Origin: Opitutus sp. GAS368
GTDB taxonomy: Bacteria; Verrucomicrobiota; Verrucomicrobiia; Opitutales; UBA953
Reading direction: 5' to 3'
Assembly (NCBI GenBank): GCA_945866215.1
Contig: CAMBGQ010000002.1
Location: 28,413 to 92,412, forward strand
Length of the DNA: 64,000 nucleotides
Part shown: in pieces, positions 1 through 64,000 of the stretch
Layout of the letters: every line of letters begins with the position of its first letter
How positions within the stretch are numbered: position 1 is the first letter of the stretch
Notes under the pieces: generated by a model
Database searches by the model: none
What the model was told of the DNA's origin: nothing
Seen by the model: the letters and a program-made list of their open reading frames with translations, nothing else
Made by a program: the position numbers and the translations under genes

Positions 1-1
1 G

Positions 2-916
2 ATGCATCATTTCGGCGCTGGCATCGTCACCACCCCGGATGATTTCGGCAACATGGCCGAACCCCCGAGCCACCCCGAGCTTCTCGACTGGATGGCCACG
101 GCCTTTGTCGAAGGCGGCTGGTCGATCAAGAAGATGCACAAGCGTATCCTGCTCTCCGCTACGTACCGCCAGTCGGCCAACCCGCAGTCCAATCCGCTCG
201 TCGTGAAGAAGTCCTCCGTCGATCCCACCAAGGTGGACGCGTCGAACCGCTTTCTCTGGCATGCGAATCTCCGGCGGCTCGACTTCGAATCGATCCGCGA
301 CTCGATGCTCCTGCTCTCCGGCAAGCTCGACCGGGCCCTTGGGGGTCGTGCGGTCAACATCACGGACGAACCTTATAGCTACCGTCGCACCATCTACGGT
401 TTCATCGACCGCGATAAGCTGAGCGAATTCCAGATGCAGTTCGACTTCGCGGATCCGAATATGGCCAATTCCGCCCGCGGCTCCACCATCGTTCCGCAGC
501 AGGCGCTGTTCTTCATGAACAATCCGCTGGCGATTGAGGTCGCCCGCAACGTCACCGCCCGGGCGGAGATCACGAAGGCCGGTTCCGATGATGAGCGCAT
601 CACCCAGCTCTATCGCATCATGTACCAGCGCTCGCCGACCGTGCAGGAGCGTCAAATCTCCCGCGAGTTCATCACCCGGATTGCCGGCTACATCGATGAA
701 CCGGTCGTCTCCTCCAAAGAAAAGCGGCGGGATAAGGTCAAAGACAAGGCCCCCGTCGCCAGCAAGACCGCCCCCGAGGTGAAGGTCGAAACCTCGTTAA
801 AAGGCGGGAAAATCGTGAATAACACCGCATTAGTCGACCGGAAGGTGCCAGTGAACCCCTGGGTCATCCTTGCCCAGTCGATGATTTGTTCCAACGAGTT
901 CGTCTACTTGAATTAA
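2..916 (+). CDS. DUF1553/PSD1-family protein, 3' part (gene enters from the left edge)
   Basis: This is the C-terminal 304 residues of a DUF1553 (PSD1) protein, a family of large exported proteins common in Planctomycetes and Verrucomicrobia and often fused to DUF1549 and a planctomycete-type cytochrome c domain. The visible part begins with MHHFGAGIV, where the family usually reads WMHHFG, so the Met at base 2 is internal and the true start lies outside the window. Other family-like stretches are LLSATYRQS, the LRRLDFESIRD segment and GSTIVPQQALFFMNNP. A charged Lys-rich insert lies near residues 235-270. It sits 66 bases before a DUF1501 gene in the same direction. DUF1553/DUF1501 pairs are a recurrent arrangement and probably form a functional unit at the cell surface, but the biochemical role is not established. 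Confidence 0.9.
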   Translation: MHHFGAGIVTTPDDFGNMAEPPSHPELLDWMATAFVEGGWSIKKMHKRILLSATYRQSANPQSNPLVVKKSSVDPTKVDASNRFLWHANLRRLDFESIRDSMLLLSGKLDRALGGRAVNITDEPYSYRRTIYGFIDRDKLSEFQMQFDFADPNMANSARGSTIVPQQALFFMNNPLAIEVARNVTARAEITKAGSDDERITQLYRIMYQRSPTVQERQISREFITRIAGYIDEPVVSSKEKRRDKVKDKAPVASKTAPEVKVETSLKGGKIVNNTALVDRKVPVNPWVILAQSMICSNEFVYLN

Positions 917-982
917 TTCCCCCAGAAGATACTATTTGAAATCCCTAAATCCCTTAATAACTTAATTAAAACTCTCCCCACC

Positions 983-2371
983 ATGAATGATTCCAACTGC
1001 GGCAACTACGTGCCGACCCCCAACTCCCGCCGCGAGTTCCTGCGCCAGACCGGTCTCGGCATGGGCACGCTCGCCTTCGGCACCATGGTCGCTGATTACC
1101 TGGTCAGCGACGCCCAGGCCGAAACGATGGCCAACCTGAAGCCGCGCAAGGCTCCGCTCTCCGCCAAGGCCAAGCACGTCATCCACATCTTCGCGGGCGG
1201 CGCTCCCTCGCACCTCGATACCTTTGACCCGAAGCCGAAGATGAAGGAACTCGCCGACATGTCGGCCGCCGGCATGAACGGCGTCCTCTTCCCGTCGCCC
1301 TTCGAGTTCAAGAAGTCCGGCCAGTCTGGCCTCGAGATTTCCGAAATCTTCCCGAAGCTCCAAGGCGTGGCTGACGAGCTGTGCGTTATCCGCTCGCTGA
1401 ACCAAGGCATCCCGGCCCACGGCCCGGCGGCCAAGCTCATGCACACCGGCTCGGCGGTCCTCTCCAAGCCCTCCCTCGGCGCTTGGACTCTCTACGGACT
1501 CGGTACCGAAAGCCAGGACCTCCCCGGCTTCGTCTCGCTGGGTGGCAGCTCCGACGCCCGCGCTTCGTCCTTCCTGCCGTCCCTCTTCCAGGGTGCCAAC
1601 ACCTCGTTCCGTCCGGGTGCCCCGGCGAACAAGATCATCGCCAACCTCCAGAGCGAATTCACCACGCAGGATGCGCAGCGCAAGCAGCTCGACCTCGTCC
1701 ACCAGCTCAATGAGCGCCACATGAAGACCGTCCAAAAGGACGAGCAGCTTGAGGCCCGCATCGAATCCTTCGAGCTCGCGTTCCGCATGCAGACCGCCGC
1801 AACCGACGCTTTCGACATCTCCAAGGAGTCCGAAAAGACCCGCGAGATGTACGGCAAGTCCGACCTTGGTGCCAAGCTCCTCTGCGCCCGTCGCCTCGTC
1901 GAGCGCGGCGTCCGCTTCGTCCAAGTCGACGCGGGTGGCTGGGACCATCACACCAACCTCTTCACGGCGATTGCCGGCAAGGCCGAGGCCATCGACGGTC
2001 CGGCGGCCGCCCTCATCGCCGACCTCAAGCAGCGCGGTCTCCTCGACCAGACGCTGATCATCTGGGGCGGAGAATTCGGTCGCACCCCGACCACTGCGGG
2101 CCGCGTCAACGCAGCTTCTGGCCGCGACCACCACTCCAAGGCTTTCTGCTGCTGGATGGCCGGCGGCGGCGTCAAGGGCGGTATGCACTACGGCGAGACC
2201 GACGAAATCGGCTCCCAGGTCGCTGCGGACGGCGTCGACGTGCATGACCTGCATGCCACGATCCTGCGCCTCCTCGGCTTCGATCACACCAAGCTTACGT
2301 ATCGCTACAATGGTCGCGACTTCCGCCTCACCGATAACTTCGGTAAGACGGTCGAGAAGATCATCGCCTAA
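983..2371 (+). CDS. DUF1501 protein, Tat-exported (sulfatase-like fold)
   Basis: DUF1501 proteins resemble the alkaline phosphatase/sulfatase superfamily but their substrates are unknown. The 462-residue product has a twin-arginine signal: SRREFLRQTG followed by a hydrophobic stretch and a probable cleavage after SDAQA near residue 46. Family-like features are HIFAGGAPSHLDTFDPKP at about 67-84 and a C-terminal GRDHHSKAFCCWMAGGG segment that fits the metal-site region of the superfamily. The ATG at 983 places the Tat motif at the correct distance from the N-terminus. The upstream neighbour is its usual DUF1553 partner. A strong terminator hairpin follows the stop, so the pair probably ends one transcription unit. 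Confidence 0.93.
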   Translation: MNDSNCGNYVPTPNSRREFLRQTGLGMGTLAFGTMVADYLVSDAQAETMANLKPRKAPLSAKAKHVIHIFAGGAPSHLDTFDPKPKMKELADMSAAGMNGVLFPSPFEFKKSGQSGLEISEIFPKLQGVADELCVIRSLNQGIPAHGPAAKLMHTGSAVLSKPSLGAWTLYGLGTESQDLPGFVSLGGSSDARASSFLPSLFQGANTSFRPGAPANKIIANLQSEFTTQDAQRKQLDLVHQLNERHMKTVQKDEQLEARIESFELAFRMQTAATDAFDISKESEKTREMYGKSDLGAKLLCARRLVERGVRFVQVDAGGWDHHTNLFTAIAGKAEAIDGPAAALIADLKQRGLLDQTLIIWGGEFGRTPTTAGRVNAASGRDHHSKAFCCWMAGGGVKGGMHYGETDEIGSQVAADGVDVHDLHATILRLLGFDHTKLTYRYNGRDFRLTDNFGKTVEKIIA

Positions 2372-2394
2372 GGGACTCTGGTCCTCCGAGCGTA

Positions 2395-2430
2395 GGGCGG
2401 GCGCCGCGAGGCGCCCGCCCTTCCTGTTTT
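2395..2430 (+). terminator. Rho-independent terminator after the DUF1501 gene
   Basis: A perfect 11-bp stem GGGCGGGCGCC / GGCGCCCGCCC with a GCGA tetraloop is followed by TTCCTGTTTT. It sits 23 bases after the DUF1501 stop codon. Confidence 0.85.
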
Positions 2431-2485
2431 ACGGACGGCCGCGGCTTGCGTTCCCCGCACCGGAGATTCTAATAGAGGTAACCTC

Positions 2486-3013
2486 ATGAGACCCCTCGCG
2501 CTCCTCGTCGCCGGTCTGTTGCTCGCTGTCACGGCTGGGGCCGCGCCGAAGAAGGAAGACGCCCGCAAGGAGCCGGCCAAGCCGGAGCCGAAGCCCGCGG
2601 TCGTCATTAAGGCGGATGTGCGTACGGGCGAAGCCCCGAAAACGGGCGTCAAGGGCACCGATGCCTTTGGGCGAACGCAGACCCGTTACGATAACGGCGT
2701 GACGGCTGTGACCACGCCCAACCCGTTCGGCGGGTCCTCTACGCGCTACAGCAACGGCGTGACCGCCACGACGCGGTCCGACCCGTTCGGCGGGTCCTCT
2801 ACGCGCTACAGCAACGGCGTGACCGCCACGACGCGGCCCGACCCGTTCGGCGGATCGACCACGAGTTACAGCGACGGGACGCGCGCCACGACGCGCACCG
2901 ATCCGTTCGGCAATCAGGTGACGACTTATTCCGACGGCCGTCGCGAGACGATACGTCCCGACCCATTTTCTTCGGCTCCGGCGAAGAAGGATGGGGCGAA
3001 TGAGCGGAAATGA
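2486..3013 (+). CDS. Exported protein of 20-residue tandem repeats
   Basis: This 175-residue protein has an N-terminal signal peptide (hydrophobic LALLVAGLLLAVTAGA, cleavage near AGAA at residue 20). A Lys/Pro/Glu-rich linker follows to about residue 55. Residues 73-152 are four tandem 20-residue units of the type TATTRxDPFGGSSTRYSNGV, with degenerate partial units on either side. The pattern of Pro-Phe-Gly plus Tyr-Ser-Asn/Asp-Gly recalls YD/RHS-like repeats, but the unit is shorter and I do not assign it to a known family. The tail is Lys-rich. It stands alone between a terminator and the ThuA-like gene. Likely role: a small periplasmic or surface repeat protein of unknown function. An AGAGGTAA stretch a few bases before the ATG may act as ribosome binding site. 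Confidence 0.8.
   Translation: MRPLALLVAGLLLAVTAGAAPKKEDARKEPAKPEPKPAVVIKADVRTGEAPKTGVKGTDAFGRTQTRYDNGVTAVTTPNPFGGSSTRYSNGVTATTRSDPFGGSSTRYSNGVTATTRPDPFGGSTTSYSDGTRATTRTDPFGNQVTTYSDGRRETIRPDPFSSAPAKKDGANERK
2701..2940 (+). repeat. Four tandem 60-bp repeats inside the exported repeat protein
   Basis: Four in-frame 60-bp units run from 2701 to 2940. Units one and two share an identical 42-base run beginning ACCCGTTCGGCGGG. Unit three is close to unit two in its first half, and unit four is more diverged. Identity decays outward, which suggests recent duplication in the middle of the array. Copy number may vary between strains. Confidence 0.85.
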
Positions 3014-3080
3014 TGCGGGAGTCGCCCAATAGGGCGCTTGAATCCCGCTACCGTCGGTGCAGTCTCCTAAACCTTACCCC

Positions 3081-4157
3081 ATGAAGCGTCATCTCTCCCT
3101 GTGGGCCGCCCTCGCCGCCCTGGTCCTCGTACTCCCGGCCGTCGCCGCGGAGGCCTTCACCGCTGGTCCGGGCTGGCTCGAGTTCCCTGCCGGCAAGGGC
3201 GCCGGCGCTGGTAAGCACGTCGTGCTGCTCGCGGGTGATGAAGAATATCGCTCCGAGGAGGCCTTGCCGATGCTGGCTCGCATCTTGTCCGAACGCCACG
3301 GCTTCAAGTGCACCGTCCTCTTCTCGCACGACGACGGCGTGATCAACCCCAACAACGGCGCCTCCCTGGGCAAGCCCGAGGCTCTGGACACCGCCGACGC
3401 CCTCGTGCTCGGCCTGCGCTTCCGTAAGTGGAACGGCGCCGCCTTGGCGAAGTTCGACGCGGCCCTCAAACGCGGCGTGCCGATCGTCGCTACTCGCACC
3501 AGCACGCACGCTTTCAATGGCATCCCGAAGGAAAGTCCCTTCGCCGCCTATAATTGGAATAATCAAGGCGGCTTCGGGAAGAACGTCCTCGGCGAGACTT
3601 GGGTCAGCCACTGGGGTAGCCACAAGGGCGAAGCCACGCGTACGGCCGTCGAACCCGGCGCCGCCCAGCTCGCGATTCTCAATGGCGTGGGCGTCATCTT
3701 CGGCGACACCGACGTCTACGAGGCTTACCCGCCCGCCGACGCCCAGATTCTCCTTCGCGGCTTGGTCCTCAAGGGCATGAATCCGCAAGACCCGCTGAGC
3801 GAACGCGCGAAGAAGCGCGCCACCGATAAGCAGGAGCAGGGTATCAATTCGCCCGCAATGGCCGTGGCCTGGACCCGCGAGGTGCCGAATGTCGCCGGTA
3901 CCAAGAACCGCGTGCTGACCACCACATTGGCTTCGTCCAGCGACCTTGCCGATGAGTCGCTCCGCCGCCTGCTCGTCAACGGCGTCTTCTGGGGTCTCGG
4001 CCTCGAGGTGCCCGCCAAGGCCGACGTCACCCCGCTGGTGGAATGGAAGCCGAGCAAGTATTCTTTTAATATGTTCCATCCCGGCCTCAAGGCCGAGGAT
4101 TTCGCCGGCGTGCTGCCGCCGCCCCTCACGACCGCGCCGGCCAAGAAGAAGAAGTAA
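3081..4157 (+). CDS. ThuA-like domain protein, exported
   Basis: ThuA-like proteins have a glutamine-amidotransferase-like fold and are linked to disaccharide or glycan metabolism, but the catalytic role in this group is unclear. The 358-residue product starts with a clear signal peptide (KRHLSLWAALAALVLVLPAVAAEA). The mature part holds HVVLLAGDEEYRSEEALPML and a conserved GLRFRKW strand, then THAFNGIP, consistent with the ThuA fold. The C-terminus is Lys-rich (PAKKKK). The ORF track begins at an upstream GTG (3057), but the ATG at 3081 places the signal sequence directly at the N-terminus and is preferred. It is transcribed alone, convergent with the coiled-coil gene that ends at 4209. Confidence 0.85.
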   Translation: MKRHLSLWAALAALVLVLPAVAAEAFTAGPGWLEFPAGKGAGAGKHVVLLAGDEEYRSEEALPMLARILSERHGFKCTVLFSHDDGVINPNNGASLGKPEALDTADALVLGLRFRKWNGAALAKFDAALKRGVPIVATRTSTHAFNGIPKESPFAAYNWNNQGGFGKNVLGETWVSHWGSHKGEATRTAVEPGAAQLAILNGVGVIFGDTDVYEAYPPADAQILLRGLVLKGMNPQDPLSERAKKRATDKQEQGINSPAMAVAWTREVPNVAGTKNRVLTTTLASSSDLADESLRRLLVNGVFWGLGLEVPAKADVTPLVEWKPSKYSFNMFHPGLKAEDFAGVLPPPLTTAPAKKKK

Positions 4158-4208
4158 GCCACGGCACCGGTTTCCGCCCGGGCGCCGCGCAGGTTGGGTC
4201 CGGTTTTT

Positions 4209-6035
4209 CTACGGGCGCAGGCCGCGGTTGACCAGCAGCTGGATCAGCGCGTCGTTATAGATGATGTAGGCGCCTTCGCGGGCGGTGGCATCGCGCACCT
4301 CGATATCGTCGGAGACGACGAACCATGGCGCCTCGACGGTCTTATCCTTGGCCACCAGGTCCATGATGTCGTGGTCGGCCTTGGCGCCGGCCCGGCTGAA
4401 GGTCACCCGGACGCGTGAGTTAGTCGTCCGGAGCGTAGTCTGCTGGCCGTCGAAGCTGACCCAGATGTGCAGGCCGGCGGCGTCGTCGGCCAGTTTTTCG
4501 GCGAGCTGCACGATTTTTTGACGGGCGTCGGCGTCGAGTTGGTAGCGGCTTTCGCCTTGGGCGTTCTTCTTCGAAGCCAGCCGGAGGCCGAGGTAATCCT
4601 GCCGGAGGCAGGCGAAATTATTGGCGTCGAGGGCGAGGCGGGCTTTTTCGCCCGTGGCGACGGCGCGTTCGAGTAACGCCAGGGGCCCAGACTGTTTCTG
4701 CTCGTGGAAGGCCTTATCCGCCATGTAGGAGCGGCGGCGATGGAGGTCACGGCGATAAAGGTCCGCATGCCGTGAGTCGACTAAGCCGGCTTGCTCGGCG
4801 AGTAGCAGGGCACCCTCGATCGACTTCAGCTCGCGCGCGTCCGCGCCGTTGATCCGGGCCGAGATGCGTTCCAGGAAAGGGTCCGAGGGCTGGTCACGCT
4901 TCTCAAGGTCGTAGCGGACTTTTTCGATGTGGTCGGTGATACGTTTCTCAAGGAGGACGACTTCCGGCAGGGCTTGGCCGGCGGTACGGAGGTAGCGGCG
5001 AAGCAGCTTGAGCATCTCCTCCATCTGCGGGATGGCTTGGCGGAGCTCGTGTTCCTTGGCGAGAAACGGGTCGGCGTCGCGCTGGGCGCGGCGAATCTTC
5101 TCGACTGTCTCCGTGGTGAGCTGGCGCAACTTGGAGACTTCTTCCGAGGCCGACTTCAAGGTACGGGCGTCGGCCAGCCAGGGGCGAATCTCCTCCGAAA
5201 GGAGGGCTTCGGCGATCTCGCGGGCCTTCTTGGCCACATGCTCGCGGGCTCGGTCCAGCTCGCCGCGGAGCCGGGCGACTTCGGTTTCTTCCGCGGTCAG
5301 CTTGGCTTGGAGGGCCACGATGTTTGCGTCGAGCGCCCCCGCCTGTTTGGCCGCTTCCTGCACCTGTCGCGCCGCGTCCTCGCGCGCCTTGCGGAGCTCA
5401 GCGTCCTTCGCTTCCAGCTCGTTGGCGTGCTGGCGGCGAATCTGGCGGCCTTCGTTCTCACGGGCCGCCTTGCCTTGCGAAATCTCTTGCAGGAGGCGAC
5501 GGACGGTCTTGCCGGCCGAGTCCAGTGCGTCGACGGGCTCGACCGAATCTTTATCCGACGCGCCGCCCAACTTCGCCAAGACCGCCTTCCAGGCGCGGGT
5601 CTCGGGTTTGGTGGACTGCGCCTTGGTGCTCGCAATGAGCTTGCCCAAGAGATCAGCCGACAGGGTGGCGTCTTTCTGGGTAGCTTGGTTATTCCAGAGC
5701 ACGCAGAGCAGGGCGGTACGCGGACCGCCGATGACGCCAGCCAGCTCCTCCAGGTGTTCGAGCAACTTTGCCTTTTCGACTTTCAGCGTTTGGGCAAACC
5801 AGGGAAGGTGTCCGGCGACGGCGGCCGCGTCCACGGCGAGGTGGCCGAGCCGTTTCTTGAACAGCCACTTGGCGTTGCTGAGGAATGGTTTGCGGTGGAT
5901 ATAGCCGCCCGGAATCTGCTTGGCCAAGGCGAGCAGCGGCCCATCGGCGACATGCTGCAAGTCCAGGATAAGCTGTTCGGAGAGGACTTTGCGATGCGGG
6001 TCGATGGCCTCGTTTTTGTAGGAAAATTGTCCCAT
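4209..6035 (-). CDS. Coiled-coil protein with C-terminal NYN (YacP/Rae1-like) nuclease domain
   Basis: A 608-residue protein with no signal peptide or membrane segment, so it is probably cytoplasmic. The N-terminal 170 residues are globular and unrecognised. Residues about 195-400 are heptad-rich, charged coiled coil. The last 140 residues read like a complete NYN domain of the YacP/Rae1 group: LALDANN at about 467-473, a second acidic strand IWVSFDG near 529, TFSRAGAKADHDIMDLV near 545-561, FVVSDD near 576 and then EGAYIIYNDALIQLL, which fits the usual GALRxSARELL ending. The four acidic positions expected for metal-dependent RNase activity are present. The assignment is my own motif reading. 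The ATG at 6035 is chosen over a GTG at 6041. It is divergent from the DMT transporter. Function is inferred to be RNA cleavage with a coiled-coil scaffold. Confidence 0.7.
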   Translation of the reverse strand: MGQFSYKNEAIDPHRKVLSEQLILDLQHVADGPLLALAKQIPGGYIHRKPFLSNAKWLFKKRLGHLAVDAAAVAGHLPWFAQTLKVEKAKLLEHLEELAGVIGGPRTALLCVLWNNQATQKDATLSADLLGKLIASTKAQSTKPETRAWKAVLAKLGGASDKDSVEPVDALDSAGKTVRRLLQEISQGKAARENEGRQIRRQHANELEAKDAELRKAREDAARQVQEAAKQAGALDANIVALQAKLTAEETEVARLRGELDRAREHVAKKAREIAEALLSEEIRPWLADARTLKSASEEVSKLRQLTTETVEKIRRAQRDADPFLAKEHELRQAIPQMEEMLKLLRRYLRTAGQALPEVVLLEKRITDHIEKVRYDLEKRDQPSDPFLERISARINGADARELKSIEGALLLAEQAGLVDSRHADLYRRDLHRRRSYMADKAFHEQKQSGPLALLERAVATGEKARLALDANNFACLRQDYLGLRLASKKNAQGESRYQLDADARQKIVQLAEKLADDAAGLHIWVSFDGQQTTLRTTNSRVRVTFSRAGAKADHDIMDLVAKDKTVEAPWFVVSDDIEVRDATAREGAYIIYNDALIQLLVNRGLRP

Positions 6036-6150
6036 GGGCACACCTTACCCGCGGCTTGGCCCGGAGCAAGGGCGAGGCAGGCCGCGGCGGTGCTTTTCTT
6101 GCTTCGGACTCGCCAGCGGGGAGGGGAGGGGGTTCGTTTGCCCCTGTCTG

Positions 6151-7029
6151 ATGCGTTCTGCCGCCGCCACCGTCCTCCCCCTTTTTTCCGCCCTGGGCTA
6201 CACCCTTGCCGCGATGGCCCTTAAGCGGGCCATGGACGGGGGGCATCCTTGGAGGGTCCTGTTCATCGTCAACCTGATCTCGGCTGTTCTGTTCCAGTCT
6301 TGGCTCTTTTATGGCGGGGCTCCCTTCACGCTCACGCATGTCACCCATGCGGTCATGGCCGGGACGGCCTTTTTCATCGGCCAGGTGCTCACGTTCGTCG
6401 CGATCAGCCGGGGCGATATCTCCATCGCGACGCCCGTGCTGGGTACCAAGGTGGTCTTCGTCGCGCTCCTGGTATTCCTCACTGGCGGGGAGGAGTTGGG
6501 TTGGAAACTCTGGGTGGCGACTTTCCTCACGACGCTGGCGTTGGCGCTCTTGGGCGGCGAATGGCAAGCCAACCGCGCGCGTCTGCTCGTCAGCGTCGGC
6601 TTCTCCGTCCTCGCTGCGCTGGCCTTCGCCGCGACCGATGTCATGCAGCAGCTGTGGGCGGGCGATCTCGGGTTCGGCCATTTCGGCCCGGTGATGTTCG
6701 CTACGGTCGGGTTACTTTCGTTCGCGTTGATTCCATTTTTCTCGGCGCCATTGCGGCAGATGCCCCGGCCGATGGTCATCTGGGCCTTCGGCGGCGGCCT
6801 ACTGTTGGCCCTTCAGGCCATGGGCATCGCCTATTGCATCGCGGTCTACCACGAGGTGACCGTCACCAACGTCCTGTATAACACGCGCGGACTCTGGAGC
6901 GTGGCGCTGGTCTGGATCGTCGGGCATTGGTTCGCCAATTCCGAGAAGCAGGTCGGCGGTGCCATCATGACGCGCCGGCTCATCGGCGCCCTGATCTTGC
7001 TGGGCGCGGTCTACTTGAGCCTGAGCTGA
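6151..7029 (+). CDS. EamA/DMT-superfamily transporter
   Basis: A 292-residue integral membrane protein with about ten hydrophobic segments in two halves, the layout of EamA-type drug/metabolite transporters. Stretches such as GQVLTFVAISRGDISIATPVLGTK in the first half and NVLYNTRGLWSVALVWIVGHWF in the second match the family pattern of a helix-breaking Gly/Pro followed by an amphipathic segment. The substrate cannot be told from sequence. The ORF track opens at 6034, overlapping the start of the divergent coiled-coil gene; the ATG at 6151 begins directly at the first membrane segment and is more likely. Its stop abuts the stop of panC on the other strand (7029/7030). Confidence 0.8.
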   Translation: MRSAAATVLPLFSALGYTLAAMALKRAMDGGHPWRVLFIVNLISAVLFQSWLFYGGAPFTLTHVTHAVMAGTAFFIGQVLTFVAISRGDISIATPVLGTKVVFVALLVFLTGGEELGWKLWVATFLTTLALALLGGEWQANRARLLVSVGFSVLAALAFAATDVMQQLWAGDLGFGHFGPVMFATVGLLSFALIPFFSAPLRQMPRPMVIWAFGGGLLLALQAMGIAYCIAVYHEVTVTNVLYNTRGLWSVALVWIVGHWFANSEKQVGGAIMTRRLIGALILLGAVYLSLS

Positions 7030-7872
7030 TTAGAGGTCAGCGTTGTCGATCAGCCGCGTCGCGCCCAAGTGGCAGGCGATGGCAATCGCGCATGGCCGGC
7101 CTGCGGTCGACGTGACCGGTGCCATCGTTTCCAAATCGACGATGGCGCAATACTGCGGTTTCAGCGCGGGCTGGGCGGCCAGTACCGCCTGCGCCGTGGC
7201 CTGCAGGCGGGCGGCGTCGGTGACGCCGCTCCGGGCCAGTGCTTGCGCCGCCGTCAGCGCGGCGGGGATGGCCGTCGCCTGCGACAACTCTTCGGTGGAG
7301 AGATAGCGATTGCGCGAGCTCATCGCCACGCCGTTAGGCTCACGGACGGTCTCGTGGGCGATAATCCGGACGGGCATGTGCAGGTCGCGGACCATGCGGC
7401 GAATCACCGCGAGCTGTTGGAGATCCTTGCGTCCGAAAACGGCGACATCCGCCTGCGCGGCGTTGAAGAGCATGGCGACCACCGTGGCAACTCCGCGGAA
7501 ATGGCCCGGGCGGAATTCACCGCAGAGCTTGGCGGAGATACCTTCGACGTCCACCCAGGTCGAAGCGCCGGTGGGGTAGAAATCGGCCGCCGTCGGTGCG
7601 AAAATCAGGTCGGCGCCCGCGGCTTCGCAGCCGGCGCGATCTTCCGCGAAGGTGCGCGGGTATTTCGCAAAATCCTCGTTGGGGCCGAACTGAGTCGGGT
7701 TGACGAAGATGGACACCACGACAAAGGCGGCCTCTTCCCTGGCCCGGCGAATCAGGCTGAGGTGGCCTTCATGCAGGCAGCCCATTGTCGGCACGAACCC
7801 GATGGCCTTGCCGGCCTGACGGGCCCGGGCGACCGCGGCGCGCAGTTCGGGGATGGTGTGGACGACCTCCAT
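7030..7872 (-). CDS. panC: Pantothenate synthetase
   Basis: PanC condenses pantoate with beta-alanine using ATP, the last step of vitamin B5 synthesis, in the cytoplasm. The 280-residue length is typical. Visible signatures are FVPTMGCLHEGHLSLI near residue 26, which contains the HxGH nucleotide-binding motif, FVNPTQFGPNEDFAKYPR, the FGRKDLQQLAVIRRMV segment and GVAMSSRNRYLS, the KMSKS-like motif. Start at the ATG giving MEVVHTIPEL, which aligns with the family N-terminus. No panB or panD gene is visible nearby. It is divergent from xylA across about 150 bases. Confidence 0.95.
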   Translation of the reverse strand: MEVVHTIPELRAAVARARQAGKAIGFVPTMGCLHEGHLSLIRRAREEAAFVVVSIFVNPTQFGPNEDFAKYPRTFAEDRAGCEAAGADLIFAPTAADFYPTGASTWVDVEGISAKLCGEFRPGHFRGVATVVAMLFNAAQADVAVFGRKDLQQLAVIRRMVRDLHMPVRIIAHETVREPNGVAMSSRNRYLSTEELSQATAIPAALTAAQALARSGVTDAARLQATAQAVLAAQPALKPQYCAIVDLETMAPVTSTAGRPCAIAIACHLGATRLIDNADL

Positions 7873-8019
7873 ACCGCCAACCTAGGCAGGTCCCGCCAAG
7901 GCGCAAGGCGCAGTTGTATGCGGACACCCAGCCTGTCGTTTTGTTCATAGGCCGACCCCATTCCTTTCTTGGCAGCATGGGGGCGGACTCCAATGTCAGA
8001 AGCCTCCCTCCTATAAGTC

Positions 8020-9330
8020 ATGTCGCACTTCCCTAATGTCCCAGTCATCGAGTTCGAAGGATCGAAGTCCAAGAACCCGTTTGCCTTCAAACACTACAAC
8101 CCGGACGAGAAGATCGGCGGGAAGAAGATGAAGGATCACATGCGCTTTGCCGCGGCCTACTGGCACGTGATGCGCAACAGCCTCTCCGACCCGTTCGGCG
8201 CCGGTACCGCCCTCATGCCTTGGGATGATGGCTCCGATTCCCTCGACAACGCCCTCCGCCGCATCCCGGTCTTCTTCGAGTTCCTCCAGAAGTGCCAAAT
8301 CGACTTCTACTGCTTCCACGACCGCGACATCTCTCCTGAAGGCAAGACCCTCACCGAGACGCATGCGAACCTCGACCGCATCACCAAAGAACTGAAGGCT
8401 TTTCAAAAGGGTACCGGCAAGAAGCTCCTCTGGGGCACGGCTTGTCTCTTCTCCCACCCCCGCTACGCGCAGGGCGCGGGCACCTCGCCCAATGCCGATG
8501 TGTTTGCCTACGGCGCCAGCCAGGTCCGTCACGCTCTCGAGGCCACCAAGGCCCTCGGCGGTGAAGGTTACGTCTTCTGGGGCGGCCGCGAAGGCTATGC
8601 CACGCTGATCAACACCGACATGAAGCGTGAGCTGGACCACCTCGCCGCGCTCCTGCACCTCGCCGTCGACCATGCGAAGAAGATCGGCTTCAAGGGCCAG
8701 TTCCTGATCGAGCCCAAGCCGCGCGAACCCTCGACCCACCAGTACGATTCCGATGCGGCCGCCTGCCTTAATTTCCTCCGCGAATACGGCCTACTGAAGC
8801 ACTTCAAGCTGAACCTCGAGACCAACCACGCCACGCTCGCCGGTCACACGATGGAGCATGAGATGGAAGTCTCGATCGGCGCTAACGCCCTCGGCTCGGT
8901 CGATGCCAACCGCGGCGATACGCTCGTCGGCTGGGATACCGACCAGTTCCCGACCGACCTCTACCTCACGACGAACATCATGCTGCGCATCCTCAAGATG
9001 GGCGGCTTGACCAAAGGCGGCCTTAACTTTGACGCCAAGCGTCGTCGCGAATCGCACGAGCCCGTCGACCTCTTCCATGCCCACATCGGTGGCATGGACG
9101 CCTTCGCCCGCGGCCTTAAAATCGCCCACGCGATCATCAAGGACGGCAAGATGGATAAGTTTGTTTCGAATCGCTACGCCTCCTGGGACAGCGGTATCGG
9201 CAAGAAGGTCGAGTCCCGCAAGGTCACCCTCGCTCAGCTCGACGCCTACGCCCAGGGCATCAAGGCGCCGACGCTCGCGTCCGGCCGCCAGGAGATGCTC
9301 GAGAACCTGATCAACGAGTACATCCGCTGA
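8020..9330 (+). CDS. xylA: Xylose isomerase
   Basis: XylA converts D-xylose to D-xylulose in the cytoplasm. The 436-residue size fits the longer class II enzymes. Catalytic and metal motifs are present: [13 protein letters not shown] (catalytic His and Asp), [15 protein letters not shown] and DANRGD, with [15 protein letters not shown] near the C-terminus. It is the first gene of a plus-strand xylose operon: xylB begins four bases after its stop. The region upstream, shared with panC, has no operator that I can name. No XylR-type regulator gene is present in the window. Confidence 0.97.
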
Positions 9331-9334
9331 GGCC

Positions 9335-10870
9335 ATGGCGATCGTCCTGGGTCTTGACCTGTCCACGCAGAGCGCAACAGCGCTCGTGCTGGATACGGCG
9401 AAAGGCACGACGGTCGCCCGCGCCCGTGCGGCGTTCGGCGCCGACTTCCCCGACCGCGGACATCCGGAAGGATTTATCCGCGGAGGGCAGGGGGGCGAAG
9501 TGCACGCCGATCCGCTCCTCTGGCTGGATGGTCTCGAGCTCGCGCTCGACCGCCTCGCCAAGCTGACCGATCTCTCGCAGGTCAACGCCGTCTCCGTCTC
9601 GGGTCAGCAGCACGGCAGCGTGTACCTTGCCGCCGGCTACGAAGCCGCGCTCGCCGATGGCAATCGTGCCACCTCGCTGTCCGCGAAGATCTCGCCGGTC
9701 CTCTCTCGTCACTCCTCGCCAATCTGGATGGATTCATCCACCTCGACCGAATGCGCCGAAATCGCCGCCGCCCTCGGCGGTGATCAGGCCGTCTGCGACC
9801 TCACCGGCTCCGTGGCCACGCAGCGCTTCACCGGCCCGCAAATCCGCCGCTTCGCCAAGCTCGACCCCGCCGCCTGGGCCAAGACCAAGCGTGTCCACCT
9901 GGTTTCTTCCTTCTTTGCTTCGGTGCTCGCCGGCAAGGATGCCGCTATCGACACCGGTGACGGTGCGGGCATGAACCTGATGGATATTCGCAAGGGTGAT
10001 TGGGCTCCGGCCGCGCTCGCCGCGACCGCGCCTGATCTCGCGGCCAAGCTTCCGCCCGTCCGCCCCGGTTCGACCGTCGCCGGCGGTATCTCCGCTTACT
10101 TCGTCGCGCGTCACGGTTTCTCGCCGAAGTGCCAAGTCGTCATCGGCACCGGCGATAATCCTTCGAGCCTGGTCGGCATGGGCGCTTCGAAGCCCGGCAA
10201 GGTCGTCATCAGCCTCGGTACGAGCGACACACTCTTCGCCGCGATTGAAGGTATCCGTACCGACTCCGCTGGACTCGGTCACGCGTTCGGTAATCCGATG
10301 GGCGGCAGCATGAGCCTCATCTGCGTCCGCAACGGCTCGCTTGCGCGCGAAGCGATCCGCCGCGAATGCGGTCACGCCGACTGGCCTACTTTCTCCGCCG
10401 CCGTCGACGCCACTACCGCCGCCGTTTCCGCCGTGCTCCCGATGGAGGAGCCCGAGATCACCCCGCGTCGTCCCGCCGGCCGTATCGCGCTCGGCCCCGC
10501 CGCCACTCAGGCGACGCTCCCGCGTGCCGCCGTCGAAGGTCAGGCCCTCAGCCTCCGTTATCATAGCCGCTGGGTCGGTACCGCGACCACGCAGCTGCTG
10601 CTGACCGGCGGCGCTTCCGAGAACCCTTCCGTGGCCAAGATCTTCGCCGACGTCTTCGGTGCCCCGGTGCTCCGTCTGGCTGTCTCCGACTCCGCTGCCT
10701 TGGGTGCCGCCCTGCGTGCCGCCGAGGGCGCCTGCGGGGCTAAGATGGCTGATCTGGAGCCTGTTTTCTGCGCCCCGGCCCCGGGTGTCGTCCAGCCGAA
10801 CCCGGCCCTCCGGGCGGCCTACGACAAGCTTGAGGCCGAACTGGGCCAATCGCTGTCGCGTAAGGCATAA
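9335..10870 (+). CDS. xylB: Xylulokinase (FGGY family)
   Basis: XylB phosphorylates D-xylulose to xylulose 5-phosphate, feeding the pentose phosphate pathway. The 511-residue protein has the FGGY N-terminal phosphate-binding signature VLGLDLSTQSATALVLD and the xylulokinase-type VSVSGQQHGSVYL, then GTGDNPSSLVGMG and VVISLGTSDTLF in the nucleotide-binding domain, and LLLTGGASENPSVAKI near the C-terminus. It starts four bases after xylA, so the two are almost certainly co-transcribed and perhaps translationally coupled. A short intercistronic hairpin lies between its stop and the next gene. Confidence 0.95.
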   Translation: MAIVLGLDLSTQSATALVLDTAKGTTVARARAAFGADFPDRGHPEGFIRGGQGGEVHADPLLWLDGLELALDRLAKLTDLSQVNAVSVSGQQHGSVYLAAGYEAALADGNRATSLSAKISPVLSRHSSPIWMDSSTSTECAEIAAALGGDQAVCDLTGSVATQRFTGPQIRRFAKLDPAAWAKTKRVHLVSSFFASVLAGKDAAIDTGDGAGMNLMDIRKGDWAPAALAATAPDLAAKLPPVRPGSTVAGGISAYFVARHGFSPKCQVVIGTGDNPSSLVGMGASKPGKVVISLGTSDTLFAAIEGIRTDSAGLGHAFGNPMGGSMSLICVRNGSLAREAIRRECGHADWPTFSAAVDATTAAVSAVLPMEEPEITPRRPAGRIALGPAATQATLPRAAVEGQALSLRYHSRWVGTATTQLLLTGGASENPSVAKIFADVFGAPVLRLAVSDSAALGAALRAAEGACGAKMADLEPVFCAPAPGVVQPNPALRAAYDKLEAELGQSLSRKA

Positions 10871-10890
10871 ATTGGCGTCTGTGAGCATTG

Positions 10891-10909
10891 CCCACTTGAA
10901 CAAAGTGGG
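10891..10909 (+). other. Intercistronic hairpin between xylB and the isomerase gene
   Basis: CCCACTT and AAGTGGG form a 7-bp stem with a five-base loop 21 bases after the xylB stop codon. No run of T follows, so it does not look like an intrinsic terminator. It could be an RNA-processing or stability element that sets different levels for xylAB and the genes downstream. Role is inference only. Confidence 0.4.
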
Positions 10910-10946
10910 GTGATTGGCTGACAGTGGGGACTCACCCCTACTCACC

Positions 10947-12008
10947 ATGTCACAGCGCCCTGTTACCCTCTTCACCGGCCAGTGGGCCGACCTTAAAATC
11001 GCCGAGCTTCTCCCCAAGGTCAAAGCCATGGGCTACGAAGGCGTCGAGCTCGCCTGCTGGGGCGACCACTTCGATGTCGTCCGTGCCGTCAACGAGCCGG
11101 GCTACGTCGAATCTATCTGGAAACTCCTCGCGCAGCACGACCTCGGCTGCTGGGCGATCTCCTCGCACCTCGTCGGCCAGGCTACCTGCGACAACATCGA
11201 CGAACGCCACCAGTGTATCCTGCCCGCGCACGTCTGGGGTGATGGTAACCCAGAAGGCGTCCGCCAGCGTGCTTGCGCCGAGATGGCCTTGACCGCCCAG
11301 GCCGCTCGCAAATTCTTCGACGCCGGCAAGTCGACTATGGCCAACAAGTCGAAGGGTTCCGGTAAGACCGTCGTCAACGGCTTCACGGGTTCTTCCATCT
11401 GGCACGCGATCTACGCCTTCCCGCCCACCAACCAGGCCTATCTGCAGAAGGGTTACGACGACTTCGCCAAGCGCTGGAAGCCCATCCTCGAGGTCTTCGA
11501 GAAGAACGACGTCTATTTCGGCCTCGAAGTGCACCCGACCGAAATCGCCTTCGACATCGCCTCCGCCCAGCGCGCGCTCGACGCCGTCGGTAACCACAAG
11601 CGTTTCGGCTTCAACTACGACCCGAGCCACCTCGGCTACCAGGGCGTCGACTACGTGAAGTTCATCCGCACCTTCGGCAAGCAGATCCACCACGCCCATA
11701 TGAAGGACGTCTGGTGGGGTCACGGCGATGGCACCGTCGGCGTGTTCGGTGGCCACACCGATTTCTGTGACCCTCGTCGCGCTTGGGATTTCCGTTCCGT
11801 CGGCCGCGGCGACATCAAGTTCGAGGACGTCATCGTCGCCCTCAATGACGTCGGTTACGCCGGCCCGCTCTCCGTCGAGTGGGAAGACGGCCGCATGGAT
11901 CGCTTCTTCGGCGCCGCCGAGTCGGCCGCGTACGTCAAGAAGCTCGACTTCCCGAGCAACAAGGTCGCGTTCGATGCGGCCTTCGACAAGTCCGCTCAGG
12001 GCAAGTAA
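10947..12008 (+). CDS. Sugar phosphate isomerase/epimerase (TIM barrel, AP-endonuclease 2 family)
   Basis: A 353-residue cytoplasmic protein of the xylose-isomerase-like TIM barrel family. Features are [16 protein letters not shown] in strand two, [15 protein letters not shown] and [17 protein letters not shown] with metal-binding Glu/Asp/His candidates, [12 protein letters not shown], and [14 protein letters not shown] near the C-terminus. These residues are expected to bind a divalent metal. The substrate is not determined. It lies in the same direction as xylAB and is followed by two Gfo/Idh/MocA oxidoreductases, a combination often seen in inositol or rare-sugar conversion. The ATG at 10947 is preferred over the TTG at 10914 because the conserved strand starts right after it. 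Confidence 0.85.
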
Positions 12009-12032
12009 TCACCTCTCAACCGAACACATCTC

Positions 12033-13115
12033 ATGGCAACCAAAGTAGGCGTCATTGGAGCAGGTGGTATGCTCCAGTACCACGCCGCTGGCTTCAAGCA
12101 GGCCGGCGCAGAAATCATCGCCGTCGCGGATCCCGCACCGGGCGCCGCCCAGAAGGCCGCCACGAAGTGGGGCATTCCGAATGCTTACGAGTCCGTCGAC
12201 GCCATGCTCGCGGCCCACAAGGACCTCGACGCCGTCAGCGTCATTGTCCCGAACAAGTTTCACGCCGCGCTCGCCATCCAGTGTCTTAACGCAGGTAAGC
12301 ACGTGTTCTGCGAGAAGCCCCCGGCGCTCAGCGCTCCCGAGGTCCTCGAGATCACCGCCGCTTCCAAGAAGTCGGGTAAGCACGTGATGTTCAATTTCAA
12401 CAACCGCGCCCGCCCTGAGTCGCAGGCGATGATCAAGTACGTCGAGCAAGGCCTGGTCGGTAAGATTAACTCCGCCCAGGCGAAGTGGATCCGTCGCACC
12501 GGCATCCCGGGCTTCGGCGGCTGGTTCACCACGAAGGAGCTCTCTGGCGGCGGTCCACTCATCGACCTGCTGCACATGGTCGACCTCGCGATGTATCTCA
12601 TGGGTTACCCTGAGCCGGCGCACGTGCTTGGCCAGACCTTCAACGACTTTATCGAAGACAAGTCCTTCAAGGGTCCGTGGGGCATTCCGGATCGCGTCGG
12701 GGGCGTCACCGACGTCGAGAACGCCGCGCACGGCTTCGTGACCTTCAAGACCGGCCAGGTGCTGACCCTGCAGGTCTCCTGGGCCGAGATGATCAAGCGC
12801 GAGGAAGTCTCCGTCGTCTTCCAGGGCACCAAGGCCGGCGGCAAGGTTGAGCGCCTCTTCGGCATCGACGGCCTCGACAACACCGCGATCGATACCTGCG
12901 AACTCTACGTCCAGGAAAACGGTAACAGCGTCAACCGCTCCATCGTCACGCCCGCATGCGAAGACATGGGCCGCATCGCTTCCGCCGCGAACTTTATCGA
13001 GGCCATCGAAGGCCGCGCGAAGCCGCTGAATACCCCTGAGCAGGCTTACCGCCTGATGCAGGTCATCGACGCCATCTACGCCTCGGCGAAGTCCGGCAAG
13101 CCCGTCTCCCTCTGA
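12033..13115 (+). CDS. Gfo/Idh/MocA-family oxidoreductase
   Basis: An NAD(P)-dependent sugar or cyclitol dehydrogenase candidate, 360 residues, cytoplasmic. The N-terminal Rossmann fold shows KVGVIGAGGMLQYH. The characteristic CEKPPAL motif (the Lys is the usual catalytic residue) is near residue 95. The segment GGGPLIDLLHMVDLAMYLMG fits the GG-x-x-x-D-x-G/H-x-x-D substrate-site pattern. It begins 24 bases after the epimerase gene and is followed after 11 bases by a second member of the same family. Substrate unknown; the company of xylAB suggests a pentose or related sugar. Confidence 0.88.
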   Translation: MATKVGVIGAGGMLQYHAAGFKQAGAEIIAVADPAPGAAQKAATKWGIPNAYESVDAMLAAHKDLDAVSVIVPNKFHAALAIQCLNAGKHVFCEKPPALSAPEVLEITAASKKSGKHVMFNFNNRARPESQAMIKYVEQGLVGKINSAQAKWIRRTGIPGFGGWFTTKELSGGGPLIDLLHMVDLAMYLMGYPEPAHVLGQTFNDFIEDKSFKGPWGIPDRVGGVTDVENAAHGFVTFKTGQVLTLQVSWAEMIKREEVSVVFQGTKAGGKVERLFGIDGLDNTAIDTCELYVQENGNSVNRSIVTPACEDMGRIASAANFIEAIEGRAKPLNTPEQAYRLMQVIDAIYASAKSGKPVSL

Positions 13116-13126
13116 TTACTACACCT

Positions 13127-14296
13127 ATGGCATCCCTTAATCGTAAACTCCGCATGGGCATGGTCGGCGGCGGTCGCGGCGCCTTCATCGGCGGCGTGCA
13201 TCGCATGGCCGCAGCCCTCGACGGCAAGATCGACCTCGTCGCTGGCGCGTTCTCCTCGGACCCCGAAAAGTCCCGCCTCTCCGGCCAGGATCTCTGCCTC
13301 GATCCCGCCCGCGTGTACGCTTCGTACGCCGAGATGGCTAAGGCCGAGGCCAAGCGCCCGCTCGGCGACCGCATCGACTTCGTGTCAATCGTCGCGCGTA
13401 ATGACCTGCACTACTCCGTGGCTAAGGCCTTCCTCGAAGCCGGTATCCATGTCATCTGCGAGAAGCCCCTCGCGTTTTCCCACGCTCAGGGCAAGAAGCT
13501 CCGCGCCATCGTCAAGAAGAGCGGCCTGATCTTTGCGCTGCTGCATAACTACACCGGCTACCCGATGGTCAAGGAAGCCCGCGATTTCGTGGCCGCCGGT
13601 AAGCTCGGCAAAATCAACAAGGTCCTGGTCGAATACCCGCAGGGCTACGCCATTGGCGCCCTGCAGTCCGGCCAAATCCAGAAGATCGCCAACTGGCGGA
13701 TGGACCCGAACTGCTCCGGCGTCTCGAACTGCGTTGGCGACATCGGCACGCACGCCGAAAACCTCGTCCATTACGTCACTGGCCTCGAGATCAAGGAAAT
13801 CGCCGCCGACCTCAGCACCTACATCCCCGGACGCCTGCTTGACGATGACGCCAACATGCTCGTCCGCTACAAAGGCGGCGCCAAGGGCGTCCTGCACGCC
13901 TCGCAGATCTCCACTGGCGACGAGAATAATCTCAACCTCCGCGTCTACGGCACCCTGGCTTCGCTCGAGTGGCATCAGGAGCATCCGAATGAGCTGATTG
14001 TGAAGTATCTCGACCAGCCCCGCCAAACGCATCGACGTGGCAACTCTTACAACGGCGCTGCCTGTAAGAAGTATAGCCGTACGCCTTTTGGCCACCCCGA
14101 AGCGTTCATCGAAGCGTTTGCGAATATCTATCGCGCTGCCGCGGAAGCCATCACCGACCGCCTCGAAGGCCGCAAGGCTCCAAAGGCTGGCTACGACTTC
14201 CCGTCGATCGATGACGGCGTCACCGGCATGGCCTTCATCGAGGCCGCGGTGAAGTCTTCCAAGGGCAACGCCCGCTGGACCAAGCTCGCCGACTAA
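13127..14296 (+). CDS. Gfo/Idh/MocA-family oxidoreductase, second copy
   Basis: A 389-residue paralogue of the preceding gene. It has RMGMVGGGRGAFIGGVHR as nucleotide-binding turn, CEKPLAFSHAQG as catalytic Lys motif near residue 115, and GVSNCVGDIGTHAENLVHYV as the substrate-site helix with Asp and His. This subgroup commonly sits beside TIM-barrel isomerases/epimerases in clusters that oxidise and re-reduce sugars. It is the last gene of the xylose cluster: a strong hairpin terminator follows 22 bases after the stop. Substrate not identifiable from sequence. Confidence 0.88.
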   Translation: MASLNRKLRMGMVGGGRGAFIGGVHRMAAALDGKIDLVAGAFSSDPEKSRLSGQDLCLDPARVYASYAEMAKAEAKRPLGDRIDFVSIVARNDLHYSVAKAFLEAGIHVICEKPLAFSHAQGKKLRAIVKKSGLIFALLHNYTGYPMVKEARDFVAAGKLGKINKVLVEYPQGYAIGALQSGQIQKIANWRMDPNCSGVSNCVGDIGTHAENLVHYVTGLEIKEIAADLSTYIPGRLLDDDANMLVRYKGGAKGVLHASQISTGDENNLNLRVYGTLASLEWHQEHPNELIVKYLDQPRQTHRRGNSYNGAACKKYSRTPFGHPEAFIEAFANIYRAAAEAITDRLEGRKAPKAGYDFPSIDDGVTGMAFIEAAVKSSKGNARWTKLAD

Positions 14297-14318
14297 GGCG
14301 TCCGCCGGTCCGTCACGA

Positions 14319-14346
14319 AGGCCCCGGAATCCGGGGCCTTTTTATT
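14319..14346 (+). terminator. Rho-independent terminator at the end of the xylose cluster
   Basis: AAGGCCCCG and CGGGGCCTT form a perfect stem around a short GAATC loop, followed by TTTTATTT. It overlaps the 3' end of tspO on the other strand, so it may work in both directions. Confidence 0.85.
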
Positions 14347-14845
14347 TATTCAACCACCAGATGCTCGCGTTGAGCACGGTGGCGAAGCTGACCCAGAGCA
14401 GGTGCGGAAGTTGGAGTAGGGCGGCGACGCGATGTTGCGGCCAGAGCTGGCGAATCCAGAGGATAAGCAGGATGAGGTAGCCGAGGATATCAATCAGCGC
14501 GAGGGCGGGCTGGTGCAGCCCGAAGAAGAGCTGCGACCAAAGGGCGTTCACCAGCACGATGATGAAGAACGTCCGCCGGGCCAGTCGGTCGCCCCAGGCG
14601 GCGTTGGCGGTTAAGGCCATGAGGACGTAGAGCGTCGACCAGACCGGGCCGAAGATCCAGCTGGGCGGGTTGAAGGAGGGCTTTGCCAGGCCGACATACC
14701 AACCCTTGATTTCGGGCAGCGTGGCGGCGGAGCCGACGGCGCCGATGGCCAGGCACAGGAAGAGCAGGCCGCAGAGGCGCCAGACCGGACGAGTGCTGGT
14801 CCTGTCCCGCCGTTCGCGGGCCAGGTCTTCGAGGCTGGGTTCCAT
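14342..14845 (-). CDS. tspO: TspO/MBR-family membrane protein
   Basis: TspO proteins are five-helix membrane proteins that bind porphyrins and are linked to tetrapyrrole turnover and stress. The 167-residue product has five hydrophobic segments and the family core WYVGLAKPSFNPPSWIFGPV, then STLYVLMALTANAAWG. The N-terminus carries about 20 charged residues before the first helix. It stands alone, convergent with the xylose cluster and divergent from the aminotransferase. The stop codon lies in the T-rich tail of the upstream terminator. Confidence 0.9.
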   Translation of the reverse strand: MEPSLEDLARERRDRTSTRPVWRLCGLLFLCLAIGAVGSAATLPEIKGWYVGLAKPSFNPPSWIFGPVWSTLYVLMALTANAAWGDRLARRTFFIIVLVNALWSQLFFGLHQPALALIDILGYLILLILWIRQLWPQHRVAALLQLPHLLWVSFATVLNASIWWLNK

Positions 14846-14874
14846 GGGGGCATTTTTATCGTCGATTCACGGCT

Positions 14875-14903
14875 GGCAAGCCCACGGACGGAGTCCGCTT
14901 GCC
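14875..14903 (+). other. Bulged hairpin in the 5' region of the aminotransferase gene
   Basis: GGCAAGC pairs with GCTTGCC, and an inner GGAC/GTCC stem closes a three-base loop. A four-base bulge separates the two stems on the left arm. It ends 38 bases before the ATG. No T-tract follows directly. It may be a leader structure of the aminotransferase mRNA; I do not match it to a known riboswitch class. Confidence 0.35.
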
Positions 14904-14941
14904 ATCCGCCCCGTTGCCCCTCTTTTTAAGGCCTTATCACT

Positions 14942-16186
14942 ATGTCCGACTCTTACATCCAGCAGCTTTTCGCCGAACGCATCGGCGGCGTCAATTACGG
15001 CAAGTCGACCGCCATCTATAAGTTCGAGAAGATTAAGCGCGCCAAGGCTGCCGCCAAGCAGGCCAAGCCGGGCGTCGCCCTGATCGACCTCGGCGTCGGC
15101 GAACCCGATGAGATGGCCTTCCCGATGGTCGTGAAGGCGCTGCAGACCGAAGCCGCTAAGCCTGAGAACCGCGGCTACTCAGACAACGGTGGCACGGACT
15201 TCAAACAGGCCGCCGCCCGCTACCTGCAGAACCTCTTCGGAGTGACCGTCGACCCGGAGACCGAAATCCTCCATTCGATTGGCTCGAAGGCCGCGCTATC
15301 CATCCTGCCGGGCTGCCTGATCAATCCCGGCGATTATGTCCTCATGACTACTCCGGGTTACCCGGTGTTCGGTACCCACGCTAAGTATTACGGAGGCCTC
15401 GTTCATAACCTGAAGCTGACCGCCGAAAACCATTTCCTCCCCGACCTGAAGTCGATCCCCGCCGACGTCCTGGCCAAGGCCAAGGTGCTGGTGCTCAACT
15501 TTCCGAATAACCCGACCGGCGCCTGCGCCACGCGCAAGTTCTACGAGGAGGTCGTTGCCTTCGCCAAGCAGCACAACCTCGTCGTGATCCAGGACGCCGC
15601 CTATGGCTCGCTGCACTTCGGTGCCGAGCAGCTGTCGATTCTACAGGTCCCGGGCGCGAAGGACGTCGCCCTCGAACTGCACACGCTCTCCAAGAGCCAC
15701 AACATGACCGGCTGGCGCATCGGCTTCGTCGCCGGCAATGCGTTGCTCGTCCGCGCCTACGGCGACGTGAAGGACAATTCCGACTCCGGCCAGTTCCTCG
15801 GCATCCAGAAGGCCGGCGCCGCCGGTCTCGACGATGTCTCCATCCCGAAGGCCATCTCCGCCAAGTATTCCCGCCGCATGGACAAGCTCGTCGGCGTGCT
15901 CGCCAAGCTCGGCTTCCAGGTGCGCAAGCCTGGTGCTGGTTTCTTCCTCTACATGCCCGCCCCGAAGTCGGCCACCGGCCCGTCCGGCTCGGTGAGCTTC
16001 GATTCCGGCGAAGCCTTCTCGCAGTGGATGATCACCGAGCACCTCATCTCCACCGTTCCGTGGGATGATTGCGGCGCATTCGTCCGCTTCTCCGTGACTT
16101 TCGTTTCCGACAAGGGCGAGGCCGGCGAAGGCGAAGTCATCGCTGAGGTCGAACGCCGCCTCTCGGCTTGGAAATTCAGCTTCTGA
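14942..16186 (+). CDS. dapL: LL-diaminopimelate aminotransferase-like class I aminotransferase
   Basis: DapL converts tetrahydrodipicolinate directly to LL-diaminopimelate using glutamate, a short route to lysine and peptidoglycan found in chlamydiae, verrucomicrobia and plants. The 414-residue protein has fold-type I PLP features: GVGEPDEMAFPMVVKAL, YSDNGGTDFKQAAARYL, LNFPNNPTGA, IQDAAYG and TLSKSHNMTGWRIGFVAG, where the Lys of SKS binds PLP and Arg of GWRIG binds the carboxylate. The IGGVNYGKSTAIYKFEKIK N-terminus resembles DapL proteins more than aspartate aminotransferases. No other lysine genes are nearby, so a different amino acid substrate is possible. Confidence 0.72.
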   Translation: MSDSYIQQLFAERIGGVNYGKSTAIYKFEKIKRAKAAAKQAKPGVALIDLGVGEPDEMAFPMVVKALQTEAAKPENRGYSDNGGTDFKQAAARYLQNLFGVTVDPETEILHSIGSKAALSILPGCLINPGDYVLMTTPGYPVFGTHAKYYGGLVHNLKLTAENHFLPDLKSIPADVLAKAKVLVLNFPNNPTGACATRKFYEEVVAFAKQHNLVVIQDAAYGSLHFGAEQLSILQVPGAKDVALELHTLSKSHNMTGWRIGFVAGNALLVRAYGDVKDNSDSGQFLGIQKAGAAGLDDVSIPKAISAKYSRRMDKLVGVLAKLGFQVRKPGAGFFLYMPAPKSATGPSGSVSFDSGEAFSQWMITEHLISTVPWDDCGAFVRFSVTFVSDKGEAGEGEVIAEVERRLSAWKFSF

Positions 16187-16262
16187 GGGCTTTTTTAAGT
16201 TCCCTCGCCTTGTCGGATTGACAGGGCAGGGGGGCTTTGTCCTTCTGAATGTCCAGTTAATT

Positions 16263-16338
16263 GGCCTGATAGCTCAGTTGGTAGAGCAGACGCCTGAAGA
16301 GCGTCGTGTCGTTGGTTCGATTCCGACTCAGGCCACCA
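16263..16338 (+). tRNA. tRNA-Phe (GAA)
   Basis: A complete 76-base cloverleaf. The acceptor stem GGCCTGA pairs with TCAGGCC. The D-arm has AGCTCAGTTGGTAGAGC, the anticodon stem GACGC/GCGTC encloses CTGAAGA with anticodon GAA, and the T-arm contains GGTTCGATTCC. The 3' CCA is encoded. A TTGACA box lies at 16218-16223, in the right range for a promoter, but no clear -10 box goes with it. Confidence 0.97.
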
Positions 16339-16345
16339 TTTAACG

Positions 16346-16383
16346 CCAGCCCATCTGATTTAACCCAGGTGGGCTGGTCCTTT
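16346..16383 (+). terminator. Weak terminator-like hairpin after tRNA-Phe
   Basis: CCAGCCCA pairs with TGGGCTGG across a 16-base loop, followed by TCCTTTGG. The tail is poor in T, so the call is tentative. Confidence 0.4.
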
Positions 16384-16390
16384 GGAGGCC

Positions 16391-17161
16391 TCAGCGACCG
16401 AAGATCAGGCGCCAGATCGAGAACTCCTTACCTCGGTCGATCGGTTCGGTCGGCGGCGTCTCCCAGCCGTTGGTCAGCAGGGTCAGGCGGCGGGTTTCCT
16501 CGCGGTTACGGTCTTGCCGCGTGGTCTTTTCGACCCACTCCGCGCGCACGACGCCGAAGGGGGTCGCGTCGGAGCGCCAGACGGTACCCTTGAAATCGAT
16601 GGTCTGTTTGGCGACGACCGGGGGATCAGTCACGGTGCTCGCCAGCATCTTGAGGCGTTCGCTGACGAAGGATTTCCCGGCGGCCTCGACCGTCTCCGTG
16701 GCCGGCGAATCGGCGGTGAGTTCGCTGGCGTAGGTCAGGTTCGCCCACTTGGAGACCCACGCGATGTCCTCGCGGGTCATGTGGTAGGTGCCCTTGACGG
16801 GGTTAGCGAAGACGATTTCCGCGGAATTTTCGATCAGCCGGCTGGCGAGGGCACGGTCCATGTCGTTTCTTACCAGTAGTCGAAGCGCCGCGCGCTCGCG
16901 CGAGCCCAGCCAGCCGACCGGCTCGACCGTGAGCCAGACATAGGCCTTGCCGTCGATGTCCATACCGGAGCGAACCGAGAGGCTCAGTTCGGATTTCGAG
17001 ACGACCTTACCTTCCCGGATCGTCTCGTACTGGTAGCGCGCCCAGGTACCCGGTTTTGGTAATTTTTCTGCGAAAATCTGCCACTGGGCAGGCGAAGAAA
17101 TCGCTCCCGCCAGCAGGAGGAGGAGAACAACGAGGCGGCGCATGGGCTGATTAATGGGCAT
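16391..17161 (-). CDS. Exported protein of unknown function
   Basis: A 256-residue protein with a signal peptide (MRRLVVLLLLLAGAISSPAQ, cleavage near AQW). The mature part is a soluble, beta-rich sequence with no membrane segment and no lipobox Cys. Phrases such as PGTWARYQYETIREGKVVSKSE and TPFGVVRAEWV suggest a DUF3108-like or lipoprotein-like beta fold that modifies or measures a bound substrate, but I do not recognise the family with confidence. AAAAGG lies seven bases before the ATG at 17161 and supports that start; the ATG at 17143 is an alternative. It converges on tRNA-Phe and diverges from the cimA leader. Confidence 0.75.
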   Translation of the reverse strand: MPINQPMRRLVVLLLLLAGAISSPAQWQIFAEKLPKPGTWARYQYETIREGKVVSKSELSLSVRSGMDIDGKAYVWLTVEPVGWLGSRERAALRLLVRNDMDRALASRLIENSAEIVFANPVKGTYHMTREDIAWVSKWANLTYASELTADSPATETVEAAGKSFVSERLKMLASTVTDPPVVAKQTIDFKGTVWRSDATPFGVVRAEWVEKTTRQDRNREETRRLTLLTNGWETPPTEPIDRGKEFSIWRLIFGR

Positions 17162-17250
17162 TTATTGGCCTTTTGGCGAGCATCGACCCGCTGCAGGCTC
17201 CTTTGCCTTTGACTCTGCAAGTCTCCGCCTTTGAAGTCAGGGTCTTCGTC

Positions 17251-17340
17251 ATGGAATCCCTGGCCCAGTCTTCGACCTCCCTCCGCTCCGCGGCCGGTCG
17301 TGCCATCATTCCGGCGATCGTTACCATCATCGGGCTCTAA
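17251..17340 (+). CDS. Putative 29-residue Ile/Val-rich leader peptide of cimA
   Basis: A short frame, too small for the ORF track, begins ATGGAATCC and ends TAA 93 bases before the cimA ATG. Its last 12 residues read AIIPAIVTIIGL: five Ile, one Val and one Leu. Citramalate synthase makes the precursor of isoleucine, and leader peptides rich in the end-product amino acid are the hallmark of ribosome-mediated attenuation (ilv and leu operons). Directly after the stop come three mutually pairable segments. Sequence composition, position and gene context agree. Expression of the peptide is not shown. Confidence 0.6.
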   Translation: MESLAQSSTSLRSAAGRAIIPAIVTIIGL

Positions 17341-17350
17341 GCCCGCTGAA

Positions 17351-17396
17351 CGGAACGCCCGACGGGCGACTCCCCGTTCCGCGGCGCCCGGAACGG
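17351..17396 (+). promoter_or_regulatory. Alternative-hairpin attenuator candidate upstream of cimA
   Basis: Three short segments can pair in two exclusive ways. Segment 1 is CGGAACG (17351-17357), segment 2 is CCGTTCCG (17374-17381) and segment 3 is CGGAACGG (17389-17396). Pairing 1:2 also encloses a small GCCC/GGGC stem; pairing 2:3 gives an 8-bp stem with a seven-base loop. Segment 1 starts 10 bases after the leader stop, so a ribosome stalled on the Ile codons would cover or approach it and favour 2:3. No T-tract follows 2:3, so the output could be Rho-dependent or translational rather than intrinsic termination. Confidence 0.5.
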
Positions 17397-17433
17397 CCCC
17401 CTCCCTTTACACCTCTTTCCCACCCACACCACC

Positions 17434-18993
17434 ATGGCACGCTCCATCGAAGTCTATGATACCACCCTCCGCGACGGCTCGCAGGGGCAGGGCATTCATT
17501 TCTCCGTTGATGACAAACTGCGTATCGCCGCCGAGCTCGAGCGGTTCGGCATGACGTACATCGAGGGCGGCTGGCCAGGCTCCAATCCTCGCGACGTCGA
17601 GTTCTTTGTCCGCGCCAAGAAGATCAAGTTCAAGCATGCCAAGCTGGCGGCCTTCGGTTCGACCCGCCGCAAGGGCGTGCGCGCTGCCGAGGATGCCCAG
17701 GTACGCGGCTTGCTCGAGGTCGATACCCCGGTGGTCACGATCTACGGCAAGACCTCCGCCTTGCACGTCCGCGAGGTGCTCCGCTGCTCGCCCGAGGAGA
17801 ACCTGGAGATGATCCGCGACACGGTCGCCTTCCTGAAGTCCCATCGCCGCGAGGTCGTCTACGATTGCGAACACGCGATCGACGGCTGGAAGGATGATCC
17901 GGCCTACGCCATCGCTTCCATGCTCGCCGCCGTCGAAGGTGGTGCCGATCGCGTCGTCCTCTGCGACACCAATGGCGGCTCCTTGCCGGCCGAAGTCGCC
18001 GCGGCCACCCGCGCCGCGATCTCTGCGCTCAAGAAGACCCCCGTCGGCATCCATACACACGACGACGCCGGCCTCGGTCTCGCCAACGCCCTCGCTTCGC
18101 TCGAAGCGGGCGCTTCGCATGTCCAGGGCACTGTCAACGGCATCGGGGAGCGCACCGGCAACTGCGATCTCACCGCCGTCATCCCTTGCGCCCAGCTGAA
18201 GTTCGGCTGGAAGTGCGTCTCCTCGACCGCGCTCAAAAATCTCGCCGGACTTTCCCGTTTCGTCGACGGCGTCGCCAATCTCGCTCCCGATCCGCGTCGC
18301 CCGTGGGTCGGCACCGCAGCCTTTGCCCACAAGGGCGGTACGCACGTCGATGCCGTCCGTAAGTTCTCTGCCGCCTACGAGCACGTCGACCCGACCGTCG
18401 TCGGCAACGAGCGCACGGTGCTCGTCAGCGACCAATCGGGCCGCAGCAACATCGTCCTCAAGGCGAAGTCCCTCGGCATCGACCTCGACCGCGATTCTCC
18501 CGCCACCGCTACCGCGCTCGACGAGCTGAAGAAGCTCGAGCACGAAGGATGGAGCTTCGAAGACGCCGAAGCCTCGCTCGCCCTTCTGCTCCGCCGTCAC
18601 ATCGGCAAGAGCAAGGCCGCGCCCTTTGAGGTCGCCTCCTATCATGTCACCGCGCGCGGGACCAAGGGCTCTGCCTACTGCGAAGCCGTGGTGCGCCTGC
18701 GCATCGGCGGTGAGGAGGCCCTGACGGTGGCCGAGGGCGACGGACCGGTCCACGCTCTCGATCAGGCCCTCCGCTCTGCTCTCGTGAAGTCTTTCCCGAA
18801 GTTGGCGAAGGTCAGCCTCGTGGATTATAAAGTACGCATCCTCGGGGGGGCCGATGGTACCGCGGCCAAGACCCGCGTGGTCATCCGTTCCTCCGACGGC
18901 AAGGCCTCCTGGGGCACGGTCGGCGTCAGCGAAAATCTCGTCGAAGCCTCCCTTCAAGCGATTGTCGACGGTTACGCCCACGCACTATCCTGA
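17434..18993 (+). CDS. cimA: (R)-citramalate synthase
   Basis: CimA condenses pyruvate and acetyl-CoA to citramalate, the first step of the threonine-independent isoleucine route. The 519-residue protein has the HMGL-like barrel start VYDTTLRDGSQGQGIHFS, where Arg and Asp are catalytic, then TYIEGGWPGSNPRD, which is typical of citramalate synthase rather than 2-isopropylmalate synthase. GIHTHDDAGLGLANALAS carries the metal-binding His pair. A LeuA-type allosteric C-terminal domain follows from about residue 375 and would bind the feedback inhibitor isoleucine. Upstream are an Ile-rich leader and alternative hairpins, giving both transcriptional or translational and allosteric control. Confidence 0.93.
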   Translation: MARSIEVYDTTLRDGSQGQGIHFSVDDKLRIAAELERFGMTYIEGGWPGSNPRDVEFFVRAKKIKFKHAKLAAFGSTRRKGVRAAEDAQVRGLLEVDTPVVTIYGKTSALHVREVLRCSPEENLEMIRDTVAFLKSHRREVVYDCEHAIDGWKDDPAYAIASMLAAVEGGADRVVLCDTNGGSLPAEVAAATRAAISALKKTPVGIHTHDDAGLGLANALASLEAGASHVQGTVNGIGERTGNCDLTAVIPCAQLKFGWKCVSSTALKNLAGLSRFVDGVANLAPDPRRPWVGTAAFAHKGGTHVDAVRKFSAAYEHVDPTVVGNERTVLVSDQSGRSNIVLKAKSLGIDLDRDSPATATALDELKKLEHEGWSFEDAEASLALLLRRHIGKSKAAPFEVASYHVTARGTKGSAYCEAVVRLRIGGEEALTVAEGDGPVHALDQALRSALVKSFPKLAKVSLVDYKVRILGGADGTAAKTRVVIRSSDGKASWGTVGVSENLVEASLQAIVDGYAHALS

Positions 18994-19009
18994 GTTCCCG
19001 GCTGACGCG

Positions 19010-19037
19010 TTGACTGCCTACAAGGGCGGAGTAGAAA
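19010..19037 (+). promoter_or_regulatory. Candidate sigma-70 promoter for the esterase gene
   Basis: TTGACT (19010-19015) and TAGAAA (19032-19037) are separated by 16 bases and lie shortly before the ATG at 19056. Confidence 0.4.
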
Positions 19038-19055
19038 CCATCACCCCCGTCCTTT

Positions 19056-20054
19056 ATGCGTCCGCTTTTCCTACTCCTCGCTGCTGCGGCGGTCTCTGCC
19101 GCGGATACTTCCAAGTTGCGCATCGGTGAGCTGGCCAAATTCGGCGCGACGGTCGAGATCGCGAAGGGCGCCGCTCTGGCGGCCGAAGTCTATGCCCGCC
19201 CGCATACGAAGGAGTTGCCGAATCCAGTTTATCGGCTGAGCGACATCGCCTTCCTCGGCGCCGCTCGCAAAGAGAAGCTCGATGTTTATTTCCCAGCTGG
19301 CGCTAAGCGCGCGGATCGACCGGCCGTAGTCTTCATTCATGGCGGTGGCTTCACCGGCGGCGACAAGGCGGAGTATCGTTCCGCCAGCGTCAGCGCCGAC
19401 CTCTGCCGCGCGGGCTACGTCGTCGTGAGCTGCAATTACAAGCTCGGCCCGATGACCCAGGCTGGCGTCTGGCCGCAGAACATCGCTGATTGCCGTAATG
19501 CCGTCCGTTGGGTGCGCGCGCATGCGAAGGAACTCGGCGTCAACCCGGACAAGATCGCCGTCGCCGGCGGTTCGGCGGGCGGCTACCTCGCTCTGATGGT
19601 TGGGCTTTCGGACGACAAGACCGGACCCGGCGGCGATCCCGCTGCGAAGCAATCGGCGAAGGTCTCCGCGGTCATCGATATGTATGGCATCGTGAATTTC
19701 GCTAAGCGCGGTAAAGGGGAGGTCCCAGGGACTTCGCCGGCGGAGCAGGCCGCTTACTTCCCTGAGTCCCAGTGCGACGCGCAGGATCCCGCCGTACTTA
19801 TCCTGCACGGCACGGCTGACAGCACCGTCGATATTGCGCAGTCGGATGACATGGCAAAAGCGCTACGCTCGGCGAAGACACCCCATGAGTATATCGTCGT
19901 CGAAGGGGCGCCGCATACGTTCGATCTGCACCCCAAGGGCAAGAGCTGGAAGCGCACCGGCGTCGTCGAGGGAGCCGAAGTCAGCAGCACGTCGGACCAG
20001 CCCGACCTGGTCGCAGTCACCTTGGCGTTCCTCGCTCGGACGATCGGGAAATAA
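19056..20054 (+). CDS. Exported alpha/beta-hydrolase, carboxylesterase type
   Basis: A 332-residue secreted esterase/lipase-like protein. It begins with a signal peptide (RPLFLLLAAAAVSAAD). The fold signatures are VVFIHGGGFTGGDKAEY, an oxyanion-hole HGGG motif, then IAVAGGSAGGYLALMVG with the nucleophile Ser in GGSAGG, DPAVLILHGTADSTVD with the Asp, and GAPHTFDLHP with the catalytic His. This subfamily includes BD-FAE type acetyl and feruloyl esterases, which would suit plant-polysaccharide use, but the substrate is a guess. It is convergent with the NYN-LOTUS gene, three bases apart. Confidence 0.85.
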   Translation: MRPLFLLLAAAAVSAADTSKLRIGELAKFGATVEIAKGAALAAEVYARPHTKELPNPVYRLSDIAFLGAARKEKLDVYFPAGAKRADRPAVVFIHGGGFTGGDKAEYRSASVSADLCRAGYVVVSCNYKLGPMTQAGVWPQNIADCRNAVRWVRAHAKELGVNPDKIAVAGGSAGGYLALMVGLSDDKTGPGGDPAAKQSAKVSAVIDMYGIVNFAKRGKGEVPGTSPAEQAAYFPESQCDAQDPAVLILHGTADSTVDIAQSDDMAKALRSAKTPHEYIVVEGAPHTFDLHPKGKSWKRTGVVEGAEVSSTSDQPDLVAVTLAFLARTIGK

Positions 20055-20057
20055 CGC

Positions 20058-21230
20058 TTACTCCTTCAGGCGGGCCATCACCGTCGAGCCCTGGAGCTGG
20101 ACGTCGAAACGGCCGGTGTCCTCGAGCATGCGGTAGAACTTCGCGTAGCGGGGGGCGTTGGCCTCGAGGCCGGGATGTTCTTGCAGCAGGAATTTCTTAA
20201 TGACCTCGACCTTCAGCCATTCGCCCGGGGGGGCGAGGCCGGACGCGACGTCGACGAGCGCGTCGATGATATCTTGGCGCTGTTGCAGTTGGGCCCGTCG
20301 TTGATCGGCCTCGGCTTTGCCTTGGGCCTGCTGGGCGGAGGTGAGGTTCGGGCGGTCGCGGTAATCTTGGCCGGAGTTTTCCTGCGACGGGCGGGCTTCG
20401 CGCGGGGCGCGTGGTTCGCGGGTCTGGCGGGGTTCGCGCTGGACGCGTTCCGGACGGGGCTCCCGGGCTTCGCGCCGTGGGCCGGGCTCGCGCTGCGGGC
20501 GCGGAGCGTCCGCGAAACGAAGGTCCGGGAGCATCTTATCAAATTGGTCGAGCAAGGCGCCGATTTCCTTGTCCGTCTTCGGCAGGAGCGCACGCAGGGC
20601 TTGGGCGAGCAAGCCGAGGGCCTTGCGCGGATCGGACTTCGCCGCCTGCTCTCCGTCCAGACGATCGCGTAGTTCGGAAAGGTTCAGGTAGTGGTGCGCT
20701 GTGGAGCGGAGGGCCTTGTGCGTGCGTTCGCCCATCACGATGATGCGGACGCCGAGTCGCTTGGCATCCTCGACCACCGGGGTGAAATCACTGTCGTTCG
20801 TGACGAAGATCAGGGTCGTCGGCGGGTTGGTCCCGGCCATCAGCTTTACGGCGTCGATGGTCAGGCGCATGTCGGCGGCGTTCTTGCCGGGCGTGTAGCT
20901 GCGTTGGTCGACGAGTTCGAGCTCGGGCCAGTCCTGGGCGGCGGCGCGCCAGCCGCTGAGACGGCCTTGGAAATCGCCATAGGCGCGGGCCGCGGCGATT
21001 GCCGTCTCGCCGATGAAGCGGCGCAGGGTGGGTAGGTGCTGGTGCGAGACGTTATCCGCGTCGATCAGCACGCCGATGCGCTGATTGGCCTGGGCCTTGG
21101 CGGCCTCGGGCGTGGAGGTGGAGGCGGCGTCGGCTTGGCGACGGGCTGGCTTCACGCTGCGGCGCGAGGAAGGCTTGGTGGAGCGACCGCGCGCGGGAGC
21201 GGCGGCTTTCTTGGGCTTGGGTCGGGGCAC
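20058..21230 (-). CDS. LabA/DUF88-type NYN ribonuclease-like protein with C-terminal LOTUS (OST-HTH) domain
   Basis: A 390-residue protein with three parts. After a basic, low-complexity N-terminus, an NYN domain starts with RIGVLIDADNVSHQHLP near residue 51 and contains KNAADMRLTIDAV and FVTNDSDFTPVV, which supply the Asp residues of this PIN-like fold. A long Arg/Pro/Glu-rich disordered linker follows. The C-terminus (DIIDALVDVA to YAKFYRMLEDTGRFDV) looks like an OST-HTH/LOTUS module, a known RNA-binding partner of NYN domains. A partial LOTUS-like stretch also lies just after the NYN domain. The GTG at 21230 opens directly on the basic tail; the ORF-track ATG at 21341 adds 37 unusual residues. 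Likely an RNA-binding nuclease. Confidence 0.82.
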   Translation of the reverse strand: MPRPKPKKAAAPARGRSTKPSSRRSVKPARRQADAASTSTPEAAKAQANQRIGVLIDADNVSHQHLPTLRRFIGETAIAAARAYGDFQGRLSGWRAAAQDWPELELVDQRSYTPGKNAADMRLTIDAVKLMAGTNPPTTLIFVTNDSDFTPVVEDAKRLGVRIIVMGERTHKALRSTAHHYLNLSELRDRLDGEQAAKSDPRKALGLLAQALRALLPKTDKEIGALLDQFDKMLPDLRFADAPRPQREPGPRREAREPRPERVQREPRQTREPRAPREARPSQENSGQDYRDRPNLTSAQQAQGKAEADQRRAQLQQRQDIIDALVDVASGLAPPGEWLKVEVIKKFLLQEHPGLEANAPRYAKFYRMLEDTGRFDVQLQGSTVMARLKE

Positions 21231-21373
21231 GGCGGAAAAGGACCCTATCCGTGCGGCGAAAGGACCGACTCTACAATGCGAAACACCGGCCTCCTTGGTG
21301 GAGGCTAGCCGCCAGGTGCGCGGCATCCCTGCGTCGTCCACTCATTGGAACTTTTGGGGAATTCCTTTGTTAA

Positions 21374-22534
21374 ATGAAGATGGATTGCCTCTTTCGCTCC
21401 TTTGGCCTTTTGGCCGCCGTCTGCTGGGGAGTCGTCGGCGGAGCCGCGGTTGAGCCGATGTGGATGGTCAAATCCGGGGCGTGGGGCGAGCTAGAGGTCC
21501 GGACGGTCTACCTGGAACCTCCGGAAAATCTTTTGGCGCTGGTGGCGAAACCCAGCACCGTGACCCGCTGGACTTTTGAGCAGAACACGCAGGGCGGCGT
21601 CCGCGTGATCCTGGCTAAGGCCGGCGTGCCCTTAGCAGTCATCGAACGTCTGCTCAGCCCGGTTCGGCTCGTGGAGAGCGGCAACAGTATCATCTTGCTA
21701 CCCGAGCGGGAAGACCTCGTCGCCCTTAGCTTGGAGGTACGCAGCGCCCTTTACCTGGAACTCGCCAAGTCGTCGGCGAACGAATACCAGCGCGACCCGG
21801 TCTTCATCCTCGGTGGCGATGTCGACGACTGGCTGGAAGAGGTCCCGCTCACTTCCGGGCAGCGTGCCTTGTTCCGGCAGCTGCTTTGGCGACGTGGTAA
21901 CGCCCTTGTCTTCAGTGATGTGCAGGCCTTGCTCGCCTTGGCCAAGGGGCCTGAGGAGGTGAGCGCCGTGTTCCGGAGTATCACCCGGGTGCGTAGTCTG
22001 GTCATCGGCCTCCGTCTACCGCTGACTGTGAATCGTGATGCTTTCATCGATTACTGGACGGCTGATCAGGTCGGGATGCCGCGTCTGGCGTTCATCCGCG
22101 CGGTGACCCAACGCCGAGCCAAGCAGGTCATCGACGTCACCCACTTTCTTCCTTCGGCGTTCCGACTCCGGATCTACAGTTTCCCGGAGCCTGAACTTGG
22201 TCTCAAGGACCGCTTTCCCGACTGCCATTGGACCTCCCTCAATTTCTTCAATCCAGAGCCCAAGGACATCTACCTCGATACCCGCCAGGCCGCCGAGCAT
22301 CTCCTGAAGGACTACGTCGCGGTCGATGCGCCCTACCGATATGGAGACGTGCTCTGCTTCCTGGATGATGGCGAAGGCCTGCACACCTGCGTCCATATCG
22401 TGGACGACATCGTGCTGACCAAGAACGGAGACAGTATCCTGGCGCCATGGACCCTGATGAGGCTCCGAGATGTCGACGAAATCTATCGTCGCACTCCGAA
22501 TACTCGTATTCAGGCCTATCGGCTCAAGAAGTAG
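21374..22534 (+). CDS. Exported protein of unknown function with possible NlpC/P60-like C-terminus
   Basis: A 386-residue protein with a hydrophobic N-terminus (FGLLAAVCWGVVGGAA) that looks like a signal peptide. I do not recognise the N-terminal 250 residues. The last 130 hold FPDCHWTSLNFFN and GDVLCFLDDGEGLHTCVHIVDD with VLTKNGDSILAPW. A Gly-Asp before a strand, then His in a VHI context, resembles NlpC/P60 or CHAP-type cysteine peptidase folds, with Cys at FPDCHW as a possible nucleophile. This is only a pattern reading. It is flanked by a divergent NYN-LOTUS gene and tRNA-Arg and appears monocistronic. Confidence 0.7.
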   Translation: MKMDCLFRSFGLLAAVCWGVVGGAAVEPMWMVKSGAWGELEVRTVYLEPPENLLALVAKPSTVTRWTFEQNTQGGVRVILAKAGVPLAVIERLLSPVRLVESGNSIILLPEREDLVALSLEVRSALYLELAKSSANEYQRDPVFILGGDVDDWLEEVPLTSGQRALFRQLLWRRGNALVFSDVQALLALAKGPEEVSAVFRSITRVRSLVIGLRLPLTVNRDAFIDYWTADQVGMPRLAFIRAVTQRRAKQVIDVTHFLPSAFRLRIYSFPEPELGLKDRFPDCHWTSLNFFNPEPKDIYLDTRQAAEHLLKDYVAVDAPYRYGDVLCFLDDGEGLHTCVHIVDDIVLTKNGDSILAPWTLMRLRDVDEIYRRTPNTRIQAYRLKK

Positions 22535-22552
22535 TCCCCCGGTTCGCGTTGC

Positions 22553-22624
22553 TGTCCCCGGCGGGAATCGAACCCACATCCTCGGTTTAGGAAACCAATG
22601 TTCTATCCATTGAACTACGGGAAC
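22553..22624 (-). tRNA. tRNA-Arg (CCT)
   Basis: Read on the minus strand, the acceptor GTTCCCG pairs with CGGGGAC (one G-T pair). The anticodon stem TTGGT/ACCGA encloses TTCCTAA with anticodon CCT, and the T-arm has GGGTTCGATTCCC. The gene is 72 bases and the 3' CCA is not encoded: the base after the discriminator A is G. Confidence 0.95.
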
Positions 22625-22716
22625 GCATGGGTAAGTTAGCCCGGCGAGGGGTGGTCGGGCAAGCCTGCAACGGCGGGGGGGCTTGACTCCGGCGGGTTTG
22701 AACCAATTTCTCTCCT

Positions 22717-23760
22717 ATGTCCGTTTTCCTGCCTGTCCTCGCTGAAGCCGCCTTGGTGATCCCCGGCTGGGCCTGGGTCGCCTTCTTGGGCTTCGTCGTC
22801 TTTATGTTGGCCCTTGATTTGGGCGTGTTCAACAAGACGGACCACATGCCCTCCTTCAAGGAAGCGGTGGCCTGGTGTGTCGTCTGGGTCTCACTGGCGG
22901 TCGGCTTTGGTTTCCTGCTGTCTGCTTGGCGGGGACCGGAGGACGCCCAGTTGTTCGCCGCCGGCTATGTCCTCGAACTCGCCCTCTCGGTCGATAATCT
23001 CTTCATCTTCATCCTGGTCTTCGCCCACTTCAAGATCCCGGATCACCTGCAGCACCGCGTCCTTTTTTGGGGCATCATCGGGGCAGTCGTCATGCGGGCG
23101 GCCTTCATCATCGTCGGCGTCGCGGCCGTCGAGAGCTTCACTTGGCTACTCCCGGTCTTCGGTGCTTTCCTCGTCTTCACCGGGGTCAAGCTGGCCCTGT
23201 CGCGGGACGAGCATGAAGGCAAGGGCATGGACGAGAACCTGTTCGTGCGGCTGGCCCGGAAGTTCTTCCCGCTCACGCCCCGTTTACATGGCAACAAGTT
23301 CTGGGTCACGGAAGAGGGCGTCCGCCGGTTCACCCCGCTCTTCCTCGTGCTGCTCGTTGTCGAGGGCACCGACCTGATTTTCGCGATCGATTCCATCCCC
23401 GCCGTGCTGGGCATCCTGCCTCCCGAGATGTCCATCGAGGATAAGCGCTTCATCGCTTTCACCTCCAATATCTTCGCCATCATGGGGCTGCGCTCGATGT
23501 ATTTCGCCTTGGCGGGCTTCATGCACTTATTCCGTTTCCTCAAGCCGGCCTTGTCCTTCATCCTGGTCTTCATTGGCGTTAAGATGATCCTGCCGTGGGC
23601 TGCCGGTCTAGGTCAGCCCGACGGACAGTTCGCCGGCTGGGCGCAGGCCCTCGTCCACGAAGGCCGGTTGCATGTCCCGACTTCGGTCTCCCTCTCCATC
23701 ATCGGCTTCGTCCTGGCCATCGCCATCGCCCTCTCGGTCGCGTTCCCGAAGAAGAAATAG
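22717..23760 (+). CDS. TerC/Alx-family membrane protein
   Basis: A 347-residue membrane protein with about nine hydrophobic segments. The family signatures are LELALSVDNLFIFILVF and VEGTDLIFAIDSIPAVL, each with the conserved Asp-Asn or Asp-Ser residues that bind metal. Alx of this group is a manganese exporter with a pH-responsive riboswitch in enterobacteria; here no comparable leader is visible in the 90 bases upstream. The role is probably metal efflux. The gene is co-directional with the ABC exporter 48 bases downstream, but a functional link is not evident. Confidence 0.9.
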   Translation: MSVFLPVLAEAALVIPGWAWVAFLGFVVFMLALDLGVFNKTDHMPSFKEAVAWCVVWVSLAVGFGFLLSAWRGPEDAQLFAAGYVLELALSVDNLFIFILVFAHFKIPDHLQHRVLFWGIIGAVVMRAAFIIVGVAAVESFTWLLPVFGAFLVFTGVKLALSRDEHEGKGMDENLFVRLARKFFPLTPRLHGNKFWVTEEGVRRFTPLFLVLLVVEGTDLIFAIDSIPAVLGILPPEMSIEDKRFIAFTSNIFAIMGLRSMYFALAGFMHLFRFLKPALSFILVFIGVKMILPWAAGLGQPDGQFAGWAQALVHEGRLHVPTSVSLSIIGFVLAIAIALSVAFPKKK

Positions 23761-23808
23761 GAAAGATTTGGTGTTTCCACCCGCGCGGCTCGCCGCCACG
23801 CTGGAGGC

Positions 23809-25614
23809 GTGTTCCGAGGCCGCTATAAGCTTTACCTGCCCTACCTGAAGGGTAGCCGTACGCTCCTCTTCTTGTCGTTGCTTGCGGCTATCGTCTTCGC
23901 CGCGGCCAACGCCTTCGGGCTGCCGTTCTTGGTCGGCAAGGTGTTGCCGGCGGTTTTCGGTGATGCCGCGGCACGCGCCGCCCCTCTCTTGTCCTGGCCC
24001 AAGTGGCTCGGCGGCCAGCCGGCGTTCACTCTGCCGGAGGGCTACGAGATGGTCTTCGCCGTCGCGTTCCTGCCCGCAGTCATGCTGGTCCGCGGCCTCG
24101 GCGAATTCTTTTCGACCTACCTACTCAATCTCGCCGGCCTGCGCGTCATCGAGGCGGTGCGTCGCGATGTGTTCGCGAAGCTGCAGCAACTTCATCTCGG
24201 CTTCTTTGGAAAGCTCTCCATTGGCGACTTGCTTTCTCGCCTGATTGCCGACGCCAATTCGGTTCGGCTGGTGCTGGTCGACGTCTCGAACGACCTCATT
24301 GTCCAGCCGCTGTCGATGGTCTTCGCGCTGGCTTACGTGGTGTTCATCTGTTTCTCCCACGAGAGTGGCTATTGGTTCCTGGCTTGCCTCTTGGTCGTCC
24401 CCGCCGCGGTCCTGCTCGTGCGCGGCGTCGCGGTGCGTATTCAGACCCGGATGCGTCAGGGCATGGAGTCGGCCTCCGATTTAAACAGCATTGCGGTCGA
24501 GAATCTCCAGTCCGCCCGCGAGGTCCGTGCCTACGGCCTCCAGGAACGCGAAGCCCAGCGCTTCAACCAAGCCAGCCAAGAAGGCCTGCGCATTCAGGGT
24601 AAGCTGGTGCGCTACGAGAAAGCCCTCTCGCCCTTGGTCGAGATTACCGCCGCCGTGGGGATTTCTGCGGCCATCGCTGTCGGCGCGATGAACGGCTTCA
24701 CGATGAGCGAACTGATCTCGCTCATCATCGCCTTCTATTTCGCCTACGGACCGATCAAGCGGCTGGGCAATGTGAGCAGCCGGCTGAGTATGGCCGCTCC
24801 CGGGCTTGTTCGCCTGGAGGAAATTATCCTCGCCAAAATCGAGGTGGATGACGCGCCCGACGCCCGTCCGCTCGGGCGGGTCCACGGCGATCTCGAGATG
24901 CGCGGCGTCTCCTTCAGCTATGGCGCCGACCCAGTGCTGGCGGACGTCACGTTGAAGATACCCGCTGGCCAGTCCGTCGCGCTCGTCGGCCCAAGCGGTG
25001 CCGGGAAGAGCACCTTCGTGAACCTGGTCCCCCGCTTCTTCGACCCGCAGCAGGGCGCGATTCTTATCGACGGACACGATCTCCGTCAGGTGCGGCAGGC
25101 CGACCTGCGCGCCAACATCGCGTTGGTCTCGCAGGAGCCAGTCCTTTTCAACGAATCGATTCTCGAGAACATCCGTCTCGGCCGGCCCGCCGCCACCGAT
25201 GCGGAAGTCCGCGACGCCGCCCGTCTGGCCGGCGCGCTCGAGTTCATCGAGGCCCAGCCCGAAGGCTTCCTAACCAAGGTCGGCGAGCGGGGCGGGCGTC
25301 TTTCCGGCGGCCAGCGCCAGCGCGTTTCCATCGCCCGCGCCTTCCTCAAGGATGCAACCATCCTCATTCTTGATGAAGCCACGTCCGCGCTCGACACGGA
25401 TACCGAGCGCAGTATCCAGCAGTCTCTCGCGCTCCTGATGAAGGGCCGCACGACGCTCATCGTGGCACACCGATTTAGCACCATCCGCGACGTGGACCGC
25501 GTGCTGGTCTTCGAAGGTGGCCGCATCGTGGCGGACGGCCCGCGCGAAGCCGTCTACGCCTCTTCCGACCTCTTCCGTCGCCTCTGGGATAACCAGGCTA
25601 AGAACCTCGTCTGA
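23809..25614 (+). CDS. ABC exporter, permease-ATPase fusion (MsbA-like)
   Basis: A 601-residue half-transporter with six N-terminal membrane helices (about 15-330) and a C-terminal nucleotide-binding domain. The domain has Walker A VGPSGAGKST, the LSGGQRQR signature, Walker B ILILDEATSALD and the H-loop VAHRFSTI. Layout and sequence fit the MsbA/lipid-exporter group. The neighbour downstream is a GT9 glycosyltransferase only one base away, which supports an envelope or lipopolysaccharide role, flipping a lipid-linked precursor. The start is a GTG; the FRGRYKLYLPYLKGSR segment just before the first helix is typical for this family. Confidence 0.88.
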   Translation: MFRGRYKLYLPYLKGSRTLLFLSLLAAIVFAAANAFGLPFLVGKVLPAVFGDAAARAAPLLSWPKWLGGQPAFTLPEGYEMVFAVAFLPAVMLVRGLGEFFSTYLLNLAGLRVIEAVRRDVFAKLQQLHLGFFGKLSIGDLLSRLIADANSVRLVLVDVSNDLIVQPLSMVFALAYVVFICFSHESGYWFLACLLVVPAAVLLVRGVAVRIQTRMRQGMESASDLNSIAVENLQSAREVRAYGLQEREAQRFNQASQEGLRIQGKLVRYEKALSPLVEITAAVGISAAIAVGAMNGFTMSELISLIIAFYFAYGPIKRLGNVSSRLSMAAPGLVRLEEIILAKIEVDDAPDARPLGRVHGDLEMRGVSFSYGADPVLADVTLKIPAGQSVALVGPSGAGKSTFVNLVPRFFDPQQGAILIDGHDLRQVRQADLRANIALVSQEPVLFNESILENIRLGRPAATDAEVRDAARLAGALEFIEAQPEGFLTKVGERGGRLSGGQRQRVSIARAFLKDATILILDEATSALDTDTERSIQQSLALLMKGRTTLIVAHRFSTIRDVDRVLVFEGGRIVADGPREAVYASSDLFRRLWDNQAKNLV

Positions 25615-25615
25615 G

Positions 25616-26614
25616 ATGCGCCTGCTGGTCGTCAAGTTCACCGGGCTGCGCGGCGCGTTGGCCGCGACGGCGGGTTTGCGCACGATCCGCGAACGTCATC
25701 CCGGCGCGCAGGTCACCTTCGTCACCACGCCGGGCGCCGAAGTCGCCCTCGAAGGCTGCCCCGCCGTGGTCGAGGCCATCGGCTTCGGCGACGACGGCTC
25801 AACCCTGGCTTTAGTTTCCCGCCTACGCAGGCAGCGCTTCGATTTTGCCCTCGCGCTCGGCGGCCATCCGCTCGCGCACCGCCTCGTGGCCCTGAGCGGC
25901 GCCACGGTCCGGGCCTGCGGCGGCCAGGCGCCTTTCTATCTCCGCCCCCTGATGCACCGGCAGGTCTTCGGTGCCGTCGTCGACCCGCACGAGGCCGCCC
26001 GCGACCATGAGGTCATGGCCCGCGTCCTCGGTTTCCATGCCGAGACGCCGGCGATGTGGTTCGCCCCGTCGCGTATGCAGGAGCATGGCATGATGCTGGA
26101 GGAGGGACGCTTCGCGATTATTCACCCTGGAGCGACCCGCCCCGAACGCATCCTGGAGATCGATAAGTGGGCACAGGTGGCGCGCGACCTCGTCGCCTCC
26201 CGCACGGTCGAGCGCATCGTTGTCTCGGCCGGGCCCGGCGGCGCCGAGCGCATCATGGCGGAGGCGTTGTGCGGGCTGATCGGTCCGGTGGCGATGTCGA
26301 CTGGCGGCCGACTCCGCTTCTCGCAGCTCGCCCGGCTCATCAAGGAGTCACGCCTCTTCCTCGGCGCGGATTCCTCTGTCTTGCAGCTCGCGGCGGCCGT
26401 CGGCACGCCGGTGGTGGGCGTCTTTGGCCCGTCTGACTACGCGCGGGCCCGTCCGTGGGGCACCGTTAGCCGGGTTGTGCGGGTCGATACGGCGATGTTC
26501 GAGGGTGAGCTACGCTCCGACTACTTGGCGCGCATGGACCGGGCCTTGGCTCGGATCACCGCCCAGCAGGTCACGCAGGCGGCGGAGGAGGTCATCCGCA
26601 TCACGACGCCCTGA
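25616..26614 (+). CDS. Glycosyltransferase family 9 (heptosyltransferase-like)
   Basis: A 332-residue GT-B fold protein. It starts RLLVVKFTGLRGALAATAGL, the GT9 N-terminal pattern where ADP-heptose:LPS heptosyltransferases read RILIVKxSxLGD. The second half has FAIIHPGATRPERI, LIKESRLFLGADSSVLQLAAA and GTPVVGVFGPSD, which make the sugar-nucleotide site. Substrate probably an LPS core sugar. The ATG lies one base after the stop of the ABC exporter, strongly suggesting one operon. The start in the ORF track is 33 codons further upstream inside the exporter gene and is not credible. Confidence 0.87.
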   Translation: MRLLVVKFTGLRGALAATAGLRTIRERHPGAQVTFVTTPGAEVALEGCPAVVEAIGFGDDGSTLALVSRLRRQRFDFALALGGHPLAHRLVALSGATVRACGGQAPFYLRPLMHRQVFGAVVDPHEAARDHEVMARVLGFHAETPAMWFAPSRMQEHGMMLEEGRFAIIHPGATRPERILEIDKWAQVARDLVASRTVERIVVSAGPGGAERIMAEALCGLIGPVAMSTGGRLRFSQLARLIKESRLFLGADSSVLQLAAAVGTPVVGVFGPSDYARARPWGTVSRVVRVDTAMFEGELRSDYLARMDRALARITAQQVTQAAEEVIRITTP

Positions 26615-26657
26615 GGGCGTCGCTTGACCTGTCGGCGACTTCTGCGACCTTACGCCC

Positions 26658-28079
26658 GTGTCCAGTGCCCCCGCCCATTACGACGCCGTCATCATCGGCG
26701 CCGGCATGTCCGGCCTCGCCGCCGCGGTCCGCTTAGGAATGTTCGGCCGTAAGGTCCTCGTGCTCGAGCGGCATAACTCCCCGGGCGGGCTCAATTCCTT
26801 CTACGCCCGCGGCAAAAGGAAGTATGATGTCGGCCTGCATGCCTTGACGAACTGGGTGCCTGAAGGCGTCAAAGGGGCGCCGCTCGTGAAACTGATGCGC
26901 CAACTGCGAATCCGCCGCGAGGAACTTGACCTGTGTCCGCAACTCGGATCCCGCGTTACCATGGCCGGGAAGAATCTGCGGCTGAACAACGACTACGAAT
27001 CCCTGCTGGCCGATGTCGCCCGCGAATTCCCCCAGTCTGTCGACCGCTTCCGCGCGCTGGATGCCTGGATCGCCGGGCTGGATGAAGCCGCCCTCGAGGC
27101 TCATGGCGGATCGGCTCGCGCTTTACTCGATGAGCGCCTCGGCAATCCATTACTCCGCGACATGCTGCTCTTGCCGACCTGCTTCTACGGCAGCGCGCTG
27201 GAGGATGATATCGAAGTCTCGCAGTTTGCCGTGATGTGGCGCTCGCTTTTCCGCGAAGGCTTTGCGCGTCCGTTCATCGGCGTACGACAGGTCATCCGTT
27301 TGCTTACCGACCGTTGCCGCGAGCACGGCGTGGAGCGCCGCATGAAGTGTGGCGTCATGAAAATCGAAGTGCGCGCTGGCCGGGCGGCTGCGCTCATCCT
27401 AGACGATGGGACCGAAGTCACCGCGGGCGCGGTTTATTCTTCGGCCGGGGCGGTCGAGACGATGCGCTTACGTTCGGACACGGCTCCCACGGCCGCGGCC
27501 TCCGAGATCGGCCGGCTCGGCTATGCCGAGACCATTGCGACCTATGACCCGGCGGCTTTCGCCGGCTTCGGCTGGCAGGACACCATCGTCTTCTTCTGCG
27601 ATGATGAGCGTTTCAGTTATCGTGCGCCCAAAGAATTGGTGGACCCGCGTTCGGGCGTAATCTGCATCCCCAATAACTATCAGTATGGCGAGGGTAGGGC
27701 GTTGGACGAAGGCTGGCTGCGGGTCACTTCCTTGGCTAACCACGACGCCTGGTGTGCGTTGCCGGAGGAAGAGTATCTGGCCCGCAAGCAGGAATGGTGC
27801 GGCCGCCTTAATCGCGTCGCCCGCGCCCATCTGCCCGTCGTGGCCGCCGCGGCCCATGATGCCGCACTCACCTCGACCGATGTCTTCACGCCCCGGACTG
27901 TCCGTAAGTTTACCGGCCACCTCAACGGCGCCATCTACGGCTCGACCGTCAAGCGGCGCGACGGCCGGACCGACCTCGAGAACCTCTTCTTGATTGGTAC
28001 AGACCAAGGTTTTCTGGGGGTTACCGGGGCAATGTTGTCTGGCATTTCCATGGCCAATCTGCACGGTCTGAAGGCGTAA
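26658..28079 (+). CDS. FAD-dependent oxidoreductase, CrtI/phytoene-desaturase-like
   Basis: A 473-residue flavoprotein of the COG1233 group, which includes carotenoid desaturases and retinol saturases. The FAD dinucleotide-binding motif is DAVIIGAGMSGLAAAVRLG, followed by VLVLERHNSPGGLNSFY. A C-terminal FAD motif LFLIGTDQGFLGVTGAMLSG closes the domain. The substrate cannot be told; no other carotenoid genes are nearby, so a desaturase role is not supported by context. It starts at a GTG 43 bases after the glycosyltransferase, and the MFS gene follows 10 bases after its stop. Confidence 0.85.
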   Translation: MSSAPAHYDAVIIGAGMSGLAAAVRLGMFGRKVLVLERHNSPGGLNSFYARGKRKYDVGLHALTNWVPEGVKGAPLVKLMRQLRIRREELDLCPQLGSRVTMAGKNLRLNNDYESLLADVAREFPQSVDRFRALDAWIAGLDEAALEAHGGSARALLDERLGNPLLRDMLLLPTCFYGSALEDDIEVSQFAVMWRSLFREGFARPFIGVRQVIRLLTDRCREHGVERRMKCGVMKIEVRAGRAAALILDDGTEVTAGAVYSSAGAVETMRLRSDTAPTAAASEIGRLGYAETIATYDPAAFAGFGWQDTIVFFCDDERFSYRAPKELVDPRSGVICIPNNYQYGEGRALDEGWLRVTSLANHDAWCALPEEEYLARKQEWCGRLNRVARAHLPVVAAAAHDAALTSTDVFTPRTVRKFTGHLNGAIYGSTVKRRDGRTDLENLFLIGTDQGFLGVTGAMLSGISMANLHGLKA

Positions 28080-28089
28080 CCCCGCCGTC

Positions 28090-29376
28090 ATGAGTACTTC
28101 CGCATTCCCGGCCGAGCAACGCCCTCTCTGGAGGGACCTCCTCCATCCCGCCGTCATCGTCGGCGCCCTCGGTTATTTCGTCGATATCTACGACCTGACC
28201 CTGTTCATGACCGTGCGCGAGCAGAGCCTGCGCGACCTCGGGCTCGGGCATCTCATCAAGGGAGGGCAGTGGTACCACGACCTGATGTCCTGGCAGATGG
28301 CCGGTATGCTTCTTGGTGGTATCTTCTTTGGGATCCTCGGCGACCGCATGGGCCGGCTCACGACGCTCTTCGGTTCGATTCTGCTTTATTCTGTGGCCAA
28401 CATCGCGAACGGCTTCGTGAACAGCTTCGAAGCCTACGCGGCCTGGCGCTTCATCGCCGGCATCGGACTGGCGGGCGAGCTCGGCGGCTGCATCGCGCTC
28501 GTGTCCGAGTCCCTCTCCAAGGAACGCCGCGGCTACGGCACCGCACTCGTCGCGACCGTCGGCGTCTTCGGGGCTGTGGTGGCAGGCCTGATGGCCGAGG
28601 TCGTGACCTGGCGCACCAACTTCTTCATCGGCGGCGGCCTCGGCCTAGCGCTGCTGGCCATGCGCGTGGGCGTACGCGAGTCTGGGATGTTCAACCAAGC
28701 CAAGGCCGAACAGGCGACTGGGGCGGTCTCGCGCGGCAATTTCTTTGCGCTATTCACCAGCCGCGACCGCTTCGCCCGGTATGCGCGCTGTATCCTAATC
28801 GGGTTGCCGACGTGGTTCATGATTGGCATTCTCGTCCAGCGCGCCGGCACGCACTTCGCCCCGGCCATGGGCGTCGACGGGGCGATCCTGTCCAGCCGCG
28901 CGGTGGCGCTTTTCTACCTCGGCCTCACCTTCGGCGACTTCGGCAGCGGCTTCGGCAGCCAGCTGATCAAGTCCCGCCGCAAGACGGTTTTCGCGTTCCT
29001 AGTCTTCAGCGCCGTCTGCGTGGGCGTCTACCTGCTGGGGACGACGGGCTGGACCTCGACCCGTTTCTACGGACTCATCTTCCTGCTTGGCCTCGGTATG
29101 GGGTATTGGGCGATCTTCGTCACGATTGCCGCCGAGCAGTTTGGCACGAACCTGCGCGCCACCGTGGCGACGACCGTGCCTAACTTCGCCCGTGGTTCCC
29201 TCGTGCCGCTCACCTTGGGTTTCACCTGGCTGACCGGTACGAGCGAACAGCCTTGGCTCAGCGCCCCGCAGGCTGCTGGCGTCTTGGCGCTGATCTGCTT
29301 TAGCGCCGCCTTCCTCGCCCTATGGGGCATGGAGGAGACGTACGGCAAAGATCTGGACTATCAGGAGAAGGAGTAA
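28090..29376 (+). CDS. MFS transporter (sugar/metabolite-proton symporter type)
   Basis: A 428-residue carrier with about 12 membrane segments. Major facilitator signatures include GDRMGRLTTLFGS in the loop between helices 2 and 3 and WRFIAGIGLAGELGGCIALVSE in helix 4-5. The latter resembles the metabolite:H+ symporter group (ShiA/ProP-like). The N-terminal FVDIYDLTLF segment is also typical of that group. The substrate is not determined. The gene is the last of a plus-strand series that begins with terC and meets the FGE gene tail to tail, three bases apart. Confidence 0.87.
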   Translation: MSTSAFPAEQRPLWRDLLHPAVIVGALGYFVDIYDLTLFMTVREQSLRDLGLGHLIKGGQWYHDLMSWQMAGMLLGGIFFGILGDRMGRLTTLFGSILLYSVANIANGFVNSFEAYAAWRFIAGIGLAGELGGCIALVSESLSKERRGYGTALVATVGVFGAVVAGLMAEVVTWRTNFFIGGGLGLALLAMRVGVRESGMFNQAKAEQATGAVSRGNFFALFTSRDRFARYARCILIGLPTWFMIGILVQRAGTHFAPAMGVDGAILSSRAVALFYLGLTFGDFGSGFGSQLIKSRRKTVFAFLVFSAVCVGVYLLGTTGWTSTRFYGLIFLLGLGMGYWAIFVTIAAEQFGTNLRATVATTVPNFARGSLVPLTLGFTWLTGTSEQPWLSAPQAAGVLALICFSAAFLALWGMEETYGKDLDYQEKE

Positions 29377-29379
29377 TCC

Positions 29380-30459
29380 TTACTTCTTTTCGGGCGCCGG
29401 CAGGTCGGCCACGCAGCGGAAGCCGGCGTGGTTCGTCGAGGTCAGCGTATCAAGGCCTTGGCGGGACGTCGCGCGATAACGGAAGCAATAGCCCTCGTCG
29501 CACAGCCAGGAGCCGCCGCGGAGCACGTGCTGGCCGAAGCCGGTCTTCTCGGGGTCGTAGCCGATGGCCGGCCCGATGGGTCCTTCCTTCGGCGAGACCT
29601 TGTAGTATTCGAGGCCGTACCAGTCTTCGCACATCTCCCAGACATTCCCGGCCATATCGTAGAGGCCGTAGCCGTTGGGGGGGAATGATTTCACTGGGGC
29701 GACGCCGGTGAAGCCGTCGATGCCGTTGTCACGCTCAGGGAATTTACCCTGCCAATGATTGCACATGATTTTGCCGCCTGGTTTTTCCTCGTCGCCCCAG
29801 ACAAAGGGCTTGTCCTTGAGCCCGCCGCGGGCGGCGAACTCCCACTCGGCCTCGGTCGGCAGGCGCTTACCAGCCCACTTGGCGTAGGCCTGGACGTCTT
29901 TGTAGGTCAGGCAGAGCACTGGGCGGTCCATGCGCTCCTTGATGGTGGAATTAAGGCCTTCGGGTCGACGCCAGTTCGCGCCGGCGGTGAAGCTCCACCA
30001 AGGCAGGTTGGCGCCGCCGCACTGGAACGGATTGACGCCGGAGACCTTCTTGAAAAGTAGCGAACCTCCCTTGAGGTATTCCGGGGGCGCTTGGGGGAAA
30101 TCCCGCGGGTCGAGGTCCTTCTCGGCGTCGGTGACATATTGGGTCGCGTCAACGAAGTCCTGAAACTGCGCGTTGGTGACTTCGGTGATATCCATCCAGA
30201 AGCCTTTGACGACGACGGCGTGCCCCGGCGCTTCTTCGGCGTGCTTCTCGTCCGCCTTACTGGTGCCCATGGTGAATTCCCCGCCCGGGATCCAGACCAT
30301 GCCGGTGGTTGCCGGGCTTGCGGGCGCGGCGGCCGAGTTGTTCAAGGCGAGGACAATGAAGGGCACCACCATCAGGACGACGGCGATGATGATGATCCAG
30401 GCCTTGGCGTTGCGGGCGGGTTTCGGGCTGTCGGCGGAGTCCATGGGGAGATTGGTCAT
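29380..30459 (-). CDS. Membrane-anchored formylglycine-generating enzyme
   Basis: FGE oxidises the active-site Cys (or Ser) of sulfatases to formylglycine. The 359-residue product has a single N-terminal helix (AWIIIIAVVLMVVPFIVLAL), placing the catalytic domain outside the membrane. The FGE-sulfatase domain begins MVWIPGGEFTMGT and contains LPTEAEWEFAARGG, GLYDMAGNVWEMCEDW and the ending LRGGSWLCDEGYCFRYRA then GFRCVAD. The two Cys of LCDEGYC (about 320 and 325) match the copper-binding pair of true FGE, which is lost in many homologues. The start at 30459 (MTNLPMDS) is chosen because the ORF-track start overlaps the divergent pyrE. No sulfatase gene is in the window. Confidence 0.85.
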   Translation of the reverse strand: MTNLPMDSADSPKPARNAKAWIIIIAVVLMVVPFIVLALNNSAAAPASPATTGMVWIPGGEFTMGTSKADEKHAEEAPGHAVVVKGFWMDITEVTNAQFQDFVDATQYVTDAEKDLDPRDFPQAPPEYLKGGSLLFKKVSGVNPFQCGGANLPWWSFTAGANWRRPEGLNSTIKERMDRPVLCLTYKDVQAYAKWAGKRLPTEAEWEFAARGGLKDKPFVWGDEEKPGGKIMCNHWQGKFPERDNGIDGFTGVAPVKSFPPNGYGLYDMAGNVWEMCEDWYGLEYYKVSPKEGPIGPAIGYDPEKTGFGQHVLRGGSWLCDEGYCFRYRATSRQGLDTLTSTNHAGFRCVADLPAPEKK

Positions 30460-30553
30460 GTTGGTGGAAGGGCGGGGCAGGGCGAACCTTTTGCGGTACC
30501 CGGTCGGATATCGCCTCGCCCAGCGGGCCCATTTCGCCTTATCCAGAGGCAGC

Positions 30554-31123
30554 ATGAGCTCGTCCCAAGAAGAAGTTCTCCAGATTTTCAAGGATTCGAA
30601 GGCCCTCCTGACTGGTCATTTCGTCCTGCGCTCCGGTCTCCATAGCGGTCACTTCTTCCAGTGCGCCCAGGTTTGCCAGCACATGGATAAGGTCACGCGC
30701 CTGATCGAGCTGCTGCGCCCGAAGCTCGCGGCGCATCCTTGCGACACGGTGCTCGCTCCAGCGATGGGTGGCCTCGTGGTCGGGCAGGAGATCGCCCGCC
30801 AGCTCGGGGTGCGCTTCGTCTTCGCCGAGAAGGAGAACGACAAACTGGTGCTGCGTCGTAACTTCACCTTCCGTCCCGGTGAGCGCGTGCTTGTCGCCGA
30901 GGACGTCGTCACCCGCGGCGGCCGCGCCCAGGAGTGCCTCGACCTGCTCAAGATTGCCGGCGCCTCCGCCGTCGCCGTGGCTTCTCTGGTCGATCGTTCG
31001 GCTGGCCAGACCAAGTTCAGCGTTCCCTTCGTCTCACTGCTGGAACTCAATTTCCCGACTTACGCTGCCGATGCCGTGCCGGCCGAGTTGGCGAAGGTCC
31101 CAGCGTCCAAGCCGGGTTCGTGA
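30554..31123 (+). CDS. pyrE: Orotate phosphoribosyltransferase
   Basis: PyrE joins orotate and PRPP to give orotidine 5'-monophosphate in pyrimidine synthesis. The 189-residue length is typical. The PRPP-binding loop is VLVAEDVVTRGGRAQECL near residue 115, where many homologues have VTTGGS. GHFVLRSGLHSGHFFQC and MGGLVVGQEIARQLG provide the orotate and phosphate sites. The start ATG follows directly on a divergent gap of about 95 bases shared with the FGE gene. The long ORF-track version beginning at 30173 is an artefact of the open frame. A weak hairpin (AACCCT/AGGGTT) follows about 47 bases after the stop. Confidence 0.93.
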   Translation: MSSSQEEVLQIFKDSKALLTGHFVLRSGLHSGHFFQCAQVCQHMDKVTRLIELLRPKLAAHPCDTVLAPAMGGLVVGQEIARQLGVRFVFAEKENDKLVLRRNFTFRPGERVLVAEDVVTRGGRAQECLDLLKIAGASAVAVASLVDRSAGQTKFSVPFVSLLELNFPTYAADAVPAELAKVPASKPGS

Positions 31124-31249
31124 TTACGGTGGCGGGTGGCGGCACCCATTGTGGGTAAATTCGCCAGAAAACCCTGATTAAGGGTTCTTATCTCCCTTGT
31201 GCCTTGCACCCCGGCGGGCAGTTCCCTACGCCCAACCTTCTCCCTTTCC

Positions 31250-33010
31250 ATGGATCGCAAGAACTTCTTCCTGGGTATGGCCTGCATCATCGCCGCCTTC
31301 GCCTTTTTCTTCCTGACCAAGCCCGTGCCGCCGCCCGTCGCGCCGTCGGCTCCGGTCTCCGCCTCCGCCCCCGTCGCCCCGACGACCCTTGCGGCCAAGG
31401 CGGCTACCGCGTTGGCTCCGTCCGCGCTGGCCGCCCAGCCCGTCCCCCTCGCCGAGGCCAAGAGTTTCTTCATCGAGAACTCCCATCTCAAGGTGACGCT
31501 CACCAGCCGAGGTGGCGCGATCTCGAAGATCGAACTGAAGAAGGAATTCGCGGACGTCGCCAAGTCTGGCATCGTCATCTTCAACGCCGGCAATGCCGAG
31601 TCGGCGCTGGCCCTAGCGGTGAAAGACCAAGCTTCGGGCAAGTTGGAGGCCGTCCTCTCCGAATTCGTCGTCCAGCCGGGTGCCTCGGCCGACGCAATCA
31701 CCCTTGTCGGCGCTCTCGCCGGCGCTCGCGTCGAACGCACCTTCTCCTTCGTCGCCCCGCAGGACGGCGTGACGCCCGAACCTTACTCCCTGCGTTTCGC
31801 CACGAAAGTCATCCCGGTCGACGGTAAGCCAGCCCCTTCGATCTGGATCTCGACCGGTTGCTGGCAGCCGACCGAGGCTGATTCCATTAACCAGTTCCTC
31901 TCCGTGCTCGCCTACGACGGGGACGAGCTGACGCGCGTCGGCCTCGATACCTTCACGGACTCCAGCGGTTTCCTCGGCCTCGGCGCGCACAAGGCGGAGC
32001 TGGAGCACCCGATTGCTTCCGTCGCCAAGCCGCTCCTCTGGGTGGCCTCCGGCAACCAGTTCTTTGCCTCGATTCTTCATCCGGCCGATGCCACCGCCCG
32101 CGGCCAGCGGACCGAGGTTATCGTGCTGCCGGTGCCGCTTACGGGCGATCAGCGGACCCTGCAGGCCTTTGCTTCTTGGGAGACGGTCCCGGCCGCCGAC
32201 CTTTCCCGCACCCTCGCAGGCGACTTCTTCGTCGGCCCCAAGGAATACGCCCGCGTCGCCGCGCTCCCCGATGGTCAGGTCGCCGTGCTCCAGTTCTCAA
32301 AACTGCTCGGCTTCATCTCTTTCGGCGCCATCTGCAAGCTGCTGCTGGCCATTCTCGGCGGCGTCCATTGGCTCATCGATTGGAGCGGCAGCTGGTCCTG
32401 GGGCTGGGCCGTCGTGCTGCTGACTTGTCTCATCAAGGTCGTCACCTGGCCGCTGACCGCGGTCCAGATGAAGGCCGCGAAGAGGATGCAGAAGTTCGCC
32501 AAGCCGATGCAGGATATCCGTGAGAAGCTGAAGGATAATCCGGAGAAGATGCAGAAGGAGCTCATGAAGCTCTACACCGAGAATAAGATCAACCCGTTCG
32601 CTGGTTGCCTGCCGATCCTCATCCAGATGCCGATCTTCTTCGGCCTCTATGTCGCCTTCCAGACCACCGTCGAGCTGCGGCTGCAATCCTTCCTGTGGAT
32701 CAACGACCTTTCCGCTCCGGACACCATCTTCCGCATCGCCGACTTCCCGGTGAATGTGCTCCCGATCCTGATGGGCCTCACGATGTGGCAGTCGATGCGC
32801 ATGACCCCGAACCCCTCGGCGGACAGTTCGCAGAAGACGATCTTCTTGGTGATGACCCTGCTGTTCCCGGTCATCTGTTACCCGATGCCGGCCGCCCTGA
32901 CGCTCTACATGACGATCCAGAATCTGTTGACCATACTCCAGACCTGGCTTACTAAGGATGAACCTGCCGTCACGGTAATCCCGCCGGTGGCGAAGAAGGT
33001 CAAAGGCTGA
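31250..33010 (+). CDS. yidC: Membrane protein insertase YidC
   Basis: YidC inserts and folds proteins in the inner membrane, alone or with SecYEG. The 586-residue protein has the gram-negative layout: an N-terminal helix (DRKNFFLGMACIIAAFAFFFL), a large periplasmic beta-sandwich domain of about 270 residues, then five C-terminal helices. The insertase core includes SWGWAVVLLTCLIKVVTWPLTAVQMKA, the coiled KMQKELMKLYTENKINPFAGCLPILIQMP segment and IFFGLYVAF. The conserved Arg-containing groove is consistent with KAAKRMQKF. The ATG at 31250 is better than the GTG at 31199. It lies upstream of yebC, 15 bases apart. The neighbours usual elsewhere (rnpA, rpmH) are absent. Confidence 0.95.
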   Translation: MDRKNFFLGMACIIAAFAFFFLTKPVPPPVAPSAPVSASAPVAPTTLAAKAATALAPSALAAQPVPLAEAKSFFIENSHLKVTLTSRGGAISKIELKKEFADVAKSGIVIFNAGNAESALALAVKDQASGKLEAVLSEFVVQPGASADAITLVGALAGARVERTFSFVAPQDGVTPEPYSLRFATKVIPVDGKPAPSIWISTGCWQPTEADSINQFLSVLAYDGDELTRVGLDTFTDSSGFLGLGAHKAELEHPIASVAKPLLWVASGNQFFASILHPADATARGQRTEVIVLPVPLTGDQRTLQAFASWETVPAADLSRTLAGDFFVGPKEYARVAALPDGQVAVLQFSKLLGFISFGAICKLLLAILGGVHWLIDWSGSWSWGWAVVLLTCLIKVVTWPLTAVQMKAAKRMQKFAKPMQDIREKLKDNPEKMQKELMKLYTENKINPFAGCLPILIQMPIFFGLYVAFQTTVELRLQSFLWINDLSAPDTIFRIADFPVNVLPILMGLTMWQSMRMTPNPSADSSQKTIFLVMTLLFPVICYPMPAALTLYMTIQNLLTILQTWLTKDEPAVTVIPPVAKKVKG

Positions 33011-33025
33011 TTACCCCCTCTCCCC

Positions 33026-33766
33026 ATGTCTGGTCATAGCAAATGGCACACGACGAAGCGGCATAAGGCCGTGATTGACGCTAAGCGCGGCAAAATCTTC
33101 TCGGTCCTCGCCAAGGAAATTACCCTCGCGGCGCGTGCCGGCGGAGGCAGCCCCGAATCCAATACGCGTCTGCGCGCGCTGATCGATAAGGCCCGCGCCG
33201 CCAACATGCCGGCGGATAACATCAAGCGCGCGGTCCAGAAGGGAACCGGCGAGATTCCCGGCGTGATTTACGAAGAGATTGTCTACGAAGGCTACGCCCC
33301 GGGCGGAGTCGGACTCATCGTCGAAGTCACCACCGACAATAAGAACCGTGCCGCCGCCGAAGTCCGTCAGGCCTTCAATGATAACGGCGGCAATATGGCC
33401 CAGACCGGTGCCGTGTCCCATAGCTTTCTGAAGAAGGGCCAGTTCCTCATCGGTGCCTCCCAGATCGGCGAAGACGCTCTCATGGAGCTCGTGCTCGAGG
33501 CCGGCGCCGAAGATGTCGTGAACAACGGCGACCACTTCGAGGTGCTTTCCCCGATCGCGGCCTTTGACGCCATTTCCAAGGCGCTGCAGGAGAAGTCTAT
33601 CAAGCCTGAGTCGGCCGAACTGGCCTACATCTCCAGCATCCCCGTCCCGGTCGGCGATGCCGCCGTGGCCAAGCAGGTCTTGGAACTCATCGATGCCCTC
33701 GAGACCTTGGACGATGTCAAAGCCGTCCACGGCAACCAGGAGATCGACGATAAGTTGATGTCCTGA
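33026..33766 (+). CDS. yebC: YebC/PmpR-family protein
   Basis: YebC-family proteins (246 residues here) act as DNA-binding regulators in some species and as translation factors that help ribosomes at polyproline stretches in others. The N-terminal signature MSGHSKWHTTKRHKAVIDAKRGK and the segment TRLRALIDKARAANMPADNIKRAVQKGTG are diagnostic, and the three-domain length is standard. It starts 15 bases after yidC and may be co-transcribed with it. No ruvC neighbour, the common partner elsewhere, is visible. Confidence 0.95.
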   Translation: MSGHSKWHTTKRHKAVIDAKRGKIFSVLAKEITLAARAGGGSPESNTRLRALIDKARAANMPADNIKRAVQKGTGEIPGVIYEEIVYEGYAPGGVGLIVEVTTDNKNRAAAEVRQAFNDNGGNMAQTGAVSHSFLKKGQFLIGASQIGEDALMELVLEAGAEDVVNNGDHFEVLSPIAAFDAISKALQEKSIKPESAELAYISSIPVPVGDAAVAKQVLELIDALETLDDVKAVHGNQEIDDKLMS

Positions 33767-33831
33767 GTCGGGCGGATTACCGCCCATGCTTTCCGGCTTC
33801 ACTGTACCGCCGTCCCGGGTAGTGTGACCGC

Positions 33832-34326
33832 ATGTCCGCGCCTCGAAGCCAGCCCAGCAGTATCTCCTCCGGCGTCCGGACGGCGGCGCGCGCCGTAATC
33901 CTGCGGGGCGGCGACCTGCTCGCGATTCGCATCCGGTCTGAAGAAGGAGACTTCCTCGTCCTGCCTGGAGGCGGCCAGAACCACGGCGAGACGTTGCGTG
34001 ATACCGTCCGACGCGAAGTCCTCGAAGAGCTCGGCCTCGCGGTCGTACCGCAGGGTCTGCTCTACCTCCGCGAATACGTCGGCAAGAACCATGCCCTGCG
34101 CCGGATTCACAGCCACTTCCATCAGGTCGAGGCGGTCTTCCATTGTCGCTGCGATGATTTCTCCCCCATCGGCGAAGGGAAGGGGCATGACCGCCGGCAG
34201 GTGGGCTTCGAGTGGCTGCCGTTGGCGCAACTGGCGGATTACCCCCTTTCGCCCCGGGGCTTGGGGGAGGTCATCGCGAAGGCCTTGCAGGAAGGGTCCG
34301 CGACCTACCTCGGGGACGTGTATTGA
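33832..34326 (+). CDS. Nudix hydrolase
   Basis: A 164-residue Nudix enzyme that would hydrolyse a nucleoside diphosphate linked to another group. The Nudix box GGGQNHGETLRDTVRREVLEELG fits GX5EX7REUXEEXGU exactly, so the catalytic metal site is intact. The rest includes VRTAARAVILRGGDLLAIR as first strand and VGFEWLPLAQLADYPLSPRGL after the box. The substrate is unknown. It stands between yebC and tRNA-Val and has no clear functional partner. Confidence 0.9.
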   Translation: MSAPRSQPSSISSGVRTAARAVILRGGDLLAIRIRSEEGDFLVLPGGGQNHGETLRDTVRREVLEELGLAVVPQGLLYLREYVGKNHALRRIHSHFHQVEAVFHCRCDDFSPIGEGKGHDRRQVGFEWLPLAQLADYPLSPRGLGEVIAKALQEGSATYLGDVY

Positions 34327-34374
34327 AGGCTTGCCAGCGGGTGGCCGCCTCCCTTTGTTCATTTTCCCTTTGCA

Positions 34375-35903
<1,529 letters not shown>

Positions 35904-35923
35904 GTCCTGGATATAGGTCAAAC

Positions 35924-35955
35924 AAAGGGCCGCCCAGTGGGCGGCCCTTTTTCGT
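35924..35955 (+). terminator. Rho-independent terminator after eno
   Basis: AAAGGGCCGCCC and GGGCGGCCCTTT form a 12-bp stem with an AGT loop followed by TTT. Confidence 0.9.
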
Positions 35956-35973
35956 GGTCCGTACCGGCGGCGC

Positions 35974-36198
35974 TTACTTTGACTCCAGACCGACGGAGTT
36001 CACCGCGACGACTTCGTATTTAGCGCCGGCCTTGGCGCCCTTGTCGATGAAGCGCATCTGGGCGAGCGGTAGTTCTGGCGTATCGCCATAGCTCATGCCC
36101 TGAAAGAGTGGCCGACCATACGGATTGACGAGTTTCTCCGGCACGCGACCGACGACCTGGCCGTCCTTCTTGGACAGCCAGAAACCTCTTTGGTTCAA
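35974..36198 (-). pseudogene. Possible C-terminal remnant of a larger protein
   Basis: An open frame of about 74 residues ending YEVVAVNSVGLESK, wording typical of the last strand of a fibronectin-type-III-like or glycosidase accessory domain. It also has GLNQRGFWLSKKDGQVVGRVP and NPYGRPLFQGMSYG. It has no ATG; the only start is a TTG, and an in-frame TAG lies 12 codons upstream. That pattern suggests the 3' part of a longer exported protein whose 5' part was lost. I cannot name the parent family. It could instead be a small real protein starting at TTG. Confidence 0.35.
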
Positions 36199-36244
36199 GC
36201 CAGCGTTGGCTGGACGGCGACCCGGATACGCCTAGGTTCAGGTC

Positions 36245-36898
36245 ATGGACACCCCTAAGCCATTGGCCGGACAACTCGTCGAGTGCGAGCAGTGGTGCGC
36301 CGAGCGGGCGGAGAAGGAGTATCTCGCCGTTGCCACGAAGGGGTTACGCGTCTTGCCGGAACACCACGCCGAACTCTCGACGCCTTTCCCTGGGCAGGAG
36401 CCTCGCGCCAACGGCTGGTTGCTGCGCTCCGACGTCATCGGCTTCGGTAGCTGGCTGCTACTGTCCTTAGTCTTGGTCGCGGGCGTGGGGACGATTTTCG
36501 TCTCGGTCTTCCCGTACGTGCAGAAGACTGCTCATCCCTTCCTTTACGCTACGTTGCTGACCATTCCGGCCTGCCTGCTGATGATCTATTTACCGTTCCG
36601 GATGATCCTGCAGAGCCACGAAGTCGTTTTCGGCGATGATGTCTTGGTCGTCCGCCGTCGCACCTTCGGCTACCTGGCTGGAGAGTGGCGCCTGCCGTTG
36701 GACGGAGAGGTCCACGTCGGACTTGCCTATCGTGGTGTCCAGGTTTCGCGGGGTCCCAAATCGGTCGGGACTTGGGGGCAGTTATCCGTGGTCGTGGGCT
36801 CAGGCGCAGCGGAAGTGGCCTTCGGGACGCAACTGGACCACAATGAGCGGGCCCGGCTCGCCATCCTGATCGACCATTACTTCAACGGCGTTGCCTAA
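36245..36898 (+). CDS. Membrane protein with two helices and a PH-like C-terminal domain (paralogue A)
   Basis: A 217-residue protein. Residues 1-55 are soluble. Two membrane helices follow (SWLLLSLVLVAGVGTIFVSVF and FLYATLLTIPACLLMIYLPF). The C-terminal 100 residues begin with HEVVFGDDVLVVRRRTFGYL and continue with WRLPLDGEVHVGLAYRG, a beta-rich pattern like bacterial PH-type domains (bPH) that follow paired membrane helices. The next gene has the same architecture and aligns over the last 150 residues, so they are tandem paralogues. Function unknown. The cytosolic N-terminal segment differs between the two and may set specificity. Confidence 0.7.
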   Translation: MDTPKPLAGQLVECEQWCAERAEKEYLAVATKGLRVLPEHHAELSTPFPGQEPRANGWLLRSDVIGFGSWLLLSLVLVAGVGTIFVSVFPYVQKTAHPFLYATLLTIPACLLMIYLPFRMILQSHEVVFGDDVLVVRRRTFGYLAGEWRLPLDGEVHVGLAYRGVQVSRGPKSVGTWGQLSVVVGSGAAEVAFGTQLDHNERARLAILIDHYFNGVA

Positions 36899-36924
36899 GC
36901 CCAGCCATCAGGTCATCAACTATC

Positions 36925-37596
36925 ATGGGACTCATCAAAGACCTCGGCACTAAGTTCGTCCGCATGAAGGAAGAGGCAGAGGCGCGGCAGGCGGCGCTGC
37001 AGGCCGGTCGCCCGGCGAAAGCGTTGACGGATGAGGAGTTAGCGAAAGGTCACCCCAGGGTCTCTTCTGAGACCGATTTCCAAGGTGTCCACTATGGCGT
37101 GCGCCTTGGTTCCTGGTTCGGATGGATCTGGCTGATCTTCACCTGTGTCCACTGCGTCGCGCTTTTCTACGGGATGTCCCAGGGGTCGGTGAAGGTGAAC
37201 GGACGGATGGTCACGCAGCCTGACTGGTGGCATTTCGCGCTGTTGGCCCTCTTCTACGTACCGTTCTTCCTCGTGGGCTTCGCCTTTACCGTCGCGCGCT
37301 ATCGCGTGACCCTGAGCGACGCCGCCGTCGTCGTCCGCTGGCGTATCCTGCCGTATCTCGGCTGGACGTGGACGCTTCCGGTGGGCGAAGGGGTCGCGGT
37401 GACGTTGGCCTTCCGTGGGTCGCGTGAAAATAAGAAGCCGGTCGAATCGGTAGTCGTCGCTTCCCTCGGCAAGGAGACGCACTTCGGGGCATTTCTGCCG
37501 GCTGACGTGAAGGAGTTCCTCACGGGTGCCATCCGGCATTATTACGGTGAATCTGTCGCCGAGGTCGTATCGACTCCGTTCATCCCTACCGACTAA
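36925..37596 (+). CDS. Membrane protein with two helices and a PH-like C-terminal domain (paralogue B)
   Basis: A 223-residue protein with a charged, Ala/Glu-rich N-terminus (possible short coiled coil, RMKEEAEARQAALQAG). Two hydrophobic helices follow (WIWLIFTCVHCVALFYG and WHFALLALFYVPFFLVGFAF). Then comes YRVTLSDAAVVVRWRILPYLGWTWTLP, which lines up with the C-terminal part of the preceding gene. Gene order, strand and a 26-base spacer suggest joint transcription and origin by duplication. The pair separates eno from the sialic acid operon, whose last gene ends three bases away on the opposite strand. Function unknown. Confidence 0.7.
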   Translation: MGLIKDLGTKFVRMKEEAEARQAALQAGRPAKALTDEELAKGHPRVSSETDFQGVHYGVRLGSWFGWIWLIFTCVHCVALFYGMSQGSVKVNGRMVTQPDWWHFALLALFYVPFFLVGFAFTVARYRVTLSDAAVVVRWRILPYLGWTWTLPVGEGVAVTLAFRGSRENKKPVESVVVASLGKETHFGAFLPADVKEFLTGAIRHYYGESVAEVVSTPFIPTD

Positions 37597-37599
37597 GCC

Positions 37600-38688
37600 T
37601 CAGCGGTCGGCCGGATCGATGGCGCGGAACTTGATGACGGTGTTGCTGGCGGGCTCATAGAGCACGCCGATGCGTCCGTCCTTGAGGAGCGCCATGCTGC
37701 TGTAAGCGAAGGGGCCAGGGAAGGTGAGGCGCGAACTGGACCAGGTGCGTCCGTCGTCGTTCGTGAGGCGTAGCGTGCCGTTGGCGCGCTTGGGTCCGGC
37801 GGCATTAAGGAAGGCGATGGTACGGTCATCCAGGCGAAGCAGGCTACCTTGGCAGATGGGGTCGGTCAGGACGGCGTCCTCGGCGGCCTGAGTCCGGGTC
37901 TCGCCGGCGTCTTGTGACCAAGAAATCTTGCGCAGGCTGGACCCGCGACGCCAGCTGCGAGAATTCAGGTAAAGGCCGCCGCCGACGGACTCGGCCACCT
38001 GGACTTCGTTCAGCTGGATTGTTTCGGTCTGCGGCACTTTCTCGCCGCGCTTCCACGTGGCGCCAGCGTCGTCGCTATAGGCGATCCAGTTGTAGAAGTT
38101 CTTCTTCGTGTCCTGAGAGTTAAACGGGATGACCAGACGGCCAGCCTTGGGGCCCGACTTGAGCTGGATGCCGATGCCAGGTCCGGAAGCGGTGGTGATA
38201 GCTTCGTCGGGTTTCAGGGTCGCGGAGACGTCGGTCGGCTTGCTCCACGTCACGCCATCGTCATCGGAGGTGATGAAACAAGAGCGATTGCCCTTGGGGT
38301 CGGCGGGCCCGACGGGCAGGCCTCCGAATTCATGGCTACCGCTGGGAAAAACCTGATAGAAAAGGAAGATGCGGCCAGACTTAGTTTCTTGGACGAGGCA
38401 GGGGTTATTGCAGCTGTCCGCACCCTGTTCGTAGGCGATGCGTGGCTTGGACCAGGTGGCACCTTCGTCTTTCGAGAAGGAGATCACCAAGTCGTTGCTG
38501 GCTTGGTCGGTGGGCTTGTCGCGTCCTTCGGCGACGGCGAGCAGCGTGCCCTGCTGCGTGCGTAGCAGCGAAGGGATGCGCACCGAGGGGTGCGAAAGAT
38601 TCTGCTTGGCCTCGAAGACGATGATGTCGGTTCCGTCTGCCGCGAATACGCTGACGGCGAGCAGGCTGAGGAGGAGGGCGAAGCGCAT
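37600..38688 (-). CDS. nanH: Exported sialidase (BNR-repeat, GH33-like)
   Basis: Exo-alpha-sialidases remove terminal sialic acid from glycoproteins and glycolipids. The 362-residue protein has a signal peptide (RFALLLSLLAVSVFAAD). The FRIP-type catalytic motif appears as VRIPSLL, with its Arg expected to bind the carboxylate, and Asp boxes are SKDEGATWSKP, SDDDGVTWSKP and SDDAGATWKRG. Further degenerate Asp boxes follow. A Glu/Arg/Tyr set for catalysis is plausible but I did not fix each residue. It is the last gene of the minus-strand operon with a lyase, a carrier and two NanM-like proteins. The symbol is by function and context. Confidence 0.85.
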   Translation of the reverse strand: MRFALLLSLLAVSVFAADGTDIIVFEAKQNLSHPSVRIPSLLRTQQGTLLAVAEGRDKPTDQASNDLVISFSKDEGATWSKPRIAYEQGADSCNNPCLVQETKSGRIFLFYQVFPSGSHEFGGLPVGPADPKGNRSCFITSDDDGVTWSKPTDVSATLKPDEAITTASGPGIGIQLKSGPKAGRLVIPFNSQDTKKNFYNWIAYSDDAGATWKRGEKVPQTETIQLNEVQVAESVGGGLYLNSRSWRRGSSLRKISWSQDAGETRTQAAEDAVLTDPICQGSLLRLDDRTIAFLNAAGPKRANGTLRLTNDDGRTWSSSRLTFPGPFAYSSMALLKDGRIGVLYEPASNTVIKFRAIDPADR

Positions 38689-38690
38689 GT

Positions 38691-39608
38691 TTAGAAATTC
38701 CAGCTAAAGAAGCCGATCGCATCGAGTTCACCGATCATCTTCTTGGTCTCGGCGGCGTCGGGGTTGCCATTAGGCAGGCGGGCGGGGCCGAGCGGCACGC
38801 CGAGGTGCCCCATCAAGGCCTTGGCCGCGCCCATATAGCCACGCTTGGCGAGAATATCGACGACCGGCTGGACCTTGGCCTGTTCGGCTTCGGCCAAGGC
38901 GGTGTCGCCTTTCGCATGCGCCGCAATCGTGCGGAGTAAGGGGCCGGCGTTGAAGTTATAGGTACTACCGACTCCGGCCGTGGCCCCGGCGCGTAGCGCC
39001 AACAGGAAGCGTTCGTCGATGCCGTAGGGTAGGTCGAAGCGGCCGCCTTCGAGCAGTTGGGCCCTACGCATCGCGTCGAGGTCAGGGTTGGAATACTTTA
39101 CGCCCGCAAGGTTCGGGATAATCGGCGAGGCGGCCTTGAGGAACTCATCGACTGGGAAGCCGCTGATGCCGGTCATCCCGGGGATATCGTAATAATAGAA
39201 CGGCGTCCGCGGCGCGGCTTTGGCCACCATCGCGCAGCTGGCGACGAGGTCGACCAGGGTGCGCGGCTTGAAGTAGGACGGCGCAATCATTGACACGGCC
39301 TTGGCGCTATTCTTCTCCGCGTGTGCGGCGAGTTGCGCGGCTTCGGTCAGGCAGTTGGCGCCGACGTGGACGATGACGTCGATGCCGGTAGCCGGGCCGA
39401 CGACGGCCCAGCGGTCATTGAGGGCGGCGCGTTCGCTCGCGGTGAGCGAACTGCTTTCGCCGGTGGTACCGCCGATGAACACGGACGTGATGCCTTTGCC
39501 GCGGAGGAAGGCGGCCTGCTTCTCGACGACGCCGAGGTTGAGCGTGCCGTCCGCCTGGAACGGCGTGTGGGTGGCCGTGCAGAGGCCGGAGAACTTGAAG
39601 GCGGACAT
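38691..39608 (-). CDS. nanA: N-acetylneuraminate lyase-like (DapA/DHDPS family)
   Basis: NanA cleaves N-acetylneuraminate into N-acetylmannosamine and pyruvate. The 305-residue protein is a class I aldolase barrel. The Tyr of YYYDIPGMTG and the Lys of LAGVKYSN (Schiff base) are present, with GGTTGESSSL as the pyruvate-binding loop. The absence of a dap or lysine context and the presence of a sialidase directly downstream favour NanA over dihydrodipicolinate synthase. Start at 39608 (MSAFKFSGLC); the ORF track adds 50 spurious residues. The gene is two bases from both neighbours, as part of a tight operon. Confidence 0.85.
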   Translation of the reverse strand: MSAFKFSGLCTATHTPFQADGTLNLGVVEKQAAFLRGKGITSVFIGGTTGESSSLTASERAALNDRWAVVGPATGIDVIVHVGANCLTEAAQLAAHAEKNSAKAVSMIAPSYFKPRTLVDLVASCAMVAKAAPRTPFYYYDIPGMTGISGFPVDEFLKAASPIIPNLAGVKYSNPDLDAMRRAQLLEGGRFDLPYGIDERFLLALRAGATAGVGSTYNFNAGPLLRTIAAHAKGDTALAEAEQAKVQPVVDILAKRGYMGAAKALMGHLGVPLGPARLPNGNPDAAETKKMIGELDAIGFFSWNF

Positions 39609-39610
39609 GA

Positions 39611-40837
39611 TCAGGAAGTAGTGCTTTCGCGCGGACGGATACGGAGAGCGATAAAGACGGAGAGCAAGGCGATGCCGGCGAAGACGCCGAAGATGGCGTT
39701 CAGGGGCATTTGCTGGTCGCGGAGGGCGCCAAAGATCCAGTCGGCGAAACCGCCACAACTGATGCTCACGAGGTTCATCAGGCCATAGCCCGTGGCGCGA
39801 TGTTCTGGTCCGACGAGCTGACAGAGGATGGGCATGTTATTGCAGTCGAAGAAGCCCCAGCCGAGACCGAAGACGATGAGGAAGAGCACGGCCACGAGGA
39901 GGGTGGACGCGTTACCGACGCCGAAGAGGGCCGGGAGTAGGAGGAACGTGCCAATGGCGCTGACAAAGATACGTCCGCGGATGTTCGTGCGCATCCAGCG
40001 GTCGGCTAACCAGCCGCCGAGTATCGCACCAATAATAGCGGCGAGCTGCCAGTAGAGCACGGCGGAGATGCCGGCCTTACCTTGGGCGAGGTTGAAGCGT
40101 TCGCGGAGGATGTCAGGCATCCAGTCGCGCACGACCCACGCCGCCATGGCGGGCAAGGTGAAGTAAACCACAAGAAGCAGGAAGCTGGGATTCCCGAGCA
40201 GCGAGCGCACGGTCGAGCCGGCGGTTGGCTTGGAAACGACTTCGATCGTGGCTGGTCGATTGCGGAGGAAGAGGAAAAGTGGGAAGGAATAAGCGATGCC
40301 GATCAGACCGCACCACTCGAAGGCGCCGCGCCAGCCGATGGTCGGCTCGTCCGCGGCGTAGCCGGCGAATCCGCCGATGATCACACCGATGTAGATGCCC
40401 ATTTGGTGGAACCCGATAGCACGTGAACGCGTGGGTCCGAGGTGGTAGTCAGCGATAAGAGCGAGCGCGGCGGGAATGTAAAAGGCTTCACTCACGCCCA
40501 TGATGGCGCGCGTCCAGAGGAGCTGTTCGTAGCTTTGGACATGCCCTGTCGCCCACGTGATTGCCGACCAAGCGAAGAGGCTGAAGCAGATGACGTGACG
40601 TCGACTGACCCGGTCCGCCAGGTAGCCACCGATGGGGCTAAAGATTGCGTAGACCCATTTGAAGGAGCCGAGGACGAGGCCCCATTGGGCCTTGGTCTCG
40701 ATGCCCGGAATATCGCCGACCATGGACGCCCTCATCGTCGCGAGCATCTGGCGGTCCAGATAGTTGAGCAACGCGACTGGGATGAGCAGCATGACGACTA
40801 GCCATGCGGTGCGGGAGGCGGAAGGAGTTTCGTTCAT
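39611..40837 (-). CDS. MFS transporter, probable sialic acid uptake
   Basis: A 408-residue major facilitator protein with about 12 helices, of the anion:cation symporter (ACS) type: LNYLDRQMLATM in helix 1, GYLADRVSRRHV in the loop between helices 2 and 3, and WTRAIMGVSEAFYIPAALALIADY in helices 4-5. Its stop lies two bases from nanA and its start overlaps the stop of the exported NanM-like gene by four bases (ATGA), which indicates translational coupling. The operon context makes N-acetylneuraminate the most likely substrate, but other acidic sugars are possible. TRAP or SSS-type sialate systems are not visible in the window. Confidence 0.82.
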   Translation of the reverse strand: MNETPSASRTAWLVVMLLIPVALLNYLDRQMLATMRASMVGDIPGIETKAQWGLVLGSFKWVYAIFSPIGGYLADRVSRRHVICFSLFAWSAITWATGHVQSYEQLLWTRAIMGVSEAFYIPAALALIADYHLGPTRSRAIGFHQMGIYIGVIIGGFAGYAADEPTIGWRGAFEWCGLIGIAYSFPLFLFLRNRPATIEVVSKPTAGSTVRSLLGNPSFLLLVVYFTLPAMAAWVVRDWMPDILRERFNLAQGKAGISAVLYWQLAAIIGAILGGWLADRWMRTNIRGRIFVSAIGTFLLLPALFGVGNASTLLVAVLFLIVFGLGWGFFDCNNMPILCQLVGPEHRATGYGLMNLVSISCGGFADWIFGALRDQQMPLNAIFGVFAGIALLSVFIALRIRPRESTTS

Positions 40838-41883
40838 CGATATTTAGCCGGGATCGGCCAGCGGGTGAGCTTGGGCGTACGGACGCCGGGGCGGATTTCG
40901 CCGCTCACGGTGACAAGGTCATCGCCCAGCCGCAGGAGCGGCGCCACCGCAACGGGGTGGGGCCATTCGCCAAGATCGGTCACCTCCAAGGATTCGAATT
41001 CGACCGCAAGGATGCGGCGGGTCAGCCCCGTATTCGTCTCATGCGGCTGGCCGTATTGGGAACCATCGTCCCCCCCGACGAAGAACAGGTGCGTCCGGGT
41101 CGCGACTCCTGGACCAGCGGCACCGGCGAGCGCGTGCGGCAGCCCGTGGAAGCGATTGCCGGCGTCGAGCGACGATTGGAAAGCGAGGTTCTCGTGGTAA
41201 TCACGGAAAGGTTTGCCGTCCTTCGCGGAAAGCGAACAGCCCCCCGCCCAGAATAGCAGGTTCGGGCCCGTACCGACGAGCGGGATGATGCGGCCATAGC
41301 TTGGGTCCGCATCGGTCGTTCGCCAACCACCACCGGGTGCGTCGAGGTCGAGCGAGGTCAGCGTCGGCAAGGTTTCCGTCGCGTCAGGATGGGCGCTGCC
41401 GCCGATGACAATCAGGTTACCGTTCGCGGCGGCGAAGCCGGCGTAGGCTCGCGGTTGCGGCAGGTCCGCCCCGAAGCGGGTCACCTTGCCATCGAGCCCA
41501 ATTAGCCAGACGCTGGCGCGGTGGCCGTCGGCCGCGGCGCCGCCGGCGATGATGAGCCCATCGCCCTTGGGCGTCGGGCAGAACGCCGCGCCACCGAGTC
41601 CCTCGGGCAGCTCGCCGATTTTCCGCCAGGCCCAGGCGCCGTCTTGGCGTGAGAGTTTGAGGATTTCTTTATGAAACTTTCGCTGTCCGCCTTGCCAGAC
41701 CGGCTTGTCGGGGAAGTTGGTCCCGCCGGTGGCTACGATGACCTCGCGGCCGTCCGCCTCGCGCAGGACGGCGGCCATCATGCCGGCTCGGCCAAGCGGG
41801 TCGGGGAGATCTGGCAACGGCTCACCCTGTGCGCAGGCGAGCGCCGCCGCAACGAGACCGAGGAATGGGGTGAGGCGGAGCAT
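40834..41883 (-). CDS. nanM: Exported kelch-repeat protein, NanM-like sialate mutarotase
   Basis: NanM in enterobacteria speeds conversion of alpha- to beta-N-acetylneuraminate in the periplasm. The 349-residue protein has a signal peptide (RLTPFLGLVAAALACAQG). The beta-propeller is made of kelch-like repeats such as IVATGGTNFPDKPVWQGG, LIIAGGAAADGHRAS and LIVIGGSAHPDATETLP. GGTNFPDKP matches the family motif. The stop overlaps the MFS start. It is followed upstream by a second NanM-like gene with no signal peptide. Confidence is good for the fold and moderate for the exact reaction. Confidence 0.8.
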   Translation of the reverse strand: MLRLTPFLGLVAAALACAQGEPLPDLPDPLGRAGMMAAVLREADGREVIVATGGTNFPDKPVWQGGQRKFHKEILKLSRQDGAWAWRKIGELPEGLGGAAFCPTPKGDGLIIAGGAAADGHRASVWLIGLDGKVTRFGADLPQPRAYAGFAAANGNLIVIGGSAHPDATETLPTLTSLDLDAPGGGWRTTDADPSYGRIIPLVGTGPNLLFWAGGCSLSAKDGKPFRDYHENLAFQSSLDAGNRFHGLPHALAGAAGPGVATRTHLFFVGGDDGSQYGQPHETNTGLTRRILAVEFESLEVTDLGEWPHPVAVAPLLRLGDDLVTVSGEIRPGVRTPKLTRWPIPAKYR

Positions 41884-41938
41884 GGCGCCAGGGTAGAGCC
41901 TTTTTAGCCCTAATCCGGCGTCCTGCCAGCCCCAACGT

Positions 41939-42910
41939 TTATTCGGTGCGGAGCAACCAGCCTTCGGCGGAGCGGACGAACGGACGGAGCTCGCCGTTGG
42001 TCAGCGCATAGCCGCCGGACCACTTGGCGCAGCCGGTGGATAGCACGTTGGCCGAGCCTTCCTTCGCTTCGGTCCAAACATCGGCTGATTTATCGTATGA
42101 AAGAACCGACTTGGCATAGCCCGGGTGCTTGGCGGCTTCGACCTTGCCAGCCAGCTTGCCATCGTCGCCGCCCAGCACGAGGATCTCATTTTCGAAGACA
42201 GGGCAGGGCGAAGGTGCCCCCGCGACTGCGCGGGGCATGGCGGCGAGGCGGCGCCACTCCTTGCCGAGGGTGAAGGCGTGACAGTCGGTGAGGAATTCAC
42301 GATCGACGCCCTTGGCGCCCGGGCTCAGCGCGACGCCGCCGAAAAGGTAGAACGTGTCCTTCGTGCCGGCGGATTGGGCGAGCATGCGTCCGGAGCCGGC
42401 GCAGAGGGGGAGTTCTTTCCAGCCGGCGTTGAGGTTGGCGAGGTCGATCGCAAAGGCGCTGGACGAAGCCGCGGTGGCGTCGGGGCGTTCGGTGCCGCCG
42501 GCGACGATGACCTTGCTGCCGACGAGCGCACCCGTCGCGTAGGCGAGCGGCCGAGGCAGGAAGGGGAAGGGGCGGACTTTGAATTCACCTTCTTCGACCG
42601 AGAGCGTGTAGCAGTCAGCGTAATGGCGATGCGAATCAGCGCCGCCGATCATCAGGAGTCCCTGACGAATCGAGACGCTCACGCCGTAGCCGCAGGGGCG
42701 GGGCAGTTTGCCGAGGCTCGTCCACTTCTTGGAGCGGGTGCTGGCGAGCGAGAAGACTTCGTCGTGCCAAGTCTTGAGGCCGCCGTCCCAGGCCGGCTTA
42801 TCGGGATAATTGGAACCGCCTCCGCAGAGCAAAAGGTCGCCGGTGGTGCCCACGTAGGCGCCGCCTACGCCGGGCGAGTTAGGGGTCTCAGGAAGTCGGG
42901 TCCAGCGCAT
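41939..42910 (-). CDS. Second kelch-repeat NanM-like protein, no signal peptide
   Basis: A 323-residue paralogue of the preceding gene. It carries the same motif in the form LLLCGGGSNYPDKPAWDGG and kelch strands GLLMIGGADSHRHYAD, KVIVAGGTERPDATAA and EILVLGGDDGKLAGKV. No signal peptide is visible, so this copy is probably cytoplasmic. It is first in the operon. The ORF track opens at a GTG 10 codons upstream; the ATG at 42910 begins right before the conserved WTRLPETPN. A cytoplasmic mutarotase could serve sugar after uptake, or the protein may be a different epimerase. Confidence 0.75.
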   Translation of the reverse strand: MRWTRLPETPNSPGVGGAYVGTTGDLLLCGGGSNYPDKPAWDGGLKTWHDEVFSLASTRSKKWTSLGKLPRPCGYGVSVSIRQGLLMIGGADSHRHYADCYTLSVEEGEFKVRPFPFLPRPLAYATGALVGSKVIVAGGTERPDATAASSSAFAIDLANLNAGWKELPLCAGSGRMLAQSAGTKDTFYLFGGVALSPGAKGVDREFLTDCHAFTLGKEWRRLAAMPRAVAGAPSPCPVFENEILVLGGDDGKLAGKVEAAKHPGYAKSVLSYDKSADVWTEAKEGSANVLSTGCAKWSGGYALTNGELRPFVRSAEGWLLRTE

Positions 42911-43065
42911 AGGAATGGGTGCAACAAAGACAGGCCGCACTGGGGTGTCCAGAGATTAGGGGACCCCAGGGGGAATGTCATCGCGTCCCCCGCCAATCCG
43001 GAGCTTTCGTGAGTCAGGGAAGACTTTATCGGCATAAAGCCGCGTGGTCTGGACCGAGGATATGT

Positions 43066-43095
43066 TTGACAGAGCCGCCCGGACCTTGCCTTGAT
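43066..43095 (+). promoter_or_regulatory. Candidate promoter of tRNA-Asn
   Basis: A perfect -35 box TTGACA (43066-43071) and a poor -10 box CTTGAT (43090-43095), 18 bases apart, would start transcription about 10 bases before the tRNA. Confidence 0.45.
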
Positions 43096-43111
43096 TGGAC
43101 TCCTTTCGCAC

Positions 43112-43186
<75 letters not shown>

Positions 43187-43277
43187 GAAAGGACTCTTTC
43201 CTTGCCCCGGTCCTCCGGGGAAGGTCCGCAAACCTTCTCCTTGACCATCCAAGGGGTTGCGGGAGGATGCATCCACC

Positions 43278-43397
43278 ATGGGCCAACAGAGCAACAAAGT
43301 CATCAAGCGTCGCCGTCGCCGCGCCTACCTCGAGCGCAAGAAGGACCGCATCAAGGCCGCCCGCGTCGCCGCGAGCAAGAAGAAGGTCAAGAAGTGA
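43278..43397 (+). CDS. Small highly basic protein (39 residues)
   Basis: This frame is too short for the ORF track. It encodes a 39-residue protein made mostly of Lys, Arg and Ala: it begins MGQQSNKVIKRRRRR and ends SKKKVKK. The composition and length resemble small basic ribosome-associated proteins, though I do not match a named family. It lies 91 bases after tRNA-Asn. Its TGA overlaps the GTG of the next gene (GTGA), a coupling arrangement that supports it being translated. It probably binds RNA or ribosomes; that is inference from composition. Confidence 0.7.
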   Translation: MGQQSNKVIKRRRRRAYLERKKDRIKAARVAASKKKVKK

Positions 43398-43909
43398 GGT
43401 GGACGGTGAGCCAGGCCACTGCGTGGGCCGTGCTCGCTGCCCTGCTTTTCACGGCATGTGACACCCACGTGGCATCGTCCGACGAGGTGCCGGGCATCGC
43501 TTACGTCAATGAACGCCGCCGGAGCGAGGCCGATGTCGCCCGTGCTTCCGAAGCCTTTCACGCCAAGGAGCGGCATGGCTCCGATATCGTTTTTCGAACC
43601 GAAGAAGCGGTCCGGCCCGGTTACTATTTCTTCGTGAAGCTCGACGTCACGCCACCCGCCGATGGCCGGCTGGTGCTCGAGGTGGTCCGAACCGAAAACA
43701 CGCCGCCCGAGCGCTATGATTTTGCGGTGAACCTGAAGCCAGAATTCCCGTTCGGTGAATACGTAATCGGGCTCACTGGTAAGCAGGCTGGCGACGCCAA
43801 GTGGCGCCCGATCGCCTGGCGAGTGTCGGTGGTCGATGCGCAGGGCAGGTTCCTCGCCGCCAAGCATAGTTTTCTCTGGGGCTCGCCTTCGGACCTGACC
43901 CGTCGCTGA
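43394..43909 (+). CDS. Small exported protein, possible lipoprotein
   Basis: A 171-residue protein. The GTG at 43394 gives an N-terminus VRWTVSQATAWAVLAALLFTAC, a hydrophobic signal with a lipobox-like LFTAC, so it may be lipid-anchored. The rest is a single beta-rich domain with VRPGYYFFVKLDVTPPADG and EFPFGEYVIGLTG; I do not recognise it. The ORF track extends 64 residues upstream across the 39-residue gene in a different frame, which is not credible. The start overlaps the small basic gene by four bases, and the OGG-type gene begins five bases after its stop. Alternative start: GTG at 43406. Confidence 0.7.
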   Translation: MRWTVSQATAWAVLAALLFTACDTHVASSDEVPGIAYVNERRRSEADVARASEAFHAKERHGSDIVFRTEEAVRPGYYFFVKLDVTPPADGRLVLEVVRTENTPPERYDFAVNLKPEFPFGEYVIGLTGKQAGDAKWRPIAWRVSVVDAQGRFLAAKHSFLWGSPSDLTRR

Positions 43910-43914
43910 GTCCG

Positions 43915-44835
43915 ATGACCTCGGTGCAGTGGACAACATGGCGGCCGCTCCGGCTGGCCGAGGATGTTCCAGTTGCCACGCTCGCTGAGCAGATGGACGG
44001 CGGTCAGGCTTTCCGCTGGTCGCTGGCCTCCGACGGCAGCTGGGTCGGCGTCTTCGGCCGCACGCTCGCTGCCGTTCGGGCCGGGCCGCAGGGCTTGGAG
44101 TGGCGCGGCCAGAAAGGCGCGACGCAGGCCGAGGAGGCCATGAGACGATATCTCGACGCGGAGGGCGCGCAGGCCCGGCTCTCCGAGGCGCTACCGTGGC
44201 GTTCCGATTCCGTACTTCAGTCCGCGCGCGCGGCCTATCCCGGGCTCCGTATCTTGCGTCAGGATCCGCATGAGGCGTTGATTGGTTTCCTCTGCAGTTC
44301 CAACAAGCGCATCTTGCAGATCCGCGTCATGGTCGCCGCCTTGGCCGCGAAACTGGGCGAACCTTTGGGCGGCGGTTTTCACGCGCTGCCTTCGTGGCAG
44401 GCGATCGCGGGTGCGGATGACGCAGTCCTGCGCGCCTGCTCGTTGGGCTATCGCGCGGCCTACCTGCGCGGTACCGCTAAGAAGCTGCTCGCCCGCCCGC
44501 GCTGGGCCGAAGAATTCGCGGCCCTGACGACCGCCGACCTGCGGGAAGAACTGCAGTCGCTGCCTGGCGTCGGCCCGAAGGTGGCCGCCTGCGTCGCGCT
44601 TTTCGGCTTCGGCCGCTTGGAAAGTTTCCCGGTCGATACCTGGGTCGTACAGGCGCTCGCTGACGCCTACGGCCTGCGCGGATGGAAGCCCGCCCAGCTC
44701 GAGCAGTTTGGTAAGGCGCACTTCGGCGAGGCCGCTGGCCTGGCGCAGCAATATCTCTTCTCCGCCGCGCGTGCGGGCCAATTGCCCCGCGCCAAGGTCA
44801 GCGTCCCGTCGCCGCGCCCCAGGCCTCGGCGATAA
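43915..44835 (+). CDS. 8-oxoguanine DNA glycosylase, OGG1-type
   Basis: OGG1-type enzymes remove 8-oxoguanine and cut the strand at the abasic site. The 306-residue protein has the OGG N-terminal hallmark GGQAFRW, then EALIGFLCSSNKRILQI. The helix-hairpin-helix motif LPGVGPKVAACVALFGFG has its Lys in the position of the catalytic residue of OGG1, and the following FPVDTWV gives the catalytic Asp. A basic C-terminal tail follows. OGG1 proper is less common in bacteria than MutM, so this is worth noting. Its 3' end overlaps the converging ABC ATPase gene by 38 bases. Confidence 0.87.
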   Translation: MTSVQWTTWRPLRLAEDVPVATLAEQMDGGQAFRWSLASDGSWVGVFGRTLAAVRAGPQGLEWRGQKGATQAEEAMRRYLDAEGAQARLSEALPWRSDSVLQSARAAYPGLRILRQDPHEALIGFLCSSNKRILQIRVMVAALAAKLGEPLGGGFHALPSWQAIAGADDAVLRACSLGYRAAYLRGTAKKLLARPRWAEEFAALTTADLREELQSLPGVGPKVAACVALFGFGRLESFPVDTWVVQALADAYGLRGWKPAQLEQFGKAHFGEAAGLAQQYLFSAARAGQLPRAKVSVPSPRPRPRR

Positions 44836-45499
44836 TCCCTGGCGTGAGCGCCGCGGCGGGCTGACCCGTCGCGAGCAAGCGTCCTTCCGCGAGCACGACG
44901 ACGCTGTCGCAGAGGCGCGCGAATTCTAGGTCATGCGTCGCGACGATGCAGGCGGCCCCGGCATGGGCGAAGGCCAAAATGGCCTGACGGACGGACTCTT
45001 GCCGGCCGAGGTCGAGCGCCGCGGCGGGTTCATCCAGGATCAAGGCGCTGCCGAAGGGTTCCGTGAGCGCGGCGAAGGTCATCGCGAGATGAGCCCCCTT
45101 CTGCTCCCCGCCAGAAAGTTCGGAAAGTCGGCGGTCGGCGAAGGCGCCAAGATGCAACTTCGCTAACCAATCCGCGTAGCCGAGGGAATCGCCGACAATC
45201 TCGCCGAGGTCGCTGACGCGATAATCCCAGGCGCTGAGCGGTTTCTGGGCGCAGTAAGCGCGCGTCCGGGCGCAGGTCGCCGGGTCGATGACGCGCGGAT
45301 CATAGCCGCCAACCTCCAGCTCACCGACGGTGGGGAGCAGTCCGGCGAGCGCCCGCAGTAACGTCGTCTTACCGGCCCCATTGGGGCCCACGACCGCTAC
45401 GACTTGGCCGCGTTCGGCGGCCAACGACACCCCGTCGATGAGGCGGCGACCGTTGATCTCGACGCCGAGGCCGAGCGCGCGGATCACGGTCTCACTCAT
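44798..45499 (-). CDS. ABC transporter ATP-binding protein (FecE/BtuD type)
   Basis: A 233-residue ATPase that would power uptake of an iron chelate, haem or cobalamin. Motifs are Walker A VVGPNGAGKTT, signature LSGGEQKGAH, Walker B ALILDEPAAALD and H-loop VATHDLEF. The start at 45499 has a good Shine-Dalgarno sequence (AAGGAGG, five bases before the ATG), rare in this window, and overlaps the permease stop by eight bases. The ORF track adds 53 residues upstream. The gene is last in an operon with the permease and an AsmA-like gene; its 3' end runs 38 bases into the OGG-type gene. Confidence 0.9.
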   Translation of the reverse strand: MSETVIRALGLGVEINGRRLIDGVSLAAERGQVVAVVGPNGAGKTTLLRALAGLLPTVGELEVGGYDPRVIDPATCARTRAYCAQKPLSAWDYRVSDLGEIVGDSLGYADWLAKLHLGAFADRRLSELSGGEQKGAHLAMTFAALTEPFGSALILDEPAAALDLGRQESVRQAILAFAHAGAACIVATHDLEFARLCDSVVVLAEGRLLATGQPAAALTPGIIAEAWGAATGR

Positions 45500-46433
45500 G
45501 GTTCCTCCTTGCGATCCAGATGAAGAGCGGTGCGCCGAGGACGGCGGTGACCGCCGCGGCGGAGAGCGGTGCCTGGGACCAGACGCCGCGGCCGATGGTA
45601 TCTGCGCCCAGCAGTAAGATGGCTCCGAGTAGAGCCGACAGCGGCAGGACCTTCGCATGGCGCGGGCCGACCATGGCGCGCGCGAGGTGGGGCGCCAGCA
45701 GGCCGATGAAGGCGACCTGGCCGACGAGGCACGTCGCGGCGGCGGCGGCCAGCGCGGTCAAGAGTACCGCTTGTCGCCGCGTCCGTCCGACGTCGCCCCC
45801 GAAGCCCCGGGCGGCGTCTTCGCCGAAGGAGAGTAGGTCGAGCGAGCGAGCGAGCGGTAGCAGCAGCAGCGCCGCAAGCACGCAGAGCAGCGTCGGTAGC
45901 CAAGCCAGTTCGAGCGTGGCCATCCCCAGCCAGTCGCCATAGGCTCCGTTGGTCAGCAGTTCGCGTGATTCACCGCTGCGCGAAGCGATGACCAGCGTAC
46001 CGGCGGCGGTGAAGGCGTTGAGGCCGAGACCGGTGAGCAGCAGGCGAGCGGACGAACCGCCGCTTCCGATGAGTGCGAGCAGCGTCGAGGTGCCGAGGGC
46101 GCCGGCGAACGCGGCGGCAGGGATAAACCAAGCGCGCTGCCAGGCGGATTCCGGCGAGAGTCCCAAGAGGACCGCGATGCCGAAGAGTGCGCCGCCAAAA
46201 ACACCGGTTAGGCCGGGGTCGGCGAGCGGATTACGGAAGACGCCTTGTTGCGCCGCGCCACCGATACCGAGGGCGAGGCCCGCCGCGAGGGCCGCAAGCA
46301 CGCGCGGCAGGCGTAGCTGGGCCCATGAACCGCCTTCGCCCCAGCCGAAAACTCCAGCGCCCACGGAAAGGGCCAGCAGGACTAAGCCCGCCAGGAGGAT
46401 GATACCCGCGCCCCATGCCTTCGTCGCCGTCAT
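45492..46433 (-). CDS. FecCD-family ABC transporter permease
   Basis: A 313-residue integral membrane protein with about nine helices of the BtuC/FecCD family, which imports siderophores, haem or vitamin B12. Typical segments are LRLPRVLAALAAGLALGIGGAAQQGVFRNPLADPGLTGVFGG and a C-terminal FIGLLAPHLARAMVGPRHAKVLPLSALLGAILLL, which contacts the ATPase. Length is at the short end of the family, where 330-350 is common. Its ATG shares a base with the stop codon of the AsmA-like gene (TGATG), so it is probably translationally coupled. No substrate-binding protein gene is in the window. Confidence 0.9.
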   Translation of the reverse strand: MTATKAWGAGIILLAGLVLLALSVGAGVFGWGEGGSWAQLRLPRVLAALAAGLALGIGGAAQQGVFRNPLADPGLTGVFGGALFGIAVLLGLSPESAWQRAWFIPAAAFAGALGTSTLLALIGSGGSSARLLLTGLGLNAFTAAGTLVIASRSGESRELLTNGAYGDWLGMATLELAWLPTLLCVLAALLLLPLARSLDLLSFGEDAARGFGGDVGRTRRQAVLLTALAAAAATCLVGQVAFIGLLAPHLARAMVGPRHAKVLPLSALLGAILLLGADTIGRGVWSQAPLSAAAVTAVLGAPLFIWIARRNHE

Positions 46434-49400
46434 CAGCGGCCGAGTTCCTTGAGCAGATCGCCCAGCGGATTGGCTCTCTTCGTCGCGGGGGCTTTGGGTG
46501 GCGGGATTGGGCTGGAAGGGGCGGCCTGGGAGCCAGGGGCGCCGGCCGCAGCGTTTTCGCGGCGTGCCGCGGACTCCGCGCGAACCTTGTCCAAGGCCGC
46601 CTCCAGTTGTTTCATAAAGTCAGTCTGCACCGCGTTGAGCGAACCGCTGACGTTGACGGCGGGCCCTTCGGTGAAGCCGTCGGTCGCCGACGGACCGTCG
46701 CCGAAGCCGAGCACCTGGAAGTACTGGGCGAACTCGCCCGTTCCGCGCATTTTCGTAGCGAAGACCATCGGCCAGTCAGCGAAGCCGGTTTTCGGATCCA
46801 CGGCGATGCCGCCTTGGGCCGACAACTGCAGGACCTCGTTACGGATTTCAGCCGACTCGAGTTTGATGGCGCCGGAGGCGAGACGCGTCGCCCTGATTTC
46901 CGCGGTGGCATAGGGGAAGTCCGCGACGGCTTTCTGCAGTTTGGCGGCGGCCGACATGGCGGCGCCGATCCGCGTCACTGATTCAGCTTGCCGCTGGTTC
47001 TTCGAGAGGGCGCCGGCGATTAAGGCGAGGGCGCCCAGCGTTTCACCGAGTTCGCCGACCTTGCCCGCCGAGAGGGAGGTGGCGCTATTCTTGTCGCCGA
47101 AGGCACGGATTCGCCCGCCTTTGGAAGTGAGTCGGGTGCTGACTTGGAGCTTGCTGGCGAGTTCGCCGGGCGTGCCGCAGACGCTCGTCAGATCGGCGGT
47201 GGCGTCGGCCCGGCCTTGCAGGAAATCCTTCACCGCCGGGAACGCCTGGGCGACGCTACCGAAATCGAACTGATTGAGTTCCAACGTCGCCCCGAGCGAA
47301 TAAGGTCCGTTGCTGATTGTCGGCTGGAACGCCAGCAGGCCGCGACCCCTCAGCGTTCCGTCGGCGAGCTGGCCCGTAAGCTGCGTCAAGCGGATGCCCT
47401 TTTCCTCGGCGTCCGCCCGGACGACGACTTTCTCGGCCTTGATGCCGTAGGCCTTGGCGGTGCCGATCATCAGTTGTAGCGACCCGCTTTGGTTGGTCCA
47501 GAACGGCGCGCGATCTGGTTTCGGCCTGGTGCCGACGGATAACTCCTCCTCGCGTTTCGGTAACAGCGAGAGGAAGTCGTCCACGTCGACGTTATCGATC
47601 GCCGCGATGGCCTGCCAGTCGCTCCTCGGACCGGCTTTCTTCTGCGTGAGGGTGAACTTACCGGCGCTCAGTTGGGTCGCCTGGAGCTTGAACGAACCCT
47701 CGGCGGTCAGGCCGTCGGCGGTGGGCACATAGCGACCGCTGACGCTGGCCGTCTGGATGCGGCCTTCGCTCTGCCGCAGGCCGACATCGCGGACTTGGGC
47801 GGCGACCTTGATCTCGCCGGTCTGGGCGTACTCGGCGGTCGCGCGATATTGGCCGCCGGTGATGGAGTGGAGGGCTTCGGCGAAGGGCTGTTCGGCGAGC
47901 GCACCGAGATCGCCTTCAAGCTTCAGGGTGGTGCCAGCGTCACCGAGCCCATAGCGGATATCTCCGGCGGCCAGGATGCGGTTGCGATTCTTGAGCTCGG
48001 CCTGGGTGAAGCCGATGACCGTGGATTTTTTGCCTTGGATGAAGTCGAGGCCGGCGGTCAGGTCGCAATCCTTGACCCAAAGCTTGTCGGCCCAGGTGAC
48101 GCTGGTGCGCGTAAACGATAGCGGAGCGCCTTCGGTCCGCACAAAGAACCCGTCGCGATTGAAGCCACCGACGAGTTCGGCGCGCTTGAGGTCGCCGGTC
48201 AGTTTGAGGCCTGGGACGAGCGCGGCGAGGGATTCGAGCGGCAGGTCGCGGGCCGAGGCTTCCGCCAGCACGCCGACGGGCTTGGCTCCTTCGAACGGGT
48301 AGGGCTGACGGAGCTTGAGTGAAAGCAGGTTGAGTCCTTGGCGGAAGATGCGCGCCTGCGCGGCCGCGACGACGGGCGACTGGCCGGCGTCGCAATTGAT
48401 GGAGGCTTGGGCGCTGACGCGGATGCCCTTGAGTTTCTCGACCGGCAGTTCCTCCCAGTTGGGCTGGGAAGCGAGCTCAATCAGGCCGACGTCGATGTTG
48501 GCCAGGACGGACCAGGCGCCATCGGCGCCCGGGCGAAGCGTGAGTGAGCCAGTGGCAATGTCACCGGCGGCGCAAGCGAGGCTGAAAGGGGCAAGGGAGA
48601 TCGCGCCGTCCGCCGACTTGATCGGCAGCATGGCGTCGACCGCACGCATCAGCGGCTTGCCGCCGCGCTCCAGCGTGACGCCGCGGAGGCTGTGCGTGCG
48701 GACGCTCGTGACGTTGGGCTTGCCATCCTTGAAGGAGACCGAGGCTTCGCCGGTCCAGCGGCCGGCCGTCGCGATGATGTCCGCGAGGGCGAGGAATGGA
48801 TTGAGCGCCACGATATCGGCGTCGTTGGCGGCGATGGTCACCGTCGCATCGTTGGCATTTTCGGGGAGGAGGCCGTCTTTCCAGGTCAGGGTCTGCGGGA
48901 TGGCGATCGTCACGCCGTGGCCCGTGACGGCCAGACGGTTGACGGCGAAGCCAGCCTCGGTGCTCTGGGCCTTGGCCGCGAGCTGCCATTCCGAACGGCT
49001 GTTCTTAGGGAGCGATTTCGATAGCTTGCTCAGGTCGGGCCAAGCTGCCTTGAGCTCGGCGCTGGCCTGCCACCGGGGGCCTTTGAGCTCGCCTTCAGCC
49101 GTGCCGGAAAGGCGGATATCGGGCAGCTGCTGGCTAAGGATACCGAAGCGGTTCGGATCGACATCGAGCCGGGCGTTGATGGTCGTGCGGCCGGCCAGAT
49201 GGTTGCCGGTGAGCTTCACCGCCGGGCGGTCGGCGGAATCGCTTAGCGTGCCGGCGAGGGCAAGTCCGGGTTTTCCGGAATCGCTGGTGGCGTCTAAGAT
49301 GAACTTGACGGAGCCAGCAGCGAGGGCGCTGCCGTCCTTGGCGGTAAGTTCGAGCCGGAGGTTACCCAAGTCGGCGAGCAGGTCGTCGACGCCGATACCT

Positions 49401-50020
49401 TCGGCACCGAGCGGACGGCGGAAGTCGGCCTTCAGTATCACTTCACCGCGCGGATCGGTCATCTGTTTACCCACGGCAAAACCTGGCCAGGCGATGCCGG
49501 CGCGAAGATCGGCCCTGCCGCGCGCATCGAATTCGTCGCCCCGCACGCTGAAGCGCAGCACCGTGCCGTCGGCGAGCTTTGCGCGCCCGGCGACAGCGTA
49601 AGGCCCGAGCACGAAGGGCGGCAGGGTCGTCTTGGCGAGGGGGTCAGCCGCGGTGCCGGCGGTCTTCGCGGGCGGCCGGCGCTGGCTCAGGTCGAGCTCG
49701 AGTGATTTGATTTCCAGCCCCTTGAAGGCGTAAGTGCCCATGACGATATCGAAGACGTGCGCTTCGCCCTTAAGGGAGGCGGCGGCGATCTTCGTCCCGT
49801 CCGGCAGAGTGAGATCGATACCTTCGGCGGAGAACTTACCGTCCAGGGAAGCTTCGACGCGGGTGATGTCGCCGGTGATCGCGGCGTCGGCGAGCAGCCC
49901 TTTGAGGCGGCGGCCGAGAGGCTCCGGCTGGAGTTGGGATTCGACCCAGAAAAGGGTGGCTCCGAGGGCGACGGCGAGGATGACGAAGCTCCAGAGGCTG
50001 ATACGGAGAACTCGGGACAT
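46433..50020 (-). CDS. AsmA-like/TamB-like envelope protein
   Basis: A 1195-residue protein with one N-terminal membrane helix (RISLWSFVILAVALGATLF) and a long beta-rich periplasmic body, the layout of AsmA-family proteins that bridge inner and outer membranes and are thought to move phospholipids. An AsmA-like C-terminal region appears around residues 950-1130, followed by an Ala/Pro-rich tail and NPLGDLLKELGR. The ORF-track start at 50089 lies inside the terminator of the upstream gene; the ATG at 50020 starts on the membrane helix. It is first of three genes with the FecCD permease and its ATPase, an unusual partnership. Function is inferred from architecture. Confidence 0.78.
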   Translation of the reverse strand: MSRVLRISLWSFVILAVALGATLFWVESQLQPEPLGRRLKGLLADAAITGDITRVEASLDGKFSAEGIDLTLPDGTKIAAASLKGEAHVFDIVMGTYAFKGLEIKSLELDLSQRRPPAKTAGTAADPLAKTTLPPFVLGPYAVAGRAKLADGTVLRFSVRGDEFDARGRADLRAGIAWPGFAVGKQMTDPRGEVILKADFRRPLGAEGIGVDDLLADLGNLRLELTAKDGSALAAGSVKFILDATSDSGKPGLALAGTLSDSADRPAVKLTGNHLAGRTTINARLDVDPNRFGILSQQLPDIRLSGTAEGELKGPRWQASAELKAAWPDLSKLSKSLPKNSRSEWQLAAKAQSTEAGFAVNRLAVTGHGVTIAIPQTLTWKDGLLPENANDATVTIAANDADIVALNPFLALADIIATAGRWTGEASVSFKDGKPNVTSVRTHSLRGVTLERGGKPLMRAVDAMLPIKSADGAISLAPFSLACAAGDIATGSLTLRPGADGAWSVLANIDVGLIELASQPNWEELPVEKLKGIRVSAQASINCDAGQSPVVAAAQARIFRQGLNLLSLKLRQPYPFEGAKPVGVLAEASARDLPLESLAALVPGLKLTGDLKRAELVGGFNRDGFFVRTEGAPLSFTRTSVTWADKLWVKDCDLTAGLDFIQGKKSTVIGFTQAELKNRNRILAAGDIRYGLGDAGTTLKLEGDLGALAEQPFAEALHSITGGQYRATAEYAQTGEIKVAAQVRDVGLRQSEGRIQTASVSGRYVPTADGLTAEGSFKLQATQLSAGKFTLTQKKAGPRSDWQAIAAIDNVDVDDFLSLLPKREEELSVGTRPKPDRAPFWTNQSGSLQLMIGTAKAYGIKAEKVVVRADAEEKGIRLTQLTGQLADGTLRGRGLLAFQPTISNGPYSLGATLELNQFDFGSVAQAFPAVKDFLQGRADATADLTSVCGTPGELASKLQVSTRLTSKGGRIRAFGDKNSATSLSAGKVGELGETLGALALIAGALSKNQRQAESVTRIGAAMSAAAKLQKAVADFPYATAEIRATRLASGAIKLESAEIRNEVLQLSAQGGIAVDPKTGFADWPMVFATKMRGTGEFAQYFQVLGFGDGPSATDGFTEGPAVNVSGSLNAVQTDFMKQLEAALDKVRAESAARRENAAAGAPGSQAAPSSPIPPPKAPATKRANPLGDLLKELGR

Positions 50021-50063
50021 GGGGACGGACACGCATCTTGTCCGTCGGCCTTGGCCGGGCAAC

Positions 50064-50096
50064 AAAAAGCCCGGTGGAATTGCTTCCACCGGGCGA
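50064..50096 (-). terminator. Rho-independent terminator of the vWA gene
   Basis: On the minus strand GCCCGGTGGAA and TTCCACCGGGC form an 11-bp stem with a GCAA tetraloop followed by TTTTTG. It lies about 20 bases past the stop at 50116 and just before the AsmA-like gene. Confidence 0.93.
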
Positions 50097-50115
50097 AATC
50101 AGCCGTTTGGACCGT

Positions 50116-51507
50116 TTAGGCCTGCGGGGTCTGGCCGCCCGTCGTGCCGCCCTGCGGGGGCTTGGGCTTGGAGGCCCGGCCGTCTGCCCGCTTGCGGCGA
50201 AGGTAGGACGCCTTCATCAACTCGACGCTGTCGTCGACGTCCATGCTGTAGCAGGCCATGGTCGATTCTTTCGTCTGGCTCATGAGGCGACCGCGACCGT
50301 AGCGCATCTCTTTGGCCGCCATGATGGCGTCCTCGTCGAGGAGCTGCTTGAGGTATTCGATCTTCTTCTTGGCCCAATCCGAGAGGCCGGGGCGCTTCAG
50401 TAGCTCTTCGAAGGCCAGTTTGGCTTCGGCAAACTTCTGTTTAAGCGTAAGCACTTCGATGGCTTCGATTTTCTCCGCGACGACCGCTTCGTCGATCAGG
50501 GCGGCCACGTCGGCGTCGACGGGCAGGACGGAGAACGTGGCGAGGTCGACTTCCGGGAGCGCGATCAGGGCGGGACCGAATTGCACCTTTTCGCCGTCCT
50601 TCGTGATGGCCTCGAAGTTGACGGCGGCGAGGGCGTCGGCCTTGGCCAGCCCGCCGATCTTCAGTTCGACGACCGCGACGAGCGAGGCATCCCAGGGCAG
50701 GGTGCCGAGCTTGCGGCTGTGGGCGGCGCCGTTCTTGAGGATCTCGCCGACCAGGCGGGCCTGCACGTCGCTGCCGCCCTGCACGCTGACTTTAACCTGA
50801 CGCAGGAAGGAGTTCGACAGGATGGCGAATTGCTCCTCGAAGGCCTCGTCGAGGTCGTCGGCCGTCTGACCGAAGTTGGCGACGCCTTCGCCAGCGGTGG
50901 CCATGCCGGTCATTAGGGATTCGTTGAAGCCGTGGCCGAGTCCCACCGTCGACGTCGTGATGCCGGCTCCGGCGGCCTTGGTGACACGAGCGAAGATCTC
51001 GCTTTCGTTGACCACGCCTTGGTTGGCCTGTCCGTCGCTGAGCAGGATGATGCGGGCGATCCGATCTTTACGGGTGAAGGGGGCGAGCTGTTTCACGCCT
51101 TCCTCCCAGCCACCGAACAGGTCGGTCGAGCCGCGGGCGTCGATCTCCATGATGCGGGCGACGATGGCTTCGCGGTCGGAGGCCGTCGTCAGCGGTTGGA
51201 CGACTTCGATGGCCGAATCGAAGGCCACGATGGCGACCCGGTCATCGGAACGGAGGCCACGGACGATGCGCGAGGCGCTTTCAAGGGCGGCCGCGAGCGG
51301 TTCACCTCCCATCGAGCCGGAGCGGTCGATGACGAGGGCGAGGTCGAGCGGGGCGCGGGGCGCCGCTTCTTGGTTGGACAGGGGCTGGGCCGGCGAGACG
51401 AGGCGGACGAGGACTTGAGTCGCTTCGGAAGCGGCGCGGAGGAAGCCCTTTTTGAGGGGCAGGATTTCGATCGTGGGTTGGTTCATGGGAGGATTCATCC
51501 CCTCCAC
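50116..51507 (-). CDS. Von Willebrand factor A domain protein, cytoplasmic
   Basis: A 463-residue protein with no signal peptide. The vWA domain begins near residue 53 with LALVIDRSGSMGG, a perfect MIDAS DxSxS motif, and continues with GSTDLFGG (MIDAS Thr) and ILLSDGQAN (MIDAS Asp). A second beta-rich domain follows to about 330. The C-terminal part is helical (FAEAKLAFEELLKR and similar) with a Pro/Gly/Gln tail. vWA proteins of this kind commonly bind a metal and a partner protein. The gene lies 77 bases downstream of a MerR-like regulator on the same strand and has its own terminator. The start could also be the ATG at 51486. Role unknown. Confidence 0.85.
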   Translation of the reverse strand: MEGMNPPMNQPTIEILPLKKGFLRAASEATQVLVRLVSPAQPLSNQEAAPRAPLDLALVIDRSGSMGGEPLAAALESASRIVRGLRSDDRVAIVAFDSAIEVVQPLTTASDREAIVARIMEIDARGSTDLFGGWEEGVKQLAPFTRKDRIARIILLSDGQANQGVVNESEIFARVTKAAGAGITTSTVGLGHGFNESLMTGMATAGEGVANFGQTADDLDEAFEEQFAILSNSFLRQVKVSVQGGSDVQARLVGEILKNGAAHSRKLGTLPWDASLVAVVELKIGGLAKADALAAVNFEAITKDGEKVQFGPALIALPEVDLATFSVLPVDADVAALIDEAVVAEKIEAIEVLTLKQKFAEAKLAFEELLKRPGLSDWAKKKIEYLKQLLDEDAIMAAKEMRYGRGRLMSQTKESTMACYSMDVDDSVELMKASYLRRKRADGRASKPKPPQGGTTGGQTPQA

Positions 51508-51584
51508 TCTGACCCATCCCTATCTAATGTCAACACCAAGACAGATACTTTTCATAAACTACCATGTAAAAGTTACTGTCATAA

Positions 51585-52418
51585 TTATAAATACTTGTTC
51601 ATCAATGCTTTACTAAAATTATCAACGATTTCTAGCAGTTCTTCCTTCGTCGGATTAATTCGATTATCTATATTAAAGTGAGCTTCGCACCAGTGGGTGA
51701 GACGTAGTTTGCTCCATCTCTCGGTCTTGGGTTCGTCTCCGCGGGCGGTGGGGTTGAAGGCCAGGAGCTGTCCGAAGAGGTTGCGGGCGGCCGGACTGAG
51801 GTCGTCGCGCGCCAGCTCCTTTTTTATCATCAGGCGGAGGGCTTCCGCGGGGCTTTCTTCGCTATCAGCGATCTGCCTGAGCTGTTGGACGGTCGAGTAG
51901 CTGGTCTTGCGGCTCGGTCTCGGCGACGGCATGGCTGAGGGCGAGAAGTCACGCGAGGAGAAGATCGGCGAGGCGTGGCGGTTGGGCTGGACGCTGTCGG
52001 CATCGGGCTCGCTCAACATCAGGGACACTTGATCGCTGCCTCGTGTCCGGAAAAAGAGCTTTTCCGCCTCGGTGGGCGTGGCTAATTCGTCGATGAGCTT
52101 ATTGAGCTGGGCGATGATGCGGTTCTCGTGGAGCAGCGTGCGGATACGGTCAAGATCCCAGCCACGTTCGGCGAGGAGACGGGCGAGCAGGAGCTGGCGG
52201 ACTTGCAGGGGGCCGAAGTTGGCCTTGCGGCGGTCGTCCGGGGCGCGCTCGGGCTTGGAGAGTAAGCCCTCGTAGGCGTAGAAGCGCACTAACCGCTCGG
52301 TCGAGCGGTGACGGTCTCCATAGCCTAAGGAGGCCAGTTTATCCGAGACGAAGGCGGCTAAATCCTCGGCCGTGCCCAGGAATTCTTCGTCGTTCAGTTG
52401 GTCGGAGATCTTAAGCAT
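51585..52418 (-). CDS. MerR-like transcriptional regulator with long C-terminal domain
   Basis: A 277-residue protein. Residues about 45-100 read as a MerR-type winged helix: TERLVRFYAYEGLLSKPER, then FGPLQVRQLLLARLLAERGWDLDRIRTLL. The middle part is polar and the C-terminal domain (WCEAHFNIDNRINP onward) is not recognised. The last 30 or so codons are AT-rich in a GC-rich genome, which suggests a different origin or a strongly selected 3' end. It precedes the vWA gene by 77 bases on the same strand and may control it; MerR-like plus vWA pairs are seen in other bacteria, but that is from memory. Start at 52418 (MLKISDQLND). Confidence 0.72.
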   Translation of the reverse strand: MLKISDQLNDEEFLGTAEDLAAFVSDKLASLGYGDRHRSTERLVRFYAYEGLLSKPERAPDDRRKANFGPLQVRQLLLARLLAERGWDLDRIRTLLHENRIIAQLNKLIDELATPTEAEKLFFRTRGSDQVSLMLSEPDADSVQPNRHASPIFSSRDFSPSAMPSPRPSRKTSYSTVQQLRQIADSEESPAEALRLMIKKELARDDLSPAARNLFGQLLAFNPTARGDEPKTERWSKLRLTHWCEAHFNIDNRINPTKEELLEIVDNFSKALMNKYL

Positions 52419-52507
52419 GGGCTTGGAATAGAGACATTCTGCTGTCAGCATCTCGTAAAGGGCAATAATATAGTGAAAACGCGGCTGTCAGATTACCCCT
52501 AAAAGAA

Positions 52508-52535
52508 GCAGGCCGTCCGAAATCGGACGGCCTGC
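52508..52535 (-). terminator. Terminator after the first amt gene
   Basis: On the minus strand GCAGGCCGTCCGA and TCGGACGGCCTGC form a 13-bp stem with a two-base apparent loop, followed by TTCTTTT. It lies 20 bases past the amt stop at 52556. Confidence 0.9.
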
Positions 52536-52555
52536 GGGACTGCTCCCTGGGGGGC

Positions 52556-54061
52556 TTAAGAGTTGCTGGTATAACCCTCTTCGCCGTGGTCCGTGATATC
52601 CAGGCCGCGGGCTTCTTCTTCTTCGGTCGGTCGGAGGCCAATCACTGCCTTGATTAGGTAGGCGAGGATGGCGGTGGCGACCAGGGAGAGGATCAGCGTG
52701 ACGGCGATGGCCTTGAGCTGTTCGGTCAGGAGCGTCTTTCCGACGATGTCCTTCAGGTTCGTGTTGAGGTTACCGTTGACGTCGGCGGTGGCGTAGATGC
52801 CGGTCAGGATGGCACCGAGGGTACCGCCGACCGCGTGGATGCCGAAGGTGTCGAGGGCATCGTCATAGCCGAACTTCGACTTCATATAGACGACGGCCAC
52901 GAAAGGAATCACTCCGGCCAAGACACCGATCAGTACCGCGGAGCTGGCGGTCACGAAGCCTGCTGCCGGGGTGACCACGACGAGGCCGGCGATGGCTCCC
53001 GAGCAGAGGCCGAGGACGCTGGCGTGCTTGCGGAGAATCCACTCGAGGGCGCCCCAAGTGAAGGCGGCGGTCGCGGCGGCGAGGGTGGTGGTCATGAAGG
53101 CCTGGGCGGAGACACCATCGGCGGCAAGGCCTGAACCAGCGTTGAAACCATACCAACCCACCCAGAGCATGCCCGTACCAATGGCGCAGAGCACCATGCT
53201 GTGGGGCGTCATGGGCTTCTTGCCGAAACCGAGACGAGGCCCCAGGATGATGCAGAGCAGGAGGGCGGACCAGCCCGAGGTCATGTGGACGACCGTGCCG
53301 CCGGCGAAGTCGATCGCCTTGATGGAGGCCTTGGCGTTCCAGACGCCGTTCATCTCACCGGTGATGCCCCAGATATGGTGGGCCATCGGGAAGTAGACGA
53401 GGAACATCCAGCCGAGCATGAAGAGCATAACGGCGGAGAATTTCATGCGTTCGGCGATAGCGCCGACGATGAGGGCCGGGGTGATGATCGCGAACATGAG
53501 CTGGAACATCGAGAAGACGTTCTGGGAGATCCAGTAGGCATAGTCTCCGTTCGGGGCGGCGCCGACTCCGTTCAGGAAGAAGAATTCGCTTCCGCCGAAG
53601 ATCTTGCCGAGGAAGGTGCCGTCGAAGCTCTTACCGAAGACCAGGGAGTAACCCACGGCCCACCAGATAATCGCGACCATACCGGCCAGGCCGAAACATT
53701 GGGCGACGATGGAGAGGACATTCTTCGAACGAACGAGGCCTCCGTAGAAGAGGAAGAGACCAGGCAAGGTCATGAAGAGCACTAAGGCGGCACAGACCAT
53801 CATGAAGGCGTTGTGACCAGGGCCGGCGGAAGCGGCGATGGGGCCGGCCGCGACCTTGTCGTCGCCCGCCTTGGGGCCGACGTTATTAACGTAGGCTTCC
53901 AGGTCGGCCACGCGCTGGTCGAGCGCGGGTGCAGCCGGAGCCGCTTTCGCCGCCTCGACTTTGGCGGGTTCAGCCGCCGGGGCGGGAGCGTTCTGCGCGG
54001 GCGACAGATAAGGCACTGCCGCCAAGGCTAGGATGGTGAGAGTTCGGAGCAGGGAGTTCAT
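52556..54061 (-). CDS. amt: Ammonium transporter with N-terminal extension (Amt-1)
   Basis: Amt proteins form trimers that move ammonium or ammonia across the inner membrane. The 501-residue protein starts with a signal peptide-like segment (RTLTILALAAVPYLSPAQ) and an Ala/Pro/Lys-rich linker to about residue 80 before the 11-helix channel. The core has FMMVCAALVLFMTLPGLFLFYGGLVRSKN, AGGTVVHMTSGWSALLL and GWYGFNAGSG with the His pair region. A perfect sigma-54 promoter (TGGCACG-N4-TTGC) ends 15 bases before the ATG. A paralogue lies upstream with a similar promoter. No glnK gene accompanies either copy. A strong terminator follows. Confidence 0.93.
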   Translation of the reverse strand: MNSLLRTLTILALAAVPYLSPAQNAPAPAAEPAKVEAAKAAPAAPALDQRVADLEAYVNNVGPKAGDDKVAAGPIAASAGPGHNAFMMVCAALVLFMTLPGLFLFYGGLVRSKNVLSIVAQCFGLAGMVAIIWWAVGYSLVFGKSFDGTFLGKIFGGSEFFFLNGVGAAPNGDYAYWISQNVFSMFQLMFAIITPALIVGAIAERMKFSAVMLFMLGWMFLVYFPMAHHIWGITGEMNGVWNAKASIKAIDFAGGTVVHMTSGWSALLLCIILGPRLGFGKKPMTPHSMVLCAIGTGMLWVGWYGFNAGSGLAADGVSAQAFMTTTLAAATAAFTWGALEWILRKHASVLGLCSGAIAGLVVVTPAAGFVTASSAVLIGVLAGVIPFVAVVYMKSKFGYDDALDTFGIHAVGGTLGAILTGIYATADVNGNLNTNLKDIVGKTLLTEQLKAIAVTLILSLVATAILAYLIKAVIGLRPTEEEEARGLDITDHGEEGYTSNS

Positions 54062-54076
54062 GGCGATACCCCTTTC

Positions 54077-54091
54077 GCAACCCTCGTGCCA
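54077..54091 (-). promoter_or_regulatory. Sigma-54 promoter of Amt-1
   Basis: On the minus strand the element reads TGGCACGAGGGTTGC, a full match to the RpoN -24/-12 consensus TGGCACG-N4-TTGC. The TTGC ends 15 bases before the ATG. Transcription is expected about 12 bases after the GC, which would leave a leader of about four bases. Ammonium transporters are classic RpoN/NtrC targets. Confidence 0.8.
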
Positions 54092-54202
54092 ACCGCTCCA
54101 TTTTCAGCCGTTGATCTGAATGTGCTTAAAAATAATCTTAAGCCAAAGGCAGGCTTGCTGGGAAAAAAGCAAACCAGTGGCCGGGCGCCCAGTAAAACAG
54201 GC

Positions 54203-55477
54203 TTAATTATGATTATAGCCTTCTTCGCCGTGGTCGGCGATGTCGAGCCCTTGGGCCTCGGCTTCTTCTGAAGCCCGCAACCCAATGGTCGCTGCGACCA
54301 ACTTGGCGATAATCCAAGTCATGATCAGAGAAAATACGATGCAAGCCACGATCGCGATGAGCTGGCCGGTCAGCAGGCCTTTTGAAATCAAGGCACCGCC
54401 GGCGGGGTTCACCTCGGCGCTCATGAGCAACGCCGTCGCCAGCGCGCCGATGGTCCCCCCGACGCCGTGGACGCCGAAGGTGTCGAGCGCATCATCATAC
54501 CCGAACTTGGGTTTGAGGACGGAGCAGGCCCAGTAGGAAAGCGTACCGGCCAGCAAGCCAATGATGACGGCGGAGCCGGCGGAGACGAAGCCGGCGGCGT
54601 TGGTCACGGTGGCCAATCCGGCAATCGCGCCCGAGCAGAGACCGAGCACGGAAATCTTTCCGCGGTGAGCCTTCTCGACGACCGCCCACGCAAGCGTGGC
54701 GGTGGCGGCGCCCAGCGTCGTGGTGAGGAAGGCCTGGAGCGCGATACCGTCGGCGGCCAAAGCGGAACCAGCGTTGAACCCATACCAGCCAGCCCAGAGC
54801 AGGCCCGTGCCGATCACGCAAAGCACCATGCTATGCGGGGTCATCGGGCGTTTGCCGAAGCCCGCGCGCGGACCCACCAGCCAGCATAGCATGAGTGCGG
54901 ACCAACCGGAAGTCATGTGGACGACGATACCGCCCGCGAAGTCCGCAGCCTTGAAGGCGGAGTCGGCGTTCGCGATGCCGGAGAAGTCGCCGGTGGCACC
55001 CCACACGGCGTGCGCGACAGGGTAGTAGACCAGAATCGTCCAGAGGAACGAGAACAGCATCACCGCGGAGAACTTCATCCGCTCGGCGACGGCGCCGATG
55101 ATGAGGGCAGGGGTGATCGCCGCGAACATGGCTTGGAAGAGTCCGAACGTCGCGCCAGAAATCCGGGCATCGTAACCGCTGGAATCGGCGCCGAGGCCGG
55201 CGAAACCGAAGTGTTCACTCCCGCCGAAAAGGTGCCCGAGGAAGCCGCCGGCGTAGCTCTTGCCGAAGACGAGGCTGTAACCGAAGGCCCACCACATGAG
55301 GATGCCCATGGCGGTCAAGGCGAGGCATTGCGCGGCAATCGAGAGCACGTTCTTGCTACGCACCAGGCCGCCGTAGAAGAGAAAGAGGCCGGGAATGCAC
55401 ATCATGAGCACCAGAGCGGTGCTCACCATGACCCAGACATTATCAGCGGCGGCAGCAGGAATGGCAGAAATAAGCAT
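54203..55477 (-). CDS. amt: Ammonium transporter (Amt-2)
   Basis: A 424-residue Amt paralogue without the long N-terminal extension of Amt-1; it begins LISAIPAAAADNVWVMVSTALVLMMCIPGLFLF. The core motifs FAGGIVVHMTSGWSALML and GWYGFNAGSALAADG are shared. The C-terminal tail ends ADHGEEGYNHN, close to the ADHGEEGY or TDHGEEGY form that contacts P-II proteins, and this is kept in both copies. The genes are tandem and separated by about 140 bases. Its own sigma-54 promoter lies 15 bases before the ATG. The region upstream is AT-rich and divergent from a beta-barrel candidate. Confidence 0.93.
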   Translation of the reverse strand: MLISAIPAAAADNVWVMVSTALVLMMCIPGLFLFYGGLVRSKNVLSIAAQCLALTAMGILMWWAFGYSLVFGKSYAGGFLGHLFGGSEHFGFAGLGADSSGYDARISGATFGLFQAMFAAITPALIIGAVAERMKFSAVMLFSFLWTILVYYPVAHAVWGATGDFSGIANADSAFKAADFAGGIVVHMTSGWSALMLCWLVGPRAGFGKRPMTPHSMVLCVIGTGLLWAGWYGFNAGSALAADGIALQAFLTTTLGAATATLAWAVVEKAHRGKISVLGLCSGAIAGLATVTNAAGFVSAGSAVIIGLLAGTLSYWACSVLKPKFGYDDALDTFGVHGVGGTIGALATALLMSAEVNPAGGALISKGLLTGQLIAIVACIVFSLIMTWIIAKLVAATIGLRASEEAEAQGLDIADHGEEGYNHN

Positions 55478-55492
55478 AGTGCTTATTATGAA

Positions 55493-55507
55493 GCAAAAAG
55501 TGTGCCA
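55493..55507 (-). promoter_or_regulatory. Sigma-54 promoter of Amt-2
   Basis: On the minus strand the element reads TGGCACACTTTTTGC, matching TGGCAC-N5-TTGC. The TTGC ends exactly 15 bases before the ATG, the same spacing as at Amt-1. Confidence 0.78.
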
Positions 55508-55571
55508 TATATTGTGCAGAATAGGTCTTCTGTTGCTTTGCTAAGAATCTAAGACATTTTAAATTTCACCT

Positions 55572-56471
55572 ATGCAGCACCTGCTTAATGTTAAGCATTT
55601 TGCCATTTTTTACGCACTCTTTTGTGCACGGCTTTTAGCAGTAGAACCTCTTCCCGCTAAGGATTGGGTGCTGGTCGCTGATACCCAGTATCGTGCATCG
55701 GACCAAGTCAGGGATGCCGGCGGCCTAAGCGGTGAGTATGGCCGCTCCCGCACCGGGGTCGAACTCATCTACCAGACCCCGGATCGGGCCGTCGACCTGG
55801 AGTGGTATCGCTACGCCAATCGCTTCCAAGGGGCCATCGCCGGAACGGATCGTTCTTACGGCGATACCACGGATGTCATGGTCACGGGGTTTCGCCAGTG
55901 GGATTGGAACCAGAAATACGGAGTCCAGCTGATCTACGCTTTGGAGTTCGCCGCCGAAGAAGGGGTGAGCTTGGGCAGTTCGCATCGCTGGGGCTTAGGC
56001 GGGGCCATGCGCTGGCGGCCCGACGACGAGACCGATCTCTCCCTCGGAATCGTTTTGCAGGACCGCTTCGAGGCCTCGGTCATGCCAATCCCTTATGTCA
56101 AGGCGGTCTGGCGGCCCTCTTCCTCCGCCGAAGTCGAGCTGCGCGCCACCGGACTGCAGAACGGTATCATCATCCGCGGCTTCCCGACCGAAGACCGGGC
56201 GACGATCATCGATTTTTCGGTCGCCTACGAGACCCTGAGTTTCGCGCTCACCGATGGGAGTTACGGGTCTCGCGCGGTCGCCATCGGCGAGGTGCCGGTC
56301 CGTTTTGGCGTGACGCAATTCTTGGAAAAAACCGGGACCTGGTTCGTGCGCGGGTCGGCCGAATGGATCGCCTTCGCCCGCCATAGCTTCAAGCACGACG
56401 GCGAGACGCAAGGCGCCTTCCAGCCGGGTGCGCAATGGGGGCTGGCCCTTCGTCTCGGCGCTCGCTTCTGA
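55572..56471 (+). CDS. Predicted outer-membrane beta-barrel protein (DUF6268-like)
   Basis: A 299-residue protein with a signal peptide (HFAIFYALFCARLLAVEP). The mature part is a series of alternating hydrophobic/polar strands such as GVQLIYALEFA, PIPYVKAVWRPS, AEVELRATGL and TIIDFSVAYETL. It ends with LALRLGARF; a terminal Phe is the usual signal for outer-membrane barrel assembly. This fits a small barrel of the DUF6268 type, but the name is uncertain. The 5' end of the gene is AT-rich compared with the rest. It diverges from Amt-2 and ends directly at the stop of the 76-residue gene on the other strand. Confidence 0.7.
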   Translation: MQHLLNVKHFAIFYALFCARLLAVEPLPAKDWVLVADTQYRASDQVRDAGGLSGEYGRSRTGVELIYQTPDRAVDLEWYRYANRFQGAIAGTDRSYGDTTDVMVTGFRQWDWNQKYGVQLIYALEFAAEEGVSLGSSHRWGLGGAMRWRPDDETDLSLGIVLQDRFEASVMPIPYVKAVWRPSSSAEVELRATGLQNGIIIRGFPTEDRATIIDFSVAYETLSFALTDGSYGSRAVAIGEVPVRFGVTQFLEKTGTWFVRGSAEWIAFARHSFKHDGETQGAFQPGAQWGLALRLGARF

Positions 56472-56702
56472 TTAGCCGGCGGCCGGTTGCAGCCACTCGT
56501 CGCGGCGACGGAGGGCGAGCTCGAGGTCGTGGGTGCGGAGCGAGCGGCGGACGCGACGCTTCGTGAAGTCAGCGAGGTGCTCGGTGTAGTGCAGCCACCA
56601 GGTCCCGTTGTTGTTCCATAGGTGGTGCAGGCGGTTAGCCTCGCTGACTCGGATGGACAGCTTGGCGGAGGGTTGGCGGTTGGCTTCGTGGGTGTTGATC
56701 AT
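56472..56702 (-). CDS. Small protein resembling a tyrosine-recombinase arm-binding domain
   Basis: A 76-residue protein. HHLWNNNGTWWLHYTEHL and KRRVRRSLRTHDLELALRRRDEWL have the pattern of the N-terminal arm-type DNA-binding domain of phage integrases, where WxxxYxxxGKRxRxSLGTxDxxEAxxxxD is usual. It stands alone: no catalytic recombinase domain follows, and the next gene converges on its stop. It may be a stand-alone DNA-binding protein, a remnant, or a lineage-specific small protein. The ATG at 56702 is the only good start. It lies beside a plus-strand terminator with no obvious gene. Confidence 0.6.
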   Translation of the reverse strand: MINTHEANRQPSAKLSIRVSEANRLHHLWNNNGTWWLHYTEHLADFTKRRVRRSLRTHDLELALRRRDEWLQPAAG

Positions 56703-57010
56703 GGTGGGCGGCGGTGAGAGGGACGCGCATCACGATCAGTCCACGGGGGACTGTTTTTTAGCCTTTCGGCTCTCATTTCGGCGCCTTTCGGCTCCGATGA
56801 CCACCGCGGCCTTTGGAAGGCTCGGTTGGTGCAGGTTCGGCTTTCGCCCGTCCTGCTCGTAATGCGGCTAATAATGAACTGACTTCAATATGGTCACCCC
56901 AACCTGAGAAAGCAAGGGCGGTCTGGCCGATAGAGTGTCATAAAAACCTGGGCCGCCGCCCGCCTGGCCCGGGCTTGCCGTGCCCGTGCCGGGCGGCATG
57001 ATACTGCTCG
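56703..57010. other. Non-coding stretch of about 308 bases
   Basis: Between the 76-residue gene and the DUF4236 gene I see no convincing coding frame. It contains a plus-strand terminator hairpin (56737-56759) and a direct repeat GCCTTTCGGCT (56761-56771 and 56783-56793). A GC-rich stretch with GGCCCGGGC-type inverted repeats lies near 56950-57000. Confidence 0.6.
56737..56759 (+). terminator. Plus-strand intrinsic terminator with no obvious gene
   Basis: CAGTCC and GGACTG form a perfect 6-bp stem with an ACGGG loop, followed by TTTTTT. It lies upstream of the start of a minus-strand gene, and the nearest plus-strand gene ends about 265 bases earlier. Confidence 0.6.
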
Positions 57011-57271
57011 ATGGGTTTCTTTCGCTTCCGCAAAATCATCCCCCTCGGAAAATTATTCCGAATCAATCTCTCCAAGACCGGGGCGTCGTTGTCGGCTGGT
57101 CAACCAGGCGCCACGATTAATATCCGGAAGGATCGCGTCGACGGCACGGTGGGGATTCCGGGCAGCGGACTTTCTTATAAGGAGCGGCTTGCGAACCGCG
57201 GCTGCGCTTCGGCGCTCGTATTCGTGCTCATGCTCGCCACCTCGCTCGCCGCCCTCGTCTGGGCGCGCTGA
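57011..57271 (+). CDS. DUF4236 protein with C-terminal membrane helix
   Basis: An 86-residue protein. The N-terminal 55 residues match the DUF4236 pattern: MGFFRFRKIIPLGKLFRINLSKTGASLS, then GATINI and GTVGIPGSGLSYKERL. Family members are usually small proteins of unknown function that start MGFRFRKS and contain NxSKxGxSxS and GIPGTGLSY. A hydrophobic C-terminal helix (ALVFVLMLATSLAALVW) follows, which would anchor it. The gene is isolated: a non-coding stretch before it and tRNA-Leu after it on the opposite strand. Confidence 0.85.
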   Translation: MGFFRFRKIIPLGKLFRINLSKTGASLSAGQPGATINIRKDRVDGTVGIPGSGLSYKERLANRGCASALVFVLMLATSLAALVWAR

Positions 57272-57321
57272 ACGCGGTTTCGTCGGAAGCGTTGCGCGCC
57301 TCCGACGATCGTCGCCGCAAG

Positions 57322-57405
57322 TGCCCGGGAAAGGACTCGAACCTTCATGCCTTTAGAGGGCGGCGGATTTTGAGTCCGCTGCGGCTGCCATTTCGCCACC
57401 CGGGC
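57322..57405 (-). tRNA. tRNA-Leu (CAA)
   Basis: Read on the minus strand, acceptor GCCCGGG pairs with CCCGGGC. The anticodon stem GCGGA/TCCGC encloses CTCAAAA with anticodon CAA. A long variable arm, as expected of Leu, and a T-arm with GGTTCGAGTCC follow. The gene is 84 bases and the 3' CCA is not encoded. Confidence 0.95.
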
Positions 57406-57500
57406 GGATTGCGGACATGCATTCACTCCGCGGGCGTCGGTGCGTGCAAGAAAAACCGTGCCTGTCGGTGCGCCGCGCATCATGAAAAAACGCGGGCAAC

Positions 57501-57530
57501 AAAAAAGGCGCTCCTTGCGGAGCGCCTTTT
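57501..57530 (-). terminator. Terminator after the HU gene
   Basis: On the minus strand AAAAGGCGCTCC and GGAGCGCCTTTT form a long stem around a short GCAA loop followed by further T. It ends 20 bases past the HU stop codon and is a textbook intrinsic terminator. Confidence 0.92.
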
Positions 57531-57550
57531 GGCGTGAATCTCGAGAGAGA

Positions 57551-57838
57551 TTACTTGGCGCCGAGGATCGCGTCCTTGGCGGCCTTGGCCACGCGGAACT
57601 TCACGACCTTCTTAGCCTTGATCTGGATGGTTTCGCCGGTGGCCGGGTTGCGACCGAGGCGAGCCTTGCGGTGGACGAGGACGAGCTTGCCGAGGCCGGG
57701 CAGCGTGAAGGAGTTCTTCGCGTTCTTGTAGGCGAGGTTGGCGATGATCTCGAGGATCGCGACGGCCTGCTTCTTGCTGAGTTCAGCTTTTTCAGCGATG
57801 GCACCGGCGATTTGGGATTTGGTGAGGGCTTTGGACAT
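57551..57838 (-). CDS. hup: HU-family DNA-binding protein
   Basis: HU dimers bend and compact DNA. The 95-residue protein has the family layout: two helices (LTKSQIAGAIAEKAELSKKQAVAILEIIANLA), the beta saddle (FTLPGLGKLVLVHRKARLG) and the arm motif GRNPATGETIQI, ending in AKAAKDAILGAK. Basic residues in the arm are intact. It has its own terminator and an AT-containing 170-base upstream region shared with the divergent sugar dehydrogenase. I do not separate HU from IHF by sequence alone, but the homodimer-type arm favours HU. Confidence 0.95.
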   Translation of the reverse strand: MSKALTKSQIAGAIAEKAELSKKQAVAILEIIANLAYKNAKNSFTLPGLGKLVLVHRKARLGRNPATGETIQIKAKKVVKFRVAKAAKDAILGAK

Positions 57839-58010
57839 GTGGGTTGTGGGTTGGTTGTGCAGTGATGCGGGTCTATTAAGTATCGAACCGTACGGGTAAA
57901 ACCAGCGAAAAATAAGGGCAGGGTGCAGGTTTCTTGGGGCCCCCGTCTCCCGTTAAAAATCTTTTGCATGCGTCCGCCTTTCAATTTAGGTGTCTTCCAG
58001 TCCTCCCCCC

Positions 58011-59348
58011 ATGAGCATACGTTCGACCTCTGCCCTCGCCCTGACCGCCTTCCTCGGCATAGCCTCCGCCTTCGCCGATGAGACCATCGTCGCCCTGGAA
58101 CCCGCCTTTCCGGAGATGAAGTTCAGCCTCCCGGTCGCAATCTCCCCGTTGCCCGGCAGTAAGGATGTGGTCTTCATCATCGAGAAGGGCGACCCCGCCC
58201 CTTCCGCCGCCGATACCAAGTCCACCGATAAGAAGAAGAAGGGTGGCGATTTTCTCGGCGGGAAGGTTCAGATGATCAGCGGGCTCTCCACCTCCAGTCC
58301 TATTAAGCGCGAGGTCTTCCAGTTGAGCCCTAAGGACGGAAAGTTTGATGCCCAAGGGGAGAGCGGCTTCCTCGGTTTCGCCGTTCACCCGAAGTATGCT
58401 GAAAACAAGCAAGTCTTTGTCTATTATAGTCTTAGGATTGAAGGAAAGCTCCACCAGCGTATCTCCCGGTTCCTGCTCTCGAGCGTGCAACCGTTCACGG
58501 TCGACCCCCGATCCGAACAGGCCCTTATTTCCCAGCTCGACCCAGCGGGCAATCACAACGGCGGCGATCTCCACTTCGGACCTGATGGTTACCTCTACAT
58601 CAGCTGCGGTGATGGCGGCGGCGGCGGCGACCCTTTCGATAGCGGAGGCTTCATCAACAAGGACTTCCATGCTGCTGTCTTCCGTATCGACGTGGACAAG
58701 AAGGCAGGCAACCCCGCCCCCAACCCCCATCCCTCGGTCATCACCGACTCCGCGGGGGTAGCCTTCTACTCCGTTCCTGCCGATAACCCCTTCGTGGCGG
58801 TCACCTCCCACCGCGGCCGCTCCCTGGAGCCCGGCTCCGTCCGGACCGAGACCTGGGCCACCGGCCTGCGTAACGCCTGGCGCTTCTCCTTCGACCCCAA
58901 GACGGGGGCCTGCTTCGCCGGGGACGTCGGTCAGAACCTCTACGAGGAGATCGACATCCTGGTCTCCGGTGGCGACTACGGCTGGCACGACGTCGAGGGT
59001 TTCCACGACTTCAACCAGAAGGACCCCCTTGGTAAAAAGGGCATGCCCGGTAAGGCCAACGCTTCCGGATACCAGCGTCCGATTCACGAATACGGCCACC
59101 AGCTCGGAGGGTCCGTGACCGGTGGCGTCGTCTGCCGTGGCGAGCGCGTCCCCGCCATCGCCGGAGCTTATGTCTTCGCTGACTTCGCCTCAGGCCGTAT
59201 CTTCTCCCTGCATGACCGCGGTGGCAAGTGGGAGTCTCGCGAAGTAGCCCGCGACTCGGCTGTCTCCGGCTTCGGCCACGATCCCAGCAACGGGGACGTC
59301 CTCGTCGCTTCGCTTGCCGGTCAGGTCAAACGTATCGTCAAGAAGTAA
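58011..59348 (+). CDS. PQQ-type soluble sugar dehydrogenase (GSDH), exported
   Basis: Proteins of this family are six-bladed propellers that oxidise aldoses with the cofactor PQQ in the periplasm. The 445-residue product has a signal peptide (SALALTAFLGIASAFADE). Family stretches are ESGFLGFAVHPKYAENKQVFVYY, NHNGGDLHFGPDGYLYIS, ATGLRNAWRFSFDPKTGACFAGDVGQNLYEEI and GGDYGWHDVEG. NHNGG carries the catalytic His, and the Arg of GLRNAWR fits a cofactor contact. A KKKKGG insert near residue 77 is unusual. The start at 58011 begins the signal peptide. It is the first gene of a co-directional set with a Tat-exported isomerase and a large haem protein. Confidence 0.87.
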   Translation: MSIRSTSALALTAFLGIASAFADETIVALEPAFPEMKFSLPVAISPLPGSKDVVFIIEKGDPAPSAADTKSTDKKKKGGDFLGGKVQMISGLSTSSPIKREVFQLSPKDGKFDAQGESGFLGFAVHPKYAENKQVFVYYSLRIEGKLHQRISRFLLSSVQPFTVDPRSEQALISQLDPAGNHNGGDLHFGPDGYLYISCGDGGGGGDPFDSGGFINKDFHAAVFRIDVDKKAGNPAPNPHPSVITDSAGVAFYSVPADNPFVAVTSHRGRSLEPGSVRTETWATGLRNAWRFSFDPKTGACFAGDVGQNLYEEIDILVSGGDYGWHDVEGFHDFNQKDPLGKKGMPGKANASGYQRPIHEYGHQLGGSVTGGVVCRGERVPAIAGAYVFADFASGRIFSLHDRGGKWESREVARDSAVSGFGHDPSNGDVLVASLAGQVKRIVKK

Positions 59349-59352
59349 GCCG

Positions 59353-60255
59353 ATGGTCTCCCGCCGCGCGATGCTGGGTCTTTCCGGTTCGTTGATGGCG
59401 GGAGCAATGCTCCGACCGGTGCTCGCGGCCACCCCGTCGCCGAAAGCCCCTGAATTCAGCCTCTTCACGAAGCACCTCGTCGGCCTCCCTTACGACCAAC
59501 TCGCCGAGACCGTCGCTGCGCTCGGCTTCAAAGGCGTCGAGGCGCCAGTGCGTAAAGGCGGGCATGTCGAGCCGGCACGCGTCGAAGAAGATCTCCCTAA
59601 ACTCGTCGAAGCGTTCCAGAAGTGCGGTGTGAAGATCACGCTGATGACGACCGACATCAACGCGGTCAACGCGGACGACCGGACGGAGAAAGTTCTGCGC
59701 ACCGCGGGCGCGCTCGGCATCCCGAGCTATCGCATGAAGTGGTATGGCTATGTGGCTGGTAAGTCGCACTGGGATCAGCTCGACGCCATCAAGCCGCAGT
59801 TGCGCGACTTGGTCGCCTTCAGTCGTGAGGTCCGCGTCTTGCCAGGCTACCAGAATCACTCTGGCGCTAAGTTCGTCGGGGCTGGCATCTGGGACATGGC
59901 GATGCTGATGAAGGACTATCGGGCCGATGAACTGTCCTGGAACTTCGACTTCTTCCATGCGATGGTCGAAGGCGGCCTATCTTGGCCGAACGAACTGGCC
60001 TTGGCTCGTGACCATATCTCGATGGTCTATTTCAAGAACTTCAACTGGCAGGGGAGGCTGGCCGAAGGTTGCCCGCTCGCCGAAGGTAGGGTCGGCAAAG
60101 ACTCCGTCGTGCAGCTGCGCAAAACGGGTTATACGGGCCCAGTTTGCCTCCATGTCGAATACCTGAAGGGCAAGGTCACCGACCAGGGGGGCCTGCAGGC
60201 CGCCATGGATGCCACCCGCAAGGACTTCGCTACACTTAAGGAGTGGTGGGCTTGA
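59353..60255 (+). CDS. Sugar phosphate isomerase/epimerase-like TIM barrel, Tat-exported
   Basis: A 300-residue protein of the xylose isomerase-like TIM barrel family. It has a twin-arginine signal: VSRRAMLGLSGSLMAGAML, cleaved near VLAATP. Barrel segments include VGLPYDQLAETVAALGFKGVEAPV, LPGYQNHSGAKFVGAGIWDMAML, WNFDFFHAMVEG and GPVCLHVEYLKG, with His, Asp and Glu as metal-ligand candidates. Exported members of this family are common in Planctomycetes and Verrucomicrobia. The substrate is unknown. It starts four bases after the GSDH gene and so is likely translationally linked to it. A start at a TTG in the ORF track is not credible. Confidence 0.83.
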   Translation: MVSRRAMLGLSGSLMAGAMLRPVLAATPSPKAPEFSLFTKHLVGLPYDQLAETVAALGFKGVEAPVRKGGHVEPARVEEDLPKLVEAFQKCGVKITLMTTDINAVNADDRTEKVLRTAGALGIPSYRMKWYGYVAGKSHWDQLDAIKPQLRDLVAFSREVRVLPGYQNHSGAKFVGAGIWDMAMLMKDYRADELSWNFDFFHAMVEGGLSWPNELALARDHISMVYFKNFNWQGRLAEGCPLAEGRVGKDSVVQLRKTGYTGPVCLHVEYLKGKVTDQGGLQAAMDATRKDFATLKEWWA

Positions 60256-60332
60256 GGCGGCAGGGCGGGGGGATTCTCAAAAGATAGGCTGGAACTTGCG
60301 GTCTTTCGGGATGTAGAAACATTCTCCCCGTC

Positions 60333-63059
60333 ATGCCCCGCTCCGTCCTCTTCCTGTTTGCCGCGGCCTCCCTGGTCGCTGCGCCTAAGTCCGCCCCGGC
60401 CGACAAGGCTCCGCCGGAACCCTACAAGCCTTCCGAGGGCGGCTCGCTCCCGGCGTCCCTCTTTCAGTTGCCCGAAGGCCTCGAAGCCACGCTTTGGGCT
60501 CGTTCGCCGATGCTGGCCAATCCGACGAATATCGACTTCGACGCTCAGGGCCGTCTCTGGGTCAATGAAGGCGTCAACTACCGTACTTACAACAAGGGCG
60601 GTATGCGTCGCCCCGAGGGCGACCGCGTCATCGTGCTCAGCGACACCAAGGGTCAAGGCTTCGCCGACTCCGTCCATACCTTCGTTCAGAACCCCGAGTG
60701 GACCTCCCCCCTCGGCATCGCCGTCATCGACAACGTCGTCTATGTCTCCCACGCCCCGACCATCACAAAGTACACCGACGTGAATCGCGACGGCAAGTTC
60801 GACGCCGCCGTCGACAAGCAGGAGACTTTCCTTACCGGCTTCGGCGGTCAGGACCATGACCACTCGCTCCACGCGGTTGTCGCAGGCCCCGACGGCAAGC
60901 TCTACATCAACTCCGGCAACTGTGGTGCGGTTGTCACCGACAAGTCGGGCAAGACATTCCGCGTCACCAGCGGCTACGTTGACGAACGTGGCGGCAAGTG
61001 GCCCTTCGACGCCAAGGCCAACATCGGCACCAAGAGCGACGATGGCTTTGTTTGGTCTTCTGGTTTTTCGGGCCGCCTGAACGCCGACGGCACCGGCCTC
61101 GAAATCATCGGCAACGGCTACCGCAATAGCTACGAGAGCGTGCCTTCCTCCCTCGGCGACCTCTTCCAGGGCGACAACGATGACCAGCAGAGCTGCCGCA
61201 CCTCTTTCGTGCTCGAATATGGCACGTCTGGATACACTACTCCAGCCGGCGCCGGCTATCGTTCGGTCATGCGCCTCGGCCAGTCGATGCCTCGGGCTCA
61301 CTGGCGTCAGGACGACCCCGATACGATGGATGTCGGTGACGTCTACGGCGGCGGTTCCCCTACGGGCGTCGCGGTCTATGAGAATGGCGCCCTTGGCACC
61401 GCCTGGGAGGGCACGCTCCTGAACTGCGAACCGTCCCGCAACACGGTCCTGGCTTATAAACTCGCCGCGCAGAAGGGGTCCTACGCCCTCAATGAATCCA
61501 CGCGTCGGAATCTGATTACTTCCAATCCTGCCGGGGAATTCGCAGGTACTGACTTCAAGCGGATCTCTATCGAGGAAGCCGCCAAGCCGAACGAGCGCAT
61601 CCTCTTCCGCCCGTCTGATGTCGCTGTCGGTCCGGACGGTGCCCTCTATGTCGCCGACTGGTATGATCCCCGCGTCGGCGGTCACCAGACCCTCGATGAT
61701 ACCTGCACGGGTGCGATCTATCGCATCGCTCCGAAAGGCTTCAAGTCCGTCATCCCGAAGATCGATGTCTCCACGCCCGAAGGCGCCGCCGCCGTGCTGC
61801 GTAATCCGGCCGTCAACGTCCGTCACCTCGGCTTCAACGCGCTGAAGGGTTTCGGCGCCAAGTCCCTCCCGGTCGTCTCCGAGATTCTCCGCGAAGCGAA
61901 TCCGTATGTCGCCGCCCGCGGCGTCTGGCTCCTGCCTCACCTCGGTGAAGAAGGCGTCACGCGCACCAAGGCCCTGCTTAAGGATCCGAATCCGTCGCTC
62001 CGCCGCCTGGCCTTCCAGTCGCTGCGTCGCGCCGGCCATGACACGATCGGCATCGCCGCTGAACTCGCCAAGGATGCCGACATCGCCGTCCGCCGCGACG
62101 TCGCCACCTCGCTGCACGCCGCGCCGGCCGATAAGGCCGTCCCGATTCTCATCGACCTGGCGCGTCGTCTCGACGTCGCCGACAAGAACTCCATCGCCGC
62201 TTTCGGTGTCGGTTCCACCAACAAGCAGGACGCTGTCTGGTCCGCCGTGAAGTCCGAACTCGCCAAGGATGGCGCCGAAGCCTGGTCCCCTGAAGTCGAG
62301 CGCATCGCCTGGTTGCTCCACCCCGCCTCCGCCGTGCAGGACTTCCTCACGCGCGCCGCTTCCGCGAAGGTCTCGCAGGCCTCCCGCACGCTCGCGGTCG
62401 AGTCTCTCTCCTTCGTCGAGACCCAGGAAGCGGCCCTCGCGATGATCAAGTTGAGCGTCGCTGGTTCGCCTTCCGCCTCCGAAGCCAAGGGCTGGGCGTT
62501 GATGCGTATGACCGGTTCTTGGGCCGCCTTCGATATCCGCAAGGAGCTGAAGAATGCCGGCGTCTACGATGCCGACAAAGTGGTCGTCACCCCCATCGAA
62601 GTGCCGCTGGCACCTGCTCCGACCTATACGGAGCAAGACGTACTTTCTAAGACCGGTGATGCCGTCAAGGGCGCCGCCCTGGCCCAGAGCTGCGTCATGT
62701 GCCACCAGCTTAACGGCAACGGACCGGCCTATGGTCCGGAGCTCAAGGGTTGGGCTTCCCGCCAAAGCCGCGAAGCTCTGGTCCGCTCCATCGTCAATCC
62801 TTCGGCCGACATCGCCCTGGGCTACGAAGGGACCACGGTTAAGCTCAAGGGCTCCGGGTCCATCGATGGGAGACTTCTGTCCAACGGCGACCCGCTGGTG
62901 ATCACCTCCACTGGGGGGCTTACCCAGCTCGTCCCGAAGGCCCAGGTGACCGGCCGTCAGGTTAAGATGGATCGCTCCCTCATGCTTTCGAGCCAGCAGC
63001 TCGGTCTTGGCGCTCAGGATGTAGCCGATATCGCCGCTTATCTGGCCTCTTATAAGTAA
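60333..63059 (+). CDS. Pirellula/Verrucomicrobium-type dehydrogenase with HEAT-like and haem-binding domain
   Basis: A 908-residue exported protein. After a signal peptide (RSVLFLFAAASLVAAP), a beta-propeller dehydrogenase domain runs to about residue 470 (LPEGLEATLWARSPMLANPTNIDFDAQGRLWV; GPDGALYVADWYDPRVGG). A HEAT-like helical region with repeated ARGVWLLPHLG, RRLAFQSLRRAGHD and VRRDVATSLHAAP follows to about 740. The C-terminal 130 residues are the family haem domain with CVMCHQLNGNGPAYGPEL, the CxxCH site and the conserved GxGxxYGPxL. Members are thought to oxidise sugars or organic acids and pass electrons to a cytochrome chain. It lies 77 bases after the isomerase gene and is followed by a strong terminator. 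Confidence 0.92.
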   Translation: MPRSVLFLFAAASLVAAPKSAPADKAPPEPYKPSEGGSLPASLFQLPEGLEATLWARSPMLANPTNIDFDAQGRLWVNEGVNYRTYNKGGMRRPEGDRVIVLSDTKGQGFADSVHTFVQNPEWTSPLGIAVIDNVVYVSHAPTITKYTDVNRDGKFDAAVDKQETFLTGFGGQDHDHSLHAVVAGPDGKLYINSGNCGAVVTDKSGKTFRVTSGYVDERGGKWPFDAKANIGTKSDDGFVWSSGFSGRLNADGTGLEIIGNGYRNSYESVPSSLGDLFQGDNDDQQSCRTSFVLEYGTSGYTTPAGAGYRSVMRLGQSMPRAHWRQDDPDTMDVGDVYGGGSPTGVAVYENGALGTAWEGTLLNCEPSRNTVLAYKLAAQKGSYALNESTRRNLITSNPAGEFAGTDFKRISIEEAAKPNERILFRPSDVAVGPDGALYVADWYDPRVGGHQTLDDTCTGAIYRIAPKGFKSVIPKIDVSTPEGAAAVLRNPAVNVRHLGFNALKGFGAKSLPVVSEILREANPYVAARGVWLLPHLGEEGVTRTKALLKDPNPSLRRLAFQSLRRAGHDTIGIAAELAKDADIAVRRDVATSLHAAPADKAVPILIDLARRLDVADKNSIAAFGVGSTNKQDAVWSAVKSELAKDGAEAWSPEVERIAWLLHPASAVQDFLTRAASAKVSQASRTLAVESLSFVETQEAALAMIKLSVAGSPSASEAKGWALMRMTGSWAAFDIRKELKNAGVYDADKVVVTPIEVPLAPAPTYTEQDVLSKTGDAVKGAALAQSCVMCHQLNGNGPAYGPELKGWASRQSREALVRSIVNPSADIALGYEGTTVKLKGSGSIDGRLLSNGDPLVITSTGGLTQLVPKAQVTGRQVKMDRSLMLSSQQLGLGAQDVADIAAYLASYK

Positions 63060-63083
63060 GCCCAAGGCCAGAAGCGCTGTTTC

Positions 63084-63117
63084 AAGGGGGTTTTCCACCA
63101 GGAAGACCCCCTTTTCA
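63084..63117 (+). terminator. Rho-independent terminator after the haem protein
   Basis: AAGGGGGTTTTCC pairs with GGAAGACCCCCTT (one G-T pair) around an ACCA loop, followed by TTC. It lies 24 bases after the stop codon. Confidence 0.88.
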
Positions 63118-63120
63118 TTT

Positions 63121-63234
63121 ACCGCTTGCCTCTGGGGCCAGCTTTATCAGGTTCGACCCTCCTTTCCCTAGGCAAGGCACGGCCGCTTAACGCGGGCCCG
63201 CGACTTACTAGGCACCAAAAGACCTTATACCAAC
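63121..63234 (+). promoter_or_regulatory. Leader region of rplY with a 7-bp closing stem
   Basis: CTTGCCT (63125-63131) pairs with AGGCAAG (63170-63176), enclosing about 38 bases with GGTTCGACC. A 12-base palindrome CGCGGGCCCGCG lies at 63191-63202. Ribosomal protein genes often carry autoregulatory leaders, and L25 leaders are known in Gammaproteobacteria, so this is a candidate binding site for L25. No 5S rRNA loop-E mimic is evident. Confidence 0.35.
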
Positions 63235-63927
63235 ATGAAGCAGCTCACCCTTAAAGTCTCCAGCCGCGCGCTCCATGGCCGCGGTCCCGCCCGCCGCCTC
63301 CGCGTCGAGGGCTCCATCCCAGCCATCATCTACGGCAAGTCTGGCAACCAGAGCGTCGCCGTCGCCCAAGAAGCCTTCCGCGATCTGATGCGCGCCAAGG
63401 GCAACGCCGCCTCCCTCATTGACCTCGAAATCGACGGCAAGAAGATGCTCTCCCTCATCAAGGAGTTCCAGCGCCACCCGATCACCCAGAAGTTCCTCCA
63501 TATCGACATCATGGAGATCGACCCGAATTCCCCGATGACCGCTGCCATCCCGGTACGCGCCATCGGTGAAGCCCATGGCGTCAAGACCGACGGCGGCACG
63601 CTCGCTATCGTTTCTCAGACCATCAACGTGCGCTGTCTCCCGAAGGACCTCCCTGAGTTCATCGAAATCGACGTCACGGAGCTCAAGGTCAACGAGTCCA
63701 TCCACGTCGGCGAAGTCAAGGCCCCCAAGGGCATCACTTTCCCGGGCGACCCCAAGCGCGTCGTCGTCGTCTGCTCCGAGATGGCCGCAGAAGAAGCCGC
63801 GCCCGAGCCGGCCGTCGCCGTCGCTGCCGCCGTTCCTGGCGCCGAAGGTGCCGCCGCTCCTGCGGCTGGTGCTGCTCCCGCCGCTGGTGCCGCTCCGGCG
63901 GCCGCCGCTCCGGCTGCCAAGAAGTAA
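63235..63927 (+). CDS. rplY: 50S ribosomal protein L25 (Ctc/general stress family)
   Basis: L25 binds 5S rRNA in the large subunit. The 230-residue protein is the long Ctc form: an N-terminal L25 domain (LKVSSRALHGRGPARRLRVEGSIPAIIYGK, IKEFQRHPITQKFLHIDI) of about 95 residues, then a beta-barrel TL5 domain (VRCLPKDLPEFIEIDVTEL, VGEVKAPKGITFPGDPKRVV) and an Ala/Pro-rich tail of about 40 residues ending PAAKK. The tail length is unusual but low-complexity Ala/Pro tails occur in this family. It is followed by the beginning of a likely pth gene 42 bases downstream, the common neighbour of rplY. Confidence 0.95.
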   Translation: MKQLTLKVSSRALHGRGPARRLRVEGSIPAIIYGKSGNQSVAVAQEAFRDLMRAKGNAASLIDLEIDGKKMLSLIKEFQRHPITQKFLHIDIMEIDPNSPMTAAIPVRAIGEAHGVKTDGGTLAIVSQTINVRCLPKDLPEFIEIDVTELKVNESIHVGEVKAPKGITFPGDPKRVVVVCSEMAAEEAAPEPAVAVAAAVPGAEGAAAPAAGAAPAAGAAPAAAAPAAKK

Positions 63928-63969
63928 TTTCCGCGCCGGGCGTCCCCGGTACCTGTTCTTTGAAGTCAA

Positions 63970-64000
63970 ATGTCATTCTCGGTCATCGCCGCCCTCGGCA
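63970..64000 (+). CDS. pth: Start of probable peptidyl-tRNA hydrolase, cut by the window edge
   Basis: The last 31 bases encode MSFSVIAALG, 42 bases after rplY. Pth proteins begin with a strand ending in GLGNPG, and rplY-pth is one of the most conserved gene pairs in bacteria, so the call rests mainly on synteny. Ten residues cannot prove the family. Confidence 0.5.
   Translation, partial: MSFSVIAALG

Follow-up and report, generated by a model that had tools for sequence, protein, structure and literature searches.

Sigma-54 promoters abutting the start codons of two ammonium transporter genes predict near-leaderless mRNAs in an Opitutales bacterium

Background

In Proteobacteria, the NtrC/RpoN regulon (glnA, glnK-amtB, ntrBC) combines -24/-12 promoters before ammonium transporter (amt), glutamine synthetase and regulator genes with upstream enhancer dyads and an activator of receiver/AAA+/Fis-type HTH architecture, and each of these elements has a counterpart in the Opitutales bacterium considered here. 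The present system differs in that the promoters of the transporter and regulator genes directly adjoin the ATG, with predicted leaders of 0 to 4 nt, and in that the glutamine synthetase is of type III, with no kinase gene among the neighbouring ORFs of the stretch fetched around the activator gene. The enterobacterial NtrC site also differs from the dyad TGCTTAANNTTAAGCA (TGC-N10-GCA) described below.

Leaderless mRNAs of Deinococcus-Thermus, Mycobacterium and Leptospira start at the AUG or a few nt from it and lack a Shine-Dalgarno (SD) site (PMC12340547, PMC5243855). The messages predicted here would likewise start close to the AUG and have no SD site; unlike those mRNAs, which as described have -10 type promoters adjoining the ORF (PMC12340547) or a motif left unassigned, they would depend on sigma-54 and an activator. 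RpoN promoters and mapped leaderless mRNAs coexist in Bradyrhizobium japonicum and Sinorhizobium meliloti (PMC4842269, PMC3616915); the leaderless mRNAs of B. japonicum have an extended -10 box (TGnTA) upstream, and the paper remarks that specific promoters for genes of this kind have not been described. In contrast to what is predicted here, a conserved set of sigma-54 leaderless genes is not described in the accessible parts of these two papers. Leptospira interrogans has a sigma-54 site before amtB and about 440 leaderless mRNAs in the species (PMC5243855), and its amtB is possibly an independent parallel. The start-site maps, within the accessible portions of the open-access literature, describe no conserved sigma-54 leaderless gene set, which on that scope counts as weak evidence. 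Described leaderless bacterial mRNAs arise mainly from sigma-70-type promoters adjoining the ORF, whereas an activator-dependent sigma factor would be responsible here.

Results and discussion

Sigma-54 promoter elements of the amt pair

The window (the whole stretch of 64,000 nt of Opitutus sp. GAS368 that was analysed, from a 1.9-Mb draft genome that is 85% complete) contains two tandem genes for ammonium transporters, both of which match PF00909 (E values of 4e-106 and 3e-112) and score over the cut-off of TIGR00836. The genes and their promoter elements are as follows.

52508-52535, minus strand: intrinsic terminator 3' of Amt-1 (12-pair stem with 10 G-C pairs, T-rich tail)
52556-54061, minus strand: Amt-1, ammonium transporter of 501 aa with an N-terminal extension resembling a signal peptide (PF00909, TIGR00836)
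54062-54076, minus strand: Amt-1 spacer GAAAGGGGTATCGCC, 15 nt, with the ATG at 54061
54077-54091, minus strand: sigma-54 -24/-12 element of Amt-1, TGGCACGAGGGTTGC, exact match, conserved genus-wide
54203-55477, minus strand: Amt-2, ammonium transporter of 424 aa, the upstream member of the pair (PF00909, TIGR00836)
55478-55492, minus strand: Amt-2 spacer TTCATAATAAGCACT, 15 nt, with the ATG at 55477
55493-55507, minus strand: sigma-54 -24/-12 element of Amt-2, TGGCACACTTTTTGC, exact match, conserved genus-wide

Direct reading of the minus strand bears out the report, made earlier from the sequence alone, that Amt-1 and Amt-2 are both preceded by TGGCAC-N5-TTGC with its 3' end 15 nt from the ATG. 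The distance from GG to GC is 10 nt in both boxes, matching sigma-54 promoters. The base following TTGC is T in the Amt-2 box, giving the full consensus, and G (not A or T) in the Amt-1 box. The exact pattern TGGCACN5TTGC occurs five times in the 1.9-Mb genome, versus four times for the pattern reversed as a control. The Amt-1 and Amt-2 boxes account for two of the five sites; the other three, with no plausible gene start behind any of them, were taken as chance.

RpoN and the NtrC-like activator gene

Absence of rpoN from the genome had been named in the sequence-only reading as grounds for abandoning the proposal; a complete gene is present, as a single ORF of 488 aa with PF00309, PF04963 and PF04552 (AID, CBD and DBD). 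Two proteins encoded in the genome have a strong PF00158 match (sigma-54 activator domain), with GAFTGA visible in both translations. One of them (locus L007) is an activator of 495 aa with receiver, AAA+ and Fis-type HTH domains and the GAFTGA motif. Its top NCBIfam match is ntrC (TIGR01818) at 483.1 bits, and it is called NtrC-like because this score is below the equivalog cut-off of 558.6. A mismatch-tolerant search of the same genome found one further strong site, TGGCACGGATTCTGC, located 15 nt before the ATG of this activator.

Conservation among relatives

Upstream regions of amt genes were taken from members of the genus, the relatives being mostly uncultured freshwater Opitutales/Opitutia genomes such as Opitutia bacterium UBA953 and Opitutae bacterium BS6. 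The box is present before every scored amt gene of the genus that has its start region, the sole exception being cut at a contig end. The spacing is 15 nt in 54 of 62 cases, 12 nt in five and 18-20 nt in three; the last three are third copies of triple amt arrays, and some of the genes with 12 nt read ATGATG at the start, which leaves the usual ATG at 15. For ntrC, where the receiver domain and not the box was used to choose the start codon, spacings of 12, 13, 14 and 15 nt were counted in 11, 3, 6 and 23 genes (43 in total), and three additional ntrC genes have TGGCAT boxes 12 nt from the ATG. The pattern TGGCACN6TGC-N15-ATG has roughly 130 matches in 55 genus genomes, versus 10 for the reversed pattern; those identified precede Amt-1, Amt-2, ntrC and a beta-barrel-like secreted protein.

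Three sister genera possess amt, and the box precedes all 14 of the amt starts examined in them, mostly at 14-16 nt and at 12-13 nt in two. Their ntrC genes have the box at 12 nt in g23 and g213, in weaker form (e.g. CGGCAC), and at 16-18 nt in g212, apart from one ambiguous case, with 18 nt in one ntrC. A fourth genus of the family, g22, is without amt and has distant activators only. In the other families of the order, no scored amt gene has a box near the ATG. A phylum-wide search of about 385 genomes for the box at 15 nt gave about 50 scattered matches outside the genus, versus about 17 for the reversed pattern, and no other lineage has one to three of them in each genome. The boxes are conserved in relatives, as the proposal demanded, across the genus and its sister genera. 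The spacing of exactly 15 nt holds for both genes of the window and is the mode in the genus; relatives have mostly 12-16 nt, and it is the closeness to the ATG that is conserved. In this Opitutales family, sigma-54 promoters appear to lie mostly 12-16 nt before the ATG of amt genes and of ntrC-like genes, 15 nt being commonest, and for the main genes the predicted leaders are 0-4 nt long.

Several members of the genus have triple amt arrays, found at L045, L052, L059, L065, L074 and L263, and the boxes of their third copies lie 12-20 nt from the ATG; AGGGG-like runs occur in some of these third copies. Genome G019 has a broken amt fragment with one internal TGA.

Predicted transcription start and leader length

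All 83 distinct 15-nt spacers of the genus have a pyrimidine at position 12 followed by a purine at position 13. They share ancestry within gene families and are not 83 independent events; what counts as independent support is that unrelated genes agree, and that different genera do. In g212 the step is weaker, being found in 5 of 9 amt and 1 of 4 ntrC spacers. The purine at position 13 is the expected initiator, from which we infer leaders of 0-4 nt. The corresponding positions in the window are as follows.

54064, minus strand: predicted Amt-1 RNA start, G, at the 12/13 pyrimidine-purine step (predicted leader GCC)
55480, minus strand: predicted Amt-2 RNA start, A at spacer position 13, at the 12/13 pyrimidine-purine step (predicted leader ACT)

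The consensus count (+1 at twelve bases past the GC) falls on the pyrimidine, so the true start could be off by a base or two. The near-leaderless character claimed for both mRNAs gains support from the comparison, and a leader of 3 nt is likelier than the four or so bases first proposed. In ntrC of the genus, positions 1-13 of the spacer, CTACTTTTACTCA, are nearly invariant and found in most species, and it is the number of bases from position 13 to the ATG that varies; at the 12-nt spacing, the A of the ATG supplies the purine of position 13. The predicted start thus keeps a nearly constant position relative to the box, and the ntrC leader would be 0-3 nt. The start codon is ATG in the amt and ntrC orthologues examined.

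Predicted activator sites and the glutamine synthetase III promoter

Dyads of the form TGC-N10-GCA lie upstream of both boxes.

54156-54171, no strand: TGCTTTTTTCCCAGCA, predicted Amt-1 activator site, 64 nt upstream of the box (a gap of 63-64 is common in the genus)
55582-55597, no strand: perfect dyad TGCTTAACATTAAGCA, predicted Amt-2 activator site, 74 nt upstream of the box, the sole exact TGCTTAANNTTAAGCA in its own genome
55601-55616, no strand: second, weaker Amt-2 TGC-N10-GCA site, TGCGTAAAAAATGGCA (gap of 93-94 in part of the genus)

The exact dyad TGCTTAANNTTAAGCA is present in 25 places in the 55 genus genomes, versus one for the control pattern. TGC-N10-GCA was found in 29 of 35 promoters of the Amt-1/3 type (gap 63-64; 1.6 expected in shuffles), 25 of 31 Amt-2 promoters (1.4 in shuffles), 24 of 43 ntrC promoters (2.1) and 15 of 29 promoters of the glutamine synthetase III gene, glnN (1.0). 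The gaps between dyad and box in the amt, ntrC and glnN promoters cluster at 32-33, 43, 52-53, 64 and 74-75 nt, in steps of roughly one helical turn, and such phasing is expected because an enhancer-binding protein must face the polymerase. We infer that the NtrC-like protein is the binder of these dyads. Several of the TGCTTAANNTTAAGCA places that were checked belong to this regulon, and no sigma-54 box lies near those at L273 and L277; other exact sites are at G015:C74:15889 and G070:C19:34359.

A divergent ORF of 299 aa (55572-56471, plus strand) begins with a signal-peptide-like stretch and matches nothing in Pfam or NCBIfam. Since its first codons overlap the perfect Amt-2 dyad, this ORF and Amt-2 may be co-regulated, or its start may be mis-assigned.

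In the glnN genes of the genus a conserved box, TGGCACNNNGGGTGCT, precedes the ATG at a distance of 25-49 nt, which is 40 nt in the present genome. As this box of the same regulon sits so much farther away, closeness to the ATG is gene-specific: the predicted sigma-54 promoters of this genome are not always at the ATG, and those of the transporter and regulator genes are.

Shine-Dalgarno signals

Some Verrucomicrobia, including strain IMCC26134, are listed as SD-scarce (PMC10783764). In about 300 kb of the present genome (the window and L389-L400), SD-like tetramers precede the start codons of 17 of 130 genes, versus 14-21 in control windows. The absence of an SD site, which had been counted as a mark of the two amt genes, is real for Amt-2 and ntrC, whose spacers (35 and 11 distinct sequences, respectively) contain no SD-like tetramer, and is nothing special in a genome where such tetramers are at background frequency; it was dropped as a sign of leaderlessness. 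SD-like purine runs are present in 20 of 35 distinct Amt-1-type spacers. The one in the window, GAAAGGGG at 54076-54069, lies upstream of the predicted RNA start and could be used by a longer read-through transcript from Amt-2. If the predicted start is right, the message would be without an SD site because the leader is too short to hold one. In the same sample, the bases just before the ATG are C-rich: among 41 strict starts, 20 have C at -1 and 25 have it at -2. Six of these 41 have a -10 box adjoining the ATG in the 5-9 nt bin, with no clear excess among the 130 relaxed starts.

Proposed regulation

The best explanation, which we consider probable, is that both amt genes belong to a sigma-54/NtrC-like regulon in which transporters and regulator are expressed from near-leaderless mRNAs. 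RNA polymerase with sigma-54 (RpoN) would transcribe both genes, switched on by the NtrC-like enhancer-binding protein on the upstream TGC-N10-GCA dyads. Transcription would begin around position 13 of the spacer and leave a leader of 3 nt, or 4 at most, giving a practically leaderless mRNA to be translated without SD contact. The activator's own gene, with the same promoter type and a leader of 0-3 nt, would complete a small autoregulated nitrogen-limitation circuit, and glutamine synthetase III would be a member that retains a leader of ordinary length. The main inference of the sequence-only reading is well supported by the comparison, with the RNA ends standing as predicted positions. Translation independent of contacts between the 30S subunit and a leader is a plausible, hypothetical advantage under nitrogen scarcity.

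A wider reading, to which we give an even chance, is that of a lineage-wide nitrogen regulon whose sigma-54 promoters have become anchored at the start codon; leaderless mRNAs for the transporters and the activator would then be the direct product of enhancer-dependent transcription. If this is true, translation without a leader would have been selected as an integral part of how a lineage with no detectable SD use responds to nitrogen starvation. Across the family, the -24/-12 geometry and the start codon appear to be tied together in three gene lineages that are unrelated to one another (Amt-1, Amt-2 and ntrC), and the contrast with glutamine synthetase III would offer a clean natural test of selection for leaderless translation in stress-regulated genes. 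The system would also test how lineages without SD use initiate translation, and would provide a promoter signature for nitrogen-limitation genes of uncultured freshwater Opitutales.

Alternative explanations

An alternative that we consider unlikely, though worth weighing, is that the boxes are true sigma-54 promoters and the working transcripts also or mainly come from farther upstream, by a sigma-70 promoter or read-through from Amt-2, in which case the mRNAs would have leaders and the spacing would be incidental. The gap of 141 nt between Amt-2 and Amt-1, which holds just one weak terminator-like site, and the purine runs of the Amt-1-type spacers are in keeping with this, whereas the Amt-2 and ntrC spacers are free of SD-like tetramers and no consensus sigma-70 promoter was found upstream of either amt gene on the coding strand. 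Moreover, incidental spacing would not persist genus-wide in unrelated genes while that of glnN drifts over 25-49 nt.

Binding sites that overlap start regions can work as roadblocks, and from such general knowledge the conserved element might be a site at which sigma-54 or another protein blocks the start region. This is improbable in view of the full -24/-12 consensus, the helically phased dyads, the nitrogen-assimilation genes downstream and the failure to find an alternative promoter. More improbable still is a mis-assignment of the ATGs, with the real start downstream and a normal leader. The start codons were indeed taken from sequence alone; however, the current ATGs are conserved in the genus, the ntrC ATG is 24-33 nt ahead of the receiver-domain core and any later start loses the domain, the next ATG of Amt-2 is inside the first membrane helix, and that of Amt-1 would delete the signal-peptide-like stretch. 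Chance resemblance, with TGGCAC-N5-TTGC at background frequency and coincidental spacing, would suit the genome-wide count (five versus four) and the conserved copy before an AsmA-like gene that coincides with a probable sigma-70 promoter, but is rejected, with next to no probability left to it, because the box is retained in front of orthologous genes in nearly every member of the genus and in the sister genera.

Other genes with similar upstream elements

The copy of TGGCAC-N5-TTGC at the AsmA-like gene (L254-L257) is 19-20 nt before the start and coincides with TTGACC-N17-TATTGC, probably a sigma-70 promoter; it was left out, being either a chance overlap or a dual promoter. The beta-barrel-like secreted protein (about 260 aa; L208, L213, L258 and L266) gave no significant match in a Pfam search. 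A promoter of the amt type lies 15 nt before the start of its gene, which is a possible further member of the regulon.
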